64,000 nucleotides of DNA, from NCBI RefSeq assembly GCF_004363235.1, contig NZ_SNYW01000006.1, forward strand, positions 682,001 to 746,000, read 5' to 3'. The translations under genes and the position numbers were made by a program. Below the pieces are notes generated by a model. It had not been told where the DNA came from and did not search any database. It worked only from the letters and a program-made list of their open reading frames with translations. Every line of letters starts with the position of its first letter. The stretch's first letter is position 1. Below are positions 1 through 64,000 of this stretch, piece after piece. Source of the stretch: Dongia mobilis (GTDB lineage Bacteria > Pseudomonadota > Alphaproteobacteria > Dongiales > Dongiaceae).

Positions 1-351
1 GCGCGCGTGACGGATCTGCCCTGGGTCGGATGGGAGGATGGCGCCGATTCAATTGCTTTCGGCGGCTACTTCCGGCGTCTCGATCCGCGTCCTGCGTTTC
101 TCTACCGCGCCAATTCGCTGCTGGCCCAGATTTCCGCCGTGGAACGTGGCCTCGGCGTCGCCTTGTTGCCGTGCTTTGCCGGCGATTCGATCGCTGGGCT
201 GGTGCGGATCGGTCCGCCCGACAGCAGCACGGGATCCTTCCTGTGGCTGCTGACGCATCCGGATCTGCGCCGCGCGGCACGCATCCGCGCCTTTATCGAC
301 TTCGTTGCGGCGGCGTTGCGCCGCAAGCGTCGCCTGCTGGCGGGTAGTTGA
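1..351 (+). CDS. LysR-family regulator, C-terminal fragment (starts before window)
   Basis: The open frame enters from base 1 and stops at 349-351, leaving about 116 residues. The pattern is that of the end of a LysR substrate-binding domain. It includes a segment reading SLLAQISAVERGLGVALLP, which matches the family motif in which a stretch of bias residues leads into G-x-G-[IV]-A-x-L-P, followed by a hydrophobic WLLTHPDLRRAARIRAFIDF helix that closes such domains. The DNA-binding half lies upstream, outside the window, so neither its target nor its effector can be judged. It ends 13 bases before a small gene on the opposite strand. Confidence 0.75.
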   Translation, partial: ARVTDLPWVGWEDGADSIAFGGYFRRLDPRPAFLYRANSLLAQISAVERGLGVALLPCFAGDSIAGLVRIGPPDSSTGSFLWLLTHPDLRRAARIRAFIDFVAAALRRKRRLLAGS

Positions 352-363
352 CGGGGGAGCCAG

Positions 364-603
364 CTATCTGATGCCGCAGGTTCCGATCGCCTGTACCGGG
401 CAATCGGGAAATTCCGGCAGATCGATCGGCGCGCTTTCATAGATCGCGAAAATGGCGAACCCGGCGAGGAACAGGCCGAACAAGGCAGCGCCGCCGCGCT
501 CGTGCCGCACATTCTCCTCCCGGGGCTCCGGGCGCAGGAGATCGTCCCGTCTTCCTTCCTGCGGGCGGGCATCGCGGGTCAGCACATCCAATCTTGCGGC
601 CAT
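364..603 (-). CDS. Small single-pass membrane protein of unknown function
   Basis: About 79 residues from the ATG at 603. The N-terminal half is charged and probably cytoplasmic. It is followed by one hydrophobic helix (AALFGLFLAGFAIFAIYES) and a short tail with two cysteines (CPVQAIGTC). I do not recognise a family. The frame extends upstream of 603 to a possible start near 654, but the 603 start gives the more usual short N-terminus. It lies tail-to-tail with the LysR fragment and is transcribed away from the dienelactone hydrolase operon. The membrane helix and the lack of a competing frame support a real gene, without proof. Confidence 0.45.
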   Translation of the reverse strand: MAARLDVLTRDARPQEGRRDDLLRPEPREENVRHERGGAALFGLFLAGFAIFAIYESAPIDLPEFPDCPVQAIGTCGIR

Positions 604-868
604 GGCTTGGCTTTCGTCAGGTCTTTCGGTCAGGGTCCGGATTACTCCGGGCACTCTTGGGATATATGGCGTCGGCCGGCCGAATCTGGTAGCGGCAAGG
701 CGTCACAGGGGGGCATTCTGGGCAACGCGCAGCAAGGAGCGGGCCGGCACCTCAAGCCGGCCGAATTCTTGCCAAGAACGGAGCGATCGGGCAGTTTTCT
801 TGCCAATCCCGGCAGCTCCGTTGCGGCAGCCGCAAGGACGAAAAACGACCAACAGGGAGCAAGGCACC

Positions 869-2107
869 ATGGCGGGCACCTACATCACCATCGACGCACC
901 CGGCGGCGGCCAGTTCCGCGCCTATCTGGCTGAGCCGAGGGGGAAGAAGGGCAAGGCGCCAGGCATCGTGCTGTGCCAGGAAATCTTCGGTATCAATGCC
1001 TATGTACGCGAGACGGCGGATTATTATGCTGAGGAGGGCTATGTCGTCCTTGCCCCCGATCTCTTCTGGCGCATGGAGCCCGGTGTCGACATGGGCTATT
1101 CGCCCGAGGAATGGCAGCGCGCCTTCGGCTTCTTCCAGAAATTCGACGTCGACCAGGGCATCGAGGATGTCCGCGCCACGGTGAAGGCGCTGCGTGCGCG
1201 TGCCGATTGCAGCGGCAAGGTCGGCGTGCTCGGTCATTGCCTCGGCGGCAAGCTGGCCTATCTGACGGCGGCCCGCGTCGATGTCGATGCCGCGGTCGGC
1301 TATTACGGCGTCGGCATCGAGGCGGCGCTGGACGAGGCGAAGAACATCAAATGCCCGACCGTCCTGCATTTCGCCGAACTTGACCAGTATTGCGGCAACG
1401 AGGCGCGCGACCAGATCTATGCCGCGCTCAAGGACCGGCCGGAGATCGAACTCTATACCTATCCCGGCGTCGACCACGCCTTTGCCCGTACCATGGGCGA
1501 TCACTACGACAAGCCCAGCAGCATCATGGCGCATTCGCGCTCGATTGCCGTGTTCCGCAAGGCGATCGGGCCGCGTTACGATCTCTCTGGCCTGTGGGAC
1601 CAGCACTGCTATCACGAATTCGCCACGCGCGATGTCGCCGCCACCATGAAGACCATGGTGGATGAGCCCTATGTCAACCACATCCCGACCATGACCGGCG
1701 GTGTCGGGGCGAAGGAACTGGCGCGCTTCTATCAGCACCATTTTGTCAACGCCAATCCGGCCGACACCAAGCTCATTCCGATTTCGCGGACCATTGGCGC
1801 TGACCGTGTCGTCGACGAGATGCTGTTCTGCTTTACTCACGACCGCGAGATAGACTGGATGCTGCCGGGCGTAAAACCCACCGGCAAGTACGTCGAAATT
1901 CCCCTGGTCGCCATCGTCTGCTTTCGCGGCGACAAGCTCTATAACGAGCACATCTATTGGGACCAGGCCTCGGTCCTGGTTCAGATCGGTCTTCTGGACC
2001 CGAAAAACCTGCCGACCGCAGGCGCCGAGACGGCGAAGAAGCTGCTGGATGAGAAGCTGCCCTCGAACACGCTGATGCAGCGTTGGGCGGAAAGCGCCGG
2101 CAAGTAA
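869..2107 (+). CDS. Dienelactone hydrolase-family protein with C-terminal NTF2-like domain
   Basis: The protein has 412 residues. The first 235 form an alpha/beta hydrolase of the dienelactone hydrolase (carboxymethylenebutenolidase) family. The nucleophile is Cys124 in GHCLGG, the acid Asp172 in AELDQYC and the base His203 in YPGVDHAF, which match the Cys-Asp-His triad of that family almost residue for residue. Residues from about 240 to 412 are an extra domain with the look of an NTF2/SnoaL-like fold (WDQHCYHEFATRD, later GDKLYNEHIYWDQASVLVQIGLL). Known members open lactones or esters in aromatic degradation; the role of the extra domain is unclear. The start follows a weak GGGAG at 855-859. 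Its stop is one base before the next gene's ATG, so the two are probably co-translated. Confidence 0.85.
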   Translation: MAGTYITIDAPGGGQFRAYLAEPRGKKGKAPGIVLCQEIFGINAYVRETADYYAEEGYVVLAPDLFWRMEPGVDMGYSPEEWQRAFGFFQKFDVDQGIEDVRATVKALRARADCSGKVGVLGHCLGGKLAYLTAARVDVDAAVGYYGVGIEAALDEAKNIKCPTVLHFAELDQYCGNEARDQIYAALKDRPEIELYTYPGVDHAFARTMGDHYDKPSSIMAHSRSIAVFRKAIGPRYDLSGLWDQHCYHEFATRDVAATMKTMVDEPYVNHIPTMTGGVGAKELARFYQHHFVNANPADTKLIPISRTIGADRVVDEMLFCFTHDREIDWMLPGVKPTGKYVEIPLVAIVCFRGDKLYNEHIYWDQASVLVQIGLLDPKNLPTAGAETAKKLLDEKLPSNTLMQRWAESAGK

Positions 2108-2108
2108 C

Positions 2109-3617
2109 ATGGGCAATCCGCTGAAAGTGAAGCTGGCTGCCGGTGGATGCATCACCTGCCACTGGGCAACGATCGGGTCGCCATCGGTGGCCGAAATCAT
2201 GGCGGAGTCCGGCCCGGACAGCGTCGTCTTCGATCTGCAGCATGGTCTTTGGGACCGCGCCGGGCTGGAGCACGCGATCGGGCTGGTGCGGCATCGCGCC
2301 GTGCCGGTGGTGCGCAGCGCCGATGACAGCGACTTCGCCATCGGCTCGGTCCTGGATGCCGGTGCCGGTGCCCTCATCGTGCCGATGGTCGATACCGCCG
2401 AGCAGGCGCGCGCGGTCGTGCGCAAGGCCAAGTACCCGCCGCTGGGCAGCCGCTCCGGCGGCGGCACGCGGCCGATGCTGGACTACAAGAGCTATATCGG
2501 CGGCGCCAATGACGACATCCTGGTGGCCGTCATGATCGAGACCGCCGAGGCGGTCGCCAATGCCGCCGAGATCGCGGCCGTGCCCGGTATCGACATTCTT
2601 TTCATCGGCCCGTTCGACCTCTCCATGTCGCTCGGCACCTTCCCCGAATTCGGCCCCAGGCACGAGGCGGCGGTGCAATCCGTGCTGGCCGCCGCCAGGG
2701 CCCATGGCAAGGCCTGCGGCATCTTCACGCCCTATGCCACAATGGCGGCCGAGCGCCGTGCCCAGGGTTTCCAGTGGGTCGTCCTCGCCTATGACCAGGG
2801 CCTGGTGCAGGACGGCGCCAAGGGTGCCGTCGCCCGCGCGGCCACGGGCAGCGGTCCCGACCTGCTGCGCAACGCCGTCGCGCTGGTCAGCGGCGCCAAT
2901 GGCGGCATCGGCAGCGAGATTGTGCGCGCGCTGCTGCGCGCCGGGGTTGCCAGAATCCATTGCGCCGCGCGCCATCCGGACAGCCTGCGCAGCCTGACCG
3001 CGGTGGCGCCGGACCGGCTGGTGCCGCTGGCGCTCGACGTCACCGATCCCGCCAGCATCGCGGCAGCGGCCAAATCCTGCGGCGACGTCACCCTGCTCAT
3101 CAACAATGCCGGCTGGAATTCCAACGAAGGGCTGTTCGTCGAGAACGCGCTCGCCAATGCGCGGCGCGAGATGGAGACCAACTATCTCGGTACGCTGGCC
3201 ATGGCGCAGGCGTTCCAGCCGATCCTGGCGAAGAACGGCGGCGGCGCCATGGTCAACCTCGTCACCATCGTTGCCCATGTGAACCTGCCCCTGATGTCGA
3301 CCTATGCCGCTTCCAAGGCGGCGTTGCTGTCGCTGACGCAAGGCTTGCGCGCCGAGCTGAAGCAGCAGGGTACCCATGTCATGGGCGTGCTGCCGGGGGC
3401 GGTGGACACGCCGATGACGCCCGGTTTCGAGGGCATGAAGATGCGCCCGCATGCGGTCGCCGAGGCGATCATCGAGGGATTGCGCGTCCGGCAGGAGGAT
3501 ATCTATCCGGGCGCCATGGCCGCCGGCGTCGCCGCCGGCCTGGCGCTCAACGCCAAGGGCGTCGAGCACGAGTTCGCCAACTACCTGCCGGAGCGCTCCG
3601 CGGCGCGGCCGCAGTGA
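2109..3617 (+). CDS. Fused HpcH/HpaI-family aldolase and short-chain dehydrogenase
   Basis: One uninterrupted 502-residue frame. Residues 1-250 are an HpcH/HpaI (2-keto-3-deoxy acid / 4-hydroxy-2-oxoheptanedioate) aldolase barrel, with FDLQHG at 41-46, Arg69 in PVVRS, and the metal ligands Glu144 (MIETAEAVAN) and Asp170 (FIGPFDLS). Residues 256-502 are a short-chain dehydrogenase with the nucleotide motif SGANGGIG at 261-268, NNAG at 332-335, and Tyr399/Lys403 in YAASK. The usual catalytic Ser, 13 residues before Tyr, is Thr386. The aldolase would cleave or form a carbon-carbon bond to pyruvate, and the dehydrogenase would reduce or oxidise a carbonyl. The chemical link is inferred. It sits between the dienelactone hydrolase (1 base) and the ABC transporter genes (10 bases), so one operon is likely. 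Confidence 0.9.
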   Translation: MGNPLKVKLAAGGCITCHWATIGSPSVAEIMAESGPDSVVFDLQHGLWDRAGLEHAIGLVRHRAVPVVRSADDSDFAIGSVLDAGAGALIVPMVDTAEQARAVVRKAKYPPLGSRSGGGTRPMLDYKSYIGGANDDILVAVMIETAEAVANAAEIAAVPGIDILFIGPFDLSMSLGTFPEFGPRHEAAVQSVLAAARAHGKACGIFTPYATMAAERRAQGFQWVVLAYDQGLVQDGAKGAVARAATGSGPDLLRNAVALVSGANGGIGSEIVRALLRAGVARIHCAARHPDSLRSLTAVAPDRLVPLALDVTDPASIAAAAKSCGDVTLLINNAGWNSNEGLFVENALANARREMETNYLGTLAMAQAFQPILAKNGGGAMVNLVTIVAHVNLPLMSTYAASKAALLSLTQGLRAELKQQGTHVMGVLPGAVDTPMTPGFEGMKMRPHAVAEAIIEGLRVRQEDIYPGAMAAGVAAGLALNAKGVEHEFANYLPERSAARPQ

Positions 3618-3627
3618 ACCGCCAAGG

Positions 3628-4419
3628 ATGATCCGCGTCGACAATATCACGAAGCGGTTCGGCGGCATTCGCGCCGTCGACGACTGCTCGCTGCACGTGA
3701 CGAAGGGATCGATCACCGGGCTGATCGGGCCCAACGGTGCGGGCAAGTCGACCCTCTTCAATATCATCGCCGGGACGTTCCCGCCGGATGGCGGCTCGGT
3801 CCAGCTCGACGGCGTGGACGTGACCGGCTGGCCGGCGCATCGCCTGTTCCGAGCCGGCCTCGCCCGCACCTTCCAGATCGCCCACGAATTCGCACGCATG
3901 ACTGTGCTGGAGAACCTGCTTGCGGTGCCGGCCGGCCAGGCGGGCGAGAACCTGCTGACCGCCTGGACCGGCTGGGCACGGGTGCGACGCGAGGAAGCCG
4001 CCATCCGGCAGCGCGCCGAGGCGGTGCTCGGCGAATTGCGCCTCGAGCATGTCGCCCACGAACTGGCCGGCAATCTCTCCGGCGGCCAGAAGAAGCTGGT
4101 GGAACTGGCTCGTACCATGATGTGGCAGCCCAAGGTCGTGCTGCTGGACGAAATCGGCGCCGGCGTCAACCGCACGCTGCTTTCCGAGATTGCCGGCGAG
4201 ATCGAGCGGCTGAACCGCGATCACGGCTATACCTTCTTCGTCATCGAACACGACATGGACCTGATCGCGCGGCTGTGCCACCCGGTCATCGTCATGGCCG
4301 AGGGGCGTGTCCTCACGCAGGGCTCGATGGCGGAGATCCGCCGCAACGAGGCGGTGATCGAGGCCTATCTCGGCGGCGGCAGGACCAACCAGAACGGGGC
4401 AGGAATTGGCGCTGCTTGA
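3628..4419 (+). CDS. livG: ABC transporter ATP-binding protein, LivG type
   Basis: 263 residues from ATG 3628, preceded by AAGGA two bases upstream; the frame extends further upstream but only through the previous gene. It has Walker A GPNGAGKST at about 34-42, the signature LSGGQ at 150-154, and Walker B ending VVLLDE at 170-175. The residue after DE is Ile rather than the usual Pro (DEIGAGV). The long insert between Walker A and the signature (HEFARMTVLENLLAV) is typical of LivG rather than LivF. It would energise uptake of branched-chain amino acids, amides or aromatic acids; the name is family-level and the substrate unknown. Its end overlaps the next gene by 14 bases. Confidence 0.92.
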   Translation: MIRVDNITKRFGGIRAVDDCSLHVTKGSITGLIGPNGAGKSTLFNIIAGTFPPDGGSVQLDGVDVTGWPAHRLFRAGLARTFQIAHEFARMTVLENLLAVPAGQAGENLLTAWTGWARVRREEAAIRQRAEAVLGELRLEHVAHELAGNLSGGQKKLVELARTMMWQPKVVLLDEIGAGVNRTLLSEIAGEIERLNRDHGYTFFVIEHDMDLIARLCHPVIVMAEGRVLTQGSMAEIRRNEAVIEAYLGGGRTNQNGAGIGAA

Positions 4420-5110
4420 AGCACAGGGGATGGTCGGCGGCTATGGCGGGATGGACATCCTCAACGGGGTCGACATCACGGTCGATACGCAGGAGATCGT
4501 GGTCATCATCGGTGCCAATGGCGCCGGCAAGTCGACCGCGATGAAGGCATTATTCGGCCTGGTCGCCCTGCGCGGCGGCAATGTCCGCTTCGACGGCGCC
4601 GACGTAACCGGGCTTGCCCCCAATCATCTCGTGGCGCGCGGCATGGGCTATGTGCCACAGGAGCGCAATGTCTTTCGCAACCTGACGGTGCGCGAGAATC
4701 TGGAGATGGGCGCCTTCCTCAAACCGGCCGCGACGGCACGCGTCATGGCGCAGGTCTTCGACCTCTTCCCCGTCCTGGCCGAGAAGGCGAAGCAGCCGGC
4801 AGGCGAGCTTTCCGGCGGGCAGCGTCAGATGGTGGCGGTCGGCCGCGCGCTGATGGCCGAGCCCAGGCTCCTCATGCTGGACGAACCGACGGCGGGTCTG
4901 TCGCCGCTGGTGATGGAGCAGATCTTCGAGCGCATCGTCGCCGTCAACCGGGCCGGCATCGGCATCCTGCTGGTCGAGCAGAACGCCCGCCAGGCGCTTG
5001 CCATCGCCCATCGCGGCTATGTGCTGGCCACCGGACGCAACCGCTTTGCCGGCACCGCCGCGGCCCTGCTCGGCAATCCCGATATTGGCCAATCCTTCCT
5101 GGGCGGGTGA
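4406..5110 (+). CDS. livF: ABC transporter ATP-binding protein, LivF type
   Basis: 234 residues. The best start is TTG at 4406, six bases after GGGGCAGG, and it overlaps the LivG gene by 14 bases. Walker A is GANGAGKST, the signature is LSGGQRQM, Walker B runs LLMLDEPTAGLSP, and the switch histidine is replaced by the LivF-typical VEQNARQAL, where Gln-Asn follows Glu. This is the second nucleotide-binding subunit of a high-affinity branched-chain-type ABC transporter and pairs with LivG, LivH and LivM here. Confidence 0.93.
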   Translation: MALLEAQGMVGGYGGMDILNGVDITVDTQEIVVIIGANGAGKSTAMKALFGLVALRGGNVRFDGADVTGLAPNHLVARGMGYVPQERNVFRNLTVRENLEMGAFLKPAATARVMAQVFDLFPVLAEKAKQPAGELSGGQRQMVAVGRALMAEPRLLMLDEPTAGLSPLVMEQIFERIVAVNRAGIGILLVEQNARQALAIAHRGYVLATGRNRFAGTAAALLGNPDIGQSFLGG

Positions 5111-5116
5111 GGCGAC

Positions 5117-6007
5117 ATGGCCGAGTTCATCAACCTCTATCTCATTCCCGGTATCGCCATCGGTTGCATCTATGCGCTGGGTGCCGTCGGCATCTCGCTG
5201 GTCTTTGCCATCCTGCGCTTCGCCCATTTCGCCCATGGCGACGTGATGACGCTGGGCGCCTATATCGCCTATTCGCTGGTGGCGGCGTTCGGCTGGTCAG
5301 TCTATGCGGCGCTGCCCTTTGCCCTGCTGGGCGGTGCCATCGCCTGCGTCGCCATCGATCGCACGGTCTATCGGCCGTTCCGCCGGGCGCCCGGCATCAT
5401 CGTGGTGATCGCATCCTTCGGCGTCATGCTGGTACTGCGTTCGGCCATCCAGCTTGGCTGGGGTGTCGACGTGCTGGCCTACGAGACCGGCATCCGCCGG
5501 CCCCTGCCGCTCTTCGGCGACATCAGGATGGCGCAGAAGCACATCATCATCATCGCCGTATCAATTGCCATTGCCGCGGCGCTGCACTGGTTCCTGAGTT
5601 CCAGCCGCATGGGCAAGGCGATGCGCGCGATGAGCGATGACGCCGATCTCGCCCGGGTCTCCGGTATCGACACGGAACGGGTGGTGCGCTGGACCTGGCT
5701 CATCGGCGGCGGGCTGGCAGCCGCAGCCGGCATCTTCGCCGGCATCAATACCAAGCTGCATCCCGGCATCGGCTGGGATCTGCTGCTGCCGCTCTTCGCG
5801 GCGGCGATCCTGGGCGGCATCGGCCGGCCCTATGGCGCCATTGTCGGCGGGCTTTCTATCGGCATCGCGCAGGAAGTGGCGACCTATCCCTGGATCGGCG
5901 GCGATCCCCTGGTGCCGCCGGCCTACAAGAACGCGGTCGCCTTCTTCGTCATGGTGGCGATGCTGGTCTGGCGCCCGACCGGCCTGTTCAAGGGCAGGGT
6001 GCTCTAG
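5117..6007 (+). CDS. livH: ABC transporter permease, LivH type
   Basis: 296 residues with about eight hydrophobic segments. The conserved LivH stretch FAHFAHGDVMTLGAYIAYS lies near residue 35-53, and the cytoplasmic loop reading SSRMGKAMRAMSDDADLARVSGID near 155-180 is the coupling helix that contacts the ATPases. GGIGRPYGAIVGGLSIGIAQE near the end is also typical. It begins 6 bases after LivF, and LivM starts 3 bases after its stop. It forms half of the inner-membrane channel. Confidence 0.92.
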   Translation: MAEFINLYLIPGIAIGCIYALGAVGISLVFAILRFAHFAHGDVMTLGAYIAYSLVAAFGWSVYAALPFALLGGAIACVAIDRTVYRPFRRAPGIIVVIASFGVMLVLRSAIQLGWGVDVLAYETGIRRPLPLFGDIRMAQKHIIIIAVSIAIAAALHWFLSSSRMGKAMRAMSDDADLARVSGIDTERVVRWTWLIGGGLAAAAGIFAGINTKLHPGIGWDLLLPLFAAAILGGIGRPYGAIVGGLSIGIAQEVATYPWIGGDPLVPPAYKNAVAFFVMVAMLVWRPTGLFKGRVL

Positions 6008-6009
6008 CC

Positions 6010-6954
6010 ATGGATATCACGCTCTACGGCCTGATGATGTACGGCCTTGCCCTCCTCACCATGATGGCGATCTATGGGGTGCTCTGCCTCGCCCTCAACC
6101 TGCAATGGGGTTTTGCCGGGCTGTTCAATGCCGGCATTGCCGGCTTCTTCGCTGTCGGCGCCTACGCCACCGCGATCCTGACGGCGCCGGAAAGCCCCAA
6201 TCACCTCGGCGGCTATGGCTGGCCGCCGCTTCTCGCCTTGCCGGTCGCCATGGCGCTGGCCGGCATCATTGCCTGGCCGGTCGGTCGCATCTGCCTCGGC
6301 CTCAAGGGCGACTACCTCGCCATGGCGACTATCGGTATCGCCGAGATCATCCGCCTTGTCTTCAAGAACGAGAGCTGGCTCGCCAACGGCACCATGGGTA
6401 TTTCCACCGTGCCGCGGCCGTTCGAAAGTCTCGGCCAGCCCTGGGGCAATCTCGCCTTCCTGGCCCTGGTCCTCGCGATCGTGATCGCCCTCTATTTCTC
6501 TGCCGAGCGCGCCTGGGTGTCGCCCTGGGGCCGCGCCATGCGTGCCATCCGCGACAACGAGACGGCCGCCGCCGCCATCGGCAAGGACGTGGTCCGCTTC
6601 CGCCTCGAGGCCTTCGTCCTCGGCGCCATGGTGATGGGGCTGGGCGGCGGCCTCTCCGCCATGTATTTCAAGTTCATCGGCGCCACCGCGACCGAGCCGC
6701 TGCTGACCACCTTCCTGGTCTGGGTGATGCTGATCATCGGCGGCAGCGGCAACAACAAGGGCGCATTGCTGGGTGCGGCACTGGTCTGGCTGATTTGGTC
6801 GGGGACCGAGCTCTTTACCAACCGCCTGCCGGCGGAATGGATCACGCGCTCGTCCTATATCCGTACCTTGCTGATCGGCGTACTGCTGATTGTGGTGCTG
6901 CAGCGCTTCGCAAAGGGCGTGCTGCCGGAACGGCCGCCGAAACGGATCGACTAG
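6010..6954 (+). CDS. livM: ABC transporter permease, LivM type
   Basis: 314 residues with multiple membrane helices. The family motif GFAGLFNAGIAGFFAVGAYA lies near residues 36-55, and GDYLAMATIGIAEIIRL near 100 is a LivM hallmark. It is the partner permease of LivH and the last gene of the transporter operon. Its final four bases overlap the end of the convergent haloacid dehalogenase gene. The operon has no binding protein of its own; the candidate lies on the opposite strand at 7,689-8,894. Confidence 0.92.
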   Translation: MDITLYGLMMYGLALLTMMAIYGVLCLALNLQWGFAGLFNAGIAGFFAVGAYATAILTAPESPNHLGGYGWPPLLALPVAMALAGIIAWPVGRICLGLKGDYLAMATIGIAEIIRLVFKNESWLANGTMGISTVPRPFESLGQPWGNLAFLALVLAIVIALYFSAERAWVSPWGRAMRAIRDNETAAAAIGKDVVRFRLEAFVLGAMVMGLGGGLSAMYFKFIGATATEPLLTTFLVWVMLIIGGSGNNKGALLGAALVWLIWSGTELFTNRLPAEWITRSSYIRTLLIGVLLIVVLQRFAKGVLPERPPKRID

Positions 6955-7616
6955 GCGATCTGCTCTGCCAGCAAATCAAGCGTCGGAATCTGCCGCGCCA
7001 CGCGTGGCAGATCATATTCCACCGGTCCAATTTGGCGGCGCAGCCAGAACACCTGGAAGCCGAAACGCGCGGCCCCCATGGCATCCCAGGCATTGCTGGA
7101 AACAAAGCCGATCCGGTTGGGCGGCAGGTCCAGTCTCTCGCAGGCCATCCGGTAGACCCGGGGATCCGGCTTGTAGAGTTGCAATCCCTCGACCGATAGG
7201 AGCGGATCGAGCTGTCGGTCGAGGCCGGCTGCCGCGAAGGCTTCGCGCAGCATGGCGCCGGTACCGTTGGAGAGGACGCCAACGGTCAGCTTGCGCGCTC
7301 GCAGCTTTTGCAGGGTCGCGGCGACGTCGGGATAGGCATCCAGCACGCTATAGGCATCGAGGAGATCGATGCGCAGAGCCGCATCCGTGACGCCGTGCTG
7401 CGCCAGCGCGAAATCGAGCGCGCGGGCGGTGAGCAGGTCGAAGGGCTGGTAGTCGCCGGCAAGGGTCAGCGTCCAGGTGTATTCCAGCTGCTTCTGCCGC
7501 CACAGAACGGACACCGCCGTTGCCGCGTCGCCCAGCCGCGCACGATGCCGGGCCACGCTGGCATGGACGTCCAGCAGGGTGCCATAGGCATCGAACAGCA
7601 CGGCTCCTAGATTCAC
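6951..7616 (-). CDS. Haloacid dehalogenase type II
   Basis: 221 residues. The nucleophile Asp9 lies in FDAYGTLLDVHA, followed by a second conserved region VGVLSNGT, the lysine in LYKPDPRVY and the SSNAWDAMGA acidic motif. This set is diagnostic for (S)-2-haloacid dehalogenases of the HAD superfamily. The family hydrolyses 2-haloalkanoates to 2-hydroxy acids, though many members act on other small substrates. The gene overlaps livM by four bases tail-to-tail and lies downstream of the binding-protein gene on the same strand, separated from it by a strong hairpin. Confidence 0.9.
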   Translation of the reverse strand: MNLGAVLFDAYGTLLDVHASVARHRARLGDAATAVSVLWRQKQLEYTWTLTLAGDYQPFDLLTARALDFALAQHGVTDAALRIDLLDAYSVLDAYPDVAATLQKLRARKLTVGVLSNGTGAMLREAFAAAGLDRQLDPLLSVEGLQLYKPDPRVYRMACERLDLPPNRIGFVSSNAWDAMGAARFGFQVFWLRRQIGPVEYDLPRVARQIPTLDLLAEQIA

Positions 7617-7636
7617 GTCGCCTCCCGGAAATGACG

Positions 7637-7671
7637 AACGGCCCGCCCGTCAACCTTGCAGGCGGGCCGTT
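7637..7671 (-). terminator. Hairpin terminator after the binding-protein gene
   Basis: AACGGCCCGCC at 7637-7647 pairs perfectly with GGCGGGCCGTT at 7661-7671, an 11-bp stem with a 13-base loop. It lies 17 bases beyond the stop of the LivK-type gene and before the dehalogenase gene, both on the minus strand. No clear U-tract follows, so it may be a weak terminator or an RNA-stabilising hairpin. Confidence 0.55.
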
Positions 7672-7688
7672 CCGGATCTGTCCGGCCG

Positions 7689-8894
7689 TTACGGGTTGAC
7701 CAAGCCGACCTGCTTGTAGCCGTCGCCCTCGACCACGAAGTGGCCGATCACGCCGGGGATGTCGCCATTACCATCGAATTCCATCTCGCCGGTGGCGCCG
7801 GAATAGTCGATGTCCTTGCCGGCGGCCAGCAGTTCCTTGGCCTTCTTCCATTCGCCGGGCAGGATCTTCTCGCCCGGGGCGCTCGCCACTTCGCGCAGGG
7901 CGTCGCGCACCTTGGCGCGGTCGGTGGAACCCGCCTTTTCGACCGCGAGCGCAGCCAGCATCACCGAATCATAGGTCTGGCCGATGAAAATCTTGTCCTT
8001 CGTGGTCTGGAACTTCGCCGTATAGAGCGCCTCGAAGGCCGCTGCCGCCTCGCTTTCCGGTGCGGAGGGCGAGGTGAAGAAGGAATCCGCAAGGTTCTCG
8101 GCGCCGATCTGTTCGATCAGCTTGTTGTCGCGCAGGCCGTCGGTGCCGACAAAGCGGGTGAAGAGCCCGTTCTCCAACGCTTCCTTGACGATGGTGGTGC
8201 CGGAATCGCCGGCATAGGCGATTAGCACCAGCGCCTCCGGCTTGTCCTTGGCAAGGGTGCCGAGTTCGGACATGTAGCTTTGCTGCTTCTCCTCATGCTT
8301 CACCTCGGCCGCGATGGTTCCGCCGCCGGCCTTGTAGGCCGCGGCGAAGCCGGTCGCGAGCGGGGTCGCGTAATCGTTGTTGGCATAGGTGAGGGCCACC
8401 GTCTTGATGCCCTGGTCGAGCACCAGTCTCGCCAGCACGACCCCCTGATAGGCGTCGGAGGGCACGATGCGGAAGACGAAATCATTGTCATTCAGCGTGG
8501 TGAAATCGGGCGAGGTCGCGGTCGGCGAGATCTGCGGCACGCCGGCCGGGATGGTGACCGCGTTGGCGGCTGCCAGCGTGGTGCCCGACATCAGTGCGCC
8601 GGCAATCACCGGCACGTTCTCGATGTTGACCAGCTTGGTGGCGGCGTCGACGGCGCCCTGCGTGGTGCCGGTGGTATCGCCTACTGCCGCCACAGCCTTG
8701 CCACCCAGCAGACCGCCACCGTCATTAATCTCGTCGATGGCCAGGGTCACCGAATCCATCATCGGCGGGATGAAGCTGGCGATGGGGCCCGTGATGTCGA
8801 ACAGGATGCCGATCTTGGTGTCGTCGGCCGCTGCCGGCGCGGCGGCAAGGATGGCGGCGCTGGCGGTCGCCAGCAGGATTGCACGCATGTTCAT
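7689..8894 (-). CDS. ABC transporter substrate-binding protein, LivK type
   Basis: 401 residues from ATG 8894 (a second Met follows two codons later at 8888). A signal peptide is evident (MRAILLATASAAILAAAPAAADD), so the mature protein is periplasmic. The domain begins TKIGILFDITGPIASF, has DTTGTTQGAVDAATKLV and later VALTYANNDYATPLATGF and FIGQTYDSVMLAALAV, which are features of the periplasmic branched-chain amino acid binding family. It is the natural partner of the LivGFHM genes, which run toward it from the other strand. No other binding protein of this class is in the window. Confidence 0.9.
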   Translation of the reverse strand: MNMRAILLATASAAILAAAPAAADDTKIGILFDITGPIASFIPPMMDSVTLAIDEINDGGGLLGGKAVAAVGDTTGTTQGAVDAATKLVNIENVPVIAGALMSGTTLAAANAVTIPAGVPQISPTATSPDFTTLNDNDFVFRIVPSDAYQGVVLARLVLDQGIKTVALTYANNDYATPLATGFAAAYKAGGGTIAAEVKHEEKQQSYMSELGTLAKDKPEALVLIAYAGDSGTTIVKEALENGLFTRFVGTDGLRDNKLIEQIGAENLADSFFTSPSAPESEAAAAFEALYTAKFQTTKDKIFIGQTYDSVMLAALAVEKAGSTDRAKVRDALREVASAPGEKILPGEWKKAKELLAAGKDIDYSGATGEMEFDGNGDIPGVIGHFVVEGDGYKQVGLVNP

Positions 8895-8952
8895 GATCCT
8901 ATGTCTCCCAGATTGTTGCCCGCCTTGTGCCGGACGCGCCGGCCGGCGGGTT

Positions 8953-9195
8953 TTAGGTGAAGGCGTTGAAGGTGATGATGGTAAGGGTGTCCTTGACGAA
9001 GGGCAGGGTCTGCAATTCAGAAGTGACGAAACGGCCGACATCCATCTCGGCCGGCAGATAGCATTTCACCAGCAGGTCGTACTGGCCGGAGATCGAATAG
9101 AGCTCGGCGATCTGTTGCACGGAATCCAGCGCCTTCTCGGCTACCTCATAGGATTTGCCGGGTTCGCATTTCACCATCACAAAGATCGGCCGCAT
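8953..9195 (-). CDS. Stand-alone Lrp/AsnC ligand-binding (RAM) domain
   Basis: 80 residues matching only the regulator-of-amino-acid-metabolism half of Lrp/AsnC proteins (IFVMVKCEPGKSYEVAEKAL, later LYSISGQYDLLVKCYL and FVKDTLTIITFNAFT). There is no helix-turn-helix. Such stand-alone domains bind amino acids or related ligands and may form mixed oligomers with full-length Lrp regulators. It lies 58 bases upstream of the binding-protein gene on the same strand and downstream of the kynurenine genes, so it may sense an amino acid for one of them; this is inference. Confidence 0.88.
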   Translation of the reverse strand: MRPIFVMVKCEPGKSYEVAEKALDSVQQIAELYSISGQYDLLVKCYLPAEMDVGRFVTSELQTLPFVKDTLTIITFNAFT

Positions 9196-9365
9196 ACTCT
9201 GGCTCCCATTCCCACTGCTTGCTCAACCGATGGCGCCGCCGCCAGTCGCCGCCATGTTGCCCCGGCGGCCGGGCAAAATCCAGCCCTGCCCGGCAGTCTG
9301 CCGACCGGCCCGGCGGCGAAACACGCCCATGTGATGGGTTCCGGACGATCGGATCGGCGGTCAGT

Positions 9366-10607
9366 TCAGGTGACGGCGGCGCGCTGGTGGAATTCCGGCC
9401 GGCGCCATTCCTCCTGCATCAGGACAGTCCTTAGCACGGCGACCGCGTCCCAGATGTCGGCAAAGCGCAGGTAAAGCGGGGTGAAGCCGAAGCGCAGCAG
9501 GTCGGGCGCCCGGAAATCGCCGATGACACCGCGCGCGATCAGCGCCTGCATGACCGCATAGCCGTGGCCGTGCGCATAGGAGACCTGGCTGCCGCGTGCG
9601 GCGCCGGCAGGCGGGCTCGCAAGGCTGAGGCCAAAACCGGCGCATTGCTGTTCCACCAGCCGGATCATCAGATCGCCGAGTGCCAGCGACTTCGCGCGCA
9701 CCTGCTGCAGGTCGATCCCGGCAAAGGTGTCGAGGCCACATTCCAGGGCGGCCATGCTGATCACCGGCGGGGTGCCGACCTGAAAGCGGTCGATGCCGTC
9801 TCGCGGTGCGTAGCTGGTATCGAAATCGAACGGGCGCGCATGGCCGAACCAGCCGAACAGCGGCTGTTGCGCCCGGTCCTGCCAGTGCCGCGCCACAAAC
9901 AGGAAGGCCGGCGCGCCCGGGCCGCCATTGAGGTATTTGTAACCGCAGCCGACGGCAAAATCCGCGCCGGTGCGGTCGAGTTCCACCGGCATGGCACCGG
10001 CGGAATGGGCAAGGTCCCACAAGGTAAGCACGCCATGGCTGCGCGCGCGTTCGTTGATCGCCGCCATGTCGTGGCGCCGGCCGGTGCGATAGTCCACCTC
10101 GGTCAGCATGACCACCGCCACATCCTCGGCGAGGCGTTCCATGACACCTTCCGGCGGCACCAGCTCAAGCCGGTGGTCGCGTCCCAGCAGCGCCGCCAGT
10201 CCCTGTGCCATGTAAAGGTCGGTCGGGAAATTGCCGCTGTCGGATAGGATCAACCGGCGCTGCGGATTGGCAGAGAGCGCGGCACTCAGCAGCTTGAAGA
10301 CATTGAGCGAGGTGGAGTCGCAGACCAATACCTCGTCGGCCTGGGCGCCGACCAGCGGCGCGATCTTGGCGCCGAGGCGCCGTGGCAATTCCACCCAGCC
10401 ATGCTTGTTCCACCCGGTAATGAGATCGTCGCCCCATTCCCGGGTGACCAGCCGGGCCAGCCTCTCCGGAGTCGCGCGCGGCAACGCACCCAGGGAATTG
10501 CCGTCCAGGTAGATGACGCCATCCGGCAGATGGAAGCGCACGCGGGCCGGGGCGAGGGGGTCGTCGCGATCCATCGCTTCGCAGGCTGCACGGTCGATTG
10601 TCGGCAT
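9366..10607 (-). CDS. kynU: Kynureninase
   Basis: 413 residues from ATG 10607. The pyridoxal phosphate lysine is Lys224 in GCGYKYLNGGPGAPAF, with Asp198 and His201 in WDLAHSAGAMP and the phosphate-binding CDSTSLNVFKLL near 96-107. It also has the N-terminal YLDGNSLG motif. The enzyme cleaves kynurenine to anthranilate and alanine in tryptophan breakdown. It starts one base after the kynB stop, so translational coupling is likely. A longer in-frame start at 10658 would run into kynB and is less likely. No tryptophan 2,3-dioxygenase is in the window. Confidence 0.95.
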   Translation of the reverse strand: MPTIDRAACEAMDRDDPLAPARVRFHLPDGVIYLDGNSLGALPRATPERLARLVTREWGDDLITGWNKHGWVELPRRLGAKIAPLVGAQADEVLVCDSTSLNVFKLLSAALSANPQRRLILSDSGNFPTDLYMAQGLAALLGRDHRLELVPPEGVMERLAEDVAVVMLTEVDYRTGRRHDMAAINERARSHGVLTLWDLAHSAGAMPVELDRTGADFAVGCGYKYLNGGPGAPAFLFVARHWQDRAQQPLFGWFGHARPFDFDTSYAPRDGIDRFQVGTPPVISMAALECGLDTFAGIDLQQVRAKSLALGDLMIRLVEQQCAGFGLSLASPPAGAARGSQVSYAHGHGYAVMQALIARGVIGDFRAPDLLRFGFTPLYLRFADIWDAVAVLRTVLMQEEWRRPEFHQRAAVT

Positions 10608-10608
10608 C

Positions 10609-11235
10609 TTACAGACTCCGCAGAATGGCGCGCACAGGGCTGGAATCTGCGCCGGCAATCTTCAGGGGCAGGGCGATGAGTTCATGAATGCCGAACGGCA
10701 CGGCATCCAGCACCAGCCCCTCGAGGATCGCCATGCGATGCCGCGCCACGGCCCGATGTGCATCCATGGTCTTGGAATCCTGCGGGTCGAGCGACGGCGT
10801 GTCGGTGCCGATGAGGCGGATACCGCATCCGGCCAGCGCGTCGATCAGGCTGGCATCGAGCGCCTTGAACTGGGCGTCCCAGTTCTCCTGCGGTGCGTGC
10901 TGGTAGGTACAGAGCAGGACCCGCACAATGCCATCCTGCAATTGCGGCAGGACGTCATCCGCGGTAATCAGCCTGCCGGCACCACGCGCGTCCACCACCA
11001 GTGCCGGGCCAAGATAGAGGCCGGGATCGACCGCTTCCATGGTGGCGCCGCCGGCATCGTAATGGAACGGCGCATCGGCATGGCTGCCGCTATGGGTCGA
11101 GAGGGTGAGGGCGGAGACATTGACCGGCACACCCGGGCCCATCTGCCAGGTCCGGCGAAGGTCGAACGCAGTATCACCCGGCCAGACCGGCAGGCCGTTA
11201 CGGAGTGTCTGCGAGATGTCGTAGATCTTGGTCAT
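10609..11235 (-). CDS. kynB: Kynurenine formamidase, KynB type
   Basis: 208 residues of the metal-dependent cyclase family. His48, His52 and Asp54 lie in the zinc-binding stretch HSGSHADAP, preceded by VWPGDTAFD as in bacterial KynB. It hydrolyses N-formylkynurenine to kynurenine plus formate, the step before kynureninase. It is the first gene of a two-gene kynB-kynU unit. Confidence 0.95.
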   Translation of the reverse strand: MTKIYDISQTLRNGLPVWPGDTAFDLRRTWQMGPGVPVNVSALTLSTHSGSHADAPFHYDAGGATMEAVDPGLYLGPALVVDARGAGRLITADDVLPQLQDGIVRVLLCTYQHAPQENWDAQFKALDASLIDALAGCGIRLIGTDTPSLDPQDSKTMDAHRAVARHRMAILEGLVLDAVPFGIHELIALPLKIAGADSSPVRAILRSL

Positions 11236-11325
11236 GATGCGCCCTGGGAGGCGGCAACCATAACCGAGCCGGCGGCCGCATTAAAGCCGCGCCGTTGGAC
11301 TATCTGAGCGGGCGGTCCGGGCGGA

Positions 11326-11514
11326 TTATTTGGGTGCCAGCACGAAGAAATAGGCGGCAGCGCCGCCGCCGGCCACGATTACCAGCAGCCAGAGCAGGAT
11401 GCCCATCGTCTCGACTGCGCCCAGCCCCTTCTTGACAGGCTTGGCCGCGGTCGTTTCGGGCTTGCGCCCGGCAACCAGGTCGAGGGCCTTCTGTTCGTTC
11501 TCTTGACGGCTCAT
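11326..11514 (-). CDS. Small single-pass membrane protein
   Basis: 62 residues. The N-terminus is charged and soluble (MSRQENEQKALDLVAGRKP), followed by a lysine-rich linker and a single C-terminal helix (ETMGILLWLLVIVAGGGAAAYFFVL). No family is recognised. Small tail-anchored proteins of this form are common in alphaproteobacteria. It is separate from kynB, its start being 91 bases beyond kynB's minus-strand neighbours, and no clear ribosome binding site is visible beyond AGGCTGAG. Confidence 0.55.
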   Translation of the reverse strand: MSRQENEQKALDLVAGRKPETTAAKPVKKGLGAVETMGILLWLLVIVAGGGAAAYFFVLAPK

Positions 11515-11636
11515 GGGGCCAGCTCAGCCTTGCTCATCATGCCGGAAATGGCATTTGAGGCTAGCGCGCCCGGGCTTAACAAGCCCTTAACCCTGTTGGC
11601 GGGATCGGCGATTTGGCGGCTGTCGGCGCCTCCGGG

Positions 11637-12047
11637 TCAGGACCGGTAGAGCGCCTCCGGGTCCGCGATGATTTCCGCCACGATCCGGGGGGCGCCATCG
11701 CGGATGGCGGTGAAAAAACAGGAACGTCTTCCCGTATGGCAGGCGGCGCCCTTCTGGTCGACCAGCAGCAGCAGGCAGTCCCGGTCGCAATCCACGCGCA
11801 ATTCGACCAGATGCTGGACCTGACCGGAACTGTCGCCCTTGCGCCACAGCGCCTGGCGCGAGCGCGACCAGTAGACCACACGCCCGCCGGCCAGCGTTTC
11901 GCGGATGCTCTCCCGGTTCATCCAGGCCAGCATCAGGACTTCGCCGCTGTCATGCTGCTGGGCGATGGCGGGGATAAGGCCATCGGCGTCGAATTTCAGC
12001 GCGTCGACGAAGCCGGCAGTTTCCGGCGTCAGGGTGGTTTCCGGCAT
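11637..12047 (-). CDS. hisI: Phosphoribosyl-AMP cyclohydrolase
   Basis: 136 residues from ATG 12047. Motifs are LMLAWMNRESI, YWSRSRQALWRKG, and the metal-binding cysteine/aspartate segment LRVDCDRDCLLLLVDQKGAACHTG. It opens the purine ring of phosphoribosyl-AMP in histidine biosynthesis. No other his gene is near. It starts five bases after the stop of the FAD oxidoreductase gene, so it is probably made from that message. Confidence 0.95.
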   Translation of the reverse strand: MPETTLTPETAGFVDALKFDADGLIPAIAQQHDSGEVLMLAWMNRESIRETLAGGRVVYWSRSRQALWRKGDSSGQVQHLVELRVDCDRDCLLLLVDQKGAACHTGRRSCFFTAIRDGAPRIVAEIIADPEALYRS

Positions 12048-12052
12048 AGGCG

Positions 12053-13372
12053 TCACCAGATCGACATGGGTTGCTTGACATCGCCCTCGGCAAAGCGCGA
12101 GAGGCGGAAGGCGCGACTGACAAGGTTGTTGGCCCGGCCCAAGGCAAGATCGCTCATCACCTTGCCGACGACTGGCCCCAGGGCAAAGCCATGGCCGCAG
12201 AAGCCGGTGGCGATCAGCAGTCCGGGATGATCCGCCGGCGCGTCCAGCACGGGGATGCCGTCCGGCAACGAGTCGATGTTGCCGGCCCATTGCTCGGCGA
12301 TGCCGACCCGGCCGATTGCCGGGAAGTCGCGCTGCAGGACCGAGACCGCATCCTTGAGACGGTTTTGGACCGGCGGGATCAGCGGTTCGCGTTCGTGAAT
12401 GGCCGGCTTCTTCGCCTCGTCGCGCCAGGGCAGGCGCTGCGCGAGGTCGCGCAGCATCGGCGCACCCACATGCAGATCGATCCCCTTCTTGCTGTCGAGA
12501 TAGGGCCGCCAGTACCAATGCGCGAGGCGGATGTGATCGAGCGTCAGGTCGACATCGCCGTGCAGGCTGGAGGCAATGTTGAACGACCCGTCCTTGCGCA
12601 TCCTGAAGGCGACGTTGTCGCCGACAAAGGCACTGTTGGTGAGATGCGGCAGGATGTTGGTGCGCGCCACCGAGGCGCGGATCCAGGATTGCGGCAGGAA
12701 GATGCCGATCCGCTTCAGGATTCGCCAGGAACTGGCCCCGGCCGAAACCATGACCTTGTCGGCTCTGACTGTGCCCCATTCGGTGACGACCCCGGAGACG
12801 CGGCCGCCGCTTCGCTCGATGTCGAGGGCGCCGCAGCCTTCCAGCACCGCGGCGCCGAGATCGCGTGCCCGCAGGGCGAAGGCCAGCGCTACCTTGCGCG
12901 GTTCGGCATGGCCATCACTCTCGGTATAGAGGCCGCCGATGTTCGGATTGGTCATGCCGGGCAGCAGCCGTCCCACCTCGGCGGGCGAGAGCAGCCTGGA
13001 GTCAAGGCCGAAGCCACGGGTGTCGTTGTACCACTTTTCGCGATAGGCCATGGTGGCTGGGCGGTTGGTCACATAAAGCGCGCCGCCCTGGTTCCATTCG
13101 AGATCGGCGTTGAGCTCGGCTTCAAGCCCGCGCCAGATCTCCTTGCCGGCCTGCATCAGCGGGATCTCGTCCGGGTCGCGCATCTGCACGCGCACGAAGC
13201 CCCAGGCGCGCGAACTCTGCTGCGCGGCGACCCGCGACTTGTCAATGAGGACCACCTTCATGCCGGCCTTGGCCAGACAATAGGCAGTGGCGCAGCCCTG
13301 GATGCCGGCGCCGATAATGACGATATCGGCCCGCTCGGGCAGGGCGTTGGGCGCAATCGGCTGGCTGGTCAC
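12053..13372 (-). CDS. FAD-dependent amino acid oxidoreductase (DAO / sarcosine oxidase beta-like)
   Basis: 439 residues from GTG 13372, which is preceded by GAGGAAA at a good distance. The FAD dinucleotide motif is IVIIGAGIQGCATAYCLAKAG near residue 15-35, followed by SSRAWGFVRVQMRDPDEIPLM and the C-terminal LLIATGFCGHGFALGPVVGKVMSDL typical of the DAO family. It likely oxidises an N-methylated or D-amino acid, giving an imine and, depending on the acceptor, hydrogen peroxide or a reduced carrier. The exact substrate cannot be read. hisI follows after 5 bases. Confidence 0.85.
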   Translation of the reverse strand: MTSQPIAPNALPERADIVIIGAGIQGCATAYCLAKAGMKVVLIDKSRVAAQQSSRAWGFVRVQMRDPDEIPLMQAGKEIWRGLEAELNADLEWNQGGALYVTNRPATMAYREKWYNDTRGFGLDSRLLSPAEVGRLLPGMTNPNIGGLYTESDGHAEPRKVALAFALRARDLGAAVLEGCGALDIERSGGRVSGVVTEWGTVRADKVMVSAGASSWRILKRIGIFLPQSWIRASVARTNILPHLTNSAFVGDNVAFRMRKDGSFNIASSLHGDVDLTLDHIRLAHWYWRPYLDSKKGIDLHVGAPMLRDLAQRLPWRDEAKKPAIHEREPLIPPVQNRLKDAVSVLQRDFPAIGRVGIAEQWAGNIDSLPDGIPVLDAPADHPGLLIATGFCGHGFALGPVVGKVMSDLALGRANNLVSRAFRLSRFAEGDVKQPMSIW

Positions 13373-13568
13373 CGGGTTTCCTCGTACTGGGCAATTGCGT
13401 GGCGCATGGCGCTTCGGGAATGTCCGTTCTGGCCGTCCTCCTGTCAATCGGCCGCGGCATGCAGGAATCATCCGCAGGCCATGTGCTGGCGGCATTTGAC
13501 GCCTGCCATCACGCTCTGGGAAAGTGCCGCGCCTTCGCCCATGCCGGGCTGGCCGGATCGGGGGAAAA

Positions 13569-14495
13569 ATGGGTCGCGGTGCGGGAGTTGCCGGGCTGCT
13601 TCTGGCGGCGCTGTTCTGGGGCGGGATGATTCCGCTCAACAAGTTCCAGCTGGAGCGCTGGGATCCCTATTTCCTGATCGCCATCCGCTCCCTCGGCGCG
13701 GTGCCATTGCTCTACCTGCTCATGCTGTGGACCGACCGCGCCCGGCCGCGCCCGAGCCCCGTGCCGCAATCGAGGGTCTGGCTCTTCGGCGTGGTCGGCA
13801 ATGGCGGCTTCGCACTCCTTTATACCCTCGGGGTCAAGTTCAGCGATCCGATCCTGGCCGCCATCATCACGGCGGCGGCGCCGGCTATCGCCGCGGTGAC
13901 CGACCGCGTCTTTTTCCGCCTGCCATTCAACCACCTGATGCTGCCCGGCATCGTCGCCAGTGCCGTCGGCTGCACACTCGCCTCGATCGATGTCAGCGGC
14001 GGGCGTGTCGGCGGCATCGCCTTCGGCGGCGGTGAGTTGCTGGTGCTGGCATCGACCGTGTGCTGGGCCTGGTATTCCACCGTGGCGCAGCGCTGGTGTC
14101 CCGACTGGTCGCAGCCGCGCATCACCTTCGCCACCATGGCGACCTCTGGCGTCGCCGCCTGCCTGCTCTATGCCGTGCTGATGCTGGCGGGAGAGGTCAC
14201 GTTTCCGCCCCCGCCGCCGGCGCGCTGGGAGGAAAGCTTCAGCCTCGCCTGGTATGTCGTGACCGTGATGGTGCTGGGCGTCGTACTGTGGAATGCCGGC
14301 GTGCGTGCCGTCGGCGTGGTCACGGCCTCGCTCTATGCGAACCTCACGCCGTGCATCGCCATCCTGATCCTGGTCCTGCTGCAGGGGGCGGAACCCACCG
14401 CCCAGCAGATGCTGGGCGGTGCGCTGGTCCTTGCTGGCATCGTCTATTCCGAATGGCGCATCCTGGCCGCAAGGCGGCAGATGCGGCCGATCTGA
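13569..14495 (+). CDS. EamA/DMT-family transporter (first paralogue)
   Basis: 308 residues from ATG 13569 with GGGGGA just upstream. There are about ten hydrophobic segments in two EamA repeats; each repeat carries the paired-helix pattern seen in drug/metabolite exporters (LLLAALFWGGMIPLNKFQLERWDPYF, then GELLVLASTVCWAWYSTVAQRWC). It is closely similar in layout to the gene at 15,766-16,716, sharing WDPYF, WAWYSTVAQRWC-like and VGVVTASLYANL-like stretches. Family members export amino acids, polyamines or other small metabolites. It ends three bases before the agmatinase-family gene on the opposite strand. Confidence 0.85.
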   Translation: MGRGAGVAGLLLAALFWGGMIPLNKFQLERWDPYFLIAIRSLGAVPLLYLLMLWTDRARPRPSPVPQSRVWLFGVVGNGGFALLYTLGVKFSDPILAAIITAAAPAIAAVTDRVFFRLPFNHLMLPGIVASAVGCTLASIDVSGGRVGGIAFGGGELLVLASTVCWAWYSTVAQRWCPDWSQPRITFATMATSGVAACLLYAVLMLAGEVTFPPPPPARWEESFSLAWYVVTVMVLGVVLWNAGVRAVGVVTASLYANLTPCIAILILVLLQGAEPTAQQMLGGALVLAGIVYSEWRILAARRQMRPI

Positions 14496-14498
14496 ACC

Positions 14499-15488
14499 TC
14501 AGCCGCGCCGGAACTTGCCGGACGCCTTGCGTTTGGCCAGCAGGCAGATGAGGTCGCAGGCGATATGCGCGGCGGCCAACGCCGTGATCTGGCTCTGGTC
14601 GAAGGGCGGCGCCACCTCGACCACATCCATGCCGACGAGGTCCAATTCGGTGAAGCCGCGCACGATCTCGAAGGCCTGGGCGCTCGACAATCCACCTGAC
14701 ACAGGCGTGCCCGTCCCGGGCGCGAAGGCGGGATCGAGGCAGTCGATGTCAAAGGTGAAATAGGCCGGGCGGTCGCCGACGATCCGGTTCACTTCGCTGA
14801 TCGCCGCCTGCGGCCCGTGGCTGTGGACCCATTGCGCATCCAGGATGTTGATGCCCATGAAATCGTCATTCCAGGTGCGGATGCCGATCTGCACGGAATG
14901 CTTGGGATCGATCAGCCCCTCTTTCACCGCCTTGTAGAACATGGTGCCGTGGTTGAGCGAATCCGGCGTATCGTCCGCCCAGGTATCACAATGCGCGTCG
15001 AAATGGATGAGCGACAGCGGCTTGCCGAATTTTTCGACATGGGCTTTCAGCAGCGGATAGGTGATGTAGTGGTCGCCGCCGAAGGTCAGCATGCGCGCGC
15101 CTGATTTCAGGATGTGCCGCGCATGATCGACAATCGCGTCGTGGATCGTCATCGGATTGTGCGGATCGAGGTAACAGTCACCAAAATCGATCACCGCCAG
15201 GCTTTCGAACGGATCGAAGCCCCAGGGATAGGGCTTCAGCGAGGCCACTTCGGCCGAGGCGAGGCGGATGCCCTGCGGACCGAGGCGGGCGCCAGGCCGG
15301 TGCGTGGTGGCAAGATCCAGCGGCACGCCGCTGATTGCCAGGTCGGCGCCGGAAAGGTCCTTGCTGTAGTTGCGCCGCATGAAGGAGAGCACGCCGGCAA
15401 AGGTCGGCTCGAGGGCGAGGCCATAGGGTGATTTTCGGGCAATGGCGCCGTCGATCTTGATGTCGTCGTCGTGCTGGCTGCTGGACAT
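14499..15488 (-). CDS. Agmatinase/arginase-family ureohydrolase
   Basis: 329 residues. The manganese ligands are all present: His140 in GGDHYITY, Asp164/His166/Asp168 in DAHCDTW, and Asp247/Asp249 in DIDCLDPAFAPGTGTP. The family removes urea from agmatine, guanidinobutyrate, arginine or related guanidino compounds. The PGTGTPVSGG ending of the last motif favours agmatinase-like over arginase. A GGAAG sequence precedes the ATG at 15488. About 200 bases of leader contain four inverted repeats (listed separately). It is flanked by two EamA exporter paralogues, which suggests a polyamine or guanidino-compound role. Confidence 0.9.
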   Translation of the reverse strand: MSSSQHDDDIKIDGAIARKSPYGLALEPTFAGVLSFMRRNYSKDLSGADLAISGVPLDLATTHRPGARLGPQGIRLASAEVASLKPYPWGFDPFESLAVIDFGDCYLDPHNPMTIHDAIVDHARHILKSGARMLTFGGDHYITYPLLKAHVEKFGKPLSLIHFDAHCDTWADDTPDSLNHGTMFYKAVKEGLIDPKHSVQIGIRTWNDDFMGINILDAQWVHSHGPQAAISEVNRIVGDRPAYFTFDIDCLDPAFAPGTGTPVSGGLSSAQAFEIVRGFTELDLVGMDVVEVAPPFDQSQITALAAAHIACDLICLLAKRKASGKFRRG

Positions 15489-15525
15489 GCTTTCTTCCGT
15501 TCCTGGGCTGCTGGCCTGGGTCTCC

Positions 15526-15548
15526 CGCTTGTCGAACTTCGTCAAGCG
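15526..15548. promoter_or_regulatory. 23-bp near-perfect palindrome in the ureohydrolase leader
   Basis: The arms CGCTTG and CAAGCG flank an inner CGAA/TTCG pair around a single central base, with one mismatched pair over 11-bp arms. It begins 38 bases upstream of the ureohydrolase ATG. Its symmetry suits a dimeric repressor operator; as RNA it could also fold into a hairpin near the ribosome binding site. Confidence 0.5.
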
Positions 15549-15575
15549 GTTGATGGCTATGTGTTGTCTGATGTT

Positions 15576-15590
15576 CGGGGCTCTCCCCCG
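15576..15590 (-). repeat. Leader hairpin repeat, copy 1
   Basis: On the minus strand this reads CGGGGGAGAGCCCCG, a 5-bp GC stem closing a GAGAG loop. It is identical over 15 bases to a second copy exactly 50 bases upstream (15,626-15,640), and both copies are preceded by GACCA two bases before the stem. It lies 88 bases upstream of the ureohydrolase start codon. Confidence 0.65.
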
Positions 15591-15625
15591 GATGGTCGTT
15601 TCTGATCGTGGAATTCTGCATCCGA

Positions 15626-15640
15626 CGGGGCTCTCCCCCG
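15626..15640 (-). repeat. Leader hairpin repeat, copy 2
   Basis: Same 15-base hairpin as at 15,576-15,590, again preceded on the minus strand by GACCA. It is followed upstream by a longer hairpin (15,653-15,683). The spacing of exactly 50 bases and the conserved flank argue for a duplicated RNA or protein-binding element rather than chance. Confidence 0.65.
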
Positions 15641-15652
15641 CCTGGTCTTGTT

Positions 15653-15683
15653 GTCGCGTCCCGCTTTCCAGGCCGGACGCGAC
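15653..15683 (-). promoter_or_regulatory. Distal hairpin in ureohydrolase leader
   Basis: GTCGCGTCC at 15,653-15,661 pairs perfectly with GGACGCGAC at 15,675-15,683, a 9-bp stem with a 13-base loop. It is the first of the folded elements in the leader read toward the ureohydrolase gene. It could equally lie in the leader of the plus-strand EamA gene that starts at 15,766. Confidence 0.5.
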
Positions 15684-15765
15684 CTTGACGAAAATAGAAA
15701 AGCCCGCGCAGAGTGTCGAGCCATAGTTTTGTGGCAGCGCTTTCCTCAACACTTTCTCGCGTATC

Positions 15766-16716
15766 ATGACCAAATGGATCGGCTATGGCGGGCTGGTGCT
15801 TCTGGCCCTGCTCTGGGGCACGATGGTGCCGTCGGTCGCGCATCTGTTGCTGGTCTGGGATCCCTATTTCCTTGCCGCCTTCCGCTATATCGGCGCCGTC
15901 CCGCTGATGTGGCTGGCCTTGAAGATGGTCGAGCGGCGGGTGCCGCCGGCGGCAGCTGAAGCGAGGGCATCCGCCACCGGCTGGCGCATCTGGCTGCTGG
16001 GCTTTCTCGGCATTGCCTTCTATGCCACCGCCTTCACCGTCGGCATCCGCTATTGCCATCCGGTCACGGCCGCGATCCTCAGCGCTGCCAGTCCGGTGGT
16101 GGCGGTGCTGGTCGACCGCTTTGTCTTCCGCATCCCGGTCGATCCGCGCATGCTGCCGGCGATCGTGCTGGCGATTCTCGGCGGCTGCCTCGCCACGGTG
16201 CATTTCGACGGTGGCGCCATGTTCGATTTCCGCGGCGGCGAACTCTTGATCATCGCCGCCATCGCCAGCTGGTCCTGGTATTCGACCGCGGCACAACGCT
16301 GGTGCCGGGGCTGGGGCCAGTTGCGCATCACCACGGTAACGATGACCACCGGCAGCGTCGGCCTGGGCTGTGTCTACCTGGTTGCCGTACTGATCGGCGC
16401 GGCGCCGTTTCCGCCGGCGCTTTCGGCCGAACCGCTGGACTGGGCGATCCTGGCCTGGGTCACGGCCGTACTCGTCGCCTTCGGCGTCTATCTGTGGAAT
16501 TTCGGCGTCAAGCGTACCGGTGTCGTGGTGGCCAGCCTCTACCTCAACCTGGTGCCGATCGTGGCGATCGGCATCTTCGCCCTTTCCGGCACGGTGCCGA
16601 GCTGGCCGCAGGTCATCGGCGGTATCCTGGTGATCCTTGGCGTGGCATTGTCGGAATGGGCGCTGCTGAAGGCGCGCAAACAGGACCCGGCCCTGCGCGC
16701 GGCACGGTCGACCTGA
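15766..16716 (+). CDS. EamA/DMT-family transporter (second paralogue)
   Basis: 316 residues with about ten membrane helices in two EamA repeats (LALLWGTMVPSVAHLLLVWDPYF; later LLIIAAIASWSWYSTAAQRWC). Shared motifs with the gene at 13,569-14,495 indicate a duplication. A cupin gene follows after 16 bases, so both may be one transcript. The substrate is not predictable from sequence; the adjacent ureohydrolase suggests amines or guanidino compounds. Confidence 0.85.
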   Translation: MTKWIGYGGLVLLALLWGTMVPSVAHLLLVWDPYFLAAFRYIGAVPLMWLALKMVERRVPPAAAEARASATGWRIWLLGFLGIAFYATAFTVGIRYCHPVTAAILSAASPVVAVLVDRFVFRIPVDPRMLPAIVLAILGGCLATVHFDGGAMFDFRGGELLIIAAIASWSWYSTAAQRWCRGWGQLRITTVTMTTGSVGLGCVYLVAVLIGAAPFPPALSAEPLDWAILAWVTAVLVAFGVYLWNFGVKRTGVVVASLYLNLVPIVAIGIFALSGTVPSWPQVIGGILVILGVALSEWALLKARKQDPALRAARST

Positions 16717-16732
16717 GCAAGGAGGATGTGAC

Positions 16733-17083
16733 ATGGCCGAGGTGAGGCATTTCAAGCGCGGCGAGATGAAGTTCGAGACCTATGGCGGCCCGCCGGGGAC
16801 GGCCGAGATCAGCCGCCTGGTCGGGCCCGAGCTTTCGCATACGATGGGTGTCGGTATCGCCAAATTCGACGGCTGCTCGATCGACTGGACCGTGCTTTAT
16901 GACGAGATGATCATCGTCATCGAAGGCTGGTTCCGCCTGAAGCATCCGGGCGGCGTCATCGAGGCCGGACCCGGCGACGTGATCTGGTTGCCGGAAAAAA
17001 CCCCGATCACCTACGAGGGCGAAAAGGCGATCGTCTGCTACGCGCTCTACCCGGTCGACTGGAGGAAGCGGCACAATCTCTAG
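16733..17083 (+). CDS. Cupin-domain protein, EutQ-like
   Basis: 116 residues preceded by a strong AAGGAGG. A single double-stranded beta-helix is indicated by YDEMIIVIEGWFRLKHPGG, GPGDVIWLPEKTPITYEG and the final CYALYPVDW. This resembles the cupin of ethanolamine-utilisation EutQ and similar small cupins. The usual first histidine pair is not obvious, so metal binding is uncertain. It converges with the UxaA-family gene 12 bases away. Confidence 0.75.
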   Translation: MAEVRHFKRGEMKFETYGGPPGTAEISRLVGPELSHTMGVGIAKFDGCSIDWTVLYDEMIIVIEGWFRLKHPGGVIEAGPGDVIWLPEKTPITYEGEKAIVCYALYPVDWRKRHNL

Positions 17084-17095
17084 GCTGCCGCGCCT

Positions 17096-18634
17096 TCACA
17101 TCGTGGCGCCGATCTGCCAGGGCACGAATTCGTTGTCGCCGTAGCCGAGCTGCTCGGACTTCGATTTCTCGCCCGAGGCCACGCGCAGGACAAGGTCGAA
17201 GATCTCGCGGCCCTTTTCCTCGATGCTCACGCCGTCCAGCACGTCGCCGCAATTGATGTCCATGTCCTCGACCATGCGGCGATACATGTCGGTATTGGTG
17301 GCGAGCTTGATGGACGGGGTCGGCTTGCAGCCATAGGCCGAGCCGCGGCCGGTGGTGAAACACAGAATATTGGCGCCGCCCGCCACCTGGCCGGTGGCCG
17401 AGACCGGGTCGTAGCCCGGCGTGTCCATGAAGACGAAGCCCTTTGCCGTCACCTTCTCGGCATATTCATAGACTGCGGTGAGGTTCGTGGTGCCGCCCTT
17501 GGCGGCGGCACCCAGCGATTTCTCCAGGATAGTGGTAAGGCCGCCGGCCTTGTTGCCGGGCGAGGGGTTGTTGTTCATCTCGCCGCCATTGCGGGCGGCA
17601 TACTCTTCCCACCACTTGATGCGCGCGATCAGCTTCTCGCCCACCTCCCGACTGATGGCGCGGCGGGTTAGCAGATGCTCGGCGCCATAGATCTCCGGCG
17701 TTTCCGAAAGGATGCCGGTCCCGCCGTGGCGGACCAGCAGATCGACCGCCGCCCCCAGCGCCGGATTGGCGGTGATGCCGGAATAGCCATCCGACCCGCC
17801 GCATTGCAGGGCGAGGATGAGTTCCGAGGCCGGGATGGTCTCGCGCCTGACGTTATTGGCCTTCGGCAGCATTTCGCGGATTGCGGCCACACCGGCTTCG
17901 ATGGTCTTCCTGGTGCCGCCGCTATCCTGGATGGTCATGGTGCGGAAGGTGTCGCTCTCGACGATGTCGTAGGCTTCCTTCATGCGATGGATCTGGAACA
18001 CCTCGCAGCCGAGGCCGACCAGCAGCACGCCGGCAAGGTTCGGGTTGGTGGCATAGCCCCATTGCGTGCGTTTCAGGATCTCGAAGCCCTCGCCCCTGGC
18101 CGCCATGCCGCAGCCGGTGCCGTGCACGAAGGGGATGATGCCATCGATATTGGGGTAGTCGTCCAGCATGCCGGAACGTGTGACGGCCTCCGCCATGAAG
18201 CGCGCGACCGAGGCCGAGCAATTCACCGAGGTGAGGATGCCGATATAGTTGCGCGTGCCGGCACGCCCGTCGGCGCGGCGATAGCCCTGGAAGGTCGCGC
18301 GCTCATGGAGGGGCAGCGGCGCCTCGTTCCGCGCGCCCGCACCGAAGGCATAGTCGCGCTCGAATTCGCCCATGGCCGTGTTGTGCTCATGCACCCAATC
18401 GCCGGGCAGGATCGCCGCGGTGGCGAAGCCGATGATCTGGCCGAATTTGAGGATCGGCGCGCCCTTGGCGATGTTTGCCACCGCCATCTTGTGGCCCCTG
18501 CCGATGCGGCCATTGGCGGCGATGCCATTGCTCACCGCGCCTTGCGCAATCTCGTCGACGGCGACCACGACATTGTCGACGGGCGAAAGGCGGATCGCGC
18601 GGGGCTGGGTGGCGACGGCGGAAAGCTGGCTCAT
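17096..18634 (-). CDS. UxaA-family (altronate/galactarate-type) dehydratase
   Basis: 512 residues from ATG 18634, with AGGAA upstream. Residues 1-100 form a SAF domain (RLSPVDNVVVAVDEIAQGA and a GHKMAVANIAKG loop). The rest is the UxaA catalytic domain, with GTGCGMAARGEGFEIL, GLGCEVFQ, LQCGGSDGYSGITANPALG, NNNPSPGNKAGGLTTI and GRGSAYGCKPTPSIKL. Family members dehydrate altronate or galactarate to 2-keto-3-deoxy acids using a metal centre held by the conserved cysteines and histidine. It is divergent from the GntR regulator, which probably controls it, and it may supply the dehydration step for the neighbouring sugar-acid genes. Confidence 0.9.
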   Translation of the reverse strand: MSQLSAVATQPRAIRLSPVDNVVVAVDEIAQGAVSNGIAANGRIGRGHKMAVANIAKGAPILKFGQIIGFATAAILPGDWVHEHNTAMGEFERDYAFGAGARNEAPLPLHERATFQGYRRADGRAGTRNYIGILTSVNCSASVARFMAEAVTRSGMLDDYPNIDGIIPFVHGTGCGMAARGEGFEILKRTQWGYATNPNLAGVLLVGLGCEVFQIHRMKEAYDIVESDTFRTMTIQDSGGTRKTIEAGVAAIREMLPKANNVRRETIPASELILALQCGGSDGYSGITANPALGAAVDLLVRHGGTGILSETPEIYGAEHLLTRRAISREVGEKLIARIKWWEEYAARNGGEMNNNPSPGNKAGGLTTILEKSLGAAAKGGTTNLTAVYEYAEKVTAKGFVFMDTPGYDPVSATGQVAGGANILCFTTGRGSAYGCKPTPSIKLATNTDMYRRMVEDMDINCGDVLDGVSIEEKGREIFDLVLRVASGEKSKSEQLGYGDNEFVPWQIGATM

Positions 18635-18712
18635 GGCTCGGGTTCCTGTGACCGGCGGCGCGAGGCCCAAGCCCCGCGAATGGGTCAGAAAGGTGTTGCG
18701 TTTTGAAAGCCA

Positions 18713-18732
18713 CATTCTAACATGCTAGTATG
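18713..18732. promoter_or_regulatory. Imperfect palindrome overlapping the gntR start codon
   Basis: The 20 bases CATTCTAACATGCTAGTATG match their own reverse complement at 16 of 20 positions. They lie between the divergent UxaA and GntR genes, and the last three bases are the GntR gene's ATG. The position suits autoregulation plus control of the divergent dehydratase gene. Confidence 0.5.
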
Positions 18733-19464
18733 AATTCGGAAGCGAAATCATATGATTTCCTCGGTGACGTCAGCGGGCCGGGCCGTGGCGGCACCACCGC
18801 GCGGGTCGTCGAGGCTATCCGCGAAGCCATTGTTTCGCTTGATCTTCCGCCCGGAACCCAGCTCGACAAGGCGGCTCTCTGTACGCGCCTTGGCGTCTCG
18901 CGCTTTCCGGTTTCCGAGGCGCTCTCGCGCCTCCAGGCCGAGGGTCTGGTCGAGATCCGGCCGCAATCCGGCACCATCGTCGCCCGCATCCGCCTCGCCG
19001 ATGTGCGCGAGAATCTGTTCATCCGCCGCGCCCTCGAGGCCGAGGCGGTGCGCAGCCTTGCCGGCACCTGCCGGGCGGATTTGCTGGATTCACTCCGGCG
19101 CAATCTGCGCTATCAGAAGGCCGCCGCCGAAGCCGGGGACCGCAAGGGGTTCCATGTCCTCGATCTCGCGTTCCACGACATCATCTTTCAGGCACTCGGC
19201 TTCGAGCGGGTGAAGGCAATGGTCGAATCCGCGCGCCTCGGCCTTGACCGCATCCGCCGCCTGCTCTCCAGTCGCCGGCGCCATGAACTGACCTTCCAGG
19301 AACATGAAGCCGTGCTGCAGGCACTGGCGGCCCATGACGGCGAGGCTGCCGCGCGCGCCATGGTGGCGCATCTCGATGCCGTCATGGCCGAATTGCTGAC
19401 TCTCGCTGAAGCGCAGCCGGACATCTTTGCCGATCAAGCGAGAACACAAGGGTTGGCGACATGA
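18730..19464 (+). CDS. GntR-family regulator with FCD effector domain
   Basis: 244 residues. The winged helix-turn-helix spans about 24-90 (VVEAIREAIVSLDLPPGTQL, LGVSRFPVSEALSRLQAEGLVEIRPQSGTIV in pieces), followed by the all-helical FCD domain with the metal-binding pattern of Asp/His residues (DLAFHDIIF, HEAVLQALAAHD, MVAHLDAV). FCD regulators sense small organic acids. No ribosome binding site precedes the ATG at 18730, which sits inside a palindrome, so the message may be leaderless. It overlaps the aldose dehydrogenase by four bases. Confidence 0.92.
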   Translation: MNSEAKSYDFLGDVSGPGRGGTTARVVEAIREAIVSLDLPPGTQLDKAALCTRLGVSRFPVSEALSRLQAEGLVEIRPQSGTIVARIRLADVRENLFIRRALEAEAVRSLAGTCRADLLDSLRRNLRYQKAAAEAGDRKGFHVLDLAFHDIIFQALGFERVKAMVESARLGLDRIRRLLSSRRRHELTFQEHEAVLQALAAHDGEAAARAMVAHLDAVMAELLTLAEAQPDIFADQARTQGLAT

Positions 19465-20492
19465 AGACACGACGCTTCCGCGCACCGTCGGGTGCGACGA
19501 TCGAATTCACCGAACTCGGCTTCGGTACGGCACCCTTGGGCAACCTCTATCGCGCCTTGTCGGAAGCGGAGGCGCAGGCGACGCTGCAGGCCGCCTGGGA
19601 TGCGGGCCTGCGCTATATCGACACGGCACCGCTCTATGGCCTGGGGCTTTCCGAAACCCGGATCAATCACTTCCTGCGCGGCAAGCCGCGCGATTCCTAT
19701 GTGCTCTCCACCAAGGTCGGCCGGCTGCTCGAAGCCTGCCCGCCCGAGCGGCGCACCGGTATCGGCAAGTTCTTCGACACGCCGTCGCGGCGCGAGGTCT
19801 ACGATTACAGCCATGACGGCATCCTGCGCTCGGTCGAGGCATCGCTGGAACGCCTCGGCATCGATCGTATCGACATCCTCTTCGTCCACGATATCGACGT
19901 CTTCAACCACAAGAGCGTCGCGGCACGGGACGCGAAGGTGGCGGAGCTGATGAAGAGCGGCTATGGCGCGCTGGTCAAGCTGCGCGACCAGGGCATCATC
20001 AAGGCCTTCGGCGCCGGTGTCAACGAATGGGAAGTGTGCGAGATCCTGGCGCGCCGGGGCGATTTCGATCTCTTCCTCCTGGCCGGGCGCTACACGCTGC
20101 TGGAACAGGAATCGCTCAATTCCTTCCTGCCGCTCTGCGTCGAGCGCGGCATCGGCATCGTCATCGGCGGCGCCTACAATTCCGGCATCCTGGCGAGCGG
20201 CGCGAAACCCGGCGCCTTCTACAATTACGATCCGGCACCGCAACACATTCTCGAGCGGGTCGCCGGCATCGAGCAGATCTGCAAGCGCCATGGCGTGCAG
20301 TTGGTCGAGGCGGCCTTGCGCTTCCCGCTGGTGCATCCTGCCGTGGTCAGCGTCATTCCCGGGGCCAGCCGCCCGGAGGAAGTGACCCTCAACATGCGCA
20401 TACTGGCGGCCGAGATCCCGTCTGCCCTCTGGGCCGAGCTCAAGGCCGCAGGCTTCATCCGCGCCGAAGCACCGGTACCGGCGGGGGCGTGA
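19461..20492 (+). CDS. Aldo/keto reductase, D-threo-aldose 1-dehydrogenase (L-fucose dehydrogenase) type
   Basis: 343 residues. The catalytic Asp and Tyr lie in YIDTAPLYGLGLSE, Lys in STKVGRLL and His in DILFVHDID. The segment following RVTGIGKFFDTPSRREVYDYS is typical of D-threo-aldose dehydrogenases, which oxidise L-fucose, L-galactose or D-arabinose to the lactone with NAD(P). Its start overlaps the regulator gene by four bases, and the lactonase follows after two bases, so the three form one operon. Confidence 0.85.
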   Translation: MKTRRFRAPSGATIEFTELGFGTAPLGNLYRALSEAEAQATLQAAWDAGLRYIDTAPLYGLGLSETRINHFLRGKPRDSYVLSTKVGRLLEACPPERRTGIGKFFDTPSRREVYDYSHDGILRSVEASLERLGIDRIDILFVHDIDVFNHKSVAARDAKVAELMKSGYGALVKLRDQGIIKAFGAGVNEWEVCEILARRGDFDLFLLAGRYTLLEQESLNSFLPLCVERGIGIVIGGAYNSGILASGAKPGAFYNYDPAPQHILERVAGIEQICKRHGVQLVEAALRFPLVHPAVVSVIPGASRPEEVTLNMRILAAEIPSALWAELKAAGFIRAEAPVPAGA

Positions 20493-20494
20493 AC

Positions 20495-21319
20495 ATGCGG
20501 ATCGACGCGCATCAGCATTTCTGGGCTCCGGCCCGCGGCGATTACGGCTGGATGGTTGCGAGCCCGGCGCTGGCGCCGATCCGGCGCGATTTTCTGCCCG
20601 CCGACTACGAGTCCTTCCGCAGGCGCTACAACATCGAGCGCACCGTGCTGGTGCAGGCGGCACCCAGCATCGAGGAAACCGAATACATGCTGGGCCTCGC
20701 CGACGCGACGCCCTGGATCGCCAAGGTGGTGGGCTGGGTCGATTTCGAGGACCGCCTCCATCGCCGCCATCTCGAGCGCTGGGCGCGGCATGGCAAATTC
20801 TCCGGCGTACGGCCGATGATCCAGGACATCGCCGATCCCGACTGGATGCTCCGGCCCGACGTGCAATGGGGCTATGACGCGATCTGCGCCCTCGACCTCA
20901 CCTTCGATGCGCTTGGCTTCCCGCGCCATCTCGGCAATTTCCGGCGCCTGTTCGACCGCTATCCGAAGATGCGCATTGTCATCGACCATTGCCTGAAGCC
21001 GGAGATTCGCAGCGGCGCCTTCGAGCCGTGGGCCGCGGGCATCGCCGAGATCGCGGCGAAGACCCCGGTCTATTGCAAGCTCTCCGGCCTCGCCACCGAG
21101 GCGAAGGCGGATTGGACGGTCGATACCCTGCGGCCCTATGCCGAACATGTCATCAGGAGCTTCGGCCCCGACCGCGTCATCTGGGGCTCCGACTGGCCGG
21201 TGGTCAATCTGGCCGGCGGCTTCGACCTCTGGCGCGACGCGGCGGTGAAGATCGTCGGCCAGGCGGATGCCGCGCGCATCTTTGGCCACAACGCTGCCGG
21301 CTTCTACCGGATCGGGTGA
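20495..21319 (+). CDS. Amidohydrolase-family sugar lactonase (L-fuconolactonase-like)
   Basis: 274 residues from ATG 20495. It starts MRIDAHQHFWAP, the HxH motif of the amidohydrolase barrel, continues with RGVRPM-type FSGVRPMIQDI, then IDHCLKP, CKLSGLATEA and the catalytic Asp in IWGSDWPVVNL. These are shared with L-fucono- and L-rhamnono-lactonases. It would open the lactone made by the aldo/keto reductase two bases upstream. Opposite it, downstream, is the SulP gene. Confidence 0.87.
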   Translation: MRIDAHQHFWAPARGDYGWMVASPALAPIRRDFLPADYESFRRRYNIERTVLVQAAPSIEETEYMLGLADATPWIAKVVGWVDFEDRLHRRHLERWARHGKFSGVRPMIQDIADPDWMLRPDVQWGYDAICALDLTFDALGFPRHLGNFRRLFDRYPKMRIVIDHCLKPEIRSGAFEPWAAGIAEIAAKTPVYCKLSGLATEAKADWTVDTLRPYAEHVIRSFGPDRVIWGSDWPVVNLAGGFDLWRDAAVKIVGQADAARIFGHNAAGFYRIG

Positions 21320-21400
21320 TCGATTTTCCGTTCGTCATCCCCGGGGCGAAGTCGCGGGAATCGGGTGTCGCGGTTTAAGGACAGGTTTCAGTCGCTCCGC

Positions 21401-23134
21401 CTAGGCCGCCGGCTTTTCTTCCAGCGGGCGCCCGATCGCCGTCAGCGCATCCTCGATCGATTTCTCGAACCTCACCAGCGGCGGCTTCACCCCATGGGCC
21501 CAGAGGGTGTGGCGGACGGCGGGGGCGGCCCCCGTGACGATGAAGGTGACGCCTTTGCGATGTGCCTTCCTGGCATTGCCCTCGATCGTGTTGGCGGCGG
21601 TGGAATCCAGGAAGGGCACGGAGGCGAAATCCAGGATGAAGGTCTGCGGCCGGTCGGCGATGCGATCCAGCACGGCGCCGACCGTTGACGCGGCGCCGAA
21701 GAAGAACGCGCCGGTGATGCGATAGATCACCAGATCGGGATCGCTGCTGAGTGCCGCATCATAACTGGCGCGGTCGCCGTTGGCATTGTCGGCGCGATCC
21801 TCGGCAATGACGGGGGCATGACTCTCGACGCTGATCGATTGCGCCATGCGATGCAGGAACAGCAGGGAACCCAGCGCGAAGCCGACCAGGATGCCCTCGG
21901 TCAGATCGCGGAACACAGTCAGCAGGAAGGTCGCCAGCACCACCACCGCATCGCCGCGCGAGGAACGCAGCAGGGTACCGAAGGCGTGCCGTTCCGCCAT
22001 GTTCCAGGCGACCACCGCCAGCACGCCGGCAAGGGCCGCCAGCGGGATGAAATCGGCCAAGGGCGCCGCCACCAGGATGAATACCAGCAGGAAGAGGGCA
22101 TGCAGTATGCCGGCGATGGGGCCATGGGCGCCGGCGCGCACATTGGTGGCGGTGCGGGCGATGGTGCCGGTGGCGCAGATACCGCCGAAGAGGGCCGAGC
22201 CGATATTGGCGATTCCCTGCGCCACGAGTTCGCAATTCGAGCGATGCCGCCGCCCGGTCATGCCGTCGGCGACCACTGCCGAGAGCAGGGATTCGATGGC
22301 GCCCAGCAACGCGAAGGCGAACGCATCCGGCAGCACGGCCATGGCGAGTTCCGGCGTGAAGTGGGGCAGGCTGGGCAGCGGCAGGGTTTGCGGAATGCCG
22401 CCGAAGCGCGCGCCGATGGTGTCGACCGGGAGATTGAACGCCCAGCCGGCGATGCCGGCAGTTGCGACGGCAATCAGCATACCCGGCCAATGCGGCCGAT
22501 ACCGCTTCAATCCGGCGATAATCGCGATCACCAGGAGGGCGATGCCGAAAGCGGCCGGGGTGAAGGTGTCGCGCGCCACGACCAGCGCTTTCACCTTGGC
22601 GACGATCTCGCCCGGTTCCGGCCCGGCCAGCGAGAGGCCGAGGATCTCCTTGATCTGGCTGGCGAAGATGATGACCGCGATGCCGGCTGTGAAACCGACC
22701 GTTACCGGATAGGGGATGAATTTGATGTAGGAACCGAGGCGCAGGAAACCGAGCGCCATCAGCAACACACCGGCCATCAGTGTCGCCAGCAGCAGGCCGT
22801 CGATGCCGTGGCGCGAAACGGTGGCGGCCACCAGGATGATGAAGGCGCCGGCCGGCCCACCGATCTGGAAGCGGCTGCCGCCCAGGGCCGAGATCAGGAA
22901 ACCGCCGATGACGGCGGTATAAAGACCCCGGTCCGGGGTCGTCCCGGAAGCGATGGCGATCGCCATGGAAAGCGGCAGGGCGACGATGGCGACGGTCAGG
23001 CCGGCAATGGCATCGGCCTTGAAGTTCTGCGCGCTATAGCCCTCGCGCAGGATGGTCACCAGCTTCGGCGTGAACATCTCGGCAAAGCTGGGGCGCGCGG
23101 CGCCGGCGATGCCGTCCTGCGTGGTGCCGGTCAT
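21401..23134 (-). CDS. SulP-family anion transporter with STAS domain
   Basis: 577 residues. A long membrane domain of about ten to twelve helices carries SulP motifs (GLTVAIVALPLSMAIAIASG, GLYTAVIGGFLISALGGSRFQIGGPAGAF, and GSALFGGICATGTIARTATN). A C-terminal STAS domain begins near 465 (LVIYRITGAFFFGAAS, ILDFASVPFLDSTAANTIEG). Such proteins move sulfate, bicarbonate or dicarboxylates across the inner membrane. It overlaps the upstream XRE regulator by four bases. The pair interrupts the sugar operon region on the opposite strand. Confidence 0.92.
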   Translation of the reverse strand: MTGTTQDGIAGAARPSFAEMFTPKLVTILREGYSAQNFKADAIAGLTVAIVALPLSMAIAIASGTTPDRGLYTAVIGGFLISALGGSRFQIGGPAGAFIILVAATVSRHGIDGLLLATLMAGVLLMALGFLRLGSYIKFIPYPVTVGFTAGIAVIIFASQIKEILGLSLAGPEPGEIVAKVKALVVARDTFTPAAFGIALLVIAIIAGLKRYRPHWPGMLIAVATAGIAGWAFNLPVDTIGARFGGIPQTLPLPSLPHFTPELAMAVLPDAFAFALLGAIESLLSAVVADGMTGRRHRSNCELVAQGIANIGSALFGGICATGTIARTATNVRAGAHGPIAGILHALFLLVFILVAAPLADFIPLAALAGVLAVVAWNMAERHAFGTLLRSSRGDAVVVLATFLLTVFRDLTEGILVGFALGSLLFLHRMAQSISVESHAPVIAEDRADNANGDRASYDAALSSDPDLVIYRITGAFFFGAASTVGAVLDRIADRPQTFILDFASVPFLDSTAANTIEGNARKAHRKGVTFIVTGAAPAVRHTLWAHGVKPPLVRFEKSIEDALTAIGRPLEEKPAA

Positions 23135-23385
23135 GGCTGCTTCTCCCTGAGGCGCACGCCGCGCCCCCTACCCGTGCTCGGCGCGTCATCCCCGATCAGT
23201 TCCAGCCCGGCGACACCCAGGGCTGTGACCAGCTTCATCAGCGAATCCACATTGGCGCGGACGACGCCCGGGCTAGCTTCCATTCGCTGGATCGTGGGCA
23301 GCGAAAGCGAGGCCATTTCGGCCAGCGTTTTCTGATCGATTCCGAGCAGGGCGCGCGCTGCTCGCATCTGTGCGCCAGTGATCAT
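23131..23385 (-). CDS. Small XRE-type helix-turn-helix regulator
   Basis: 84 residues. The ATG at 23385 is preceded by AAGAGG and fits better than the earlier ATG at 23400. The HTH runs MRAARALLGIDQKTLAEMAS then LSLPTIQRMEASPG, the alphaproteobacterial single-domain XRE form that often controls the gene downstream. Its stop overlaps the SulP start codon by four bases, so co-translation and local control of the transporter are likely. Confidence 0.85.
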   Translation of the reverse strand: MITGAQMRAARALLGIDQKTLAEMASLSLPTIQRMEASPGVVRANVDSLMKLVTALGVAGLELIGDDAPSTGRGRGVRLREKQP

Positions 23386-23411
23386 CCGGCACCTCTTCAT
23401 TGGGTGGCGTG

Positions 23412-23423
23412 CTAGATATCTAG
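23412..23423. promoter_or_regulatory. Perfect 12-bp palindrome upstream of the XRE gene
   Basis: CTAGATATCTAG lies 27 bases upstream of the XRE start codon in an AT-rich stretch that also separates it from the FAH hydrolase gene at 23,579. It is a candidate operator for autoregulation. A smaller palindrome, TGCTAAGCA, follows at about 23,440-23,448. Confidence 0.45.
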
Positions 23424-23578
23424 TGTGTTCATTATGATATGCTAAGCATCACTTATGCTGTTTTCAATATCAATGTTTGCGCTTGCATTGTTGCCTTCCG
23501 TTGGCGCGAAAAATCTGGTCTATATCAAGGCCTTCGGCCATCTGCCGATGGCTCCGGTTTCCCAATTAGAGGCGAGTG

Positions 23579-24427
23579 ATGAAACTCCTGCGATACGGTC
23601 CACGCGGCGCCGAGAAGCCCGGCATGCTCGACAAGGATGGCGCCATCCGCGATCTCTCCAAGGTGGTCGACGACATCGCCGGCAGCGTGCTGACGCCGGA
23701 AGGCCTGGCCAAGCTGAAGGCGCTTGATCCGGCAAGCCTGCCCAAGGTGGAGGGCCCGGTCCGCTATGGTCCCTGCGTCGCCCGCACCGGCAAGTTCATC
23801 TGCGTCGGCCTCAATTACTCGGACCATGCCAAGGAAACTGGCGCCGAGCCGCCCAAGGAGCCGATCCTGTTCATGAAGGCGACCAGCGCCATCGTCGGTC
23901 CCGATGACGAGGTGATGATCCCGAGGAATTCGAGGAAGACCGATTGGGAGGTCGAGCTTGGCGTCATCATCGGTCGCGAGGCGCGTTATGTCTCGGAGAA
24001 GGACGCGATGGATCACGTCGCCGGCTATTGCGTTGTCAACGATGTGTCGGAACGGGAATTCCAGGCCGAGCGCGGCGGCCAGTGGACCAAGGGCAAGTCG
24101 GCCGACACATTCGGTCCGATCGGCCCCTGGCTGGTGACCAGGGACGAGGTTGCGGACCCGCAGAATCTTGCTCTCTGGCTTGAGGTCGATGGCCATCGCT
24201 ACCAGAACGGCTCGACCAAGACGATGATCTTCGGTGTCCGCCATCTGGTGCACTACATCTCGCAATTCATGAGCCTGCAGCCGGGCGACGTGATCTCGAC
24301 CGGGACGCCGCCGGGTGTCGGCCTCGGCATCAAGCCCAATCCAATCTTCCTGAAGCCGGGCCAGGTGATGCGCCTCGGCATCGAAGGCCTCGGCGAACAG
24401 CGCCAGCAGGTCATCGCAACACCCTGA
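23579..24427 (+). CDS. Fumarylacetoacetate hydrolase-family protein (2,4-diketo-3-deoxy acid hydrolase-like)
   Basis: 282 residues from ATG 23579 with AGAGG six bases upstream. The FAH domain shows FICVGLNYSDHAKETGA, metal ligands in DWEVELGVIIGR and YCVVNDVSEREFQ, and the closing GDVISTGTPPGVGLG. In L-fucose and L-rhamnose non-phosphorylating pathways a member of this family cleaves 2,4-diketo-3-deoxy acids to pyruvate plus lactate or a similar product. That role fits the dehydrogenase and lactonase upstream, but the family also acts in other pathways. The PfkB gene follows at once. Confidence 0.87.
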   Translation: MKLLRYGPRGAEKPGMLDKDGAIRDLSKVVDDIAGSVLTPEGLAKLKALDPASLPKVEGPVRYGPCVARTGKFICVGLNYSDHAKETGAEPPKEPILFMKATSAIVGPDDEVMIPRNSRKTDWEVELGVIIGREARYVSEKDAMDHVAGYCVVNDVSEREFQAERGGQWTKGKSADTFGPIGPWLVTRDEVADPQNLALWLEVDGHRYQNGSTKTMIFGVRHLVHYISQFMSLQPGDVISTGTPPGVGLGIKPNPIFLKPGQVMRLGIEGLGEQRQQVIATP

Positions 24428-24448
24428 TTGCCGGCGGGGAACGCGCCC

Positions 24449-25396
24449 ATGTTCCTGTGCTGCGGCGACGCGCTGTTCGATCTCTTCTCCCTGCCGGGCG
24501 ATGGTCCCGCGACCATTCGCCTGGAGGGAAGGGTGGGCGGCTCGCCCCTCAATGTTGCCATCGGCCTGGCGCGCCTCGGCCGGCCGGTTGCCTATTTCAC
24601 CAAGAACTCGCGCGACCTCTTCGGCCAGCGCATTGCGGCGACCCTGCGGGCCGAGGGCGTCGATACGAATCTGATGCTCGAGGTCGACAACAATTCGACC
24701 CTGGCGGTGGTCGAACTCGATGCGGCGGGCGTGCCGGCCTATGCCTTCTATACCGGCGGCACGGCGGACCGGTCGCTGACCGAGGCCGAATTGCCGGCCA
24801 GCCTGCCGCCGGCGATCCGCGCCATCCATATCGGCTCCTACACCACGGCGACCGAACCGACCGCCTCCAGCCTGGTGGCATTGGTGAAGCGCGAGGGCGG
24901 GCGGCGCTTCATCTCATATGACCCCAATATCCGCCCTTCGATCGAACCGGACCTTGAAGTCTGGCGCCGGCGCATTGCCTCGCTCGCGGGCACGGCGCAT
25001 CTCCTGAAGCTGAGCGCCGAGGATGCGGCACTGCTGTTTCCCGGCCAGAGGCCGGAGCATCTCGCCGCCGACTGGATTCGCGGCGGCGTGCGCATGGTCG
25101 TGGTGACGCGGGGTGCGGATGGCGCCATCGCCTTCACCGGCGGCGGCTGTTCGGCGGCCGTGTCCGGCTACCACGTCGAGGTGGTCGACACGGTGGGGGC
25201 GGGCGATACTTTCCAGGCCGCGATGCTGGCTTGGCTGGAACGGCATGACGCGCTCACCGCCGCCGATGCCGCCGCCCTTGATTCCGACGACCTGCGCGCC
25301 ATGCTGAATTTCGGTGCCCGCGCCGCCGCCATCACCTGCGGTCGCCGCGGCGCCGACATGCCGCGCCTCGGCGAACTCGCCCATCTCGCCTGGTAA
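24449..25396 (+). CDS. PfkB-family carbohydrate kinase
   Basis: 315 residues from ATG 24449, after GGGGA; a TTG at 24428 directly abutting the previous stop is an alternative. PfkB signatures are GGSPLNVAIGLARLGRPVAYF near 30-50 and the catalytic DTVGAGDTFQAAMLAW near the C-terminus, containing the Asp base and anion hole. It phosphorylates a sugar, for instance 2-keto-3-deoxygluconate or fructose; the specific sugar is not readable. It lies between the FAH hydrolase and a transaldolase-like gene, probably in one operon. Confidence 0.87.
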   Translation: MFLCCGDALFDLFSLPGDGPATIRLEGRVGGSPLNVAIGLARLGRPVAYFTKNSRDLFGQRIAATLRAEGVDTNLMLEVDNNSTLAVVELDAAGVPAYAFYTGGTADRSLTEAELPASLPPAIRAIHIGSYTTATEPTASSLVALVKREGGRRFISYDPNIRPSIEPDLEVWRRRIASLAGTAHLLKLSAEDAALLFPGQRPEHLAADWIRGGVRMVVVTRGADGAIAFTGGGCSAAVSGYHVEVVDTVGAGDTFQAAMLAWLERHDALTAADAAALDSDDLRAMLNFGARAAAITCGRRGADMPRLGELAHLAW

Positions 25397-25409
25397 CGAA
25401 AGCGATCCG

Positions 25410-26075
25410 ATGACCTACCGACTTTTCATTGACAGCGCCAAGCCGCAGGAATGGGATCTCGCCCGGGCGCGCGGCTGGCTCCACGGCGTCACCACCAACC
25501 CGCTTATCATCCAGCGCGCCGGTTTGCGGGTCGAGCTGGCGACAGCGCGGGATCTGGTCGAGGCCGCGAAGGAACGCGCGCTGGCCGAGATCCAGCTGCA
25601 GGTCACTGGCCATGGCGCCGAGGAGATGCTGGCGAGCGGCCGGGCCCTGCGCGCGCTCTGGGGCCATGTCACGGTCAAGGTGCCGGCGACCGCCGCCGGT
25701 TTCGCGGCGGCGACGCAGCTCATCCGCGACGGCGCCCATGTCACCATCACCGCCTGTTATTCGGCGCAGCAGACCATGCTGGCGGCCGCCATCGGCGCCC
25801 GCTATGTCGCCCCCTATTATGCACGCATGCTGGATGCCGGGCTCGACGCGGATGAGCGCCTGGATGCCATGCAGCGCATTGCCGGGCAGCAGCAGAACCT
25901 GTCGGTCCTGGTCGCCAGCATCCGCTCCGTCGACCAGTTGGAGACCCTGGCCCGGCGCGGCTTCGATACCTTCACCCTTTCCGCACCCATCGCCGCGGCG
26001 TTCGGGCAGACAGCCGAGAGTGACGCCGCAGCGGCTGATTTCATGAAGGCGGCGGAGGATTCCCTAAAATCCTGA
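25410..26075 (+). CDS. Transaldolase / fructose-6-phosphate aldolase-like protein
   Basis: 221 residues. The N-terminal FIDSA, then GVTTNPLII, and the Schiff-base lysine in HVTVKVPAT identify the small transaldolase/FSA-type barrel. ITACYSAQQTMLAAAIGARYVAPYYARM matches the later strand region. These enzymes make or break carbon-carbon bonds of sugars via a lysine imine. It starts 13 bases after the PfkB stop. An inverted repeat lies right after its stop, so the operon may end here. Confidence 0.87.
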   Translation: MTYRLFIDSAKPQEWDLARARGWLHGVTTNPLIIQRAGLRVELATARDLVEAAKERALAEIQLQVTGHGAEEMLASGRALRALWGHVTVKVPATAAGFAAATQLIRDGAHVTITACYSAQQTMLAAAIGARYVAPYYARMLDAGLDADERLDAMQRIAGQQQNLSVLVASIRSVDQLETLARRGFDTFTLSAPIAAAFGQTAESDAAAADFMKAAEDSLKS

Positions 26076-26080
26076 ATATC

Positions 26081-26106
26081 CGTTCAGTTTCTGAACGCCT
26101 GTTCAG
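26081..26106. promoter_or_regulatory. GTTCAG inverted repeat with third half-site
   Basis: CGTTCAG (26,081-26,087) and CTGAACG (26,091-26,097) form a 17-bp perfect palindrome with a 3-base centre, and a third GTTCAG half-site follows at 26,101-26,106. The half-sites are spaced about 10 bases apart, one helical turn. It lies 112 bases before the DHDPS-family gene, so an operator for that gene is plausible. A terminator role is less likely without a T-tract. Confidence 0.45.
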
Positions 26107-26217
26107 CCTGGAACCCGCCCCGTCGGACCCGCTTGCCTTGCGCCCGCCGATGACCTTATCTGTCCCGGCCGCGCGATGGGGCGCGGTCACAGGCTGACAA
26201 AAGGATCCACCCGCATC

Positions 26218-27156
26218 ATGGCCGCCAACATCTTCCAGGGCACCATTCCCGCCCTCATGACCCCCTGCAAGCCCGACCGTTCGCCCGATTTCGACAAGTT
26301 GGTGGAAACGGGGGCGGGCCTTATCAAGGCCGGCATGTCGGCAGTGGTCTATTGCGGCTCCATGGGCGACTGGCCGCTCCTCACCGACGAGCAGCGCATG
26401 GAAGGGGTCGAGCGGCTGGTCAAGGCCGGCATCCCCGTGGTCGTTGGCACCGGCGCCCAGAACCCGGCACGGGCGGCGGCCCTGGCGGCGCACGCCAAGA
26501 AGGTGGGGGCGGGCGGCCTGATGATTATCCCGCGCGTGCTTTCGCGCGGTCCTTCGGCCGCTGCCCAGCGCGCGCATTTCGCCGGCATCCTCGAGGCGGC
26601 CGTCGATCTGCCCTCGGTCATCTACAACAGCCCCTATTACGGCTTCGAGACCAAGGCCGATCTGTTCTTCGACCTGCGCGCGAGGTACAAGCACCTGGTC
26701 GGCTTCAAGGAATTCGGCGGCGCGGAATCGCTGAGCTATGCCGCCCAGCACATCACCGGCAAGGACCCGTCGCTCACCCTGATGATCGGCGTCGACACCC
26801 AGGTGTTCCACGGCTTCGTCAACTGCAATGCCGGCGGCGCCATCACCGGCATCGGCAACGCGCTGCCCAAGGAAGTGCTGCATCTGGTGGCGCTGTGCGA
26901 GAAGGCCGCGACGGGAGACGTCGCCGCGCGGGCACACGCGAAGGAGCTGGAAGCGGCACTCATGGTGCTCTCGACCTTCGACGAGGGACCGGATCTGGTC
27001 CTCTTCTACAAGCACCTGATGACCCTCGAGGGCCACAAGGGTTACGAACTGCATTTCAACGCCAGCGATGCCCTGAGCCCGGCGCAGAAGAGCTTCGTCG
27101 AGAGCCAGTGGCAGCTCTTCAAGACCTGGTATGCGGCCTGGGCCAAGGGAAAATAG
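26218..27156 (+). CDS. Dihydrodipicolinate synthase-family aldolase
   Basis: 312 residues. The Schiff-base lysine lies in HLVGFKEFGG and the tyrosine in VIYNSPYYGF, at the usual spacing. The pyruvate-binding motif GTTGE is replaced by GSMGDWPLL, in which the acidic residue is Asp. The family covers dihydrodipicolinate synthase and keto-deoxy sugar acid aldolases. With sugar-acid genes upstream and malate synthase downstream, a 2-keto-3-deoxy acid aldolase or dehydratase is a better guess than lysine biosynthesis. A decayed copy of part of this gene lies at 29,397-29,450. Confidence 0.88.
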   Translation: MAANIFQGTIPALMTPCKPDRSPDFDKLVETGAGLIKAGMSAVVYCGSMGDWPLLTDEQRMEGVERLVKAGIPVVVGTGAQNPARAAALAAHAKKVGAGGLMIIPRVLSRGPSAAAQRAHFAGILEAAVDLPSVIYNSPYYGFETKADLFFDLRARYKHLVGFKEFGGAESLSYAAQHITGKDPSLTLMIGVDTQVFHGFVNCNAGGAITGIGNALPKEVLHLVALCEKAATGDVAARAHAKELEAALMVLSTFDEGPDLVLFYKHLMTLEGHKGYELHFNASDALSPAQKSFVESQWQLFKTWYAAWAKGK

Positions 27157-27222
27157 CAACCGGCCGATCCATGAAACGACAGGCCGGCGACAGCGCCCGG
27201 TAACCGCAACAAGGATGGTTCA

Positions 27223-29364
27223 ATGGGCATGACGAACTACCATGGTCTCAAGGTCGACCCGAAGCTGGCCGGTTTCATCGTCGAGAAGGCATTGCCCGGT
27301 ACCGGGATCGATGCCGACCGCTTCTGGCAGGGTTTCTCGGACCTGGTGCACGAACTTGCGCCCAGGAACCGGGATCTGCTGGCCAAACGCGACGCGCTGC
27401 AGGCCAGGATCGATGCCTGGTTCAAGGCCCATCCGGAGGCCGGCATTCCGGCGCAGAAGGCCTTCCTGACCGAGATCGGCTACCTGTTGCCGGAAGGTCC
27501 GGCTTTCACCATCGAGACCAGGAATGTCGATCCGGAGATCGCGCTGGTGGCCGGTCCGCAATTGGTCGTGCCGGTCACCAATGCGCGCTACGCCGCCAAC
27601 GCTGCCAATGCTCGCTGGGGCAGCCTTTATGACTGCCTCTACGGCACCGATGTCATGGGGCCACTTCCCCCGGGCGGCGCCTATGACCGGGGGCGGGGTG
27701 CCCGCGTGGTCGCACGGGTACGGGTGTTTCTGGACGAAGCCTTTCCGATCGAGGGCACGTCCCATGCCGATGTCCGCCGCTATCACGTGAAGGATGGTGC
27801 GCTGCTGGTCGATGATCTGCCGTTGATGCAGCCGGAAAAATTCGTCGGCTATCGCGGCAATCCGAAGGCGCCGGATTCGGTCCTGCTGCGCAACAACGGC
27901 CTCCATGTCGAGTTGGTCTTCGACCGCGCGCATCCGATCGGCAGCCGCGACCAGGCGCTGCTGGCCGATGTGGTGGTCGAAAGCGCCCTTTCCGCCATCA
28001 TGGATTGCGAGGATTCGGTCGCCTGCGTCGATGCCGAGGACAAGGTGCTGGCCTATGCCAATTGGCTGGGGCTGATGAAGGGCGATCTCGCGGCCAGCGT
28101 GGAGAAGGGCGGCAGGACCTTCACCCGGCGGCTCAACGACGACCGCGTGTTCACAAAGCCGGATGGCGGCGAGCTTACCCTCAAGGGGCGGGCCCTCCTT
28201 TGGGTGCGCAATGTCGGCCACCTGATGACCAACCCGGCCGTCCTGGACAGGGACGGCAACGAGGTGCCGGAAGGCATCATGGACGCGATGGTGACGACCC
28301 TAATCGCCATGCATGACCTCAAGAAAACGTCAGGCCCGCGCAATTCCGCCCATGGTTCGGTCTATGTGGTGAAGCCCAAGATGCACGGGCCGGAGGAAGT
28401 GGCCTTTGCCGACCGGATCTTCGATCGCGTCGAGGATATCCTCGGCCTGCCACGCCACACCGTGAAGCTCGGCATCATGGACGAGGAGCGCCGCACCTCG
28501 GTCAATCTCAAGGAATGCATTCGCGCCGCGAAGCACCGTGTTGCCTTCATCAACACCGGCTTCCTCGACCGTACCGGTGATGAAATCCACACCTCGATGG
28601 AGGCCGGGCCCTTCTCGCGCAAGGACTTCATCAAGCGCAAGGGCTGGATCACGGCCTACGAGAATCTCAATGTCGATATCGGCCTGGAATGCGGCCTTTC
28701 CGGCAAGGCGCAGATCGGCAAGGGCATGTGGGCGGCGCCCGATCTGATGGCGGCGATGCTGGAACAGAAGATCGAGCACCCGAAAGCCGGCGCCAGTTGC
28801 GCCTGGGTGCCCTCGCCGACGGCGGCCACCCTGCACGCCCTTCATTATCACCGGATCGACGTGTTCGCGGTGCAGAAGAGACTGGCTGCCGGCGGGCGTC
28901 GCGCCCATGTCGATGCCATCCTCGACATTCCCGTGGCCTCCTTCCGCAAATGGACAGAGGCGCAGATCCTGCGCGAGGTCGAAAACAACGCGCAAGGCAT
29001 CCTCGGTTATGTCGTGCGCTGGATCGACCAGGGCATCGGCTGCTCCAAGGTGCCGGACATCAACAATGTGGGCCTGATGGAGGATCGCGCCACCTTGCGC
29101 ATTTCCTCGCAGCACATCGCCAACTGGCTGCATCATGGCATCTGTACCCAGCAACAGGTGACCGAGACCATGAAGCGGATGGCCGTCGTGGTCGACAAGC
29201 AGAATGCCGGCGATCCGGCGTACAAGCCGATGGCGCCCGATTTCGACCTCTCCATCGCCTTCCAGACCGCCTGCGACCTCGTCTTCAAGGGCAGGGAACA
29301 GCCCAACGGTTATACCGAGCCGCTGCTGCATGCGGCGCGTCTGCGGGTGAAGGGCGGGAATTAG
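27223..29364 (+). CDS. glcB: Malate synthase G
   Basis: 713 residues, the normal length of form G. It has the long N-terminal domain and the GlcB motifs [29 protein letters not shown] with the catalytic arginine, [31 protein letters not shown] and [16 protein letters not shown] with the catalytic aspartate. It condenses glyoxylate with acetyl-CoA to malate. It starts 66 bases after the DHDPS-family gene with an AAGGA site upstream. It may consume glyoxylate made from glycolaldehyde released by the neighbouring aldolase. Confidence 0.96.
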
Positions 29365-29396
29365 GCGCGGCAGGCATGGAGCTAAGCTGCCCGGCG

Positions 29397-29450
29397 CATC
29401 ACCGGCAAGGACCCGTCGGTTATCCTGATGATTGGAGTCGCCACCCAAAT
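29397..29450 (+). pseudogene. Decayed fragment of the DHDPS-family gene
   Basis: 22 bases from 29,397 are identical to 26,751-26,772 inside the DHDPS-family gene, and similarity continues for about 54 bases with scattered substitutions. Translated, it reads HITGKDPSVILMIGVATQM against HITGKDPSLTLMIGVDTQV in the intact gene. It starts 33 bases after the glcB stop and has no start codon or further similarity, so it is a relic and not a working gene. Confidence 0.75.
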
Positions 29451-29479
29451 GTGCTGCGGCCTCGGCCCCTGCCCCTGCC

Positions 29480-29884
29480 TCAAAGCCGGCCCGATTCCAG
29501 CGCTTCGCCGGAGATGCCGAATTGCGAAAGCGCCTCTTCCAGGTAGTCCGCCAGCAGGGGTGTGCCGGCCAGATAGCCGACTTCGCGGCCGTTATGCCGC
29601 TCGCGCGCTGCGGCAACCGCCTGGGTCCATTCCTGCGGTGTAAAATCGCCGCGCCCGATCCAGACCAGAGCCACCAATTCGCTGCGCTCGTCAACGTTGA
29701 GGTCGCGGATTGCAGTGCGCAATTCGGTGTAGGTCGGGTTGCGCCGACTGTCCTCGAGGATGTCGTCGATCTCGTCGTCCGCGCTATCGGCCCGTTCCTG
29801 TTCGTTGACCGGGGCAGCTTCCGCATCGAACTCGCGGGCGCGCTCGATGATGAAGGCCAGCTTGTCGAGTGAAATGGAGATCAT
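29480..29884 (-). CDS. DUF3775-family protein
   Basis: 134 residues from ATG 29884. It begins ISLDKLAFIIERAREFDAE, then an acidic DSADDEIDDILED stretch and NPTYTELRTAIRDLNVDERSELVALVWIGRGDF, the pattern of the DUF3775 family widespread in alphaproteobacteria. No catalytic function is known to me. It is soluble and acidic and lies downstream of the P-type ATPase on the same strand with a 100-base gap. Confidence 0.85.
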   Translation of the reverse strand: MISISLDKLAFIIERAREFDAEAAPVNEQERADSADDEIDDILEDSRRNPTYTELRTAIRDLNVDERSELVALVWIGRGDFTPQEWTQAVAAARERHNGREVGYLAGTPLLADYLEEALSQFGISGEALESGRL

Positions 29885-29984
29885 GGTGTCCTGCCTCCCT
29901 CTTGCGGATGTGCCGGCGCCACGACGCCAGTGTCTCACCAAATGGCATTGTCAGGCCAGATCGCTCTACCGGCGTTGATCCAGG

Positions 29985-32498
<2,514 letters not shown>

Positions 32499-32625
32499 CG
32501 TCGCGCAGGATCCTTCGCCATCGAAGCCGGGATACAGCACGCCACGCGGCCCAGCCATCAACCGCGTCCTGCCACTGGCAGCGGCCGGTCAGTAACGCCT
32601 TCTACCTTGCAGACAGGCAAGTGCC

Positions 32626-32639
32626 TTGATCCGGATCAA
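32626..32639. promoter_or_regulatory. Perfect FNR/FixK-type box
   Basis: TTGATCCGGATCAA matches the FNR/ANR/FixK consensus TTGAT-N4-ATCAA without mismatch. It is 54 bases before the acetyl-CoA synthetase start and 128 bases upstream of the P-type ATPase start, so it could control both divergent genes in response to low oxygen. Confidence 0.75.
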
Positions 32640-32692
32640 GGCCGATCGGTCCGATTCCGTGTCATGATGAATCTAACATTGTGGGGTTGCCA

Positions 32693-34458
<1,766 letters not shown>

Positions 34459-34462
<4 letters not shown>

Positions 34463-35457
34463 CCGGGAAAATTCAGGCAAAGGCTCATCTCACCCGAGAA
34501 CGCGTCTGCGAATTGTTGCGCTCCCTGCTGCGCATCCGCAGGTTCGAGGAGAAATGCGCGGAACTCTACACAACCGAGAAGATCCGTGGGTTCCTACACC
34601 TCTATATCGGCGAGGAGGCGATTGCCGCCGGCATCATTCCGGTGCTTGAGCCGCAGGATGCCGTCGTGGCGACCTATCGCGAGCACGGCCACGCTCTGGC
34701 GCGCGGCATCGCCATGGGTCCGTTGATGGCCGAGATGTTCGGCAAGCAGGAGGGCTGCAGCCGGGGGCGCGGCGGCTCGATGCATGTGTTCGACGCCGCG
34801 ACCCGCTTCTATGGCGGCAACGCGATCGTTGGCGGCGGATTGCCGCTGGCGGTTGGCCTTGCCCTCGCCGATCGGATGCAGGGGCGCAACAACGTCACTG
34901 CCTGCTTTTTTGGCGAAGGCGCCGTGGCGGAAGGCGAGTTCCACGAAAGCATGAACCTTGCCGCCCTGTGGCGCCTGCCCGTCCTTTTCGTCTGCGAGAA
35001 CAACCTCTATGCCATGGGCACGGCCTTGGCGATCTCCGAATCGGAAACGGATATCCACCGCAAGGCCGAGAGCTATCGCATGCCGGCGGCTGTGGTCGAC
35101 GGCATGGACGTGATTGCTGTCGAGGCGGCGGGGAGGAAGGCGATCGAGCTGGTGCGCGGTGGCGCTGGTCCGGCTTTCCTGGAATGTCGCACCTATCGAT
35201 TCCGCGCGCATTCGATGTTCGACGCGCAGCTTTACCGCAGTAAGGATGAGGTCGAGGCCTGGCGCGAAAAATGCCCAATCGAGCATCTGAAGACATGGGC
35301 CCTGGGTGCCGGATTGCTGCATGCCGAAGAAACCGCCCAAATCGAGGGCGAAGTGGCGCGCGAGGTCGCGGCGGCGGTTGCCTTTGCCGAGGCCGGCACC
35401 TGGGAACCGGTCGGCGATCTGGCCAGGGATGTTCATTCACCTGGAGCGTTGGCATGA
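34459..35457 (+). CDS. 2-oxoacid dehydrogenase E1 component, alpha subunit
   Basis: 332 residues of the thiamine diphosphate-dependent E1 alpha family. [22 protein letters not shown] and the cofactor segment ending ENNLYAMGT are present. The metal-binding GDG motif reads Gly152-Glu153-Gly154 ([13 protein letters not shown]). The rest resembles acetoin dehydrogenase (AcoA) and pyruvate dehydrogenase alpha subunits about equally. It overlaps both neighbours by four bases. It decarboxylates the 2-oxo acid together with the beta subunit. Confidence 0.9.
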
Positions 35458-36455
35458 CGACTGATCAGGGCGGAACCGTCGCCACGGTGACCTATCGCGA
35501 TGCCGTCAGGATGGCGCTCCAGGATGCGCTGCGTCGCGATCCGCGCGTCTTCCTGATGGGCGAGGATGTCGGCCGCTATGGCGGCTGCTATGCCGTCAGC
35601 AAGGGTCTCCTGGATGAGTTCGGTCCGGAGCGGATCCGCGACACGCCGCTGTCGGAAGGCGGATTCGTCGGGGCGGGAATCGGCGCCGCCCTGGGTGGCA
35701 TGCGGCCGATCGTCGAGGTCATGACGGTCAATTTCAGCATGCTCTGCCTCGATCAAATCCTGAACACCGCGGCCACGCTTCGCCATATGTCGGGCGGCCA
35801 GTTCTCGGTTCCGCTGGTGATCCGCATGGCGACCGGTGCCGGCCGGCAGCTGGCGGCACAGCATTCGCATTCGCTGGAGAACTGGTATGCGCATATCCCG
35901 GGCATCCGCGTCCTTGCCCCGGCCACGGTCGAGGATGCGCGCGGCATGCTGTGGTCGGGGCTGGTCGATCCTGATCCGGTGATCATCTTCGAGAACGTCA
36001 TGCTCTACAATATGAGCGGGGAACTGGCCGAGGACGCCGGCGGCGTCGCAATCGACCGTGCCGCCCTGCGCCGACGCGGGCGGGACCTGTCGCTCATCAC
36101 CTATGGCGGATCGCTGTGGAAGACCCTGGGGGCGGCACGGCAATTGGCGGGCGAAGGCATCGAGGCCGACGTCATCGACTTGCGCAGCCTGCGCCCACTG
36201 GACGATGCCACCATCATGGAATCGGTCGCGCGCACGCGGCGCGCGGTGATCGTCGACGAGAGCTGGCGCAGCGGCAGCCTGGCGGCGGAAATCACGGCCC
36301 GCATCGTCGAGCAATGCTTCTGGTCACTGGACGCCCCGGTGGCGCGTGTCTGCACTGCCGAGGTGCCGATTCCCTATCCCAAGCATCTCGAAGACGCCGC
36401 CCTGCCGCAGCCCGCCGCGATCGTGGCTGCCGCGCGCGCCGTGATGGGGCGCTGA
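35454..36455 (+). CDS. 2-oxoacid dehydrogenase E1 component, beta subunit
   Basis: 333 residues. It has [40 protein letters not shown] and [20 protein letters not shown], which are conserved in pyruvate and acetoin dehydrogenase E1 beta. The C-terminal half carries the transketolase-like [14 protein letters not shown] and [15 protein letters not shown]. It forms a heterotetramer with the alpha subunit. The E2 gene starts at the next base after its stop. Confidence 0.92.
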
Positions 36456-37637
36456 ATGGGCGTTTTCCGCATGCCGTCACTCGGCGCCGACATGGAAGCC
36501 GGCACCCTGGTGGAATGGCTGAAACAGCCCGGCGATACCGTGCGCTCAGGTGACATCATCGCCGTGATCGAGACCCAGAAGGGCGCGATCGAGGTCGAGG
36601 TGTTTGAATCCGGGACGCTGGAGCGCCATCTGGTCGAGGTCGGCGCGACCGTGCCTGTTGGCACCGGCCTCGCCGTGATCCGCTCGGACGGTACACCGGC
36701 CGGGGCGCACAATGACTTACCGCCAGTCGCCCCCGTAGCCGTTGCACCGCCGTCCGCGCCCGCTACCCCACCGCCGTTGGAGCGAACAGCCCTGGCGGGT
36801 TCGTTCGGGCCCAAGGCATCGCCGGCGGCCCGGCGCCTTGCGCAGGAGCGCGGCATCGACCTCGACACCCTCACTGGAAGCGGGCCGGAAGGTGCCATCG
36901 TCTTTGTCGACGTCGAACAGGCTTGGTTGCGACGCGGCGCGTCGGTCGTGACGGGGCCGGCCAAAAGCAGCGGCGTCGATGGGATGCGCGCGGCGATCGC
37001 CGCCGCCATGGCCCGCGCCAAGCGCGAGATCCCGCATTACTACCTCGGCCATTCGGTCGATGTCAGCGACAGCCTCGACTGGATGGGCAGGTGGAACGAT
37101 AGCCACCCGCCGGCCGACCGCCTGGTCTTCTCGGCGCTTTTGGCGAAGGCCGTAGCCCTGGCGCTGGACGGCTTTGCCGAGTTCAATGGTCAGTATCGCG
37201 ATGGGCAGTTTCACGCCGCGGCGCAGGTGCATCTTGGCATCGCCATCGCCCTGCGGGGCGGCGGCCTGGTGGCGCCGGCCATTCACGATGCCGCCCGTCT
37301 TTCTCTGCCGCAACTGATGACTGCCCTGCGGGACCTGACCAACCGGGTGCGGGCCGGCCGCTTCCGCGGCTCCGAACTGGCCGATTCCACCGTGACCCTG
37401 ACCAGCCTCGGCGAGCGTGGTGTCGATTGGGTGCAGCCGGTGATCTATCCGCCGCAGGTGGCGATCATCGGCGCCGGCGCCATTCAGCGGCGGCCCTGGC
37501 TGGTGGGCGACAGCATCGTTCCCCGCGAAATCTGCCAACTGACCCTTGCCGCCGATCACCGGGTGAGCGACGGCCATCGCGGTGGCCTGCTTTTGCGCGA
37601 GATCGAGGCCCGTCTGCAAGCACCGGAGGCGCTATGA
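36456..37637 (+). CDS. Dihydrolipoamide acyltransferase (E2) of a 2-oxoacid dehydrogenase
   Basis: 393 residues with a single lipoyl domain (lipoyl lysine in ETQKGAIEVEVFESG near 45), a Pro/Ala-rich linker, a peripheral subunit-binding domain (ASPAARRLAQERGIDLDTL then GPEGAIVF), and a catalytic core ending with LAADHRVSDGH, which contains the active-site His and Asp. The subunit-binding domain is the site where an E3 dimer would dock, but no E3 gene is in this operon. It overlaps the acyl carrier gene by four bases. Confidence 0.92.
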   Translation: MGVFRMPSLGADMEAGTLVEWLKQPGDTVRSGDIIAVIETQKGAIEVEVFESGTLERHLVEVGATVPVGTGLAVIRSDGTPAGAHNDLPPVAPVAVAPPSAPATPPPLERTALAGSFGPKASPAARRLAQERGIDLDTLTGSGPEGAIVFVDVEQAWLRRGASVVTGPAKSSGVDGMRAAIAAAMARAKREIPHYYLGHSVDVSDSLDWMGRWNDSHPPADRLVFSALLAKAVALALDGFAEFNGQYRDGQFHAAAQVHLGIAIALRGGGLVAPAIHDAARLSLPQLMTALRDLTNRVRAGRFRGSELADSTVTLTSLGERGVDWVQPVIYPPQVAIIGAGAIQRRPWLVGDSIVPREICQLTLAADHRVSDGHRGGLLLREIEARLQAPEAL

Positions 37638-37894
37638 CTGAACCCGAGATCAGGCAAATCCTGCTGGAGGAGATCGGCAATGTGGCGCCCGAGATCGACC
37701 TGGCCAGGCTGCGATCCGATCGGGATCTGCGCGAGGAACTCGACATCGATTCGATCGGCTTCCTCAATCTGGTCATCGCTCTTGGCCGGCGTCTCGGCGT
37801 CGAGATTGCCGAGCGCGATTATCCGCGGCTGCGGACGCTGGAAAGCAGCCTCGCCTTCCTGGCTGAGATCACCGGCCCCAGGGCCAGGGCATGA
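37634..37894 (+). CDS. Acyl carrier protein
   Basis: 86 residues. The phosphopantetheine attachment serine is Ser40 in LDIDSIGFLNLV, within a helix-loop-helix of carrier-protein size (EIRQILLEEIGNV at the start). It overlaps the E2 stop by four bases, so it is co-translated with the dehydrogenase genes. A carrier protein in a pyruvate/acetoin dehydrogenase operon is unusual. It may carry an acyl group passed from the acyl-CoA ligase or E2; that is inference. Confidence 0.88.
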   Translation: MTEPEIRQILLEEIGNVAPEIDLARLRSDRDLREELDIDSIGFLNLVIALGRRLGVEIAERDYPRLRTLESSLAFLAEITGPRARA

Positions 37895-37911
37895 GTGCGA
37901 GGTGAGGTGGC

Positions 37912-38121
37912 ATGCCCTATCCGTCGAATGACGATCTGCCGCCACCGATCCGCCGGGCACTCCCCCAGCACGCGCAGGACATCTACCGGGCGGCGTTCAA
38001 CAACGCCTTTGAACATTACGGCGAGGAATCCGCCCGGCGCATCGCCTGGGCGGCGGTAAAGCGGCAGTACCGCAAGGTTGCGGGCAAATGGATCCCGATC
38101 GTGCCGACGGCAATTTCTTGA
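37912..38121 (+). CDS. ChaB-family protein
   Basis: 69 residues matching ChaB: YPSNDDLPPPIRRALPQHAQDIYRAAFNNA followed by AARRIAWAAVKRQYRKVAGKW-type sequence. ChaB was described as a regulator of cation transport in E. coli and is often found beside stress genes. It lies 17 bases after the acyl carrier gene and ends just inside the FNR-type box that precedes the Lon-like gene. Confidence 0.88.
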   Translation: MPYPSNDDLPPPIRRALPQHAQDIYRAAFNNAFEHYGEESARRIAWAAVKRQYRKVAGKWIPIVPTAIS

Positions 38122-38131
38122 TCTGCATCAA
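38118..38131. promoter_or_regulatory. Second perfect FNR/FixK-type box
   Basis: TTGATCTGCATCAA matches TTGAT-N4-ATCAA without mismatch. It overlaps the last codons of chaB and lies 147 bases upstream of the Lon-like protease start, the only downstream gene on either strand close enough to be its target. Confidence 0.75.
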
Positions 38132-38277
38132 GACGGCGCGTCACCTGCCAGGCTAGGAAGGATGCCGGGCGACACGGCGGGCGGGATCGTACCGGCGGCA
38201 GTTCAGGTGCGCGCCCGTCGCGGTTGGTCGACGGGCGACCCCAGAGAAAGAAATCAGGCGAGGCCAGAGGCGAGGAC

Positions 38278-40689
38278 ATGGGGAAATCCCTGACACCGGA
38301 CCAGCTATTCACCACCTGCGATCCGGACCTGCTGCCGGGCGACACGACGAACGACCTTGATGAACTTCCAGGCCTCATCGGCCAGGAGCGGGCGATCGAG
38401 GCCGTCTCCTTCGGCATCGGCCTGCGTCGGGCTGGCTACAATCTCTATGCGCTTGGCATGAGCGGCACCGGCAAGCATTCGGTCATCGCCGACTACCTGC
38501 GCCGCGAGGCTGCCAAGCAGCCGACCCCCGACGATTGGTGCTATGTCAACAACTTTGCCGACCCGCAGCGGCCCAATGCGCTGCGACTGCCGGCCGGGCG
38601 CGCCGGGCCATTGCGCGATGCGATGCGGAAGCTGGTCGAGGAATTGACCGCCGTGCTGCCGGCGACCTTCGAAAGCGAGGATTATCGCGCGCGGCGCGAG
38701 GTCATCAACGAGCAGTTCAAGCAGCAGAGCGAGCAGGCATTCGGCGATCTGCAGGAGCGGGCGAAGGCGCGTCAGATCGCCCTCATCCGCACGCCCGTCG
38801 GCCTCGCTTTGGCACCCCTCAAGGGTGGCGAGGTCCTGCCGCCGGAGGAGTTCGAGAAACTGCCGGAGCCGGAGCAGAAGAAGATCAGGGAGGCGATCGA
38901 GACCCTGCAGGGTCAACTCGAGGCGCTGGTCCGCCGCATCCCGGATTGGGAGCGCAAGCACCGCGAGGCGGTCCGCGCCCTCAACCACGAGGTCACCAAG
39001 TTTGCGGTCGATCACCTGATCCAGGAGGTACGCAACCAGTATGGCGATCTGCCGGAGGTGCTCGCCTATCTTGCGGACGTGGAACGCGACTTGGTCGAGA
39101 ATGCCGGCGATTTCATGCCGCAGATGCAGCCGGGAATGGCTGCCGTCGGTGCCGAAGGCGGTGACGGGCCCGGCCGCGCCTTTCGGCGCTATCAGGTGAA
39201 TGTGCTGGTGGAGCACGAACCCGGCAAGGGGGCGCCGATCTATTACGAGGACCGGCCGAACCACCAGATGATCGTCGGCCGCGTCGAGCATATTGCCCGT
39301 TTCGGCACGCTGACGACGGATTTCACCCTGCTGAAGCCGGGCGCGCTGCACAAGGCCAATGGCGGCTATCTCATCCTCGACGCGGTCAAGCTGCTGGGGA
39401 ACGGCTTTGCCTATGAAAGCCTGAAGCGCGCACTTCGTGCCGGCGAGATCCGCATCGAGACGATCGAGCAGATGCTGAGCCTCGCCACCACCATCTCGCT
39501 GGAGCCGGAGGCGATCCCCCTCGACCTCAAGATCGTCCTGGTGGGCGAGGCCGAGCTCTATCACATGCTGCATGCATACGACCCCGACTTTGCCGAGTTG
39601 TTCAAGGTGCCGGTTGATTTCGAGGAACGGATCGACCGCAGCAGCCGCAATACGATCCTGATGGCGCGCCTGATTGCAACCTCGGTCAAGCGCGAGAAGC
39701 TGAGGCCGTTCAATCGAAGCGGCATGGCGCGCGTGATCGAGCAGGCCTCGCGCATGGTCGAGGATGCGCAGAAGCTCTCGGTCCATATGCGCAGCCTCAA
39801 CGATCTGCTGGTGGAGGCGGATCACCATGCCGGCCTGGCCGGCGCCACCGAGGTCGATGGCGGCCACGTGCAGCAGGCGATCGACGCCCAGCGACGCTGG
39901 CTCGACCGCATTCCGCAGCGCCTGCGGGAGGAGATGCTGCGCGGCACCTATCGCATCGAGACCAGCGGCCAGGTGGTCGGTCAGATCAACGGGCTGTCTG
40001 TCTTCGGGCTGGGCGGGCGCAGCTTCGGCAGGCCCAGCCGAATCAGTGCCCGGGTCCGGGTCGGACGCGGCGAACTTATCGACATCGAGCGCGAGGTCGA
40101 GCTTGGCGGGCCGCTCCATTCCAAGGGCGTGCTGATCCTTTCCGGTTTTCTCGGCGGCCGTTTCGGCTTGAACCGCCCGCTGGCATTGGGCGCCAGCCTG
40201 GTGTTCGAGCAATCCTATGGCGGTGTCGAGGGCGACAGCGCCTCGATGGCGGAACTCTGCGCCCTGATGTCGGCCCTGTCCGATCTGCCGATCCGGCAGG
40301 GTCTTGCCATGACCGGCTCGGTCGACCAGAGCGGCCAGTCGCAGGCGATCGGCGGCGTCAACGAGAAGATCGAGGGTTTCTTCGAGTTGTGCGCGGCGCG
40401 CGGTCTCACCGGCGAGCAGGGCGTCATCATCCCGGCGAGCAACGTCAAGCATCTGATGCTGCGCGAGGCGGTGGTGGCGGCGGTGCGGCGTGGCGAGTTC
40501 CATATCCATGCCATCGACCATGTCGATGAGGCGCTGGAAATCCTGACCGGCGAGATCGCCGGCAGCCCAGGTGCCGACGGCTCCTATCCGCCGGGAACGA
40601 TCAATGCCAAGGCGGCGAAGCGCCTCGCCGACTTTGCCGAGCGCGCGGCGGCCTTCGGTCGCAAGCTCGAACCGGGCCGCGGCGCATGA
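38278..40689 (+). CDS. Lon-like ATP-dependent protease (LonB/YcbZ-type)
   Basis: 803 residues. An AAA+ module has Walker A GMSGTGKHS near 60-68, but the nucleotide domain is of the archaeal/YcbZ-like LonB kind and lacks the N-terminal substrate domain of classical Lon. The C-terminal S16 protease domain has a Ser-Lys dyad: Ser654 in GDSASMAEL and Lys697 in GGVNEKIEGFF, 43 residues apart as in E. coli Lon (Ser679/Lys722). It probably degrades damaged or regulatory proteins. An FNR-type box lies upstream and a universal stress protein gene overlaps its stop by four bases. Confidence 0.9.
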   Translation: MGKSLTPDQLFTTCDPDLLPGDTTNDLDELPGLIGQERAIEAVSFGIGLRRAGYNLYALGMSGTGKHSVIADYLRREAAKQPTPDDWCYVNNFADPQRPNALRLPAGRAGPLRDAMRKLVEELTAVLPATFESEDYRARREVINEQFKQQSEQAFGDLQERAKARQIALIRTPVGLALAPLKGGEVLPPEEFEKLPEPEQKKIREAIETLQGQLEALVRRIPDWERKHREAVRALNHEVTKFAVDHLIQEVRNQYGDLPEVLAYLADVERDLVENAGDFMPQMQPGMAAVGAEGGDGPGRAFRRYQVNVLVEHEPGKGAPIYYEDRPNHQMIVGRVEHIARFGTLTTDFTLLKPGALHKANGGYLILDAVKLLGNGFAYESLKRALRAGEIRIETIEQMLSLATTISLEPEAIPLDLKIVLVGEAELYHMLHAYDPDFAELFKVPVDFEERIDRSSRNTILMARLIATSVKREKLRPFNRSGMARVIEQASRMVEDAQKLSVHMRSLNDLLVEADHHAGLAGATEVDGGHVQQAIDAQRRWLDRIPQRLREEMLRGTYRIETSGQVVGQINGLSVFGLGGRSFGRPSRISARVRVGRGELIDIEREVELGGPLHSKGVLILSGFLGGRFGLNRPLALGASLVFEQSYGGVEGDSASMAELCALMSALSDLPIRQGLAMTGSVDQSGQSQAIGGVNEKIEGFFELCAARGLTGEQGVIIPASNVKHLMLREAVVAAVRRGEFHIHAIDHVDEALEILTGEIAGSPGADGSYPPGTINAKAAKRLADFAERAAAFGRKLEPGRGA

Positions 40690-41504
40690 ACCAGCGGGAC
40701 TCAGGCTTCCCCGTCAGGCGCATCGTCATTGCGCTGGAATCGATCTGCGAGAACCTCACGGCGCTCGAAGCTGCCGCCGAGATGGCGCAGCGCATGCAGG
40801 CGGAACTGCACGGCATCTTCATCGAGGATGCCGATCTGCTGAGTGCCGCCAATCTGCACTTCGTCAAACAGGTGACCCTTTATTCCGGCGCCAGGTCCAG
40901 CCTCGACCCGGCCGAGATCGAGCGGGAATTCCGCGCCAAGGCGGAACGGGCGCGCCGCCAGCTGGAGGATCTCGCCACCAGGATCCGGGTGCCCTGGTCG
41001 TTCCAGGTACATCGCGGCCGGCGCACATCCCTGATCGAAATGACGGAGCATTCCGACCTGCTGGTGGTCGCGGCGGTCGCCCGGCAGGTCGCCGGATTCA
41101 TGGCGCTGCCCAGCGAATGGCCCGACATCTCGCTAGGGAGTGGCCGCTCCTGCCTGTTGCTGGGGGCGCCGGGGCAGCACAAGCGCGGCGTGCTGGCGAT
41201 CTTCGACGGGACGGCGGCTGGTTCGCGCGCGATTGCCGCCGCCCTCGCGCTCGACGGGACAGTGCATCCCCTGACGCTGGCCGTCGCCGCCGGCAGCGAG
41301 CAGGCGGCAGCCGTGAATCCGGTGCTGCAGCAGGCTGCCACAAAAGGCGGGGTCGAGCGCGTCGTCCTGCCGGAAAAGGTCGATCTCAAGCGCCTGCTGC
41401 AGAAACGGCAATGCGCGCTGGCGGTGGTTCCAGGGGGCTTGGCCGGGCACGGGCTGCGTGATCTCCTAGTGGCCCCGCCCTGTCCCGTCCTGCTGGTCAA
41501 TTGA
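40686..41504 (+). CDS. Universal stress protein-family protein
   Basis: 272 residues with two Usp-like halves. The first begins RRIVIALESICENLTALEAAAEMAQRM, a UspA-type strand-helix, and the second ends in GLRDLLVAPPCPVLLVN, a common Usp closing strand. The ATP-binding GxxG-9-GS motif is not clear in either half, so ATP binding is doubtful. It overlaps the Lon-like gene by four bases and is presumably controlled with it. Confidence 0.75.
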   Translation: MNQRDSGFPVRRIVIALESICENLTALEAAAEMAQRMQAELHGIFIEDADLLSAANLHFVKQVTLYSGARSSLDPAEIEREFRAKAERARRQLEDLATRIRVPWSFQVHRGRRTSLIEMTEHSDLLVVAAVARQVAGFMALPSEWPDISLGSGRSCLLLGAPGQHKRGVLAIFDGTAAGSRAIAAALALDGTVHPLTLAVAAGSEQAAAVNPVLQQAATKGGVERVVLPEKVDLKRLLQKRQCALAVVPGGLAGHGLRDLLVAPPCPVLLVN

Positions 41505-41529
41505 TCTGGCCGCGATTGGGGCGGCCTGC

Positions 41530-41543
41530 TTGATTTGTGTCAA
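41530..41543. promoter_or_regulatory. Near-match FNR/FixK-type box
   Basis: TTGATTTGTGTCAA differs from TTGAT-N4-ATCAA at one position. It lies between the universal stress gene and the host-attachment-family gene, 136 bases before the latter's start. It is weaker evidence than the two perfect boxes but points to the same regulator. Confidence 0.4.
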
Positions 41544-41678
41544 TGCGCCGGCGACGGGCCGGATCAGAATTGTTCACGGAGAACTCGTGCGGGCGTCGCA
41601 AGGGACGTGCAGGCGAGAGGGTGCGGTCGGCGGTTTCCGTTGCCATTGCGACCCGCCGGATCGCGGAAAGGATGAAAG

Positions 41679-42224
41679 ATGGCAAAGATGGTTCGTGACC
41701 ACCGGGCGAAGGATCGCTCGGCGCAGGATCGTCCGGCACAGGACCGACTGGCGCGGGCGAAGAAAGCGGAGCGAACCTGGATCGTGGTCGCCGATGGCGG
41801 CCATGCCCGCATCATGGAGAGTGCCGAGGCGCATTCCGGCGTCACGGTTCGGCTAGAGGCGCAATCCGCGGCGCGCGTTACCGGCGGCAAGCTGGCATCC
41901 GATCGGCTGCCGCGCGCCCAGGAAAGCGCCAATGCGGCGCGCCACGGCATTGAGCCGCGGCTCAGCCTGAAGGATCACGAGAAGCGGCTGTTCGCGTCGC
42001 GCCTCGCCGGCTATCTGAAGGGCGGCGCTGCCCAGTACGACCGCCTGATCCTGGTCGCGCCGGCGCGCTTCCTCACGCTTCTCGACCAGGAATTGCCGGC
42101 CGCGGTGGCGCGCAAGGTGGCGGTCACGCGCAAGCAGGATCTGACCTGGATGTCGGAAGCGGAAGTCTTGAAGCGCCTCGGCACCGTCGGCAGCAAGGTG
42201 CAGCGCGCCCGCGTGGCCCGCTGA
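41679..42224 (+). CDS. Host attachment (BaeRF-like) family protein
   Basis: 181 residues. The N-terminal 30 residues are charged and repetitive (DRSAQDRPAQDRLARA). They are followed by the family core TWIVVADGGHARIMES, FASRLAGYLKGGAAQYDRLILVAPARFLTLLDQEL and WMSEAEVLKRL. The family is named host attachment protein in plant-associated bacteria, but structurally it resembles archaeal release factor eRF1 fragments and is linked to ribosome or stress functions. It follows a likely FNR-type site. Confidence 0.8.
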   Translation: MAKMVRDHRAKDRSAQDRPAQDRLARAKKAERTWIVVADGGHARIMESAEAHSGVTVRLEAQSAARVTGGKLASDRLPRAQESANAARHGIEPRLSLKDHEKRLFASRLAGYLKGGAAQYDRLILVAPARFLTLLDQELPAAVARKVAVTRKQDLTWMSEAEVLKRLGTVGSKVQRARVAR

Positions 42225-42334
42225 GCAGCGTACCCGCCCGGTATCTCCAGCGAGGCGGCGCTTCCCGGGCTCCAGGAACGCCTTGGACCAGGAATTGTTG
42301 AGATCCGCCGCTATACCTTCCCGGCGACAATCCT

Positions 42335-42892
42335 TCATGTCGCCAGCAGCCTTCGCGCCATTTTCTTGGCGAACTGTGCCGAACTGGTTTCGCGGGCGAT
42401 CTGGGCCACGGCCACGGCGCCTTCGTGCAACAGGTTGATCTCCCGGGCAATGTCGTCGGCATCACCATAGCCGGCCGCCACGGCCAGTTCGCGGAAATAG
42501 GCGAGGACTTTGCGCTTGTGGTGGACGGCAGCCTGAAAGACAGGGTCGTCCGCTTCGCCGTGTTCGCCCGCGGCACTGATGAAGGGGCAGCCCTTGAAAC
42601 TGTCCGTCGCGAACCAGGCCTCCAGATAGTCGAAGGTGACAAGCAGCCGCTCGCGGGGATCACTGGCGCGAGTCTCCACGAATTTTCGCATCTCGCCGCG
42701 GCCGAACTCGTCCCGCCGCTTGAGGGCGGCGAGGATCAGTGCCTCCTTGGTGGGGAAGTGGCGATAGAGGGTGGTCTTGGCGACCTTGGCCTCGGCGATG
42801 ATGAGGTCGATGCCGGCCGCGTGAAAGCCTCGCTTGTTGAAAAGCGCGATAGCGGTATCGAGCAGGTGGTCGCGAATTTCAGATCGCTTCAT
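42335..42892 (-). CDS. TetR-family transcriptional regulator
   Basis: 185 residues. The N-terminal HTH is MKRSEIRDHLLDTAIALFNKRGF then AGIDLIIAEAKVAKTTLYRHFPTKEALILAAL, a textbook TetR DNA-binding domain. The ligand-binding half is of the YcdC/AcrR style. It is divergent from the AhpD-like gene, and three similar inverted repeats, one just upstream of this gene, suggest it represses both. The ligand is unknown. Confidence 0.93.
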   Translation of the reverse strand: MKRSEIRDHLLDTAIALFNKRGFHAAGIDLIIAEAKVAKTTLYRHFPTKEALILAALKRRDEFGRGEMRKFVETRASDPRERLLVTFDYLEAWFATDSFKGCPFISAAGEHGEADDPVFQAAVHHKRKVLAYFRELAVAAGYGDADDIAREINLLHEGAVAVAQIARETSSAQFAKKMARRLLAT

Positions 42893-42919
42893 CAGGCGGT
42901 CCAGTTTGGGTCAATCGTC

Positions 42920-42935
42920 GATACTATTTTGTAGC
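42920..42935. promoter_or_regulatory. TetR operator candidate 1 (upstream of tetR)
   Basis: GATACTATTTTGTAGC fits GATAC-W-N4-T-GTANC, the half-site pair also found twice ahead of the AhpD-like gene. It lies 28 bases upstream of the TetR start codon. Confidence 0.55.
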
Positions 42936-43068
42936 GATTCTAACGCCGATAGCCCCGCCGCAGCAAGGCCGGGCAGCTACAGTCCAACAATATTTTTCAT
43001 TTGAATCATTGTGTTATGGCGGAATTCCGGTGCGCTCGGGAAGAATCTGCTGACTCCTCTTGAAAATA

Positions 43069-43084
43069 GATACAGATCTGTCTA
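43069..43084. promoter_or_regulatory. TetR operator candidate 2
   Basis: GATACAGATCTGTCTA contains the perfect 10-bp palindrome ACAGATCTGT and the same GATACA half-site as the copy 27 bases downstream. It lies 79 bases before the AhpD-like gene start. Confidence 0.55.
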
Positions 43085-43095
43085 CATAACTGAAC

Positions 43096-43111
43096 GATAC
43101 AATTCTGTATC
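43096..43111. promoter_or_regulatory. TetR operator candidate 3
   Basis: GATACAATTCTGTATC is a perfect GATACA/TGTATC pair around four bases, extending to 9-bp arms (43,093-43,114). It lies 52 bases before the AhpD-like gene. It is the strongest of the three sites. Confidence 0.65.
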
Positions 43112-43162
43112 GTTTTAAGGGGAGCCGCCGACCGGTTCGCCCGAACTCAAGGAGACAAAATC

Positions 43163-43711
43163 ATGCAGCGTATTGCTTCGGTCGATCCGGCGACCGCCAC
43201 TGGCCCCGCTAAGGATTTGCTGGACGGCCTCAAGGCCAAGATCGGCATGGTGCCGAATCTCTATCGGTTGCTGGCGCAAAGCCCCGAGACCCTGGGCGGT
43301 GTCCTGGGGCTGAGCGGCGCGCTCGCCAAGGGCCGCCTTGACGCCGCGACCCGCGAACGGATTGCGCTCGCCGTCGCCAACGTGAACGGTTGCGACTATT
43401 GCAACGCGGCCCATAGCGCCATCGCCAAGGGCCACAAGCTGAGCGAGGCGGAAATCCAGGCGAACCGCACCGGCCGATCCACCGATCCGCATGCCGATGC
43501 CGCCGTGGCGTTCGCGCGCAAGGTCGCCCTGACCCGCGCCGATGTGAGCGAGGCCGATCTCGCGGCCTTGCGCAATGCCGGCTATTCGGACGCGCAGATC
43601 GTCGAGATCGTCGTCAACGTTGCCGCCAATGTCGTCACCAATTACGTGAACGAGGTCTTTAAGACCGAGATAGACTTCCCGGCGACGGCACCCGCGACCC
43701 GCGCCGCCTGA
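43163..43711 (+). CDS. Carboxymuconolactone decarboxylase/AhpD-like protein
   Basis: 182 residues. The redox motif is Cys77-x-x-Cys80 with His84 in GCDYCNAAH, the AhpD-type active site, followed by the hallmark helix pattern of the family. It probably acts as a peroxidase or disulfide reductase protecting against peroxides. It is preceded by AAGGAG and two TetR-type operators and is divergent from the TetR gene, with a strong hairpin after its stop. Confidence 0.9.
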   Translation: MQRIASVDPATATGPAKDLLDGLKAKIGMVPNLYRLLAQSPETLGGVLGLSGALAKGRLDAATRERIALAVANVNGCDYCNAAHSAIAKGHKLSEAEIQANRTGRSTDPHADAAVAFARKVALTRADVSEADLAALRNAGYSDAQIVEIVVNVAANVVTNYVNEVFKTEIDFPATAPATRAA

Positions 43712-43784
43712 CGGTCGCGTCCCCGCATCGCCCGGGCGCTCGATCATGCCCCACTCTCCGGCATGGAGTTTTCCGGGCATGATT

Positions 43785-43818
43785 GGCCCGCCTCGCCAGC
43801 CCCCGGGCGAGGCGGGCC
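43785..43818 (+). terminator. Strong hairpin terminator after the AhpD-like gene
   Basis: GGCCCGCCTCGCC (43,785-43,797) pairs over all 13 bases with GGCGAGGCGGGCC (43,806-43,818), leaving an 8-base loop. It lies 74 bases after the AhpD-like stop. There is no T-tract, so it may act with Rho. Confidence 0.6.
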
Positions 43819-43875
43819 ACGTCATTCCGGTCGCGCAATTGAACGCGTTGCCCCAAATGTCGTAGTGAGTTGTGA

Positions 43876-44505
43876 ATGCCCTCGCCGAGCCCCAGCAGGA
43901 CGAAAGCCGCCGCCCTTTATCGCTCGCTCGGTGCCTGCCGCCTGTGTGCGGACCTGCCGCTGGGGCCGAAGCCCATTTACCAGTTGGATCCCCGCGCACG
44001 CATTCTGATCGCGGGCCAGGCGCCCGGCCGCCTTGCCCATGAAGCGGGCTTTCCCTTTGCCGATATATCGGGCGACCGGCTGCGCGACTGGCTGGGGGTC
44101 GGCAGGAAGGAATTCTACGACCCAACGCGCTTTGCCATCCTGCCGATGGGCTTCTGCTTTCCAGGAAGCGGGAAGGGTGGCGATGCGCCGCCGCGCCCCA
44201 TTTGTGCCGCGCATTGGCGGACACAGCTTCTGGCAACACTTCCCAACATCGGGCTCACCGTGGCGCTCGGCCGCCATGCGGTGAACTGGCACCTGCCGGC
44301 GGCGGGCCCGGCGCTGCGCCTTGCGGAAGTCGTCGCCGGCTGGCGCAGCCATCTGCCCGCCCTCATGCCGCTGCCGCATCCATCGCCCCGCAACCAGATC
44401 TGGCTGCGGCGTCATCCGTGGTTCGAACAGGAACTGGTCCCGGCACTCCGCCAGCGCGTCGGCGAATTGCAACGGGCTGGCTTTGCGAGGGGACCCGGAC
44501 GATGA
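43876..44505 (+). CDS. Uracil-DNA glycosylase-family protein
   Basis: 209 residues. It begins with a Cys pair (GACRLCADLPLG) and continues with IAGQAPG (in place of the family's GEAPG), a middle RFAILPMGFCFPG region, and ends PLPHPSPRNQIWLRRHPWFE, the HPSP motif of uracil-DNA glycosylases. The uncommon QAPG motif and short length indicate a divergent subfamily, possibly of the UdgX or YqiK kind, so DNA repair activity is probable but not certain. Confidence 0.78.
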   Translation: MPSPSPSRTKAAALYRSLGACRLCADLPLGPKPIYQLDPRARILIAGQAPGRLAHEAGFPFADISGDRLRDWLGVGRKEFYDPTRFAILPMGFCFPGSGKGGDAPPRPICAAHWRTQLLATLPNIGLTVALGRHAVNWHLPAAGPALRLAEVVAGWRSHLPALMPLPHPSPRNQIWLRRHPWFEQELVPALRQRVGELQRAGFARGPGR

Positions 44506-44670
44506 CCACGGCGCCTTCGGGCAGCGCGTTGATCCGGCGCGCGATATGCGACTTCGCCGAAGAAAAGATCTGCCTAGCGGCAAGAACCGGTGCTGACAAA
44601 CGCAACGGACTGCGCGACATTCGGCGGGTCCTTGCCGGCATGACCGGCAGTCGAAAAGGGAGGCGTCCGG

Positions 44671-45462
44671 ATGGACCTCACCGAGATCGGCCGTCAATAC
44701 CGCGAGAATGGTTTCGTCTCCGGCCTGGAAATCCTGAGCGAAGCCGAGGCGCGTCGTCACCGCGACGCCCTGGAGAAGGCGGAGGCAGCATTCGGAAAGC
44801 TGCATTACAAGGCCAAGATCCACACGGTCCTGCGATCACCTCTCGAACTGGCGACTCATCCCAGAATCCTGGATGTGGTCGAAGCGCTGATCGGCCCCGA
44901 CATACTTCTCTACGACGTTGAATACATCATCAAGGAGCCGCATGCGCCGTCGCATGTAAGCTGGCACCAGGACCTGACCTATTGGGGGTTCAGCGACGAT
45001 GCCCAGGTTTCGCTGTGGCTGGCCCTGTCGCCGGCCTCGGCCGAGAGTGGCTGCATGCGGATGATCCCGGGCAGTCACCGACGTGGCAGACATGACCACG
45101 TCACGACGCAAGACAGCAGCAATGTGCTGTTGCAGGGACAGACGGTAATGAATGTGCGCGAGGAAGAGGCAGTGCTGTGCCCGCTGGCGCCAGGCCAGGC
45201 GTCGTTCCATCACGGCTGGACGCTGCATGCCTCGACGCCGAACAGAAGTGCAGATCGCCGTATCGGCTTGAATGCGCAGTTCATCGCGCCACATATGCGC
45301 CAGACGAAACACGATCGCGACAGCGCCCTGCTGGTACGCGGCGAGGACCGGTTCAACCATTTCAGGAAGGATCGTGCGGCCCGTGCCGATTTCGAGCCGG
45401 TGGCCCTACAGAGATGGGGCGAACTGGACAAGCTGCACCTAGAGACGCAGGGAAACGGCTAG
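44671..45462 (+). CDS. Phytanoyl-CoA dioxygenase-family oxygenase
   Basis: 263 residues. The iron ligands are His99 and Asp101 in SWHQDLTYWGF and a C-terminal histidine in LHASTPNRSADRR, where the Arg binds 2-oxoglutarate. Such enzymes hydroxylate small molecules using Fe(II), oxygen and 2-oxoglutarate. It lies 36 bases before the left end of the genomic island. A GGAGGCG precedes the ATG at 44671. The substrate is not predictable. Confidence 0.85.
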   Translation: MDLTEIGRQYRENGFVSGLEILSEAEARRHRDALEKAEAAFGKLHYKAKIHTVLRSPLELATHPRILDVVEALIGPDILLYDVEYIIKEPHAPSHVSWHQDLTYWGFSDDAQVSLWLALSPASAESGCMRMIPGSHRRGRHDHVTTQDSSNVLLQGQTVMNVREEEAVLCPLAPGQASFHHGWTLHASTPNRSADRRIGLNAQFIAPHMRQTKHDRDSALLVRGEDRFNHFRKDRAARADFEPVALQRWGELDKLHLETQGNG

Positions 45463-45497
45463 ATTTGGGCAATCGGGTCGAGAATGTCGATGAAGAA

Positions 45498-45544
45498 AAT
45501 GGTGGGCGCGACAGGGATTGAACCTGTGACCCCTACCATGTCAA
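45498..45544. repeat. Left attachment repeat: tRNA-Val 3'-end duplicate
   Basis: These 47 bases are identical to 49,625-49,671 and contain the 3' part of tRNA-Val (from the anticodon loop to CCA, reading on the minus strand) plus two flanking bases. It is the island's outer attachment scar. The full tRNA is at the other end. Confidence 0.9.
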
Positions 45545-45857
45545 CGCTGGGTTCGGGCTGGAAGGCCCGCAAATATGGCCGCAAACATGGAAAAATTCGC
45601 CTTCGTCGGTCGTCAAAACGCTTCGATTAAGGCGATTTGGCACTACAGTGCACCACAGAATCGAGCGCATTTTGGATACGACTTGCCCACTAGAAAGCTG
45701 CGCGAGGCTGCCATCTTTGCGATGATCTATACTAACACATATTACCTTCAGTTGACATTGGTTCAATATTTGTTCTCTACTTCGTAGCCTAGCACATTGT
45801 TGGCATTGAGACGCCCTCTGGCATTGGTGTCGATGATCAGGCGATGGACTGTCGGGG
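45545..45857. other. AT-rich left end of island, no gene
   Basis: 313 bases between the left repeat and the nuclease gene. It holds a tandem pair of 10-base elements at 45,639-45,658 (GGCACTACAG then TGCACCACAG) matching the right end of the island, and a TTGACA at 45,752-45,757 that could be a minus-35 promoter element, with no convincing partner. Nothing else is visible. Confidence 0.6.
45639..45658 (+). repeat. Left integrase arm-type repeats
   Basis: Two adjacent 10-base elements, GGCACTACAG and TGCACCACAG. The second is an exact match to both copies at 49,534-49,554 and all are in the same orientation. Confidence 0.55.
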
Positions 45858-47972
45858 ATGGAGAAAATGATCAGAGCACTTCGATTTCGAGTTCAAAATT
45901 ATCGCAACATCAACGATAGCGGTTGGATTCCTCTTGAACGGGTTACCAATTTTGTTGGTAGAAACGAATCTGGCAAAACGACCCTGCTAAAGGCATTTCA
46001 CAAATTTAACCCGGCGACGCCAGAGCCCTATGACCCACAGCGAGAGTTTCCGCGTGATCGTTACACTCGTGACTACATCGCTGGCGGCGCAAAAGGCGGC
46101 GACTGGCCTGTATGCTCAGTTGCCTTCGCGCTTCCCGAGGAAGTAAAAATAGAACTCGCCGCAGTACTAACGACGGAACAGCATGCACCGGACGAGGCTA
46201 TTCTTACGCGGTACTATGATGGCTCTCTCTCGTTTGAATATGAGCCAGCGCTTCGCGAGAAGCCTCTTACTCCGGAACCAGTTTTAAAGAGCCTCGAGGC
46301 TTTTGCTGCTGCTGCCCGCCGAATTCCAGCGCCGAGCGCAGAGCAGGAAGAGGCGGCTGCAGCGCAGCGCTCGGCGCTATCGACCTGGGCGATTGGTTGG
46401 CAGGACAGATTGAAGGCAGCTGGCGATCTTCGCAACGAAGACGGTGCAAAGCTGCTTAATTTGCTGCGTGGCGAAGCAGAAAAAAAGAGTAGCCCACAAA
46501 CTGCAGACATGGTCGAGGCATTGCAGGCCGATCTTGCACCGTTATTAGATGCAGCGAAAATTGGCCCAGTTCTCGACCAAATTGACGCCATCATCGAAGA
46601 CCGCATTCCTGTTCTTGTCTACTTTGAGAACTACGGCATCTTAGACAGCGCAATATGGTTGCCTCGTTTCCTTGAAGATAGAAAGCGCGCTCCTGCTGAT
46701 GCGCGAATTCGAACTATCGATGCCATGTTCCGGCACGTCGGTCTAGATCCTCAGGATATTGCCAGCCTTGGTAATGAAGAGGCAGAGACTCAACGTCGCC
46801 AAGGCCATCAACCGACTGCTGAAATGATCTCCAACGATCAGCGCCGCAAAGAGGCGCGTGCTATCCAACTCAATTCAGCATCTTTGGATATTAGTGCGAA
46901 ATTCTCAAATTGGTGGTCGCAACGGCGACATAAAATCCGTTACCACGCGGACGGTGACTATTTCAGAATTTGGGTTGCCGATGATCGTCGGCCCGATGTT
47001 GAAATTGAACTTGAGGCTCGCAGCAAGGGTTTCCAATGGTTTTTCTCGTTTTACCTTGTGTTTCTTGTGGAATCGGGCGACGGGCATAAGGATGCGATAT
47101 TGCTCCTCGATGAACCTGGAATGCATCTGCACCCGACCGCACAGCAGGAGCTGATTGGATTCTTTGAGACCCTTGCTGAAAAGAACCAACTTCTTTACTC
47201 CACTCATTCTCCGTTCTTAATCGACGGGGAACATCTGCATCGCGTTCGACCGGTAACCGAGGATAATGCCGGCAATTCGCATATAAGCGTTGAGACGTGG
47301 CCAAAGGATCGCGAAACCATATTTCCCCTTCAGGCGGCCGCAGGCTACGCGATGGCTCGTGGGCTGTTCCAACATCATAAGAATGTCCTCGTCGAAGGAA
47401 TGAGCGACTACTATTATCTTCACGCACTGGCGCATCAGTGTGTAACGACGAATCGTATGTCCTTGCCTACCGACATCTACGTAACGCCATGTGGTGGCAC
47501 CAAGCTCGTCAGCCAATTCGCATCGTTGTTTCTCGGGCAGGAAGTCCGCCCACTCATACTCCTTGACGGTGATGATGCCGGCCGTGTCCGCCGCGATGCG
47601 CTGATGAAAGAAATGTATATCGGCCACGATAGTGCTGTTCTCATGTTGGATGAGGTCCTCGGTCGTCCTGGCGATGAAATTGAGGTGGAAGATATTCTTG
47701 GTGAAGCCCTGATTCTGCCCGCTCTAAAGGTCGTGATAGGAAAGTCCATCAAGCTTACTGAATTGGATCGGAAAGCGGGAAGCCTTCCAAGTATGATAAA
47801 GTCCGCCGCAAAACGTCTAGGCATAGAGCTACCAGAGGGCTGGAAAGCTTCCGTGGCGATCCAACTTGTTTCGGAATGGGCCGAGAAGAAAACAACCTTG
47901 CCTACGGAGGTACTTGCTAGAGCGGAGATGCTCTTCAGGGCCATCAGCGAAAGATTCCGCAAAGGGAGCTAG
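45858..47972 (+). CDS. OLD-family ATPase with TOPRIM nuclease domain
   Basis: 704 residues from ATG 45858 (ATG 45867 is a close alternative). The ABC-type ATPase has Walker A GRNESGKTT at 34-42 and Walker B ILLLDEPGMHLHP near 412-424, followed by LYSTHSPFLI. A C-terminal TOPRIM domain carries the glutamate in NVLVEGMSDYYYL near 510 and the acidic LLDGDDAGR near 568. This is the OLD/GajA architecture used by several phage-defence systems; no UvrD-like helicase is adjacent, which argues against a class 2 OLD or GajAB pair. It leads the cargo of the tRNA-Val island and its codon use differs from the flanks. Confidence 0.88.
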   Translation: MEKMIRALRFRVQNYRNINDSGWIPLERVTNFVGRNESGKTTLLKAFHKFNPATPEPYDPQREFPRDRYTRDYIAGGAKGGDWPVCSVAFALPEEVKIELAAVLTTEQHAPDEAILTRYYDGSLSFEYEPALREKPLTPEPVLKSLEAFAAAARRIPAPSAEQEEAAAAQRSALSTWAIGWQDRLKAAGDLRNEDGAKLLNLLRGEAEKKSSPQTADMVEALQADLAPLLDAAKIGPVLDQIDAIIEDRIPVLVYFENYGILDSAIWLPRFLEDRKRAPADARIRTIDAMFRHVGLDPQDIASLGNEEAETQRRQGHQPTAEMISNDQRRKEARAIQLNSASLDISAKFSNWWSQRRHKIRYHADGDYFRIWVADDRRPDVEIELEARSKGFQWFFSFYLVFLVESGDGHKDAILLLDEPGMHLHPTAQQELIGFFETLAEKNQLLYSTHSPFLIDGEHLHRVRPVTEDNAGNSHISVETWPKDRETIFPLQAAAGYAMARGLFQHHKNVLVEGMSDYYYLHALAHQCVTTNRMSLPTDIYVTPCGGTKLVSQFASLFLGQEVRPLILLDGDDAGRVRRDALMKEMYIGHDSAVLMLDEVLGRPGDEIEVEDILGEALILPALKVVIGKSIKLTELDRKAGSLPSMIKSAAKRLGIELPEGWKASVAIQLVSEWAEKKTTLPTEVLARAEMLFRAISERFRKGS

Positions 47973-48018
47973 AAGCTGCGTTGCGCGGCTGGACAGTAAG
48001 AGACGAATTGCCAATGAC

Positions 48019-48285
48019 ATGCCGCTTTTGGAGTGGATAAAAATGGAATGGGTATCAGCAATACTAGCTCTATCGACTCTAGCTGTTGTGATTGGCGGTT
48101 TCATCAATCGAGCCGGCGGTGCCAAGGGGATCGGATGGCAATACATACGCTTCACTGTTCTGACGACAGCCATTCCAATCGTAGGCTTGCTTGCGCTCAA
48201 TGGAGCTCTTAGCGGGGAAGCCGCCACGGTCATCAGTGCCGCAATGGCTTATGCATTTGGAAAATCCAGTGAGAACGGTAGCTGA
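48019..48285 (+). CDS. Small two-helix membrane protein in island
   Basis: 88 residues from ATG 48019, or shorter from ATG 48043. Two hydrophobic segments are visible: ILALSTLAVVIGGFI and FTVLTTAIPIVGLLAL, separated by a charged loop with NRAGGAKG. No family is recognised. It begins 46 bases after the nuclease gene and ends 65 bases before the AbiTii gene on the same strand, so it is probably co-expressed. A membrane effector for a defence system is a possible role; this is inference from position only. Confidence 0.55.
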   Translation: MPLLEWIKMEWVSAILALSTLAVVIGGFINRAGGAKGIGWQYIRFTVLTTAIPIVGLLALNGALSGEAATVISAAMAYAFGKSSENGS

Positions 48286-48350
48286 AGTATTGGCCAGGCG
48301 TTGCAACAGTCTTTTAATACTTCCTAGTCGCTGTATTGGAGATGGTAACT

Positions 48351-48938
48351 GTGAGTCTTCTAAGCGAGATTCAGGCATCAATCCTCGATTCCAAGAGCGC
48401 GATAGCTCCCATACTTTTGAAGTTGCGTTTCCTTGCTTCGCGACTCGGAAGTACTCAGCTAGAGGTATGGGTCAAGCATGAGTCGGAAGGTTATCCGAGT
48501 GAAGCGCCAGTCCCGGATTATCGAAAATTGGGCATAAGCTACTATGGAACTTTCAGCGGCCCATTCGGCTCTGGAATTAGCAATGCCCCCATTCCACCAT
48601 ATCTCATCGAGAAAATTGCCGGCAAAGCGTGGGCAGCGAGTGAAATGCGGGAGAGCATTGCTGCCGTTGACGATCTTGTGCGCGGCGATGATGACGTGAT
48701 TGAGATAGACGCTTCAAACCTCATGTTGTTGCTGCAAGGCAAAGTCTACCGGAACTACTCGTGCAATTCGGTGACCGGGCGGATATCGAAAACCGCAATG
48801 TGTGAAATCCAAAATGCAGTCCGCAACCGGGTTCTGGAATTGACGATTGAACTGGAAAGAGCCGCTCCTGGCATATTCGCCTGTTCATGGAGATCGCACT
48901 GGAGACTGGCTCGCGCCCCTCTGCTATTCTCGATCTGA
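48351..48938 (+). CDS. AbiTii-domain protein with aberrant C-terminus
   Basis: 195 residues from GTG 48351, preceded by GGAG; upstream in-frame starts exist. The AbiTii abortive-infection domain is clear: SLLSEIQASILDSK, LRFLASRLGSTQLEVWVKHE, GYPSEAPVPDYRKL, GPFGSGISNAPIP and the closing VLELTIELERAAPGI near 170. After that the frame enters integrase DNA out of phase, giving about 20 unrelated residues (FACSWRSHWRLAR onward). The domain itself is nearly complete, so function may survive. It belongs to the island's cargo with the OLD-family nuclease. Confidence 0.75.
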   Translation: MSLLSEIQASILDSKSAIAPILLKLRFLASRLGSTQLEVWVKHESEGYPSEAPVPDYRKLGISYYGTFSGPFGSGISNAPIPPYLIEKIAGKAWAASEMRESIAAVDDLVRGDDDVIEIDASNLMLLLQGKVYRNYSCNSVTGRISKTAMCEIQNAVRNRVLELTIELERAAPGIFACSWRSHWRLARAPLLFSI

Positions 48939-49648
48939 CATGGAGCCGAATCGATTTCAAACAGTGCCGGATCGACTTCAATCCGGTCGGTCGCAAGAGG
49001 ACGGCAAAGGCGCGCCCAACGATTCCGATTTCTCCGGCTTTGCGCGATCGCCTTCTTGCGGCTCGGGAGCACGACAAGAAGAATGCAAAGCGAAAAAAGC
49101 GTCCGCTCTGCGACTACGTTATCGCTTACGCCGGTTACCCAGTTGGTTCGATAAAGAAGGCATTTCGCGCGACGGCCGTTGAAGCTGGGTTCCTTGATGT
49201 CACGCCTTACGTCCTTCGCCACACCGCAGCGACCTGGATGGCTCAGGATGGTGTTGCCCTTTGGGATATCGCGGCCTATCTCGGCACGTCGTTGAAGATG
49301 GTGGAGGAGCACTACGCTCATCACCACCCGGATCACATGAAGAAGGCGGTCAAAGCGATTGCCAAGGCCGTTGCGGCAGTCAACAAGAAGGCTGAGCCGT
49401 TGTCCTTGCGCAAGGGTCGGAAGAGCCGCAAAGAAATGCGATTGCTTGCCGCTCCGGAAGGAAACTTGGAGGCAGGAGCCGGTCGCAACGCCGGCTCCGA
49501 ATCCATCGTCGTCGATCAGCGCCAGCTTGGAAGTGCACCACAGATGCACCACAGCAATGCAGAACGTCCTGTTGCGCCACAGCGTGGTGGTGACAAGAAA
49601 CGCAATGAAATCAACACTGAATCGAATGGTGGGCGCGACAGGGATTGA
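48866..49648 (+). pseudogene. N-terminally truncated tyrosine recombinase (integrase)
   Basis: The integrase frame becomes recognisable near 48,866 (HIRLFMEIALETG) and has an ATG at 48887, giving 253 residues. It keeps the first catalytic Arg (TGSRPSAILDLTW), the second Arg in VLRHTAATW and the Tyr in EEHYAHHHPDH. The usual His of HxxR is Tyr (TPYVLR), and the LGHS histidine position is Thr (LGTS). The core-binding N-terminal domain is missing, being replaced by the AbiTii gene. The frame ends inside the tRNA repeat. It is most likely inactive. Confidence 0.8.
49534..49554 (+). repeat. Right integrase arm-type repeats
   Basis: TGCACCACAG occurs at 49,534-49,543 and again at 49,545-49,554, direct repeats one turn apart, with a further exact copy at the left end (45,649-45,658). 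They lie inside the 3' end of the integrase frame, 70 bases from the right attachment repeat. Confidence 0.6.
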
Positions 49649-49671
49649 ACCTGTGACCCCTACCATGTCAA
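49625..49671. repeat. Right attachment repeat at tRNA-Val
   Basis: 47 bases identical to 45,498-45,544. It covers the tRNA from the anticodon loop to its CCA end plus two bases. The island is on the 3' side of the tRNA, so the gene remained whole on insertion. Confidence 0.9.
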
Positions 49672-49701
49672 GGTAGTGCTCTCCCGCTGAGCTACGCGCC
49701 C
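49627..49701 (-). tRNA. tRNA-Val(GAC)
   Basis: 75 bases with an encoded CCA end. The acceptor stem GGGCGCG pairs with CGCGCCC, the anticodon stem CTACC/GGTAG encloses loop TTGACAT with anticodon GAC (valine), and the T arm ACAGG/CCTGT holds TTCAATC. All stems pair. It is the integration site of the island at 45,498-49,671. Confidence 0.95.
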
Positions 49702-49950
49702 GCCTGATGTGGCCTCTCCGCCTGGATCCCGGGGGAGGCGAGGTTGCTCGGGCAAAAAGGGAAGGGCCCGAACCCATCGGCGGGTGGCGAAATAGCATCC
49801 CCCCACAACGATTGCAAGCACGGGAATCTCCGCCCCGGTCCGGCGGCGGCCCTGCATCTGTCCGGCACCCTTCCGGCACCTTTGCGTCACCCGGGAGGGC
49901 TTGCTGCCGCCGCGTGACAGAAGCCGCATTTTTCATTAAACCAGAAGGCG

Positions 49951-50871
49951 ATGAGCACGCTGCGACCCCTTGTCGAGCCGCCGGAAGCCGCCGCCGAACC
50001 GGATGATGCCGTGATCCGCCTGCTGCGCCCCGAGATCTGGCGGGCGCCCCTCATCCTTGCCTCGCCCCATTCCGGCAATTCCTACCGGTCGGATTTCCTG
50101 GCCCAGGCGGCCCTGACGCGCCAGGAATTGCGCCTTTCCGAGGACGGCCATGTCGACGAGCTGGTTTCCGCCGGGCCGGATCTCGGCGTGCCGCTGCTGA
50201 CCGCCCTGTTCCCGCGTTCCTATTGCGACGTCAATCGCGAGCCGCTGGAACTCGACCCGGCCATGTTCGCCGACCGCCTGCCGGCCGAGGCCAATACCAG
50301 ATCACCGCGCGTCGCCGCCGGGCTCGGCGTGGTGCCGCGGCTCGGTGCCAATGACCGCGAGATCTACCGCGACAAGCTCTCCTTCGCCGAGGCCGAGTTC
50401 CGCCTGGCCTTGTGCTACCGGCCCTATCACGCGGCCCTGCGCGGGGTGATCGACGAGGCGGTGGCGCGCTTTGGCCATTGCCTGGTGCTGGATTGCCATT
50501 CGATGCCGTCCCATGGCGGCGGACATGACCGCGAGGCGGCCGAACGCGGGCGCAATGCGCGCGTCGATTTCGTCCTCGGCGATTGCTTCGGCGCCTCCTG
50601 CGCGCCCGCCATCACCGCAGCGATCGATGCGCATCTGCGCGGCGGCGGCGCCCAGATGCGGCGCAATTCGCCCTATTCCGGCGGCTATGTGACGCAGCAT
50701 TACGGCCAGCCCCAATCCGGCGTTCACGTGCTGCAGATCGAGATCAACCGTTCGCTCTACATGCATGAGCGGACGCTGGAGCCGCATGCCGGCTTTGCTG
50801 CCATGCAGGCCACCATGCGGGGCCTCATCGCCATGCTGGTCGAGCGCGCCGACGCGCTGCTGCGGGGCTGA
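49951..50871 (+). CDS. N-formylglutamate amidohydrolase-family protein
   Basis: 306 residues with an AGAAGG site upstream. LILASPHSGNSYRSDFL holds the first metal-binding histidine, DVNREPLELDP follows, and VLDCHSMPSHGGGHD contains the second His and acidic residue. The family cleaves N-formylglutamate in histidine degradation; several members act on other N-acyl amino acids. No hut genes are nearby, so the exact substrate is open. A GNAT gene follows after four bases. Confidence 0.88.
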   Translation: MSTLRPLVEPPEAAAEPDDAVIRLLRPEIWRAPLILASPHSGNSYRSDFLAQAALTRQELRLSEDGHVDELVSAGPDLGVPLLTALFPRSYCDVNREPLELDPAMFADRLPAEANTRSPRVAAGLGVVPRLGANDREIYRDKLSFAEAEFRLALCYRPYHAALRGVIDEAVARFGHCLVLDCHSMPSHGGGHDREAAERGRNARVDFVLGDCFGASCAPAITAAIDAHLRGGGAQMRRNSPYSGGYVTQHYGQPQSGVHVLQIEINRSLYMHERTLEPHAGFAAMQATMRGLIAMLVERADALLRG

Positions 50872-50875
50872 CGCC

Positions 50876-51454
50876 ATGGCGGTCCTCGCTTCCGCGAGCC
50901 CCGGCCTGGTCCTGCGACCCGCCCTTGCCGCTGACCTGCCGGCCATCCAGGCGATCTATGCGCATCATGTCCTGACCGGATCGGCCAGTTTCGAGGAGCT
51001 ACCGCCGGACGTGGCCGAGATGACCCGGCGCTGGCAGGCGATCCAGGCGGCGGGCCTGCCCTATCTGGTGGCGGAAGATCAGTTCGGCGCGGGCGCTGGC
51101 ATTGCTGGCTATGCCTATGCCGGGCCTTACCGTCCGCGCGCCGCCTATCGCTTCACGGTCGAGGATTCGATCTATCTGGCGCCCCAAGCCCAGGGGCGCG
51201 GCATCGGCCGGGCCTTGCTGGCCCGGATCATCGATGATGCCACAGCGCTTGGCCTGCGGCAGATGATCGCGGTCATCGGCGATTCCGCCAACCAGGCCTC
51301 GGTCGGCCTGCATCGCGCGCTCGGCTTCGATTCGGTCGGGACCTTCCGGGCGGTCGGCTTCAAGTTCGGCCGCTGGGTGGATTCGGTCCTGATGCAGCGT
51401 GCCCTGGGCGCCGGCGCCACAACCCAGCCGGACGCTTCTGCTCCGATAAATTAA
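50876..51454 (+). CDS. GNAT acetyltransferase (phosphinothricin acetyltransferase-like)
   Basis: 192 residues from ATG 50876. Motifs are IQAIYAHHVLTGSASFEE at the N-terminus, YAGPYRPRAAYRFTVEDSIYL, and the acetyl-CoA loop QAQGRGIGRALLARI. These resemble Pat/Bar and YncA-type N-acetyltransferases that modify glutamate analogues or amino acids. It lies four bases after the N-formylglutamate amidohydrolase gene, so the pair probably acts on related N-acyl amino acids. A structured stretch follows. Confidence 0.87.
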   Translation: MAVLASASPGLVLRPALAADLPAIQAIYAHHVLTGSASFEELPPDVAEMTRRWQAIQAAGLPYLVAEDQFGAGAGIAGYAYAGPYRPRAAYRFTVEDSIYLAPQAQGRGIGRALLARIIDDATALGLRQMIAVIGDSANQASVGLHRALGFDSVGTFRAVGFKFGRWVDSVLMQRALGAGATTQPDASAPIN

Positions 51455-51852
51455 CGAATTCAGGCGCTTGTGTGTCGCGCGGGCGCGTTGCCGCGCGGCC
51501 AAGAAAAAAGGGCCGTACCGAACGGCACGGCCCAAGTTCTGGGAGGAAACGCCCATGAGGGGCGCCTTGCGACGACGCCTGTCAGGGGAGAAATGCGCCG
51601 TCGCAAGGCAAAGATGGCTCTTGTGCGGTGCGATGTCAAGCAATTATCCGCTGGTTATTAAAGCGTCATCATGCTGAAAAAACTAGCAAAAATGCTGTTG
51701 CTGCTATGCAACACTATTTGCTTGGTAGGGTTTACTTTTCCCAAGCTCTGCCGAGCGCCCGCAACGGCCACGGAGCACCGGGAGCAGTCCCTGTTGGCCT
51801 ACCCGCGGGGCCAGATTGACCGGCCTTCCATCCCCTCGCTAACGTCCTCTGC
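51455..51852. other. Structured 398-base intergenic region
   Basis: No convincing gene. It contains a 7-bp hairpin at 51,510-51,533 (GGGCCGT/ACGGCCC) with an A-run on its left, which on the minus strand reads as a hairpin plus U-tract. A short GGGAGGAAACGCCC fold follows at 51,541-51,554. A strong 11-bp stem pairs 51,564-51,574 with 51,599-51,609 around a 24-base loop. An AT-rich stretch follows at 51,640-51,760. A small RNA or attenuator is possible. Confidence 0.5.
51510..51533 (-). terminator. Rho-independent-type terminator oriented to the minus strand
   Basis: GGGCCGT and ACGGCCC form a 7-bp stem; the minus-strand reading continues into six consecutive Ts. Its orientation is opposite to the genes on both sides, so it would stop transcription coming from the right. 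Confidence 0.5.
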
Positions 51853-52536
51853 ATGACCGATCTCCAACTCAGCGGCCCCATTAATGGCACCCATGTCGTG
51901 GCGGCCCGGCTGGCCTGTGAGGAAAAAGGTCTTAGCTTTGCCTTCGAGGAGCCGGACCTTCTCAAGGCCGGCGGCTTCCGCCTCAACGATCTCCTGTCCT
52001 ATCTGTGCGAAAGACAGCCGACCCTGACGCATCAGGGCCTGATGCTGTTCGACCTCGAGGCGATCCTGCGCTATCTCGACGAGGCGTTCCCGGGCCCGAT
52101 CCTGCAGCCGGAGAAAGCGCGCGAACGGGCGTTGATGACCCAGATCATGGCCGTCATCCGCCAGCATCTCTGCCCCAGCGCCGTCTCGGTGGTCATCGGC
52201 CAGCGCCTGTTCACGCCCTTCCTTGGCGGTGCCATGGATCTCGCCCCGGTGACCCGTATCCTGCCGGCCATGCGCGACACGCTCTATGCGATCGAACAAT
52301 TGTCGCTGCTCTGCCATGACGGCGAGCGCTCGGATTTCCTGGTTGGCGGCGATGTCACCCTGGCCGACATCATGCTGCTGCCGATTGCCGGCTATCTGAT
52401 GGTCACGCCGGAGGGACGCGAGGCGATCCATGCCTCGACGCGCCTTGCGCGCTGGTGGGTGGTGGCATCGCGCCGCGCCGCCTGGGCCAGGGCCAAGCCG
52501 CCCCTGCTGGCCGGCCGCGACGGGGGAATGCGCTAG
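51853..52536 (+). CDS. Glutathione S-transferase-family protein
   Basis: 227 residues. The N-terminal thioredoxin-like half runs GTHVVAARLACEEKGLSFAFEEPDLLKAGGF, with LMLFDLEAILRYLDEAFPG closing it (the position of the usual substrate-binding Ser/Gln is less certain). The all-helical C-terminal half has FLVGGDVTLADIMLLPIAGYL, the conserved GST hydrophobic staple with Asp. It probably acts in detoxification or maleylacetoacetate-like isomerisation. Its end overlaps the MFS gene's end by four bases, tail-to-tail. Confidence 0.87.
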   Translation: MTDLQLSGPINGTHVVAARLACEEKGLSFAFEEPDLLKAGGFRLNDLLSYLCERQPTLTHQGLMLFDLEAILRYLDEAFPGPILQPEKARERALMTQIMAVIRQHLCPSAVSVVIGQRLFTPFLGGAMDLAPVTRILPAMRDTLYAIEQLSLLCHDGERSDFLVGGDVTLADIMLLPIAGYLMVTPEGREAIHASTRLARWWVVASRRAAWARAKPPLLAGRDGGMR

Positions 52537-53954
52537 GGCCGGTTCTTCTGCCGCAGCAGGGCGGCGAAGCGCAGCACGAACAGGAAGCCGCAAAACGGCG
52601 CCAGCGCGCCCACACCCAGCACCCAGCCGATCGCCCCGGCGACATCGGCCGCCAACAGATCGTCGGTCAGTCCGGCCGCATTGGCGATCGCCCCCGCCGC
52701 GGCGGCACCGAACGCGATGCCGAGCGAGCGGATGGTCGGGATGGAGGACGCGGTGATCGATTCCTCGCCCGGCGCCGCGTGGCGCATGGCAGCAGCGACG
52801 ATATGGAGGTTCGAGGCGCCGAGGCCGACTCCGACCACGGCGTTGTACACCGTCAGCAGCCAGGCCGGCTGGCTGTTGATGCCGAGGGCGAGCGCCACCA
52901 GGCCAAGGACGCAGAGCAGCAGGCCGCCGATCATCGCGACATACATGGCGCGTCCGTGCCAGCGTGCGGTGACGAGAGAGGCAGAAGTCCAGCCGATCGC
53001 CAGCACCGCCATCATGTAGCCGGCGACGATGGGCGTCATACCCTTCAGCACCTGTAGCGCCAGCGGCAGGAAGACGCCGATCACGGTATGGGTGATGGAG
53101 GCCAGGAACATGGCCCAGTAGGCGCTGCCGGTGGTGGTCGAAGGCGAGAGCGGATTGCTGGGAAAGATCCGGTTTTCGCCGCGGCGGTCGAGCAGGAAGG
53201 TGCCGTAAAGCAGCAGGATAGCAACGAGGATGAGGCCGCCGCGGCCCAGCGCCGAGCCGCCCTCGCTGGCAATGCCGACGCACATGACGCCGGCCGTCAG
53301 AAGCGCCATGCGGCGATAGGGAAAACCGAAGACGGCCGGCCGCTCGGGCTTGTCGGCGGGCAGACGCAGCAGCGCTGCGCCGAGAAAGAGAAGGATGAAG
53401 GGCAGGTTGAACCAGAAGGCGCCGCGCCAGAAGCCGAGTTCGGCGAAGGTCCCGCCAAGCGCCGGGCCGATCAGCGCCGCGATACCCCAGGTCGAGGAGA
53501 CGAGGGCGAGGACCGGTTTCTTCATGTTCTCCGGAAACAGCTCGCCCACCATGGTCATGGATCGGGCGAGCACGACGCCGCCGCCGAAACCCTGGATCGC
53601 GCGCGACAGGATGAAGAGCGCCATGTCGGGCGAGGCGGCGCAGGCAGCCGAGCCGAGCAGGAACAGGACGGCGCCGATGCAATATGACTGGCGGCCGCCG
53701 CGCGCACGGCGCAGCGGTGCGGTCGCCGCCGCACCGATGATCGAGGCCACCATATAGAGCATGGTCGACCAAGCATAGAAATGTGCGCGACCAAGATCGC
53801 GCACCACGTCGGGCATGATGGTCGAGACGACGAAGACGTCGAGCGCGTGCAGCCCGATGCCGAGGTTGAGCATGACGACGTAAAGGCCGCGGCCGCCGGT
53901 GAACAGGCTGCGCCAGGGTACTGCGGCGGCGCTGCTGTCGCCCGGACTGGTCAT
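52533..53954 (-). CDS. MFS drug-efflux transporter (14-helix type)
   Basis: 473 residues with about 14 hydrophobic segments. The DHA2-type start (LNLGIGLHALDVFVVSTIMPDVVRDLG), the loop RGGRQSYCIGAVLFLLGSAACAASP and the motif-C-like WGIAALIGPALGGTFAE are present. Such proteins pump drugs or organic compounds out with proton entry. It is a single gene facing away from the cupin gene at 54,216. No dedicated regulator is adjacent. Confidence 0.9.
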   Translation of the reverse strand: MTSPGDSSAAAVPWRSLFTGGRGLYVVMLNLGIGLHALDVFVVSTIMPDVVRDLGRAHFYAWSTMLYMVASIIGAAATAPLRRARGGRQSYCIGAVLFLLGSAACAASPDMALFILSRAIQGFGGGVVLARSMTMVGELFPENMKKPVLALVSSTWGIAALIGPALGGTFAELGFWRGAFWFNLPFILLFLGAALLRLPADKPERPAVFGFPYRRMALLTAGVMCVGIASEGGSALGRGGLILVAILLLYGTFLLDRRGENRIFPSNPLSPSTTTGSAYWAMFLASITHTVIGVFLPLALQVLKGMTPIVAGYMMAVLAIGWTSASLVTARWHGRAMYVAMIGGLLLCVLGLVALALGINSQPAWLLTVYNAVVGVGLGASNLHIVAAAMRHAAPGEESITASSIPTIRSLGIAFGAAAAGAIANAAGLTDDLLAADVAGAIGWVLGVGALAPFCGFLFVLRFAALLRQKNRP

Positions 53955-54215
53955 GGGGGGACTCCTCGGCTGATGCGCCCGGCAATCTAGGTCCTTGGCC
54001 TGGCGCCGTCAAAGCAGCGACACGCCGGCGGCGGGCGGTTTTCTGGTGGATTCCGCACATGCGTGTGGGCGGAACCGGTGTGCCGCCGGTGGCGCAGCCC
54101 CGGCAATGGTGATAGATATCCGACCGCATCCCCGGGGGCATGAGTTGCGGGCAAAGTTCCGGCGGCTGGGATGCGACAAGGGGCGCCCGTTTCGGGAACT
54201 GCAAGGGGAAGTCTG

Positions 54216-54569
54216 ATGAGCGCGAAATTGATCCGATTCGGCAGCAACCCGCCACCGGTGGAGACGGGAGAGCCTGGCAACATCGTCGCCGGCCAGCCGA
54301 AGACCAAGCTGCAGAACTACTATACCGACCCGACCGGGCAGTTCTTCTCGGGCATCTGGGAATGCAGCCCCGGCAAGTGGCGCGTGAATTACGGCGAGGA
54401 GGAATTCTGCGCCATCCTTTCAGGCAAGGCGATCCTGACCGACAGCGATGGCCACGCCGAGACCTTTGCGGCCGGCGACGCCTTCATCATCCCCAAGGGC
54501 TTCACCGGTACCTGGGAGACCGTCGAGGCAGTCCGCAAATGGTACGCGATCTTCGAGCCGAAATCCTGA
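54216..54569 (+). CDS. Small cupin protein (DUF861 type)
   Basis: 117 residues from ATG 54216 with AAGGGGAA upstream. The cupin_3/DUF861 pattern is visible: FSGIWECSPGKWRVNYGEEEFCAILSGKAIL then FAAGDAFIIPKGFTGTWETVEAVRKWYAIFE. It binds a small ligand or metal. Members are related to (S)-ureidoglycine aminohydrolase and EutQ. The receiver-EAL gene follows 52 bases later. Confidence 0.85.
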   Translation: MSAKLIRFGSNPPPVETGEPGNIVAGQPKTKLQNYYTDPTGQFFSGIWECSPGKWRVNYGEEEFCAILSGKAILTDSDGHAETFAAGDAFIIPKGFTGTWETVEAVRKWYAIFEPKS

Positions 54570-54621
54570 GCGCGATGCGGGCCGCGACCGGCGCTGCGCC
54601 GCAACGGAGGCCACGGTCGCG

Positions 54622-55806
54622 ATGCGCGTGATGGTCGTCGACGGACAGGTCGTGCCGCGCCGCATGGCGGCAAAATTGATCCGCGATTGCGGTGTCGCCG
54701 ACGTGCTGGAAGCGGAAAGCGGCGACCAGGCGCTGGCTATGCTCGCCAAGGATGCGGCGATCGACCTGGTCGTCACCGATATCCGCCTCGAGGGCATGGA
54801 CGGGGTCACCTTCGTTCGCCGGATCGCGGAGCAGAGCCTGGCGACGCATCTGCTGCTAATCAGCAATGTCGACGAGCCTCTGGCGCGCACGGTCATGGCG
54901 CTGGCGCGCAGCCTCAACCTCGACGCCGCCGGCCATATCCGCAAGCCGGCGACGCCGGAGACGCTGCGCGCCTGCGTGCAGCGTCTGCTTGTGCGTCGCG
55001 CGGCGTCGCCGATCCTGGGTGCGCGGGCGATCCACGTCACCGCCGAGGAACTGCGCCAGGCCATCGCGTTGCGGCAATTCGTCCCCTATTTCCAGCCACG
55101 TTTGCGCGGCGCCGACGGCAGCCTCACTGCGGTCGAGGCACTGATCCGCTGGCAGCACCCGCAACGCGGCCTCATTCCGCCCGGCGCCTTCATCCCGCTG
55201 GCCGATTCAGCCGGACTCATCGACGGCATCACCGGCCTGGTTCTGGAAATGTCGCTGGCCTGGGCGCGGCGCTGGCACGAGGCGGGCGTCGCCCCCAGCA
55301 TCTCGGTCAACCTGACCGAAACCGCCCTGAAGAACGCGCATCTGCCGAACGAGCTTTTGGCCCTGGCCGACGAATACGGCATTCCGCCAGCGCGCATCCT
55401 GCTGGAAGTGACCGAGAGCGACGCCATCACCGAGGCACCCGCCGCGCTGGAGACGCTGGCGCGGCTGCGCCTGATGGAGTTCGGTCTGTCGATCGACGAT
55501 TTCGGCACCGGCGTTGCGACCCCGGACCAACTGGCCGCGGTGCCCTTTACCGAGGCCAAGATCGACCAGTCGCTGGTTACCGGCGTGTCCGACCAGCCGC
55601 AATATGTCGGCGTCCTCGCGCAGACCCTGCGCCAGGCGCGCGATCTCGGCCTCAAGACCGTGGCCGAGGGGGTCGAGAGCAAGGCTGATTGGGAATTGCT
55701 GAACGAACTCGGCTGCGACGAAATGCAGGGCTTTTACGTCGCGCGACCGATGCCGGGCGAGGAGATCGAGGGCTGGGCCCTCGGCTGGCATCGCCAGCCG
55801 CTCTAA
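54622..55806 (+). CDS. Response regulator with EAL (cyclic di-GMP phosphodiesterase) domain
   Basis: 394 residues. The receiver domain (1-120) has the phosphorylated Asp53 in VVTDIRLEGMDG and a lysine in IRKPATP. The EAL domain (about 150-394) carries EALIRW, SVNLTETAL, LLEVTESDAIT, SIDDFGTG, AKIDQSL, VAEGVES and MQGFYVARP, so the acidic catalytic set is complete. The loop after DDFGTG is VATPDQL in place of the usual YSSLSYL, which may alter dimer-dependent control. GGAGG precedes the ATG. No sensor kinase is adjacent. Confidence 0.92.
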   Translation: MRVMVVDGQVVPRRMAAKLIRDCGVADVLEAESGDQALAMLAKDAAIDLVVTDIRLEGMDGVTFVRRIAEQSLATHLLLISNVDEPLARTVMALARSLNLDAAGHIRKPATPETLRACVQRLLVRRAASPILGARAIHVTAEELRQAIALRQFVPYFQPRLRGADGSLTAVEALIRWQHPQRGLIPPGAFIPLADSAGLIDGITGLVLEMSLAWARRWHEAGVAPSISVNLTETALKNAHLPNELLALADEYGIPPARILLEVTESDAITEAPAALETLARLRLMEFGLSIDDFGTGVATPDQLAAVPFTEAKIDQSLVTGVSDQPQYVGVLAQTLRQARDLGLKTVAEGVESKADWELLNELGCDEMQGFYVARPMPGEEIEGWALGWHRQPL

Positions 55807-55838
55807 AGGGTGCTGGCATCGCCAGCCGCGCCGGCGTT

Positions 55839-56204
55839 TCAGTGCTCGCGATTGGCGCAGAAGATCGCGGCCATCACCGCCCCCTTGATATAGGGCAACA
55901 GGCCCAGCGTCATGGCCAGTGTCAGGGGCAGCCAGATGGCAAGCTGCACCCAGGTCGGCGGGTGCGCATAACTTTCCAGTGCCAGCAAGCCGCTTACGAC
56001 TACATGGCCGACGATGGCGATGGTGAAATAGGCCGGCGCGTCATCGGCGCGCAAGGGTTCGAAGGGCAGGGTGCATTTGGCGCAGGAATCGGCGATCGAC
56101 AGATAGCCGCGGAACATGGCGCCGGAGCCGCAGCGCGGGCAGCAGCGGCGCCAGCCGCGCAGGAGTGCCGTCGTCAGGCTGGGATGGTTGGTGGCTTCGC
56201 TCAT
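55839..56204 (-). CDS. DUF983-family membrane protein
   Basis: 121 residues from ATG 56204. It has the zinc-ribbon-like cysteine pairs CPRCGSG and CAKC typical of DUF983, then two hydrophobic helices (YFTIAIVGHVVVSGLLAL, LAIWLPLTLAMTLGLLPYIKG). This family is common beside cytochrome oxidase genes in alphaproteobacteria, but no such genes are here. Its function is not known to me. Confidence 0.87.
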   Translation of the reverse strand: MSEATNHPSLTTALLRGWRRCCPRCGSGAMFRGYLSIADSCAKCTLPFEPLRADDAPAYFTIAIVGHVVVSGLLALESYAHPPTWVQLAIWLPLTLAMTLGLLPYIKGAVMAAIFCANREH

Positions 56205-56294
56205 CGTCACGTTTTCCGCTCTCCGGGCAATCTGCCACAATAAGCCGGTCCGACCACCCTTTGCCTATGCGTCGCAATGTCGCCGGGTGGCGCC

Positions 56295-57389
56295 TCAGTT
56301 CCGCTCCAGCATGTCGTTGAAATCGGTGCGCGCCTTGTCGAAATGCTCAGCCCACCAGTGGCTGTCGGCGACCACCTGCTGTGCCAGATTGCCAGGCTGC
56401 GTCGGGTCGTAATCGCGCAGCCGCTGCGGCATCGCCGCCGTCGCCGCGGGGTTCGCCGGGCCGACGCCGCGCAGGCGGGCGAACTCGATCTGCCGGCCGG
56501 GGTCCTGCATATGTGCGATCAATCTGAAGGCGTCATTGCCACCGGGATTGCCCTTCGGCACCACCCAGCAGCCGGGATAGAGAATGCCGCCAGCCCAGGT
56601 GAAGGCGATCTTGCCCTCGCTTTCCCTGGCCAGCGCCGTCGCCCGCGTGTGCCAGATGCAGGCCATGGAGATTGTCTTGTCGCGGAACATCTGCTCGACC
56701 TGGTCGCCGCCTTCCCACAATTGCAGGAGCGGCTTCAGCCGGGCGAGGCGGGTGACCGCGCGGCCGATGTCGATCGGATAGGGGTTGGTCAGGCCGTCAC
56801 CCTCGGCCATCATCGCCGCCTCGAAGCCGCCATTCATCCAGCGATAGACGGCCCGCCCGCCGGGAAATGCCCGGGTATCGAAGAAGTCGCGCCAGGTCAT
56901 CGGCGGCCGGGCGGCGAAACGCTCGCTGTCGAAGGCGAGGACGTAGGAATAGGTATAGCCGCAGGCGCCATGGCTGAAGTTGAAGGGCGGCATGATTCCG
57001 CCGGCATCGACGGTGCGATAGTCGACGGCGCTGAGATGGCCGGACTGGCCGAGGCGGATGGCGGTGAAACCGTCGGCGTCGCAGACGTCCCAGGCGACAT
57101 TGCCGGAATCGACCATGGCGCGGATTGCCCCTTCGGCCGGGCCGGTGCCGTCGAACAGCACCGGCGTACCGGTCTCGGCCGAATAACTCCTGGCGAAGGC
57201 CTGGGTCAGGCTTTTGATCTCGTCGCCACCCCAACTGGCAAAGACCAGTTCCTTGGCCTGGGCGGCGGCGGAGTACGGCAAGGACGATGCCGCCACGCCG
57301 GTGCCGATGGCGGCCAGGAAGCGGCGCCGCGACCAGCCCTGCCGGCGGGCGAGATCGATGGCGTCGGAGAGAAACGGCGAAAGCGGCAT
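56295..57389 (-). CDS. Tat-exported extracellular solute-binding protein (PotD-like)
   Basis: 364 residues from ATG 57389. The N-terminus has a twin-arginine signal (SRRRFLAAIGTGVAASSLP). The mature protein resembles the spermidine/putrescine binding type (LVFASWGGDEIKSLTQAFARSY, YTYSYVLAFDSERFAARPPMTW, CIWHTRATALA, YPGCWVVPKGNPGGNDAFRLIAHM). It would bind a polyamine or similar cation in the periplasm. No permease or ATPase gene is next to it, so it is an orphan in this window. A 10-bp hairpin separates it from mmsA. Confidence 0.85.
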   Translation of the reverse strand: MPLSPFLSDAIDLARRQGWSRRRFLAAIGTGVAASSLPYSAAAQAKELVFASWGGDEIKSLTQAFARSYSAETGTPVLFDGTGPAEGAIRAMVDSGNVAWDVCDADGFTAIRLGQSGHLSAVDYRTVDAGGIMPPFNFSHGACGYTYSYVLAFDSERFAARPPMTWRDFFDTRAFPGGRAVYRWMNGGFEAAMMAEGDGLTNPYPIDIGRAVTRLARLKPLLQLWEGGDQVEQMFRDKTISMACIWHTRATALARESEGKIAFTWAGGILYPGCWVVPKGNPGGNDAFRLIAHMQDPGRQIEFARLRGVGPANPAATAAMPQRLRDYDPTQPGNLAQQVVADSHWWAEHFDKARTDFNDMLERN

Positions 57390-57410
57390 GGGCGGGCCCG
57401 AAGCGAAACG

Positions 57411-57435
57411 ACCGGATCGGTGTAGCCGATCCGGT
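57411..57435 (-). terminator. Hairpin between mmsA and the binding-protein gene
   Basis: ACCGGATCGG (57,411-57,420) pairs perfectly with CCGATCCGGT (57,426-57,435) around a 5-base loop. On the minus strand it follows mmsA by 44 bases and precedes the binding-protein gene, so it can end the mmsA transcript. Confidence 0.55.
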
Positions 57436-57478
57436 CGCCGAATCAAACGATGATCCGCAATGCCTGCTTTACCGGTGC

Positions 57479-58975
<1,497 letters not shown>

Positions 58976-59084
58976 GTGCTGCTCTCTCCCCGCACGGTCA
59001 GTGTTGCGGCCCGTTCCGGGGCCGGTCCAGAAGATTGGCGCATATAAAAGCAGGGCTGAGAGATGGTCAAGATGTTAATCAGAA

Positions 59085-59102
59085 TGATCAATATATTGAT
59101 CA
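59085..59102. promoter_or_regulatory. 18-bp perfect palindrome upstream of mmsA
   Basis: TGATCAATATATTGATCA equals its own reverse complement and sits in an AT-rich stretch, 110 bases upstream of the mmsA start. A related TTAATCAGAATGATCA stretch abuts it. An operator for a regulator of mmsA (for example GntR or IclR type) is likely. Confidence 0.6.
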
Positions 59103-59320
59103 AATGAAGCTGTCGGACAGCGGGAGAGGTGCTGGATGTGAAGGAACAACTGCGCCGAGGAAAACGCGCAAACCGTCACCCCCGCACGGCCACCGCCTGA
59201 CAGCGAATCGTCAGTCGATGGCGGGCAATAATCCCGCCCTGCTCACCGACAGGTTTGCGGTCGCCAAGGCTGGCCGCCCCGTGTCAATCTGCGACCCCAA
59301 CACACAAGGCCGGCTTCTTG

Positions 59321-61117
59321 ATGAAACGCGCGTTATCACCCGGAATTACCTCGCTGTTTCTGGGCGTCACCTTGCTGCTGGCAGCCTATGCCATCCTTGC
59401 GATGCAGGTGCCGGCCAGCCAATGGGCGCTGGATTTCCTGAGCGGCATGGTCGCGGCGGTGACTGCCGTCATGATCGCCGGTCGACTGGCGCTCCACCTG
59501 CCCAGCGCTGCGGCGCGCTATCAATGGCTTGCCGTGCTGGCGCTGATGGTGCTGGTGAGCGTGGGCGAGTTCGTGGAGCCGGGTCTCAGCGCCTCGCAGA
59601 CTGACGGCTGGGTCGGCTACCTGCTGCTGGCGGCCGCCCTCGGCATCGTCCTGCTAACCGGGCGCTTCGATCCGGTGCCGCGCGCGTCACAGCGCGCCAT
59701 GTGGCTGGGCCTGATGCTGCAATTGGGCAGCGTGCTGGCGGATCTGCTGCGCGAGCAGCCGGACACCATCTTCGGTCCCATCGACGGGTCCGAGATCGCC
59801 GATCTGGCCCTGCTACTGGCCCTGCAATGCTATCTGGTGGCCGCCGTCCTCTTCATAGCCTATCTGCGCCGGCAGATGTTCGTGGTGCGCCGATCGCCGA
59901 GCGACGTCGGCGACGTTGCCCGCTATCTGTTCGCGACTTCGCGGCTGTTCCACAAGCAGCGTTATCCGCGCATCGGCAATTTCGTTGTACCGGGCGGGTC
60001 GATCGGTCTTGGTGTCGCCCGCTTCTTCTACTGGTATCCCCAGTTGGCGCCGCTGGTGCGGGCGCGGTTCGGCCGTGGCCTCTTCGCGCAGTTCATCGAT
60101 CTATGCGCCATCGGCTTCCGCCACGGCCTCGACGCTCAGGCCTATTACATGCTCCAGCTCTATCAGCCGGGTCCGCGATCGCGCGCCTCCGGGTTCATGA
60201 CTCGATACGAAACCAAGAACGGCCTGTTCAAGGTGCTGAACCGGCAACTGCTGAAATACGGCAAGCGCACGCCACTGGGCGACAAGCACGCCATGCAGCA
60301 GTTCTGTGAGGCACATGATATTCCAATCGTGCCGACGCTGGTCTATGCGGCCGATGGCGTGCTCGACATCCGCGACGTCCGGCCGGATGCGCTTGCCCGC
60401 GACCTGTTCGTGAAACCGCAGCAGCTCAAGGGCGCGCGCGGGACCGAGCTCGTGCGGTTTGTCGACGGCTACTACGTCATGGAGGATGGTGCGCGCCTCA
60501 GTCGGGCGGAATTGCTCGATCACGTCGCCCGCCGGTCGCGCGAAGCGGCACTGCTGGTGCAGCCGCGTCTGCTGCCGCATCCGGCGCTGGCCGGCATGGT
60601 CGGCCAATCGCTGCCGCCGCTGCGGGTGATTACCTGCCTTGATGAGCGCGACGAACCGGTGGTGACCCATGGCATGCTGCGGGTGCTGTGCAAACTGGAA
60701 CCCGATTGGTCGCTCGATCTCGAACTGGGGGCCCCGGTCGATCTGGCGACCGGCCGGATCGGCGAGATGACAGGAGACAAGCCGGAGATGGCGTTCGACT
60801 GGCACGCGAGGCATCCGGTGACCGGCGCTCCGGTCAGCGGCGTCATTTTGCCCTTCTGGCAGGAGGCCTGTGCGATCGCGCGGGCGGCGCACCGGCATTG
60901 CCCGGACCGCCTGGTGATCGGCTGGGACATCGCGATCACGCCCGAAGGCGCGCTGATGCTGGAGGGCAATTCCTACGCCGACGTCGATTTTCCGCAGCGC
61001 GTGCATCGTTGCCCGATCGGCGATTCGCCGCTGGGGCCGCTGCTGTTCCATCGCATCGCCGATCTGGAGGATCGCATCGCCAGGGGTACCCTGCGGCGCA
61101 GCGGGCAAAGCAAGTGA
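59321..61117 (+). CDS. Membrane protein with C-terminal ATP-grasp (sugar-transfer-associated) domain
   Basis: 598 residues from ATG 59321. The first 190 residues hold about six hydrophobic helices (ITSLFLGVTLLLAAYAILAM through LALLLALQCYLVAAVLFIAYLRR). From about 290 the protein is an ATP-grasp, with FMTRYETKNGLFKVLNRQL, LFVKPQQLKGARGTELVRF (the P-loop lysines), LPPLRVITCLDE and the metal-binding LEGNSYADVDFPQR. Relatives are annotated as sugar-transfer-associated ATP-grasp proteins. It probably activates a carboxylate to join it to a sugar or amine, perhaps on an envelope polymer. The acyltransferase gene follows after 64 bases. Confidence 0.75.
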   Translation: MKRALSPGITSLFLGVTLLLAAYAILAMQVPASQWALDFLSGMVAAVTAVMIAGRLALHLPSAAARYQWLAVLALMVLVSVGEFVEPGLSASQTDGWVGYLLLAAALGIVLLTGRFDPVPRASQRAMWLGLMLQLGSVLADLLREQPDTIFGPIDGSEIADLALLLALQCYLVAAVLFIAYLRRQMFVVRRSPSDVGDVARYLFATSRLFHKQRYPRIGNFVVPGGSIGLGVARFFYWYPQLAPLVRARFGRGLFAQFIDLCAIGFRHGLDAQAYYMLQLYQPGPRSRASGFMTRYETKNGLFKVLNRQLLKYGKRTPLGDKHAMQQFCEAHDIPIVPTLVYAADGVLDIRDVRPDALARDLFVKPQQLKGARGTELVRFVDGYYVMEDGARLSRAELLDHVARRSREAALLVQPRLLPHPALAGMVGQSLPPLRVITCLDERDEPVVTHGMLRVLCKLEPDWSLDLELGAPVDLATGRIGEMTGDKPEMAFDWHARHPVTGAPVSGVILPFWQEACAIARAAHRHCPDRLVIGWDIAITPEGALMLEGNSYADVDFPQRVHRCPIGDSPLGPLLFHRIADLEDRIARGTLRRSGQSK

Positions 61118-61181
61118 ATCCGTGCTAGGCTGAGCCGCGCAGCGCGACGCTGCGGAACATCGGACGAGAACGCCGCCAATC

Positions 61182-62210
61182 ATGCCGAACGACCAACCCA
61201 CGCCCGCCTCACCCGACCAGGTTGCGTCGACGCCGGCTGCTTCGGGCGATGCCGCCGGACGCGTGGTCCATCGCGGCCGCAAGGTGTTCGCCCGCGAATC
61301 ATGGAATGGGTCGGATGTCGTGACCGTGCTGGGATTGGCTGCCCTGCTGCTGCCAGCCTGGCTGCTGCCGGAGCGCTGCTGGCACCCGTTCTGGCGGACG
61401 CTGGCGCGCCTGCCGCTCGTCACCAACGGCCGCGCCGCGCGCAAGACGGGTGCCGTCATCGGCAAGGCGCTGGGCAGGAAGGGCTGCGCAGGCATCGCCC
61501 GCGACCTCAAGGCCAATGTTTATGAAATGCGGATGCAGGATCTGCGCAGCTTCCGCCCGGCCATTCTCGGCGGTGGCTGGCGACCGGCCATGTCGTTGGA
61601 GGGCGAGGAACATCTCAAGGCGGCGCTGGCTGGCGGCAAGGGTGCCGTGCTGTGGCTGGCCCCCTTCGTCTTCAACAGCGGGCCGACCAAGATCGTCCTG
61701 CATGAGCGCGGCTATCGCGTGTCGCATCTCAGTTCGCCGCATCACGGTTATTCCGAGACGAAATTCGGTGTGGCCTGGCTCAACAGGGTGCGTTGCCGCT
61801 GGGAGGACCGCTATATCACGGAGCGCGTCGTCTATGACCGCGAGGCGCCGGCCTCGGCCATGCGCCGGCTGATGCGCGCGGTGAAGGGCGGCGACATTGC
61901 CACCATCGTGGCCGCGTCGACGGAAGGCAGCGAACTGATCAAGGCGCCGGTCTTTGGCGGATTTCTGCCGGTGGCCGTGGGGGCGCCGCGCCTCGCCGGC
62001 CTGACCGGTGCGCCATTGCTGCCGGTCTTCACGATGCGCGATCCGGCGCTGGGCTTCCGCATCGTCATCGAGGCGCCGATCGAAATCGCGCCCGGCCTGA
62101 GCGGAGACCAGCGGGTGGTCGCCGCCGCGGCCGAATTCCTGCGCCGGAGTGAACCCTGGGTGCGCCGCTATCCCGAGCAGTGGCGCGCCTGGAGCAAGTG
62201 GCGCGGCTGA
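61182..62210 (+). CDS. Lysophospholipid acyltransferase-family protein (LpxL/HtrB-like)
   Basis: 342 residues. One membrane-embedded segment lies near 60-75 (VLGLAALLLPAWLLPE). The substrate-binding and catalytic pattern of the LPLAT family is suggested by GGKGAVLWLAPFVFNSGPTK (where the usual HxxxxD catalytic pair is not obvious) and TEGSELIKAPVFGGFLPVAVGAPRLAGLTGAPLLPVF. The likely role is acylation of a lipid or envelope glycan. It is probably co-transcribed with the ATP-grasp gene. The exact acceptor is not readable. Confidence 0.65.
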   Translation: MPNDQPTPASPDQVASTPAASGDAAGRVVHRGRKVFARESWNGSDVVTVLGLAALLLPAWLLPERCWHPFWRTLARLPLVTNGRAARKTGAVIGKALGRKGCAGIARDLKANVYEMRMQDLRSFRPAILGGGWRPAMSLEGEEHLKAALAGGKGAVLWLAPFVFNSGPTKIVLHERGYRVSHLSSPHHGYSETKFGVAWLNRVRCRWEDRYITERVVYDREAPASAMRRLMRAVKGGDIATIVAASTEGSELIKAPVFGGFLPVAVGAPRLAGLTGAPLLPVFTMRDPALGFRIVIEAPIEIAPGLSGDQRVVAAAAEFLRRSEPWVRRYPEQWRAWSKWRG

Positions 62211-62228
62211 ATGGAAGGGGGCTCTGCC

Positions 62229-62537
62229 ATGGCAGCAAAATGGGCGAGGTCGGTCCTGGCGGCCGCTTTTATCCTGTCTCTGCATCCCGGCATTGCCCAG
62301 GCTCAGGCTGAGGACGGCACAACCGGCAACGAGGCCGAGCGGCTGATGGGCGAGGGCCTGCAGAAGATCCTGCAGGCCCTCGATCTGCTCCTGAAAACGG
62401 TGCCGCAATATTCGGCGCCCGAAGTGCTGCCCAATGGCGACATCATCATCCGTCGCGTCCATCCCGAGGATGAGGGGGACGAGGAACTGGAAGAGCCGGC
62501 AGAACCGGCGCCCACGGAGGACAGTACCGAGACCTGA
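62229..62537 (+). CDS. Small secreted acidic protein of unknown function
   Basis: 102 residues from ATG 62229, with AAGGGGG upstream. A signal peptide runs MAAKWARSVLAAAFILSLHPGIAQAQA. The mature part has an amphipathic helix (LMGEGLQKILQALDLLLKTV), a conserved-looking APEVLPNGDIIIRRVHPE and a highly acidic tail. Similar small periplasmic proteins occur in other alphaproteobacteria; no function is known to me. It follows the acyltransferase by 18 bases. Confidence 0.7.
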   Translation: MAAKWARSVLAAAFILSLHPGIAQAQAEDGTTGNEAERLMGEGLQKILQALDLLLKTVPQYSAPEVLPNGDIIIRRVHPEDEGDEELEEPAEPAPTEDSTET

Positions 62538-62540
62538 CCC

Positions 62541-62552
62541 CAGGCGCGCCTG
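62541..62552. terminator. Perfect 12-bp palindrome between convergent genes
   Basis: CAGGCGCGCCTG lies in the 16 bases between the stops of the secreted-protein gene and the chemoreceptor gene. It could act as a short bidirectional terminator hairpin; the evidence is position and symmetry only. Confidence 0.35.
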
Positions 62553-62553
62553 C

Positions 62554-64000
62554 CTACATTGCCCGAACGGTGGCGAGGAATCGCTCCACCCGTTCTTCCA
62601 GATTGCCGGCCTGATCCGCCAGGGTCGAGGCCAGTTGCAGCATTTGGCCGGAGGACCGGCCGGTCGATTCCGCGGCATGGGTGACACCGGTGATATTGCC
62701 GGCGACCTCGCGCGTGGCAGCCGATTGCTCCTCGACGGCGCCCGAGATCGAGACACTGATGCCGCTGACGCGCGAGATCACCGCGCCGATCTCGTTGATG
62801 CTGCTGGCGGCGGTCTGGCTGGCTTCCTGGATGCTGCGGATCTGCTGGGAAATCTCCTCGGTGGCTCGTGCCGTCTGGGTGGCAAGCGACTTCACCTCTG
62901 ATGCCACCACGGCAAAGCCCTTGCCGGCCTCGCCAGCCCTGGCCGCCTCGATCGTCGCATTGAGGGCGAGCAGGTTGGTCTGGCCGGCTATGCCATTGAT
63001 CAGTTCTGTCACCGCGCCGATCCGTTCCGCGGCAGTGACGAGCGCCGATACCATCTGCTCGGAATTCCGCGCCTGATCGACGGCACGCCCGACGATGCTG
63101 CCGGATTCGGCAGTCTGCCGGGCAATCTCGCCCACCGACGCGGAAAGCTGCTCGGTGGCGCTCGCGACCGAGTTGGATTGCTGGTTGGTCAGGTCGGCCG
63201 AGGTGGCGAGGTCCTGCGCCGTCAGTTTGACTTGTTCCGCAGCGCCGGCCAGCGACTGGACCAGCGATTTCACATTGGCCTCGAAATCACTGGCAAGTGC
63301 CGCCGTCTGCGCCTTGCGCGGCGACAGGTCGGTGGCAAACTTCACGACCTTGTAGGGTTGGCCCTTGGCATCGAAGATCGGGTTGTAGGAAGCCTCGATC
63401 CAGACTTCCCTGCCACCCTTGCCAAGGCGGCGGAACTGGCCGGCCTGGAACTTGCCGGCCTGCAACGCCAGCCAAAAGCTCCGATACTCCTCGGACTGGC
63501 GATAGGCCGGGTCGGCGAACATGCCGTGATGCTTGCCCTTGATCTCCTCGAGTTCGTAGCCCATCACATCGAGGAAATTCCGGTTGGCATCAATAATGGT
63601 GCCGTCGAGTTGGAACTGGATCACCGCCTGCGATCGGTTGAGTGCCTCGATCTGCCCCTGCAGATCGGCGGCCTGGTTTTTCTTCTGCGTGATGTCGGTG
63701 GCGTATTTCACGATGCTGGTCACCCGGCCGCGCCGGTCGAGGATCGGGTTGTAGCTTGCCTCGATCCAGATCTGCCGGCCGCCCTTGGCGATGCGCGGGA
63801 ATTCGGCGGCCTGGAATTCGCCGCGGCGCAGGCTCTCCCAGAACTGGCGATAGGCATCACTGTCGCGATGGGCCGGCTCGACGAACATTGCGTGATGGCG
63901 GCCGCGGATTTCCTCCAGGCCATAGCCCATCGCTGCCAGGAAATTGGCGTTGGCGTTGAGAATGGTGCCGTCGGGCATGAATTCGATCATCGCCTGGGAG
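62554..64000 (-). CDS. Methyl-accepting chemotaxis protein with tandem PAS domains (runs off window)
   Basis: At least 482 residues; the N-terminus lies beyond base 64,000. Two PAS repeats are visible, each beginning with a PDGT/LDGT-I-x-x-A-N-x-N-F-L motif (for instance [19 protein letters not shown]) and ending WIEASYNPI(L/F)D. A signalling domain follows, with the conserved hairpin [34 protein letters not shown] in parts. No membrane helix is seen, so it is likely a cytoplasmic, PAS-sensing receptor. PAS domains often bind haem or flavin and sense redox. It ends next to the small secreted-protein gene. Confidence 0.92.

Follow-up and report, generated by a model that had tools for sequence, protein, structure and literature searches.

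Evidence for a conserved tandem-hairpin leader RNA upstream of agmatinase in Dongia

Introduction

What might two identical hairpins, placed in tandem before a single metabolic gene, be doing there? The question is raised by a stretch of the Dongia mobilis genome (contig NZ_SNYW01000006.1, positions 682,001–746,000; these 64,000 nucleotides are 'the window' below). An earlier note on this DNA had described two identical copies of a hairpin 50 bases apart, each preceded by GACCA, in the leader of a ureohydrolase gene, together with a 9-bp hairpin further upstream, and had proposed a duplicated aptamer or protein-binding element outside the known classes.

Results

The repeat is as described. 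The 15-mer CGGGGGAGAGCCCCG occurs twice on the minus strand of the window (15626–15640 and 15576–15590), exactly 50 bases apart, with GACCA two bases 5' of both copies (GACCA-GG- and GACCA-TC-), and the 9-bp hairpin is indeed found further upstream (Table 1). The whole genome of 4,187,288 bases contains the 15-mer twice, both times here, and a reversed-pattern control gave no match. A covariance model of the element returned two places in this genome at E ≤ 1 (with 150 of 2746 first-look candidates scored), both at the agmatinase leader. Approximate matches to CGGGGGAGAGCCCCG (up to three mismatches) numbered four in the window, two of them beyond the exact copies, against an average of 9.2 in shuffled sequence; since approximate matches are not above shuffles, it is the exact pair that stands out.

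The ureohydrolase is, by family, an agmatinase (SpeB), and it matches a solved agmatinase structure (4dz4) at E 4.1e-162. The element interval lies on its strand (minus). An EutQ-like protein and two EamA-family transporters, of which one is divergent and the other convergent, are encoded beside it. Arginine decarboxylase (TIGR01273) gave matches in all seven Dongia genomes, over the cut-off in none. The window also holds, at 51495–51570 on the minus strand, a match to the suhB/mmgR small RNA family (Rfam, 57.1 bits).

A single promoter-like site was found within 15450–15800, on the minus strand and just upstream of the hairpins, and six Dongia leaders share its TCGACA hexamer, its 17-base spacing and a second hexamer of the TA...T type. 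A transcript initiated from this predicted promoter would start near 15684, which would place the hairpins in a leader of about 200 nt that reaches to the ATG at 15488. Within the same 15450–15800 interval there is no terminator-like site on the minus strand, the single such site being on the opposite strand, and among frames of at least six codons no leader peptide common to the six leaders was seen. A 241-nt stretch of the leader folds better than shuffled sequence (z −2.61; 3 of 200 shuffles equally good), and all six Dongia leaders fold better than when their upstream part is shuffled (z −2.7 to −5.1).

Table 1. Coordinates of the element, its surroundings and the canonical guanidine-II RNAs of Dongia (window positions unless a genome and contig are given)
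Feature	Position	Strand	Remark
Copy 1, GACC box and hairpin, loop GAGAG	15624–15647	−	covariance model 32.5 bits
Copy 2, GACC box and hairpin, loop GAGAG	15574–15597	−	covariance model 32.0 bits
Probable degenerate third copy, GACA..GCGGGAGACCC..	15514–15533	−	assigned from position and core letters; missed by the covariance model
Hairpin CCGCTTG...CAAGCGG, overlapping the degenerate copy	15525–15549	−	not seen in the other five aligned leaders
Upstream hairpin, close to the leader's 5' end, GTCGCGTCC...GGGACGCGAC	15653–15683	−	9 bp, plus 2 in the computed fold
Promoter-like sequence TCGACA-17-TATTTT	15691–15719	−	9 of 12 consensus letters
Ribosome-binding region CCCAGGAACGGA	15496–15507	−	CCCAGGAA kept in six of six leaders
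Agmatinase (SpeB) gene, presumed regulated	14499–15488	−	NF002564 (PRK02190), 462.3 bits, cut-off 302
Divergent EamA-family transporter	15766–16716	+	
Convergent EamA-family transporter	13524–14495	+	
Guanidine-II RNA (L103)	G000:C3:209310–209359	−	this genome, over cut-off
Guanidine-II RNA (L104)	G004:C1:35203–35247	+	one other Dongia, over cut-off

The earlier placement of the element in the ureohydrolase leader was correct, but the interval given for it misses the probable degenerate copy (15514–15533), which occupies the place of the Shine-Dalgarno-proximal copy in the other five Dongia leaders. The last copy has its inner CCC ending 15 nt ahead of the AGGA of the ribosome-binding box CCCAGGAA in five of the six leaders; in D. 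mobilis the corresponding distance, from the last intact copy to AGGA, is 73 nt, with the probable degenerate copy between. The ribosome-proximal copy in D. mobilis seems to have decayed and to have been overlaid by another hairpin (15514–15549, minus strand), and this region may be a natural case of copy loss.

The element is present upstream of agmatinase in six of the seven Dongia genomes, with two copies in D. mobilis and three, two, two, two and two in the others, and these five others have the same neighbourhood (EutQ-like, EamA, agmatinase, EamA). In the seventh (G005, L102) the agmatinase is 76% identical, carries no copy of the element and stands in a different neighbourhood, where the EamA and other tested window genes are not nearby. 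The expectation, set beforehand, that orthologous leaders would keep the repeats was therefore borne out in six of seven Dongia genomes and failed in G005 and in those more distant agmatinase homologues whose upstream regions were compared, which have no repeats.

Searches beyond the genus led to the same locus. None of ten non-Dongia genomes of the family contains the tandem pattern. A single-hairpin model (R1), run at E ≤ 1 on the 17 genomes of the family (the order-level set is the same 17 genomes), gave 13 matches of at least 30.6 bits, all at this locus in the six Dongia genomes, and six others of at most 20.6 bits (four in element-bearing Dongia genomes, one in G005 and one, of 20.6 bits, in another genus) that we take as chance after inspection of their letters. 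Two Dongia genomes also have a longer hairpin, CCATCGGGGG...CCCCCGATGG, at model matches of about 20 bits (L086 and L087; G004:C15:33012 and G003:C13:67403), which is probably unrelated to the element.

In the contigs of a wider set of genomes, from which records of the D. mobilis genome or very near ones may be missing, the tandem pattern occurred in 31 stretches, four of them Dongia agmatinase leaders (L046, L048, L057 and L069); the other 27 resemble, by eye, CRISPR arrays (among them ones from Frankia and Salinispora), simple tandem repeats, repeats in coding sequence or chance matches. A tandem model (R2), applied with stricter filters to 385 genomes of the class, gave four Dongia hits at E ≤ 1.3e-12 and three weak matches. 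The weak match at E 3.9e-4 was rejected as lying on an apparent tRNA gene (by eye) with its first hairpin unaligned, and those at E 0.033 and 0.054 were rejected for broken pairs. Viral contigs gave no instance. Among the genomes searched, then, the element was found in the genus Dongia only and at agmatinase only. A search for the motif upstream of ureohydrolase and EamA genes had been suggested; the element was found before agmatinase, on the agmatinase strand, and before no other gene.

Alignment of the 13 copies (10 distinct) gives a consensus of GACC, 1–2 nt, a 6-bp stem with GGG/CCC beside the loop, and a five-base loop RAGAN. None of the 10 distinct copies departs from GACC, GGG, the loop AGA or CCC, and the linkers drift. 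At the fifth loop position C, G and U all occur, and the three outer pairs vary (C-G, U-A, G-C, A-U, G-U or U-G), with one C-A mismatch.

In the single-copy alignment 98.3% of 60 cells are paired (87.0% when shuffled), 11 cells are changed on both sides (4.2 when shuffled) and the covariation score is 0.511 (at most 0.215 after slides of 1–3 columns); none of 500 shuffles reached any of these values. The number of pairs with a double change (three) and the number of further pair types (six) were not above shuffles, 308 and 336 of 500, respectively, being as high. In the tandem alignment of seven rows, 100% of 84 cells are paired, the covariation score is 0.373 (0.195 shuffled, at most 0.159 slid) and five pairs have double changes, which 5 of 500 shuffles reached; the count of further pair types (eight), reached by 155 of 500 shuffles, was the one measure of five not above them. 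Compensated changes in a conserved leader, the general test for a structured cis-regulatory RNA, were thus found on most, not all, measures. The covariation comes from the outer pairs, since the three innermost G-C pairs are constant; related genomes and paralogous copies do not count as independent events, and the sequences compared are also those that supplied the structure. The compensatory stem changes looked for by the earlier note are accordingly present, with a conserved loop that widens from GAGAG to RAGAN. We regard a cis-acting RNA element under selection as well supported by these sequence comparisons.

The same evidence bears on whether the repeats might lack a function altogether. 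A chance or mobile (REP-like) repeat would agree with the short length and narrow range of the element, but we consider it very improbable, given a single locus per genome, an orthologous position in six genomes and covariation above controls on most measures.

The inverted repeats lie in a divergent intergenic region, in two copies 50 bp apart, and might instead be read in the DNA as near-palindromic transcription-factor sites, located either 3' of the agmatinase promoter or 5' of the divergent EamA gene; the C-A mismatch, in one of 60 cells, would be G-U on the other strand. We nevertheless find such operators quite unlikely. The spacings between copies (46, 50, 52 and 56 nt among the six leaders) keep no constant helical phase, the arms change together as C-G, U-A, G-C and A-U, with G-U in three cells on the agmatinase strand, and the conserved GACC and RAGAN loop are strand-asymmetric.

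A further reading takes the hairpins as targets of base-pairing small RNAs, whose C/U-rich loops would pair with GGGGGAGA, or as mRNA-stability hairpins. Alphaproteobacterial small RNAs with C/U-rich loops exist, GGGRAGA recurs in every copy, and a small RNA of the suhB/mmgR type is present in the same window; the G's sit in the stem, however, and GACC is left unexplained, and we hold this reading to be rather unlikely.

Two pairings within the leader were considered and rejected. Sequestration of the Shine-Dalgarno sequence was not supported by the accessibility of AGGA, which was not significantly below that in upstream-part shuffles in any of the six leaders (35, 35, 44, 41, 14 and 95 of 100 shuffles at or below the observed value). 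RNAalifold, applied to the five closer leaders, does propose such a fold, in which a second CCYAGG box, ahead of the last GACC, pairs with the GG of the ribosome-binding box; this pairing has no compensated change, and single-sequence models pick different partners. Pairing of the GACC of the first copy with a 5' GGTC is predicted in three leaders (probabilities of about 0.98, 1.0 and 0.69). In four of the six leaders, those three included, the GGTC overlaps the second promoter hexamer and so would not be transcribed from that promoter, and we therefore rejected this pairing as the reason for the conservation of GACC.

Discussion

The best reading of the whole, to which we give a probability of roughly 0.7 on the strength of these alignments and predictions, is a repeated hairpin operator governing agmatinase expression. 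The leader of the agmatinase mRNA would contain a cis-acting regulatory RNA, made of two to three copies of GACC, a 6-bp hairpin and a RAGAN loop, and the copies would serve as putative repeated binding sites for a trans-acting factor that sets agmatinase expression after transcription start. Control is probably exerted at translation initiation, because CCC stands 15 nt before AGGA in five of the six species and no same-strand terminator-like site was found. We infer the transcription of the leader from the predicted promoter, the regulation and its level, and the existence of a binding partner. Restriction to a single genus and a single gene, the covariation measures that do not exceed shuffles and the shuffle-like accessibility of AGGA weigh against this reading.

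An invariant 5' box and loop, combined with variable linkers and copy number, give the copies the look of multiple sites at which a trans-acting factor would bind, and the variation in copy number and in spacing (46–56 nt) would suit independent binding sites. The partner may be an RNA-binding protein, for which agmatinase itself or some other Dongia protein is a candidate; to a protein we give somewhat less than even odds. A small molecule (agmatine, putrescine or another polyamine) is possible at somewhat lower odds, the remainder going to other partners; in our judgement the protein is slightly ahead. Of the two roles first proposed for the element, the protein-binding site is no worse a fit than the metabolite-sensing aptamer. 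A literature search on agmatinase leader autoregulation returned, among the matches listed, no paper naming agmatinase.

The element is a compact, repeated RNA module of 23–24 nt that stands before a single metabolic gene and varies naturally in copy number (two or three, with one copy that seems to have decayed). Present in a genus with true guanidine-II RNAs in two of seven genomes, it offers a clean test between dual-hairpin layouts arising repeatedly for guanidino or polyamine sensing and a lineage-specific protein operator.

Comparison with known RNA systems

At gathering scores no Rfam family matched the leader; at E ≤ 10 the single match was to DUF3800-XI, at chance level (11.1 bits, with a gathering score of 37.8; E 4.7). 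Together with the compensated stem changes in orthologous leaders, this supports the proposal that a duplicated RNA element of no known class is present.

CsrA/RsmA sites, too, are hairpins with GGA that recur ahead of a ribosome-binding site. CsrA (PF02599) had no match in this genome, in a search whose control matched in 3 of 14 genomes, and conserved 6-bp stems and GACC are, to our knowledge, not CsrA features.

ANTAR-target RNAs likewise have two hairpins with conserved loop bases, and an actinobacterial agmatinase mRNA is among their predicted members, as a different RNA, in the part of PMC8164766 that concerns us. The loops given there are hexanucleotides with A1 and G4, with linkers of 2–25 nt, whereas the Dongia loop is a five-base RAGAN. 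A search for the ANTAR domain gave no match in this genome, with the control search silent in 14 of 14 genomes.

The spermidine riboswitch, a SAM-I variant, resembles the Dongia element in its association with speB and other polyamine genes; unlike it, that RNA is described in the relevant part of PMC10853860 as a SAM-I-type aptamer acting on a terminator. The SAM families of Rfam had no match at this leader.

Guanidine-II (mini-ykkC, RF01068) shares with the element two similar short G+C-rich hairpins in tandem, joined by a variable linker, a position in the leader of a guanidino-metabolism gene, and inner stem G's set against C's. The loops differ, being RAGAN in all 13 copies (10 distinct) and an ACGR tetraloop in both hairpins of guanidine-II, and the Dongia element has a constant GACC before each hairpin and up to three copies. 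RF01068 had no match at this locus at the gathering score or at E ≤ 10, nor at E ≤ 1 in the seven Dongia genomes (150 candidates scored per genome). Canonical guanidine-II RNAs do occur over the cut-off, at other loci, in two of the seven, D. mobilis included (39.4 and 32.7 bits; Table 1). The loops of both are ACGA or ACGG, and the gene that follows, probably one for an SMR-type exporter, begins MSWI(I/L)LA.

These likenesses raise the possibility, which we hold tentatively, of a new small-molecule riboswitch in which the hairpins, joined by loop–loop pairing like those of guanidine-II, would recognise agmatine or a polyamine and thereby control agmatinase. Tandem G+C-rich hairpins before a gene with a guanidino substrate would fit it, and we count in its favour a crystal structure, reported in the pertinent part of PMC5486947, in which guanidine-II hairpins accept agmatine in their pocket, and the association elsewhere of spermidine riboswitches, of different architecture, with speB (PMC10853860, in the same part). 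Against it, the element lacks both an ACGR loop and the constant C that cross-loop C-G pairs would require, RF01068 is without a match here although at another locus of this genome it exceeds the cut-off, and the distribution is very narrow. In its fullest form, as a new class of tandem-hairpin riboswitch of guanidine-II-like build, with GACC boxes and RAGAN loops, that senses agmatine (or a polyamine) for agmatinase in Dongia, we consider the idea doubtful. The titles and abstract openings of the papers listed on agmatinase and riboswitches mention no agmatine riboswitch and no such element, and a search on Dongia and riboswitches, with subscription papers mostly and preprints wholly outside its scope, found no paper.

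Set beside these systems, the Dongia element is a tandem-hairpin leader RNA, and the comparisons support it as a conserved RNA element.
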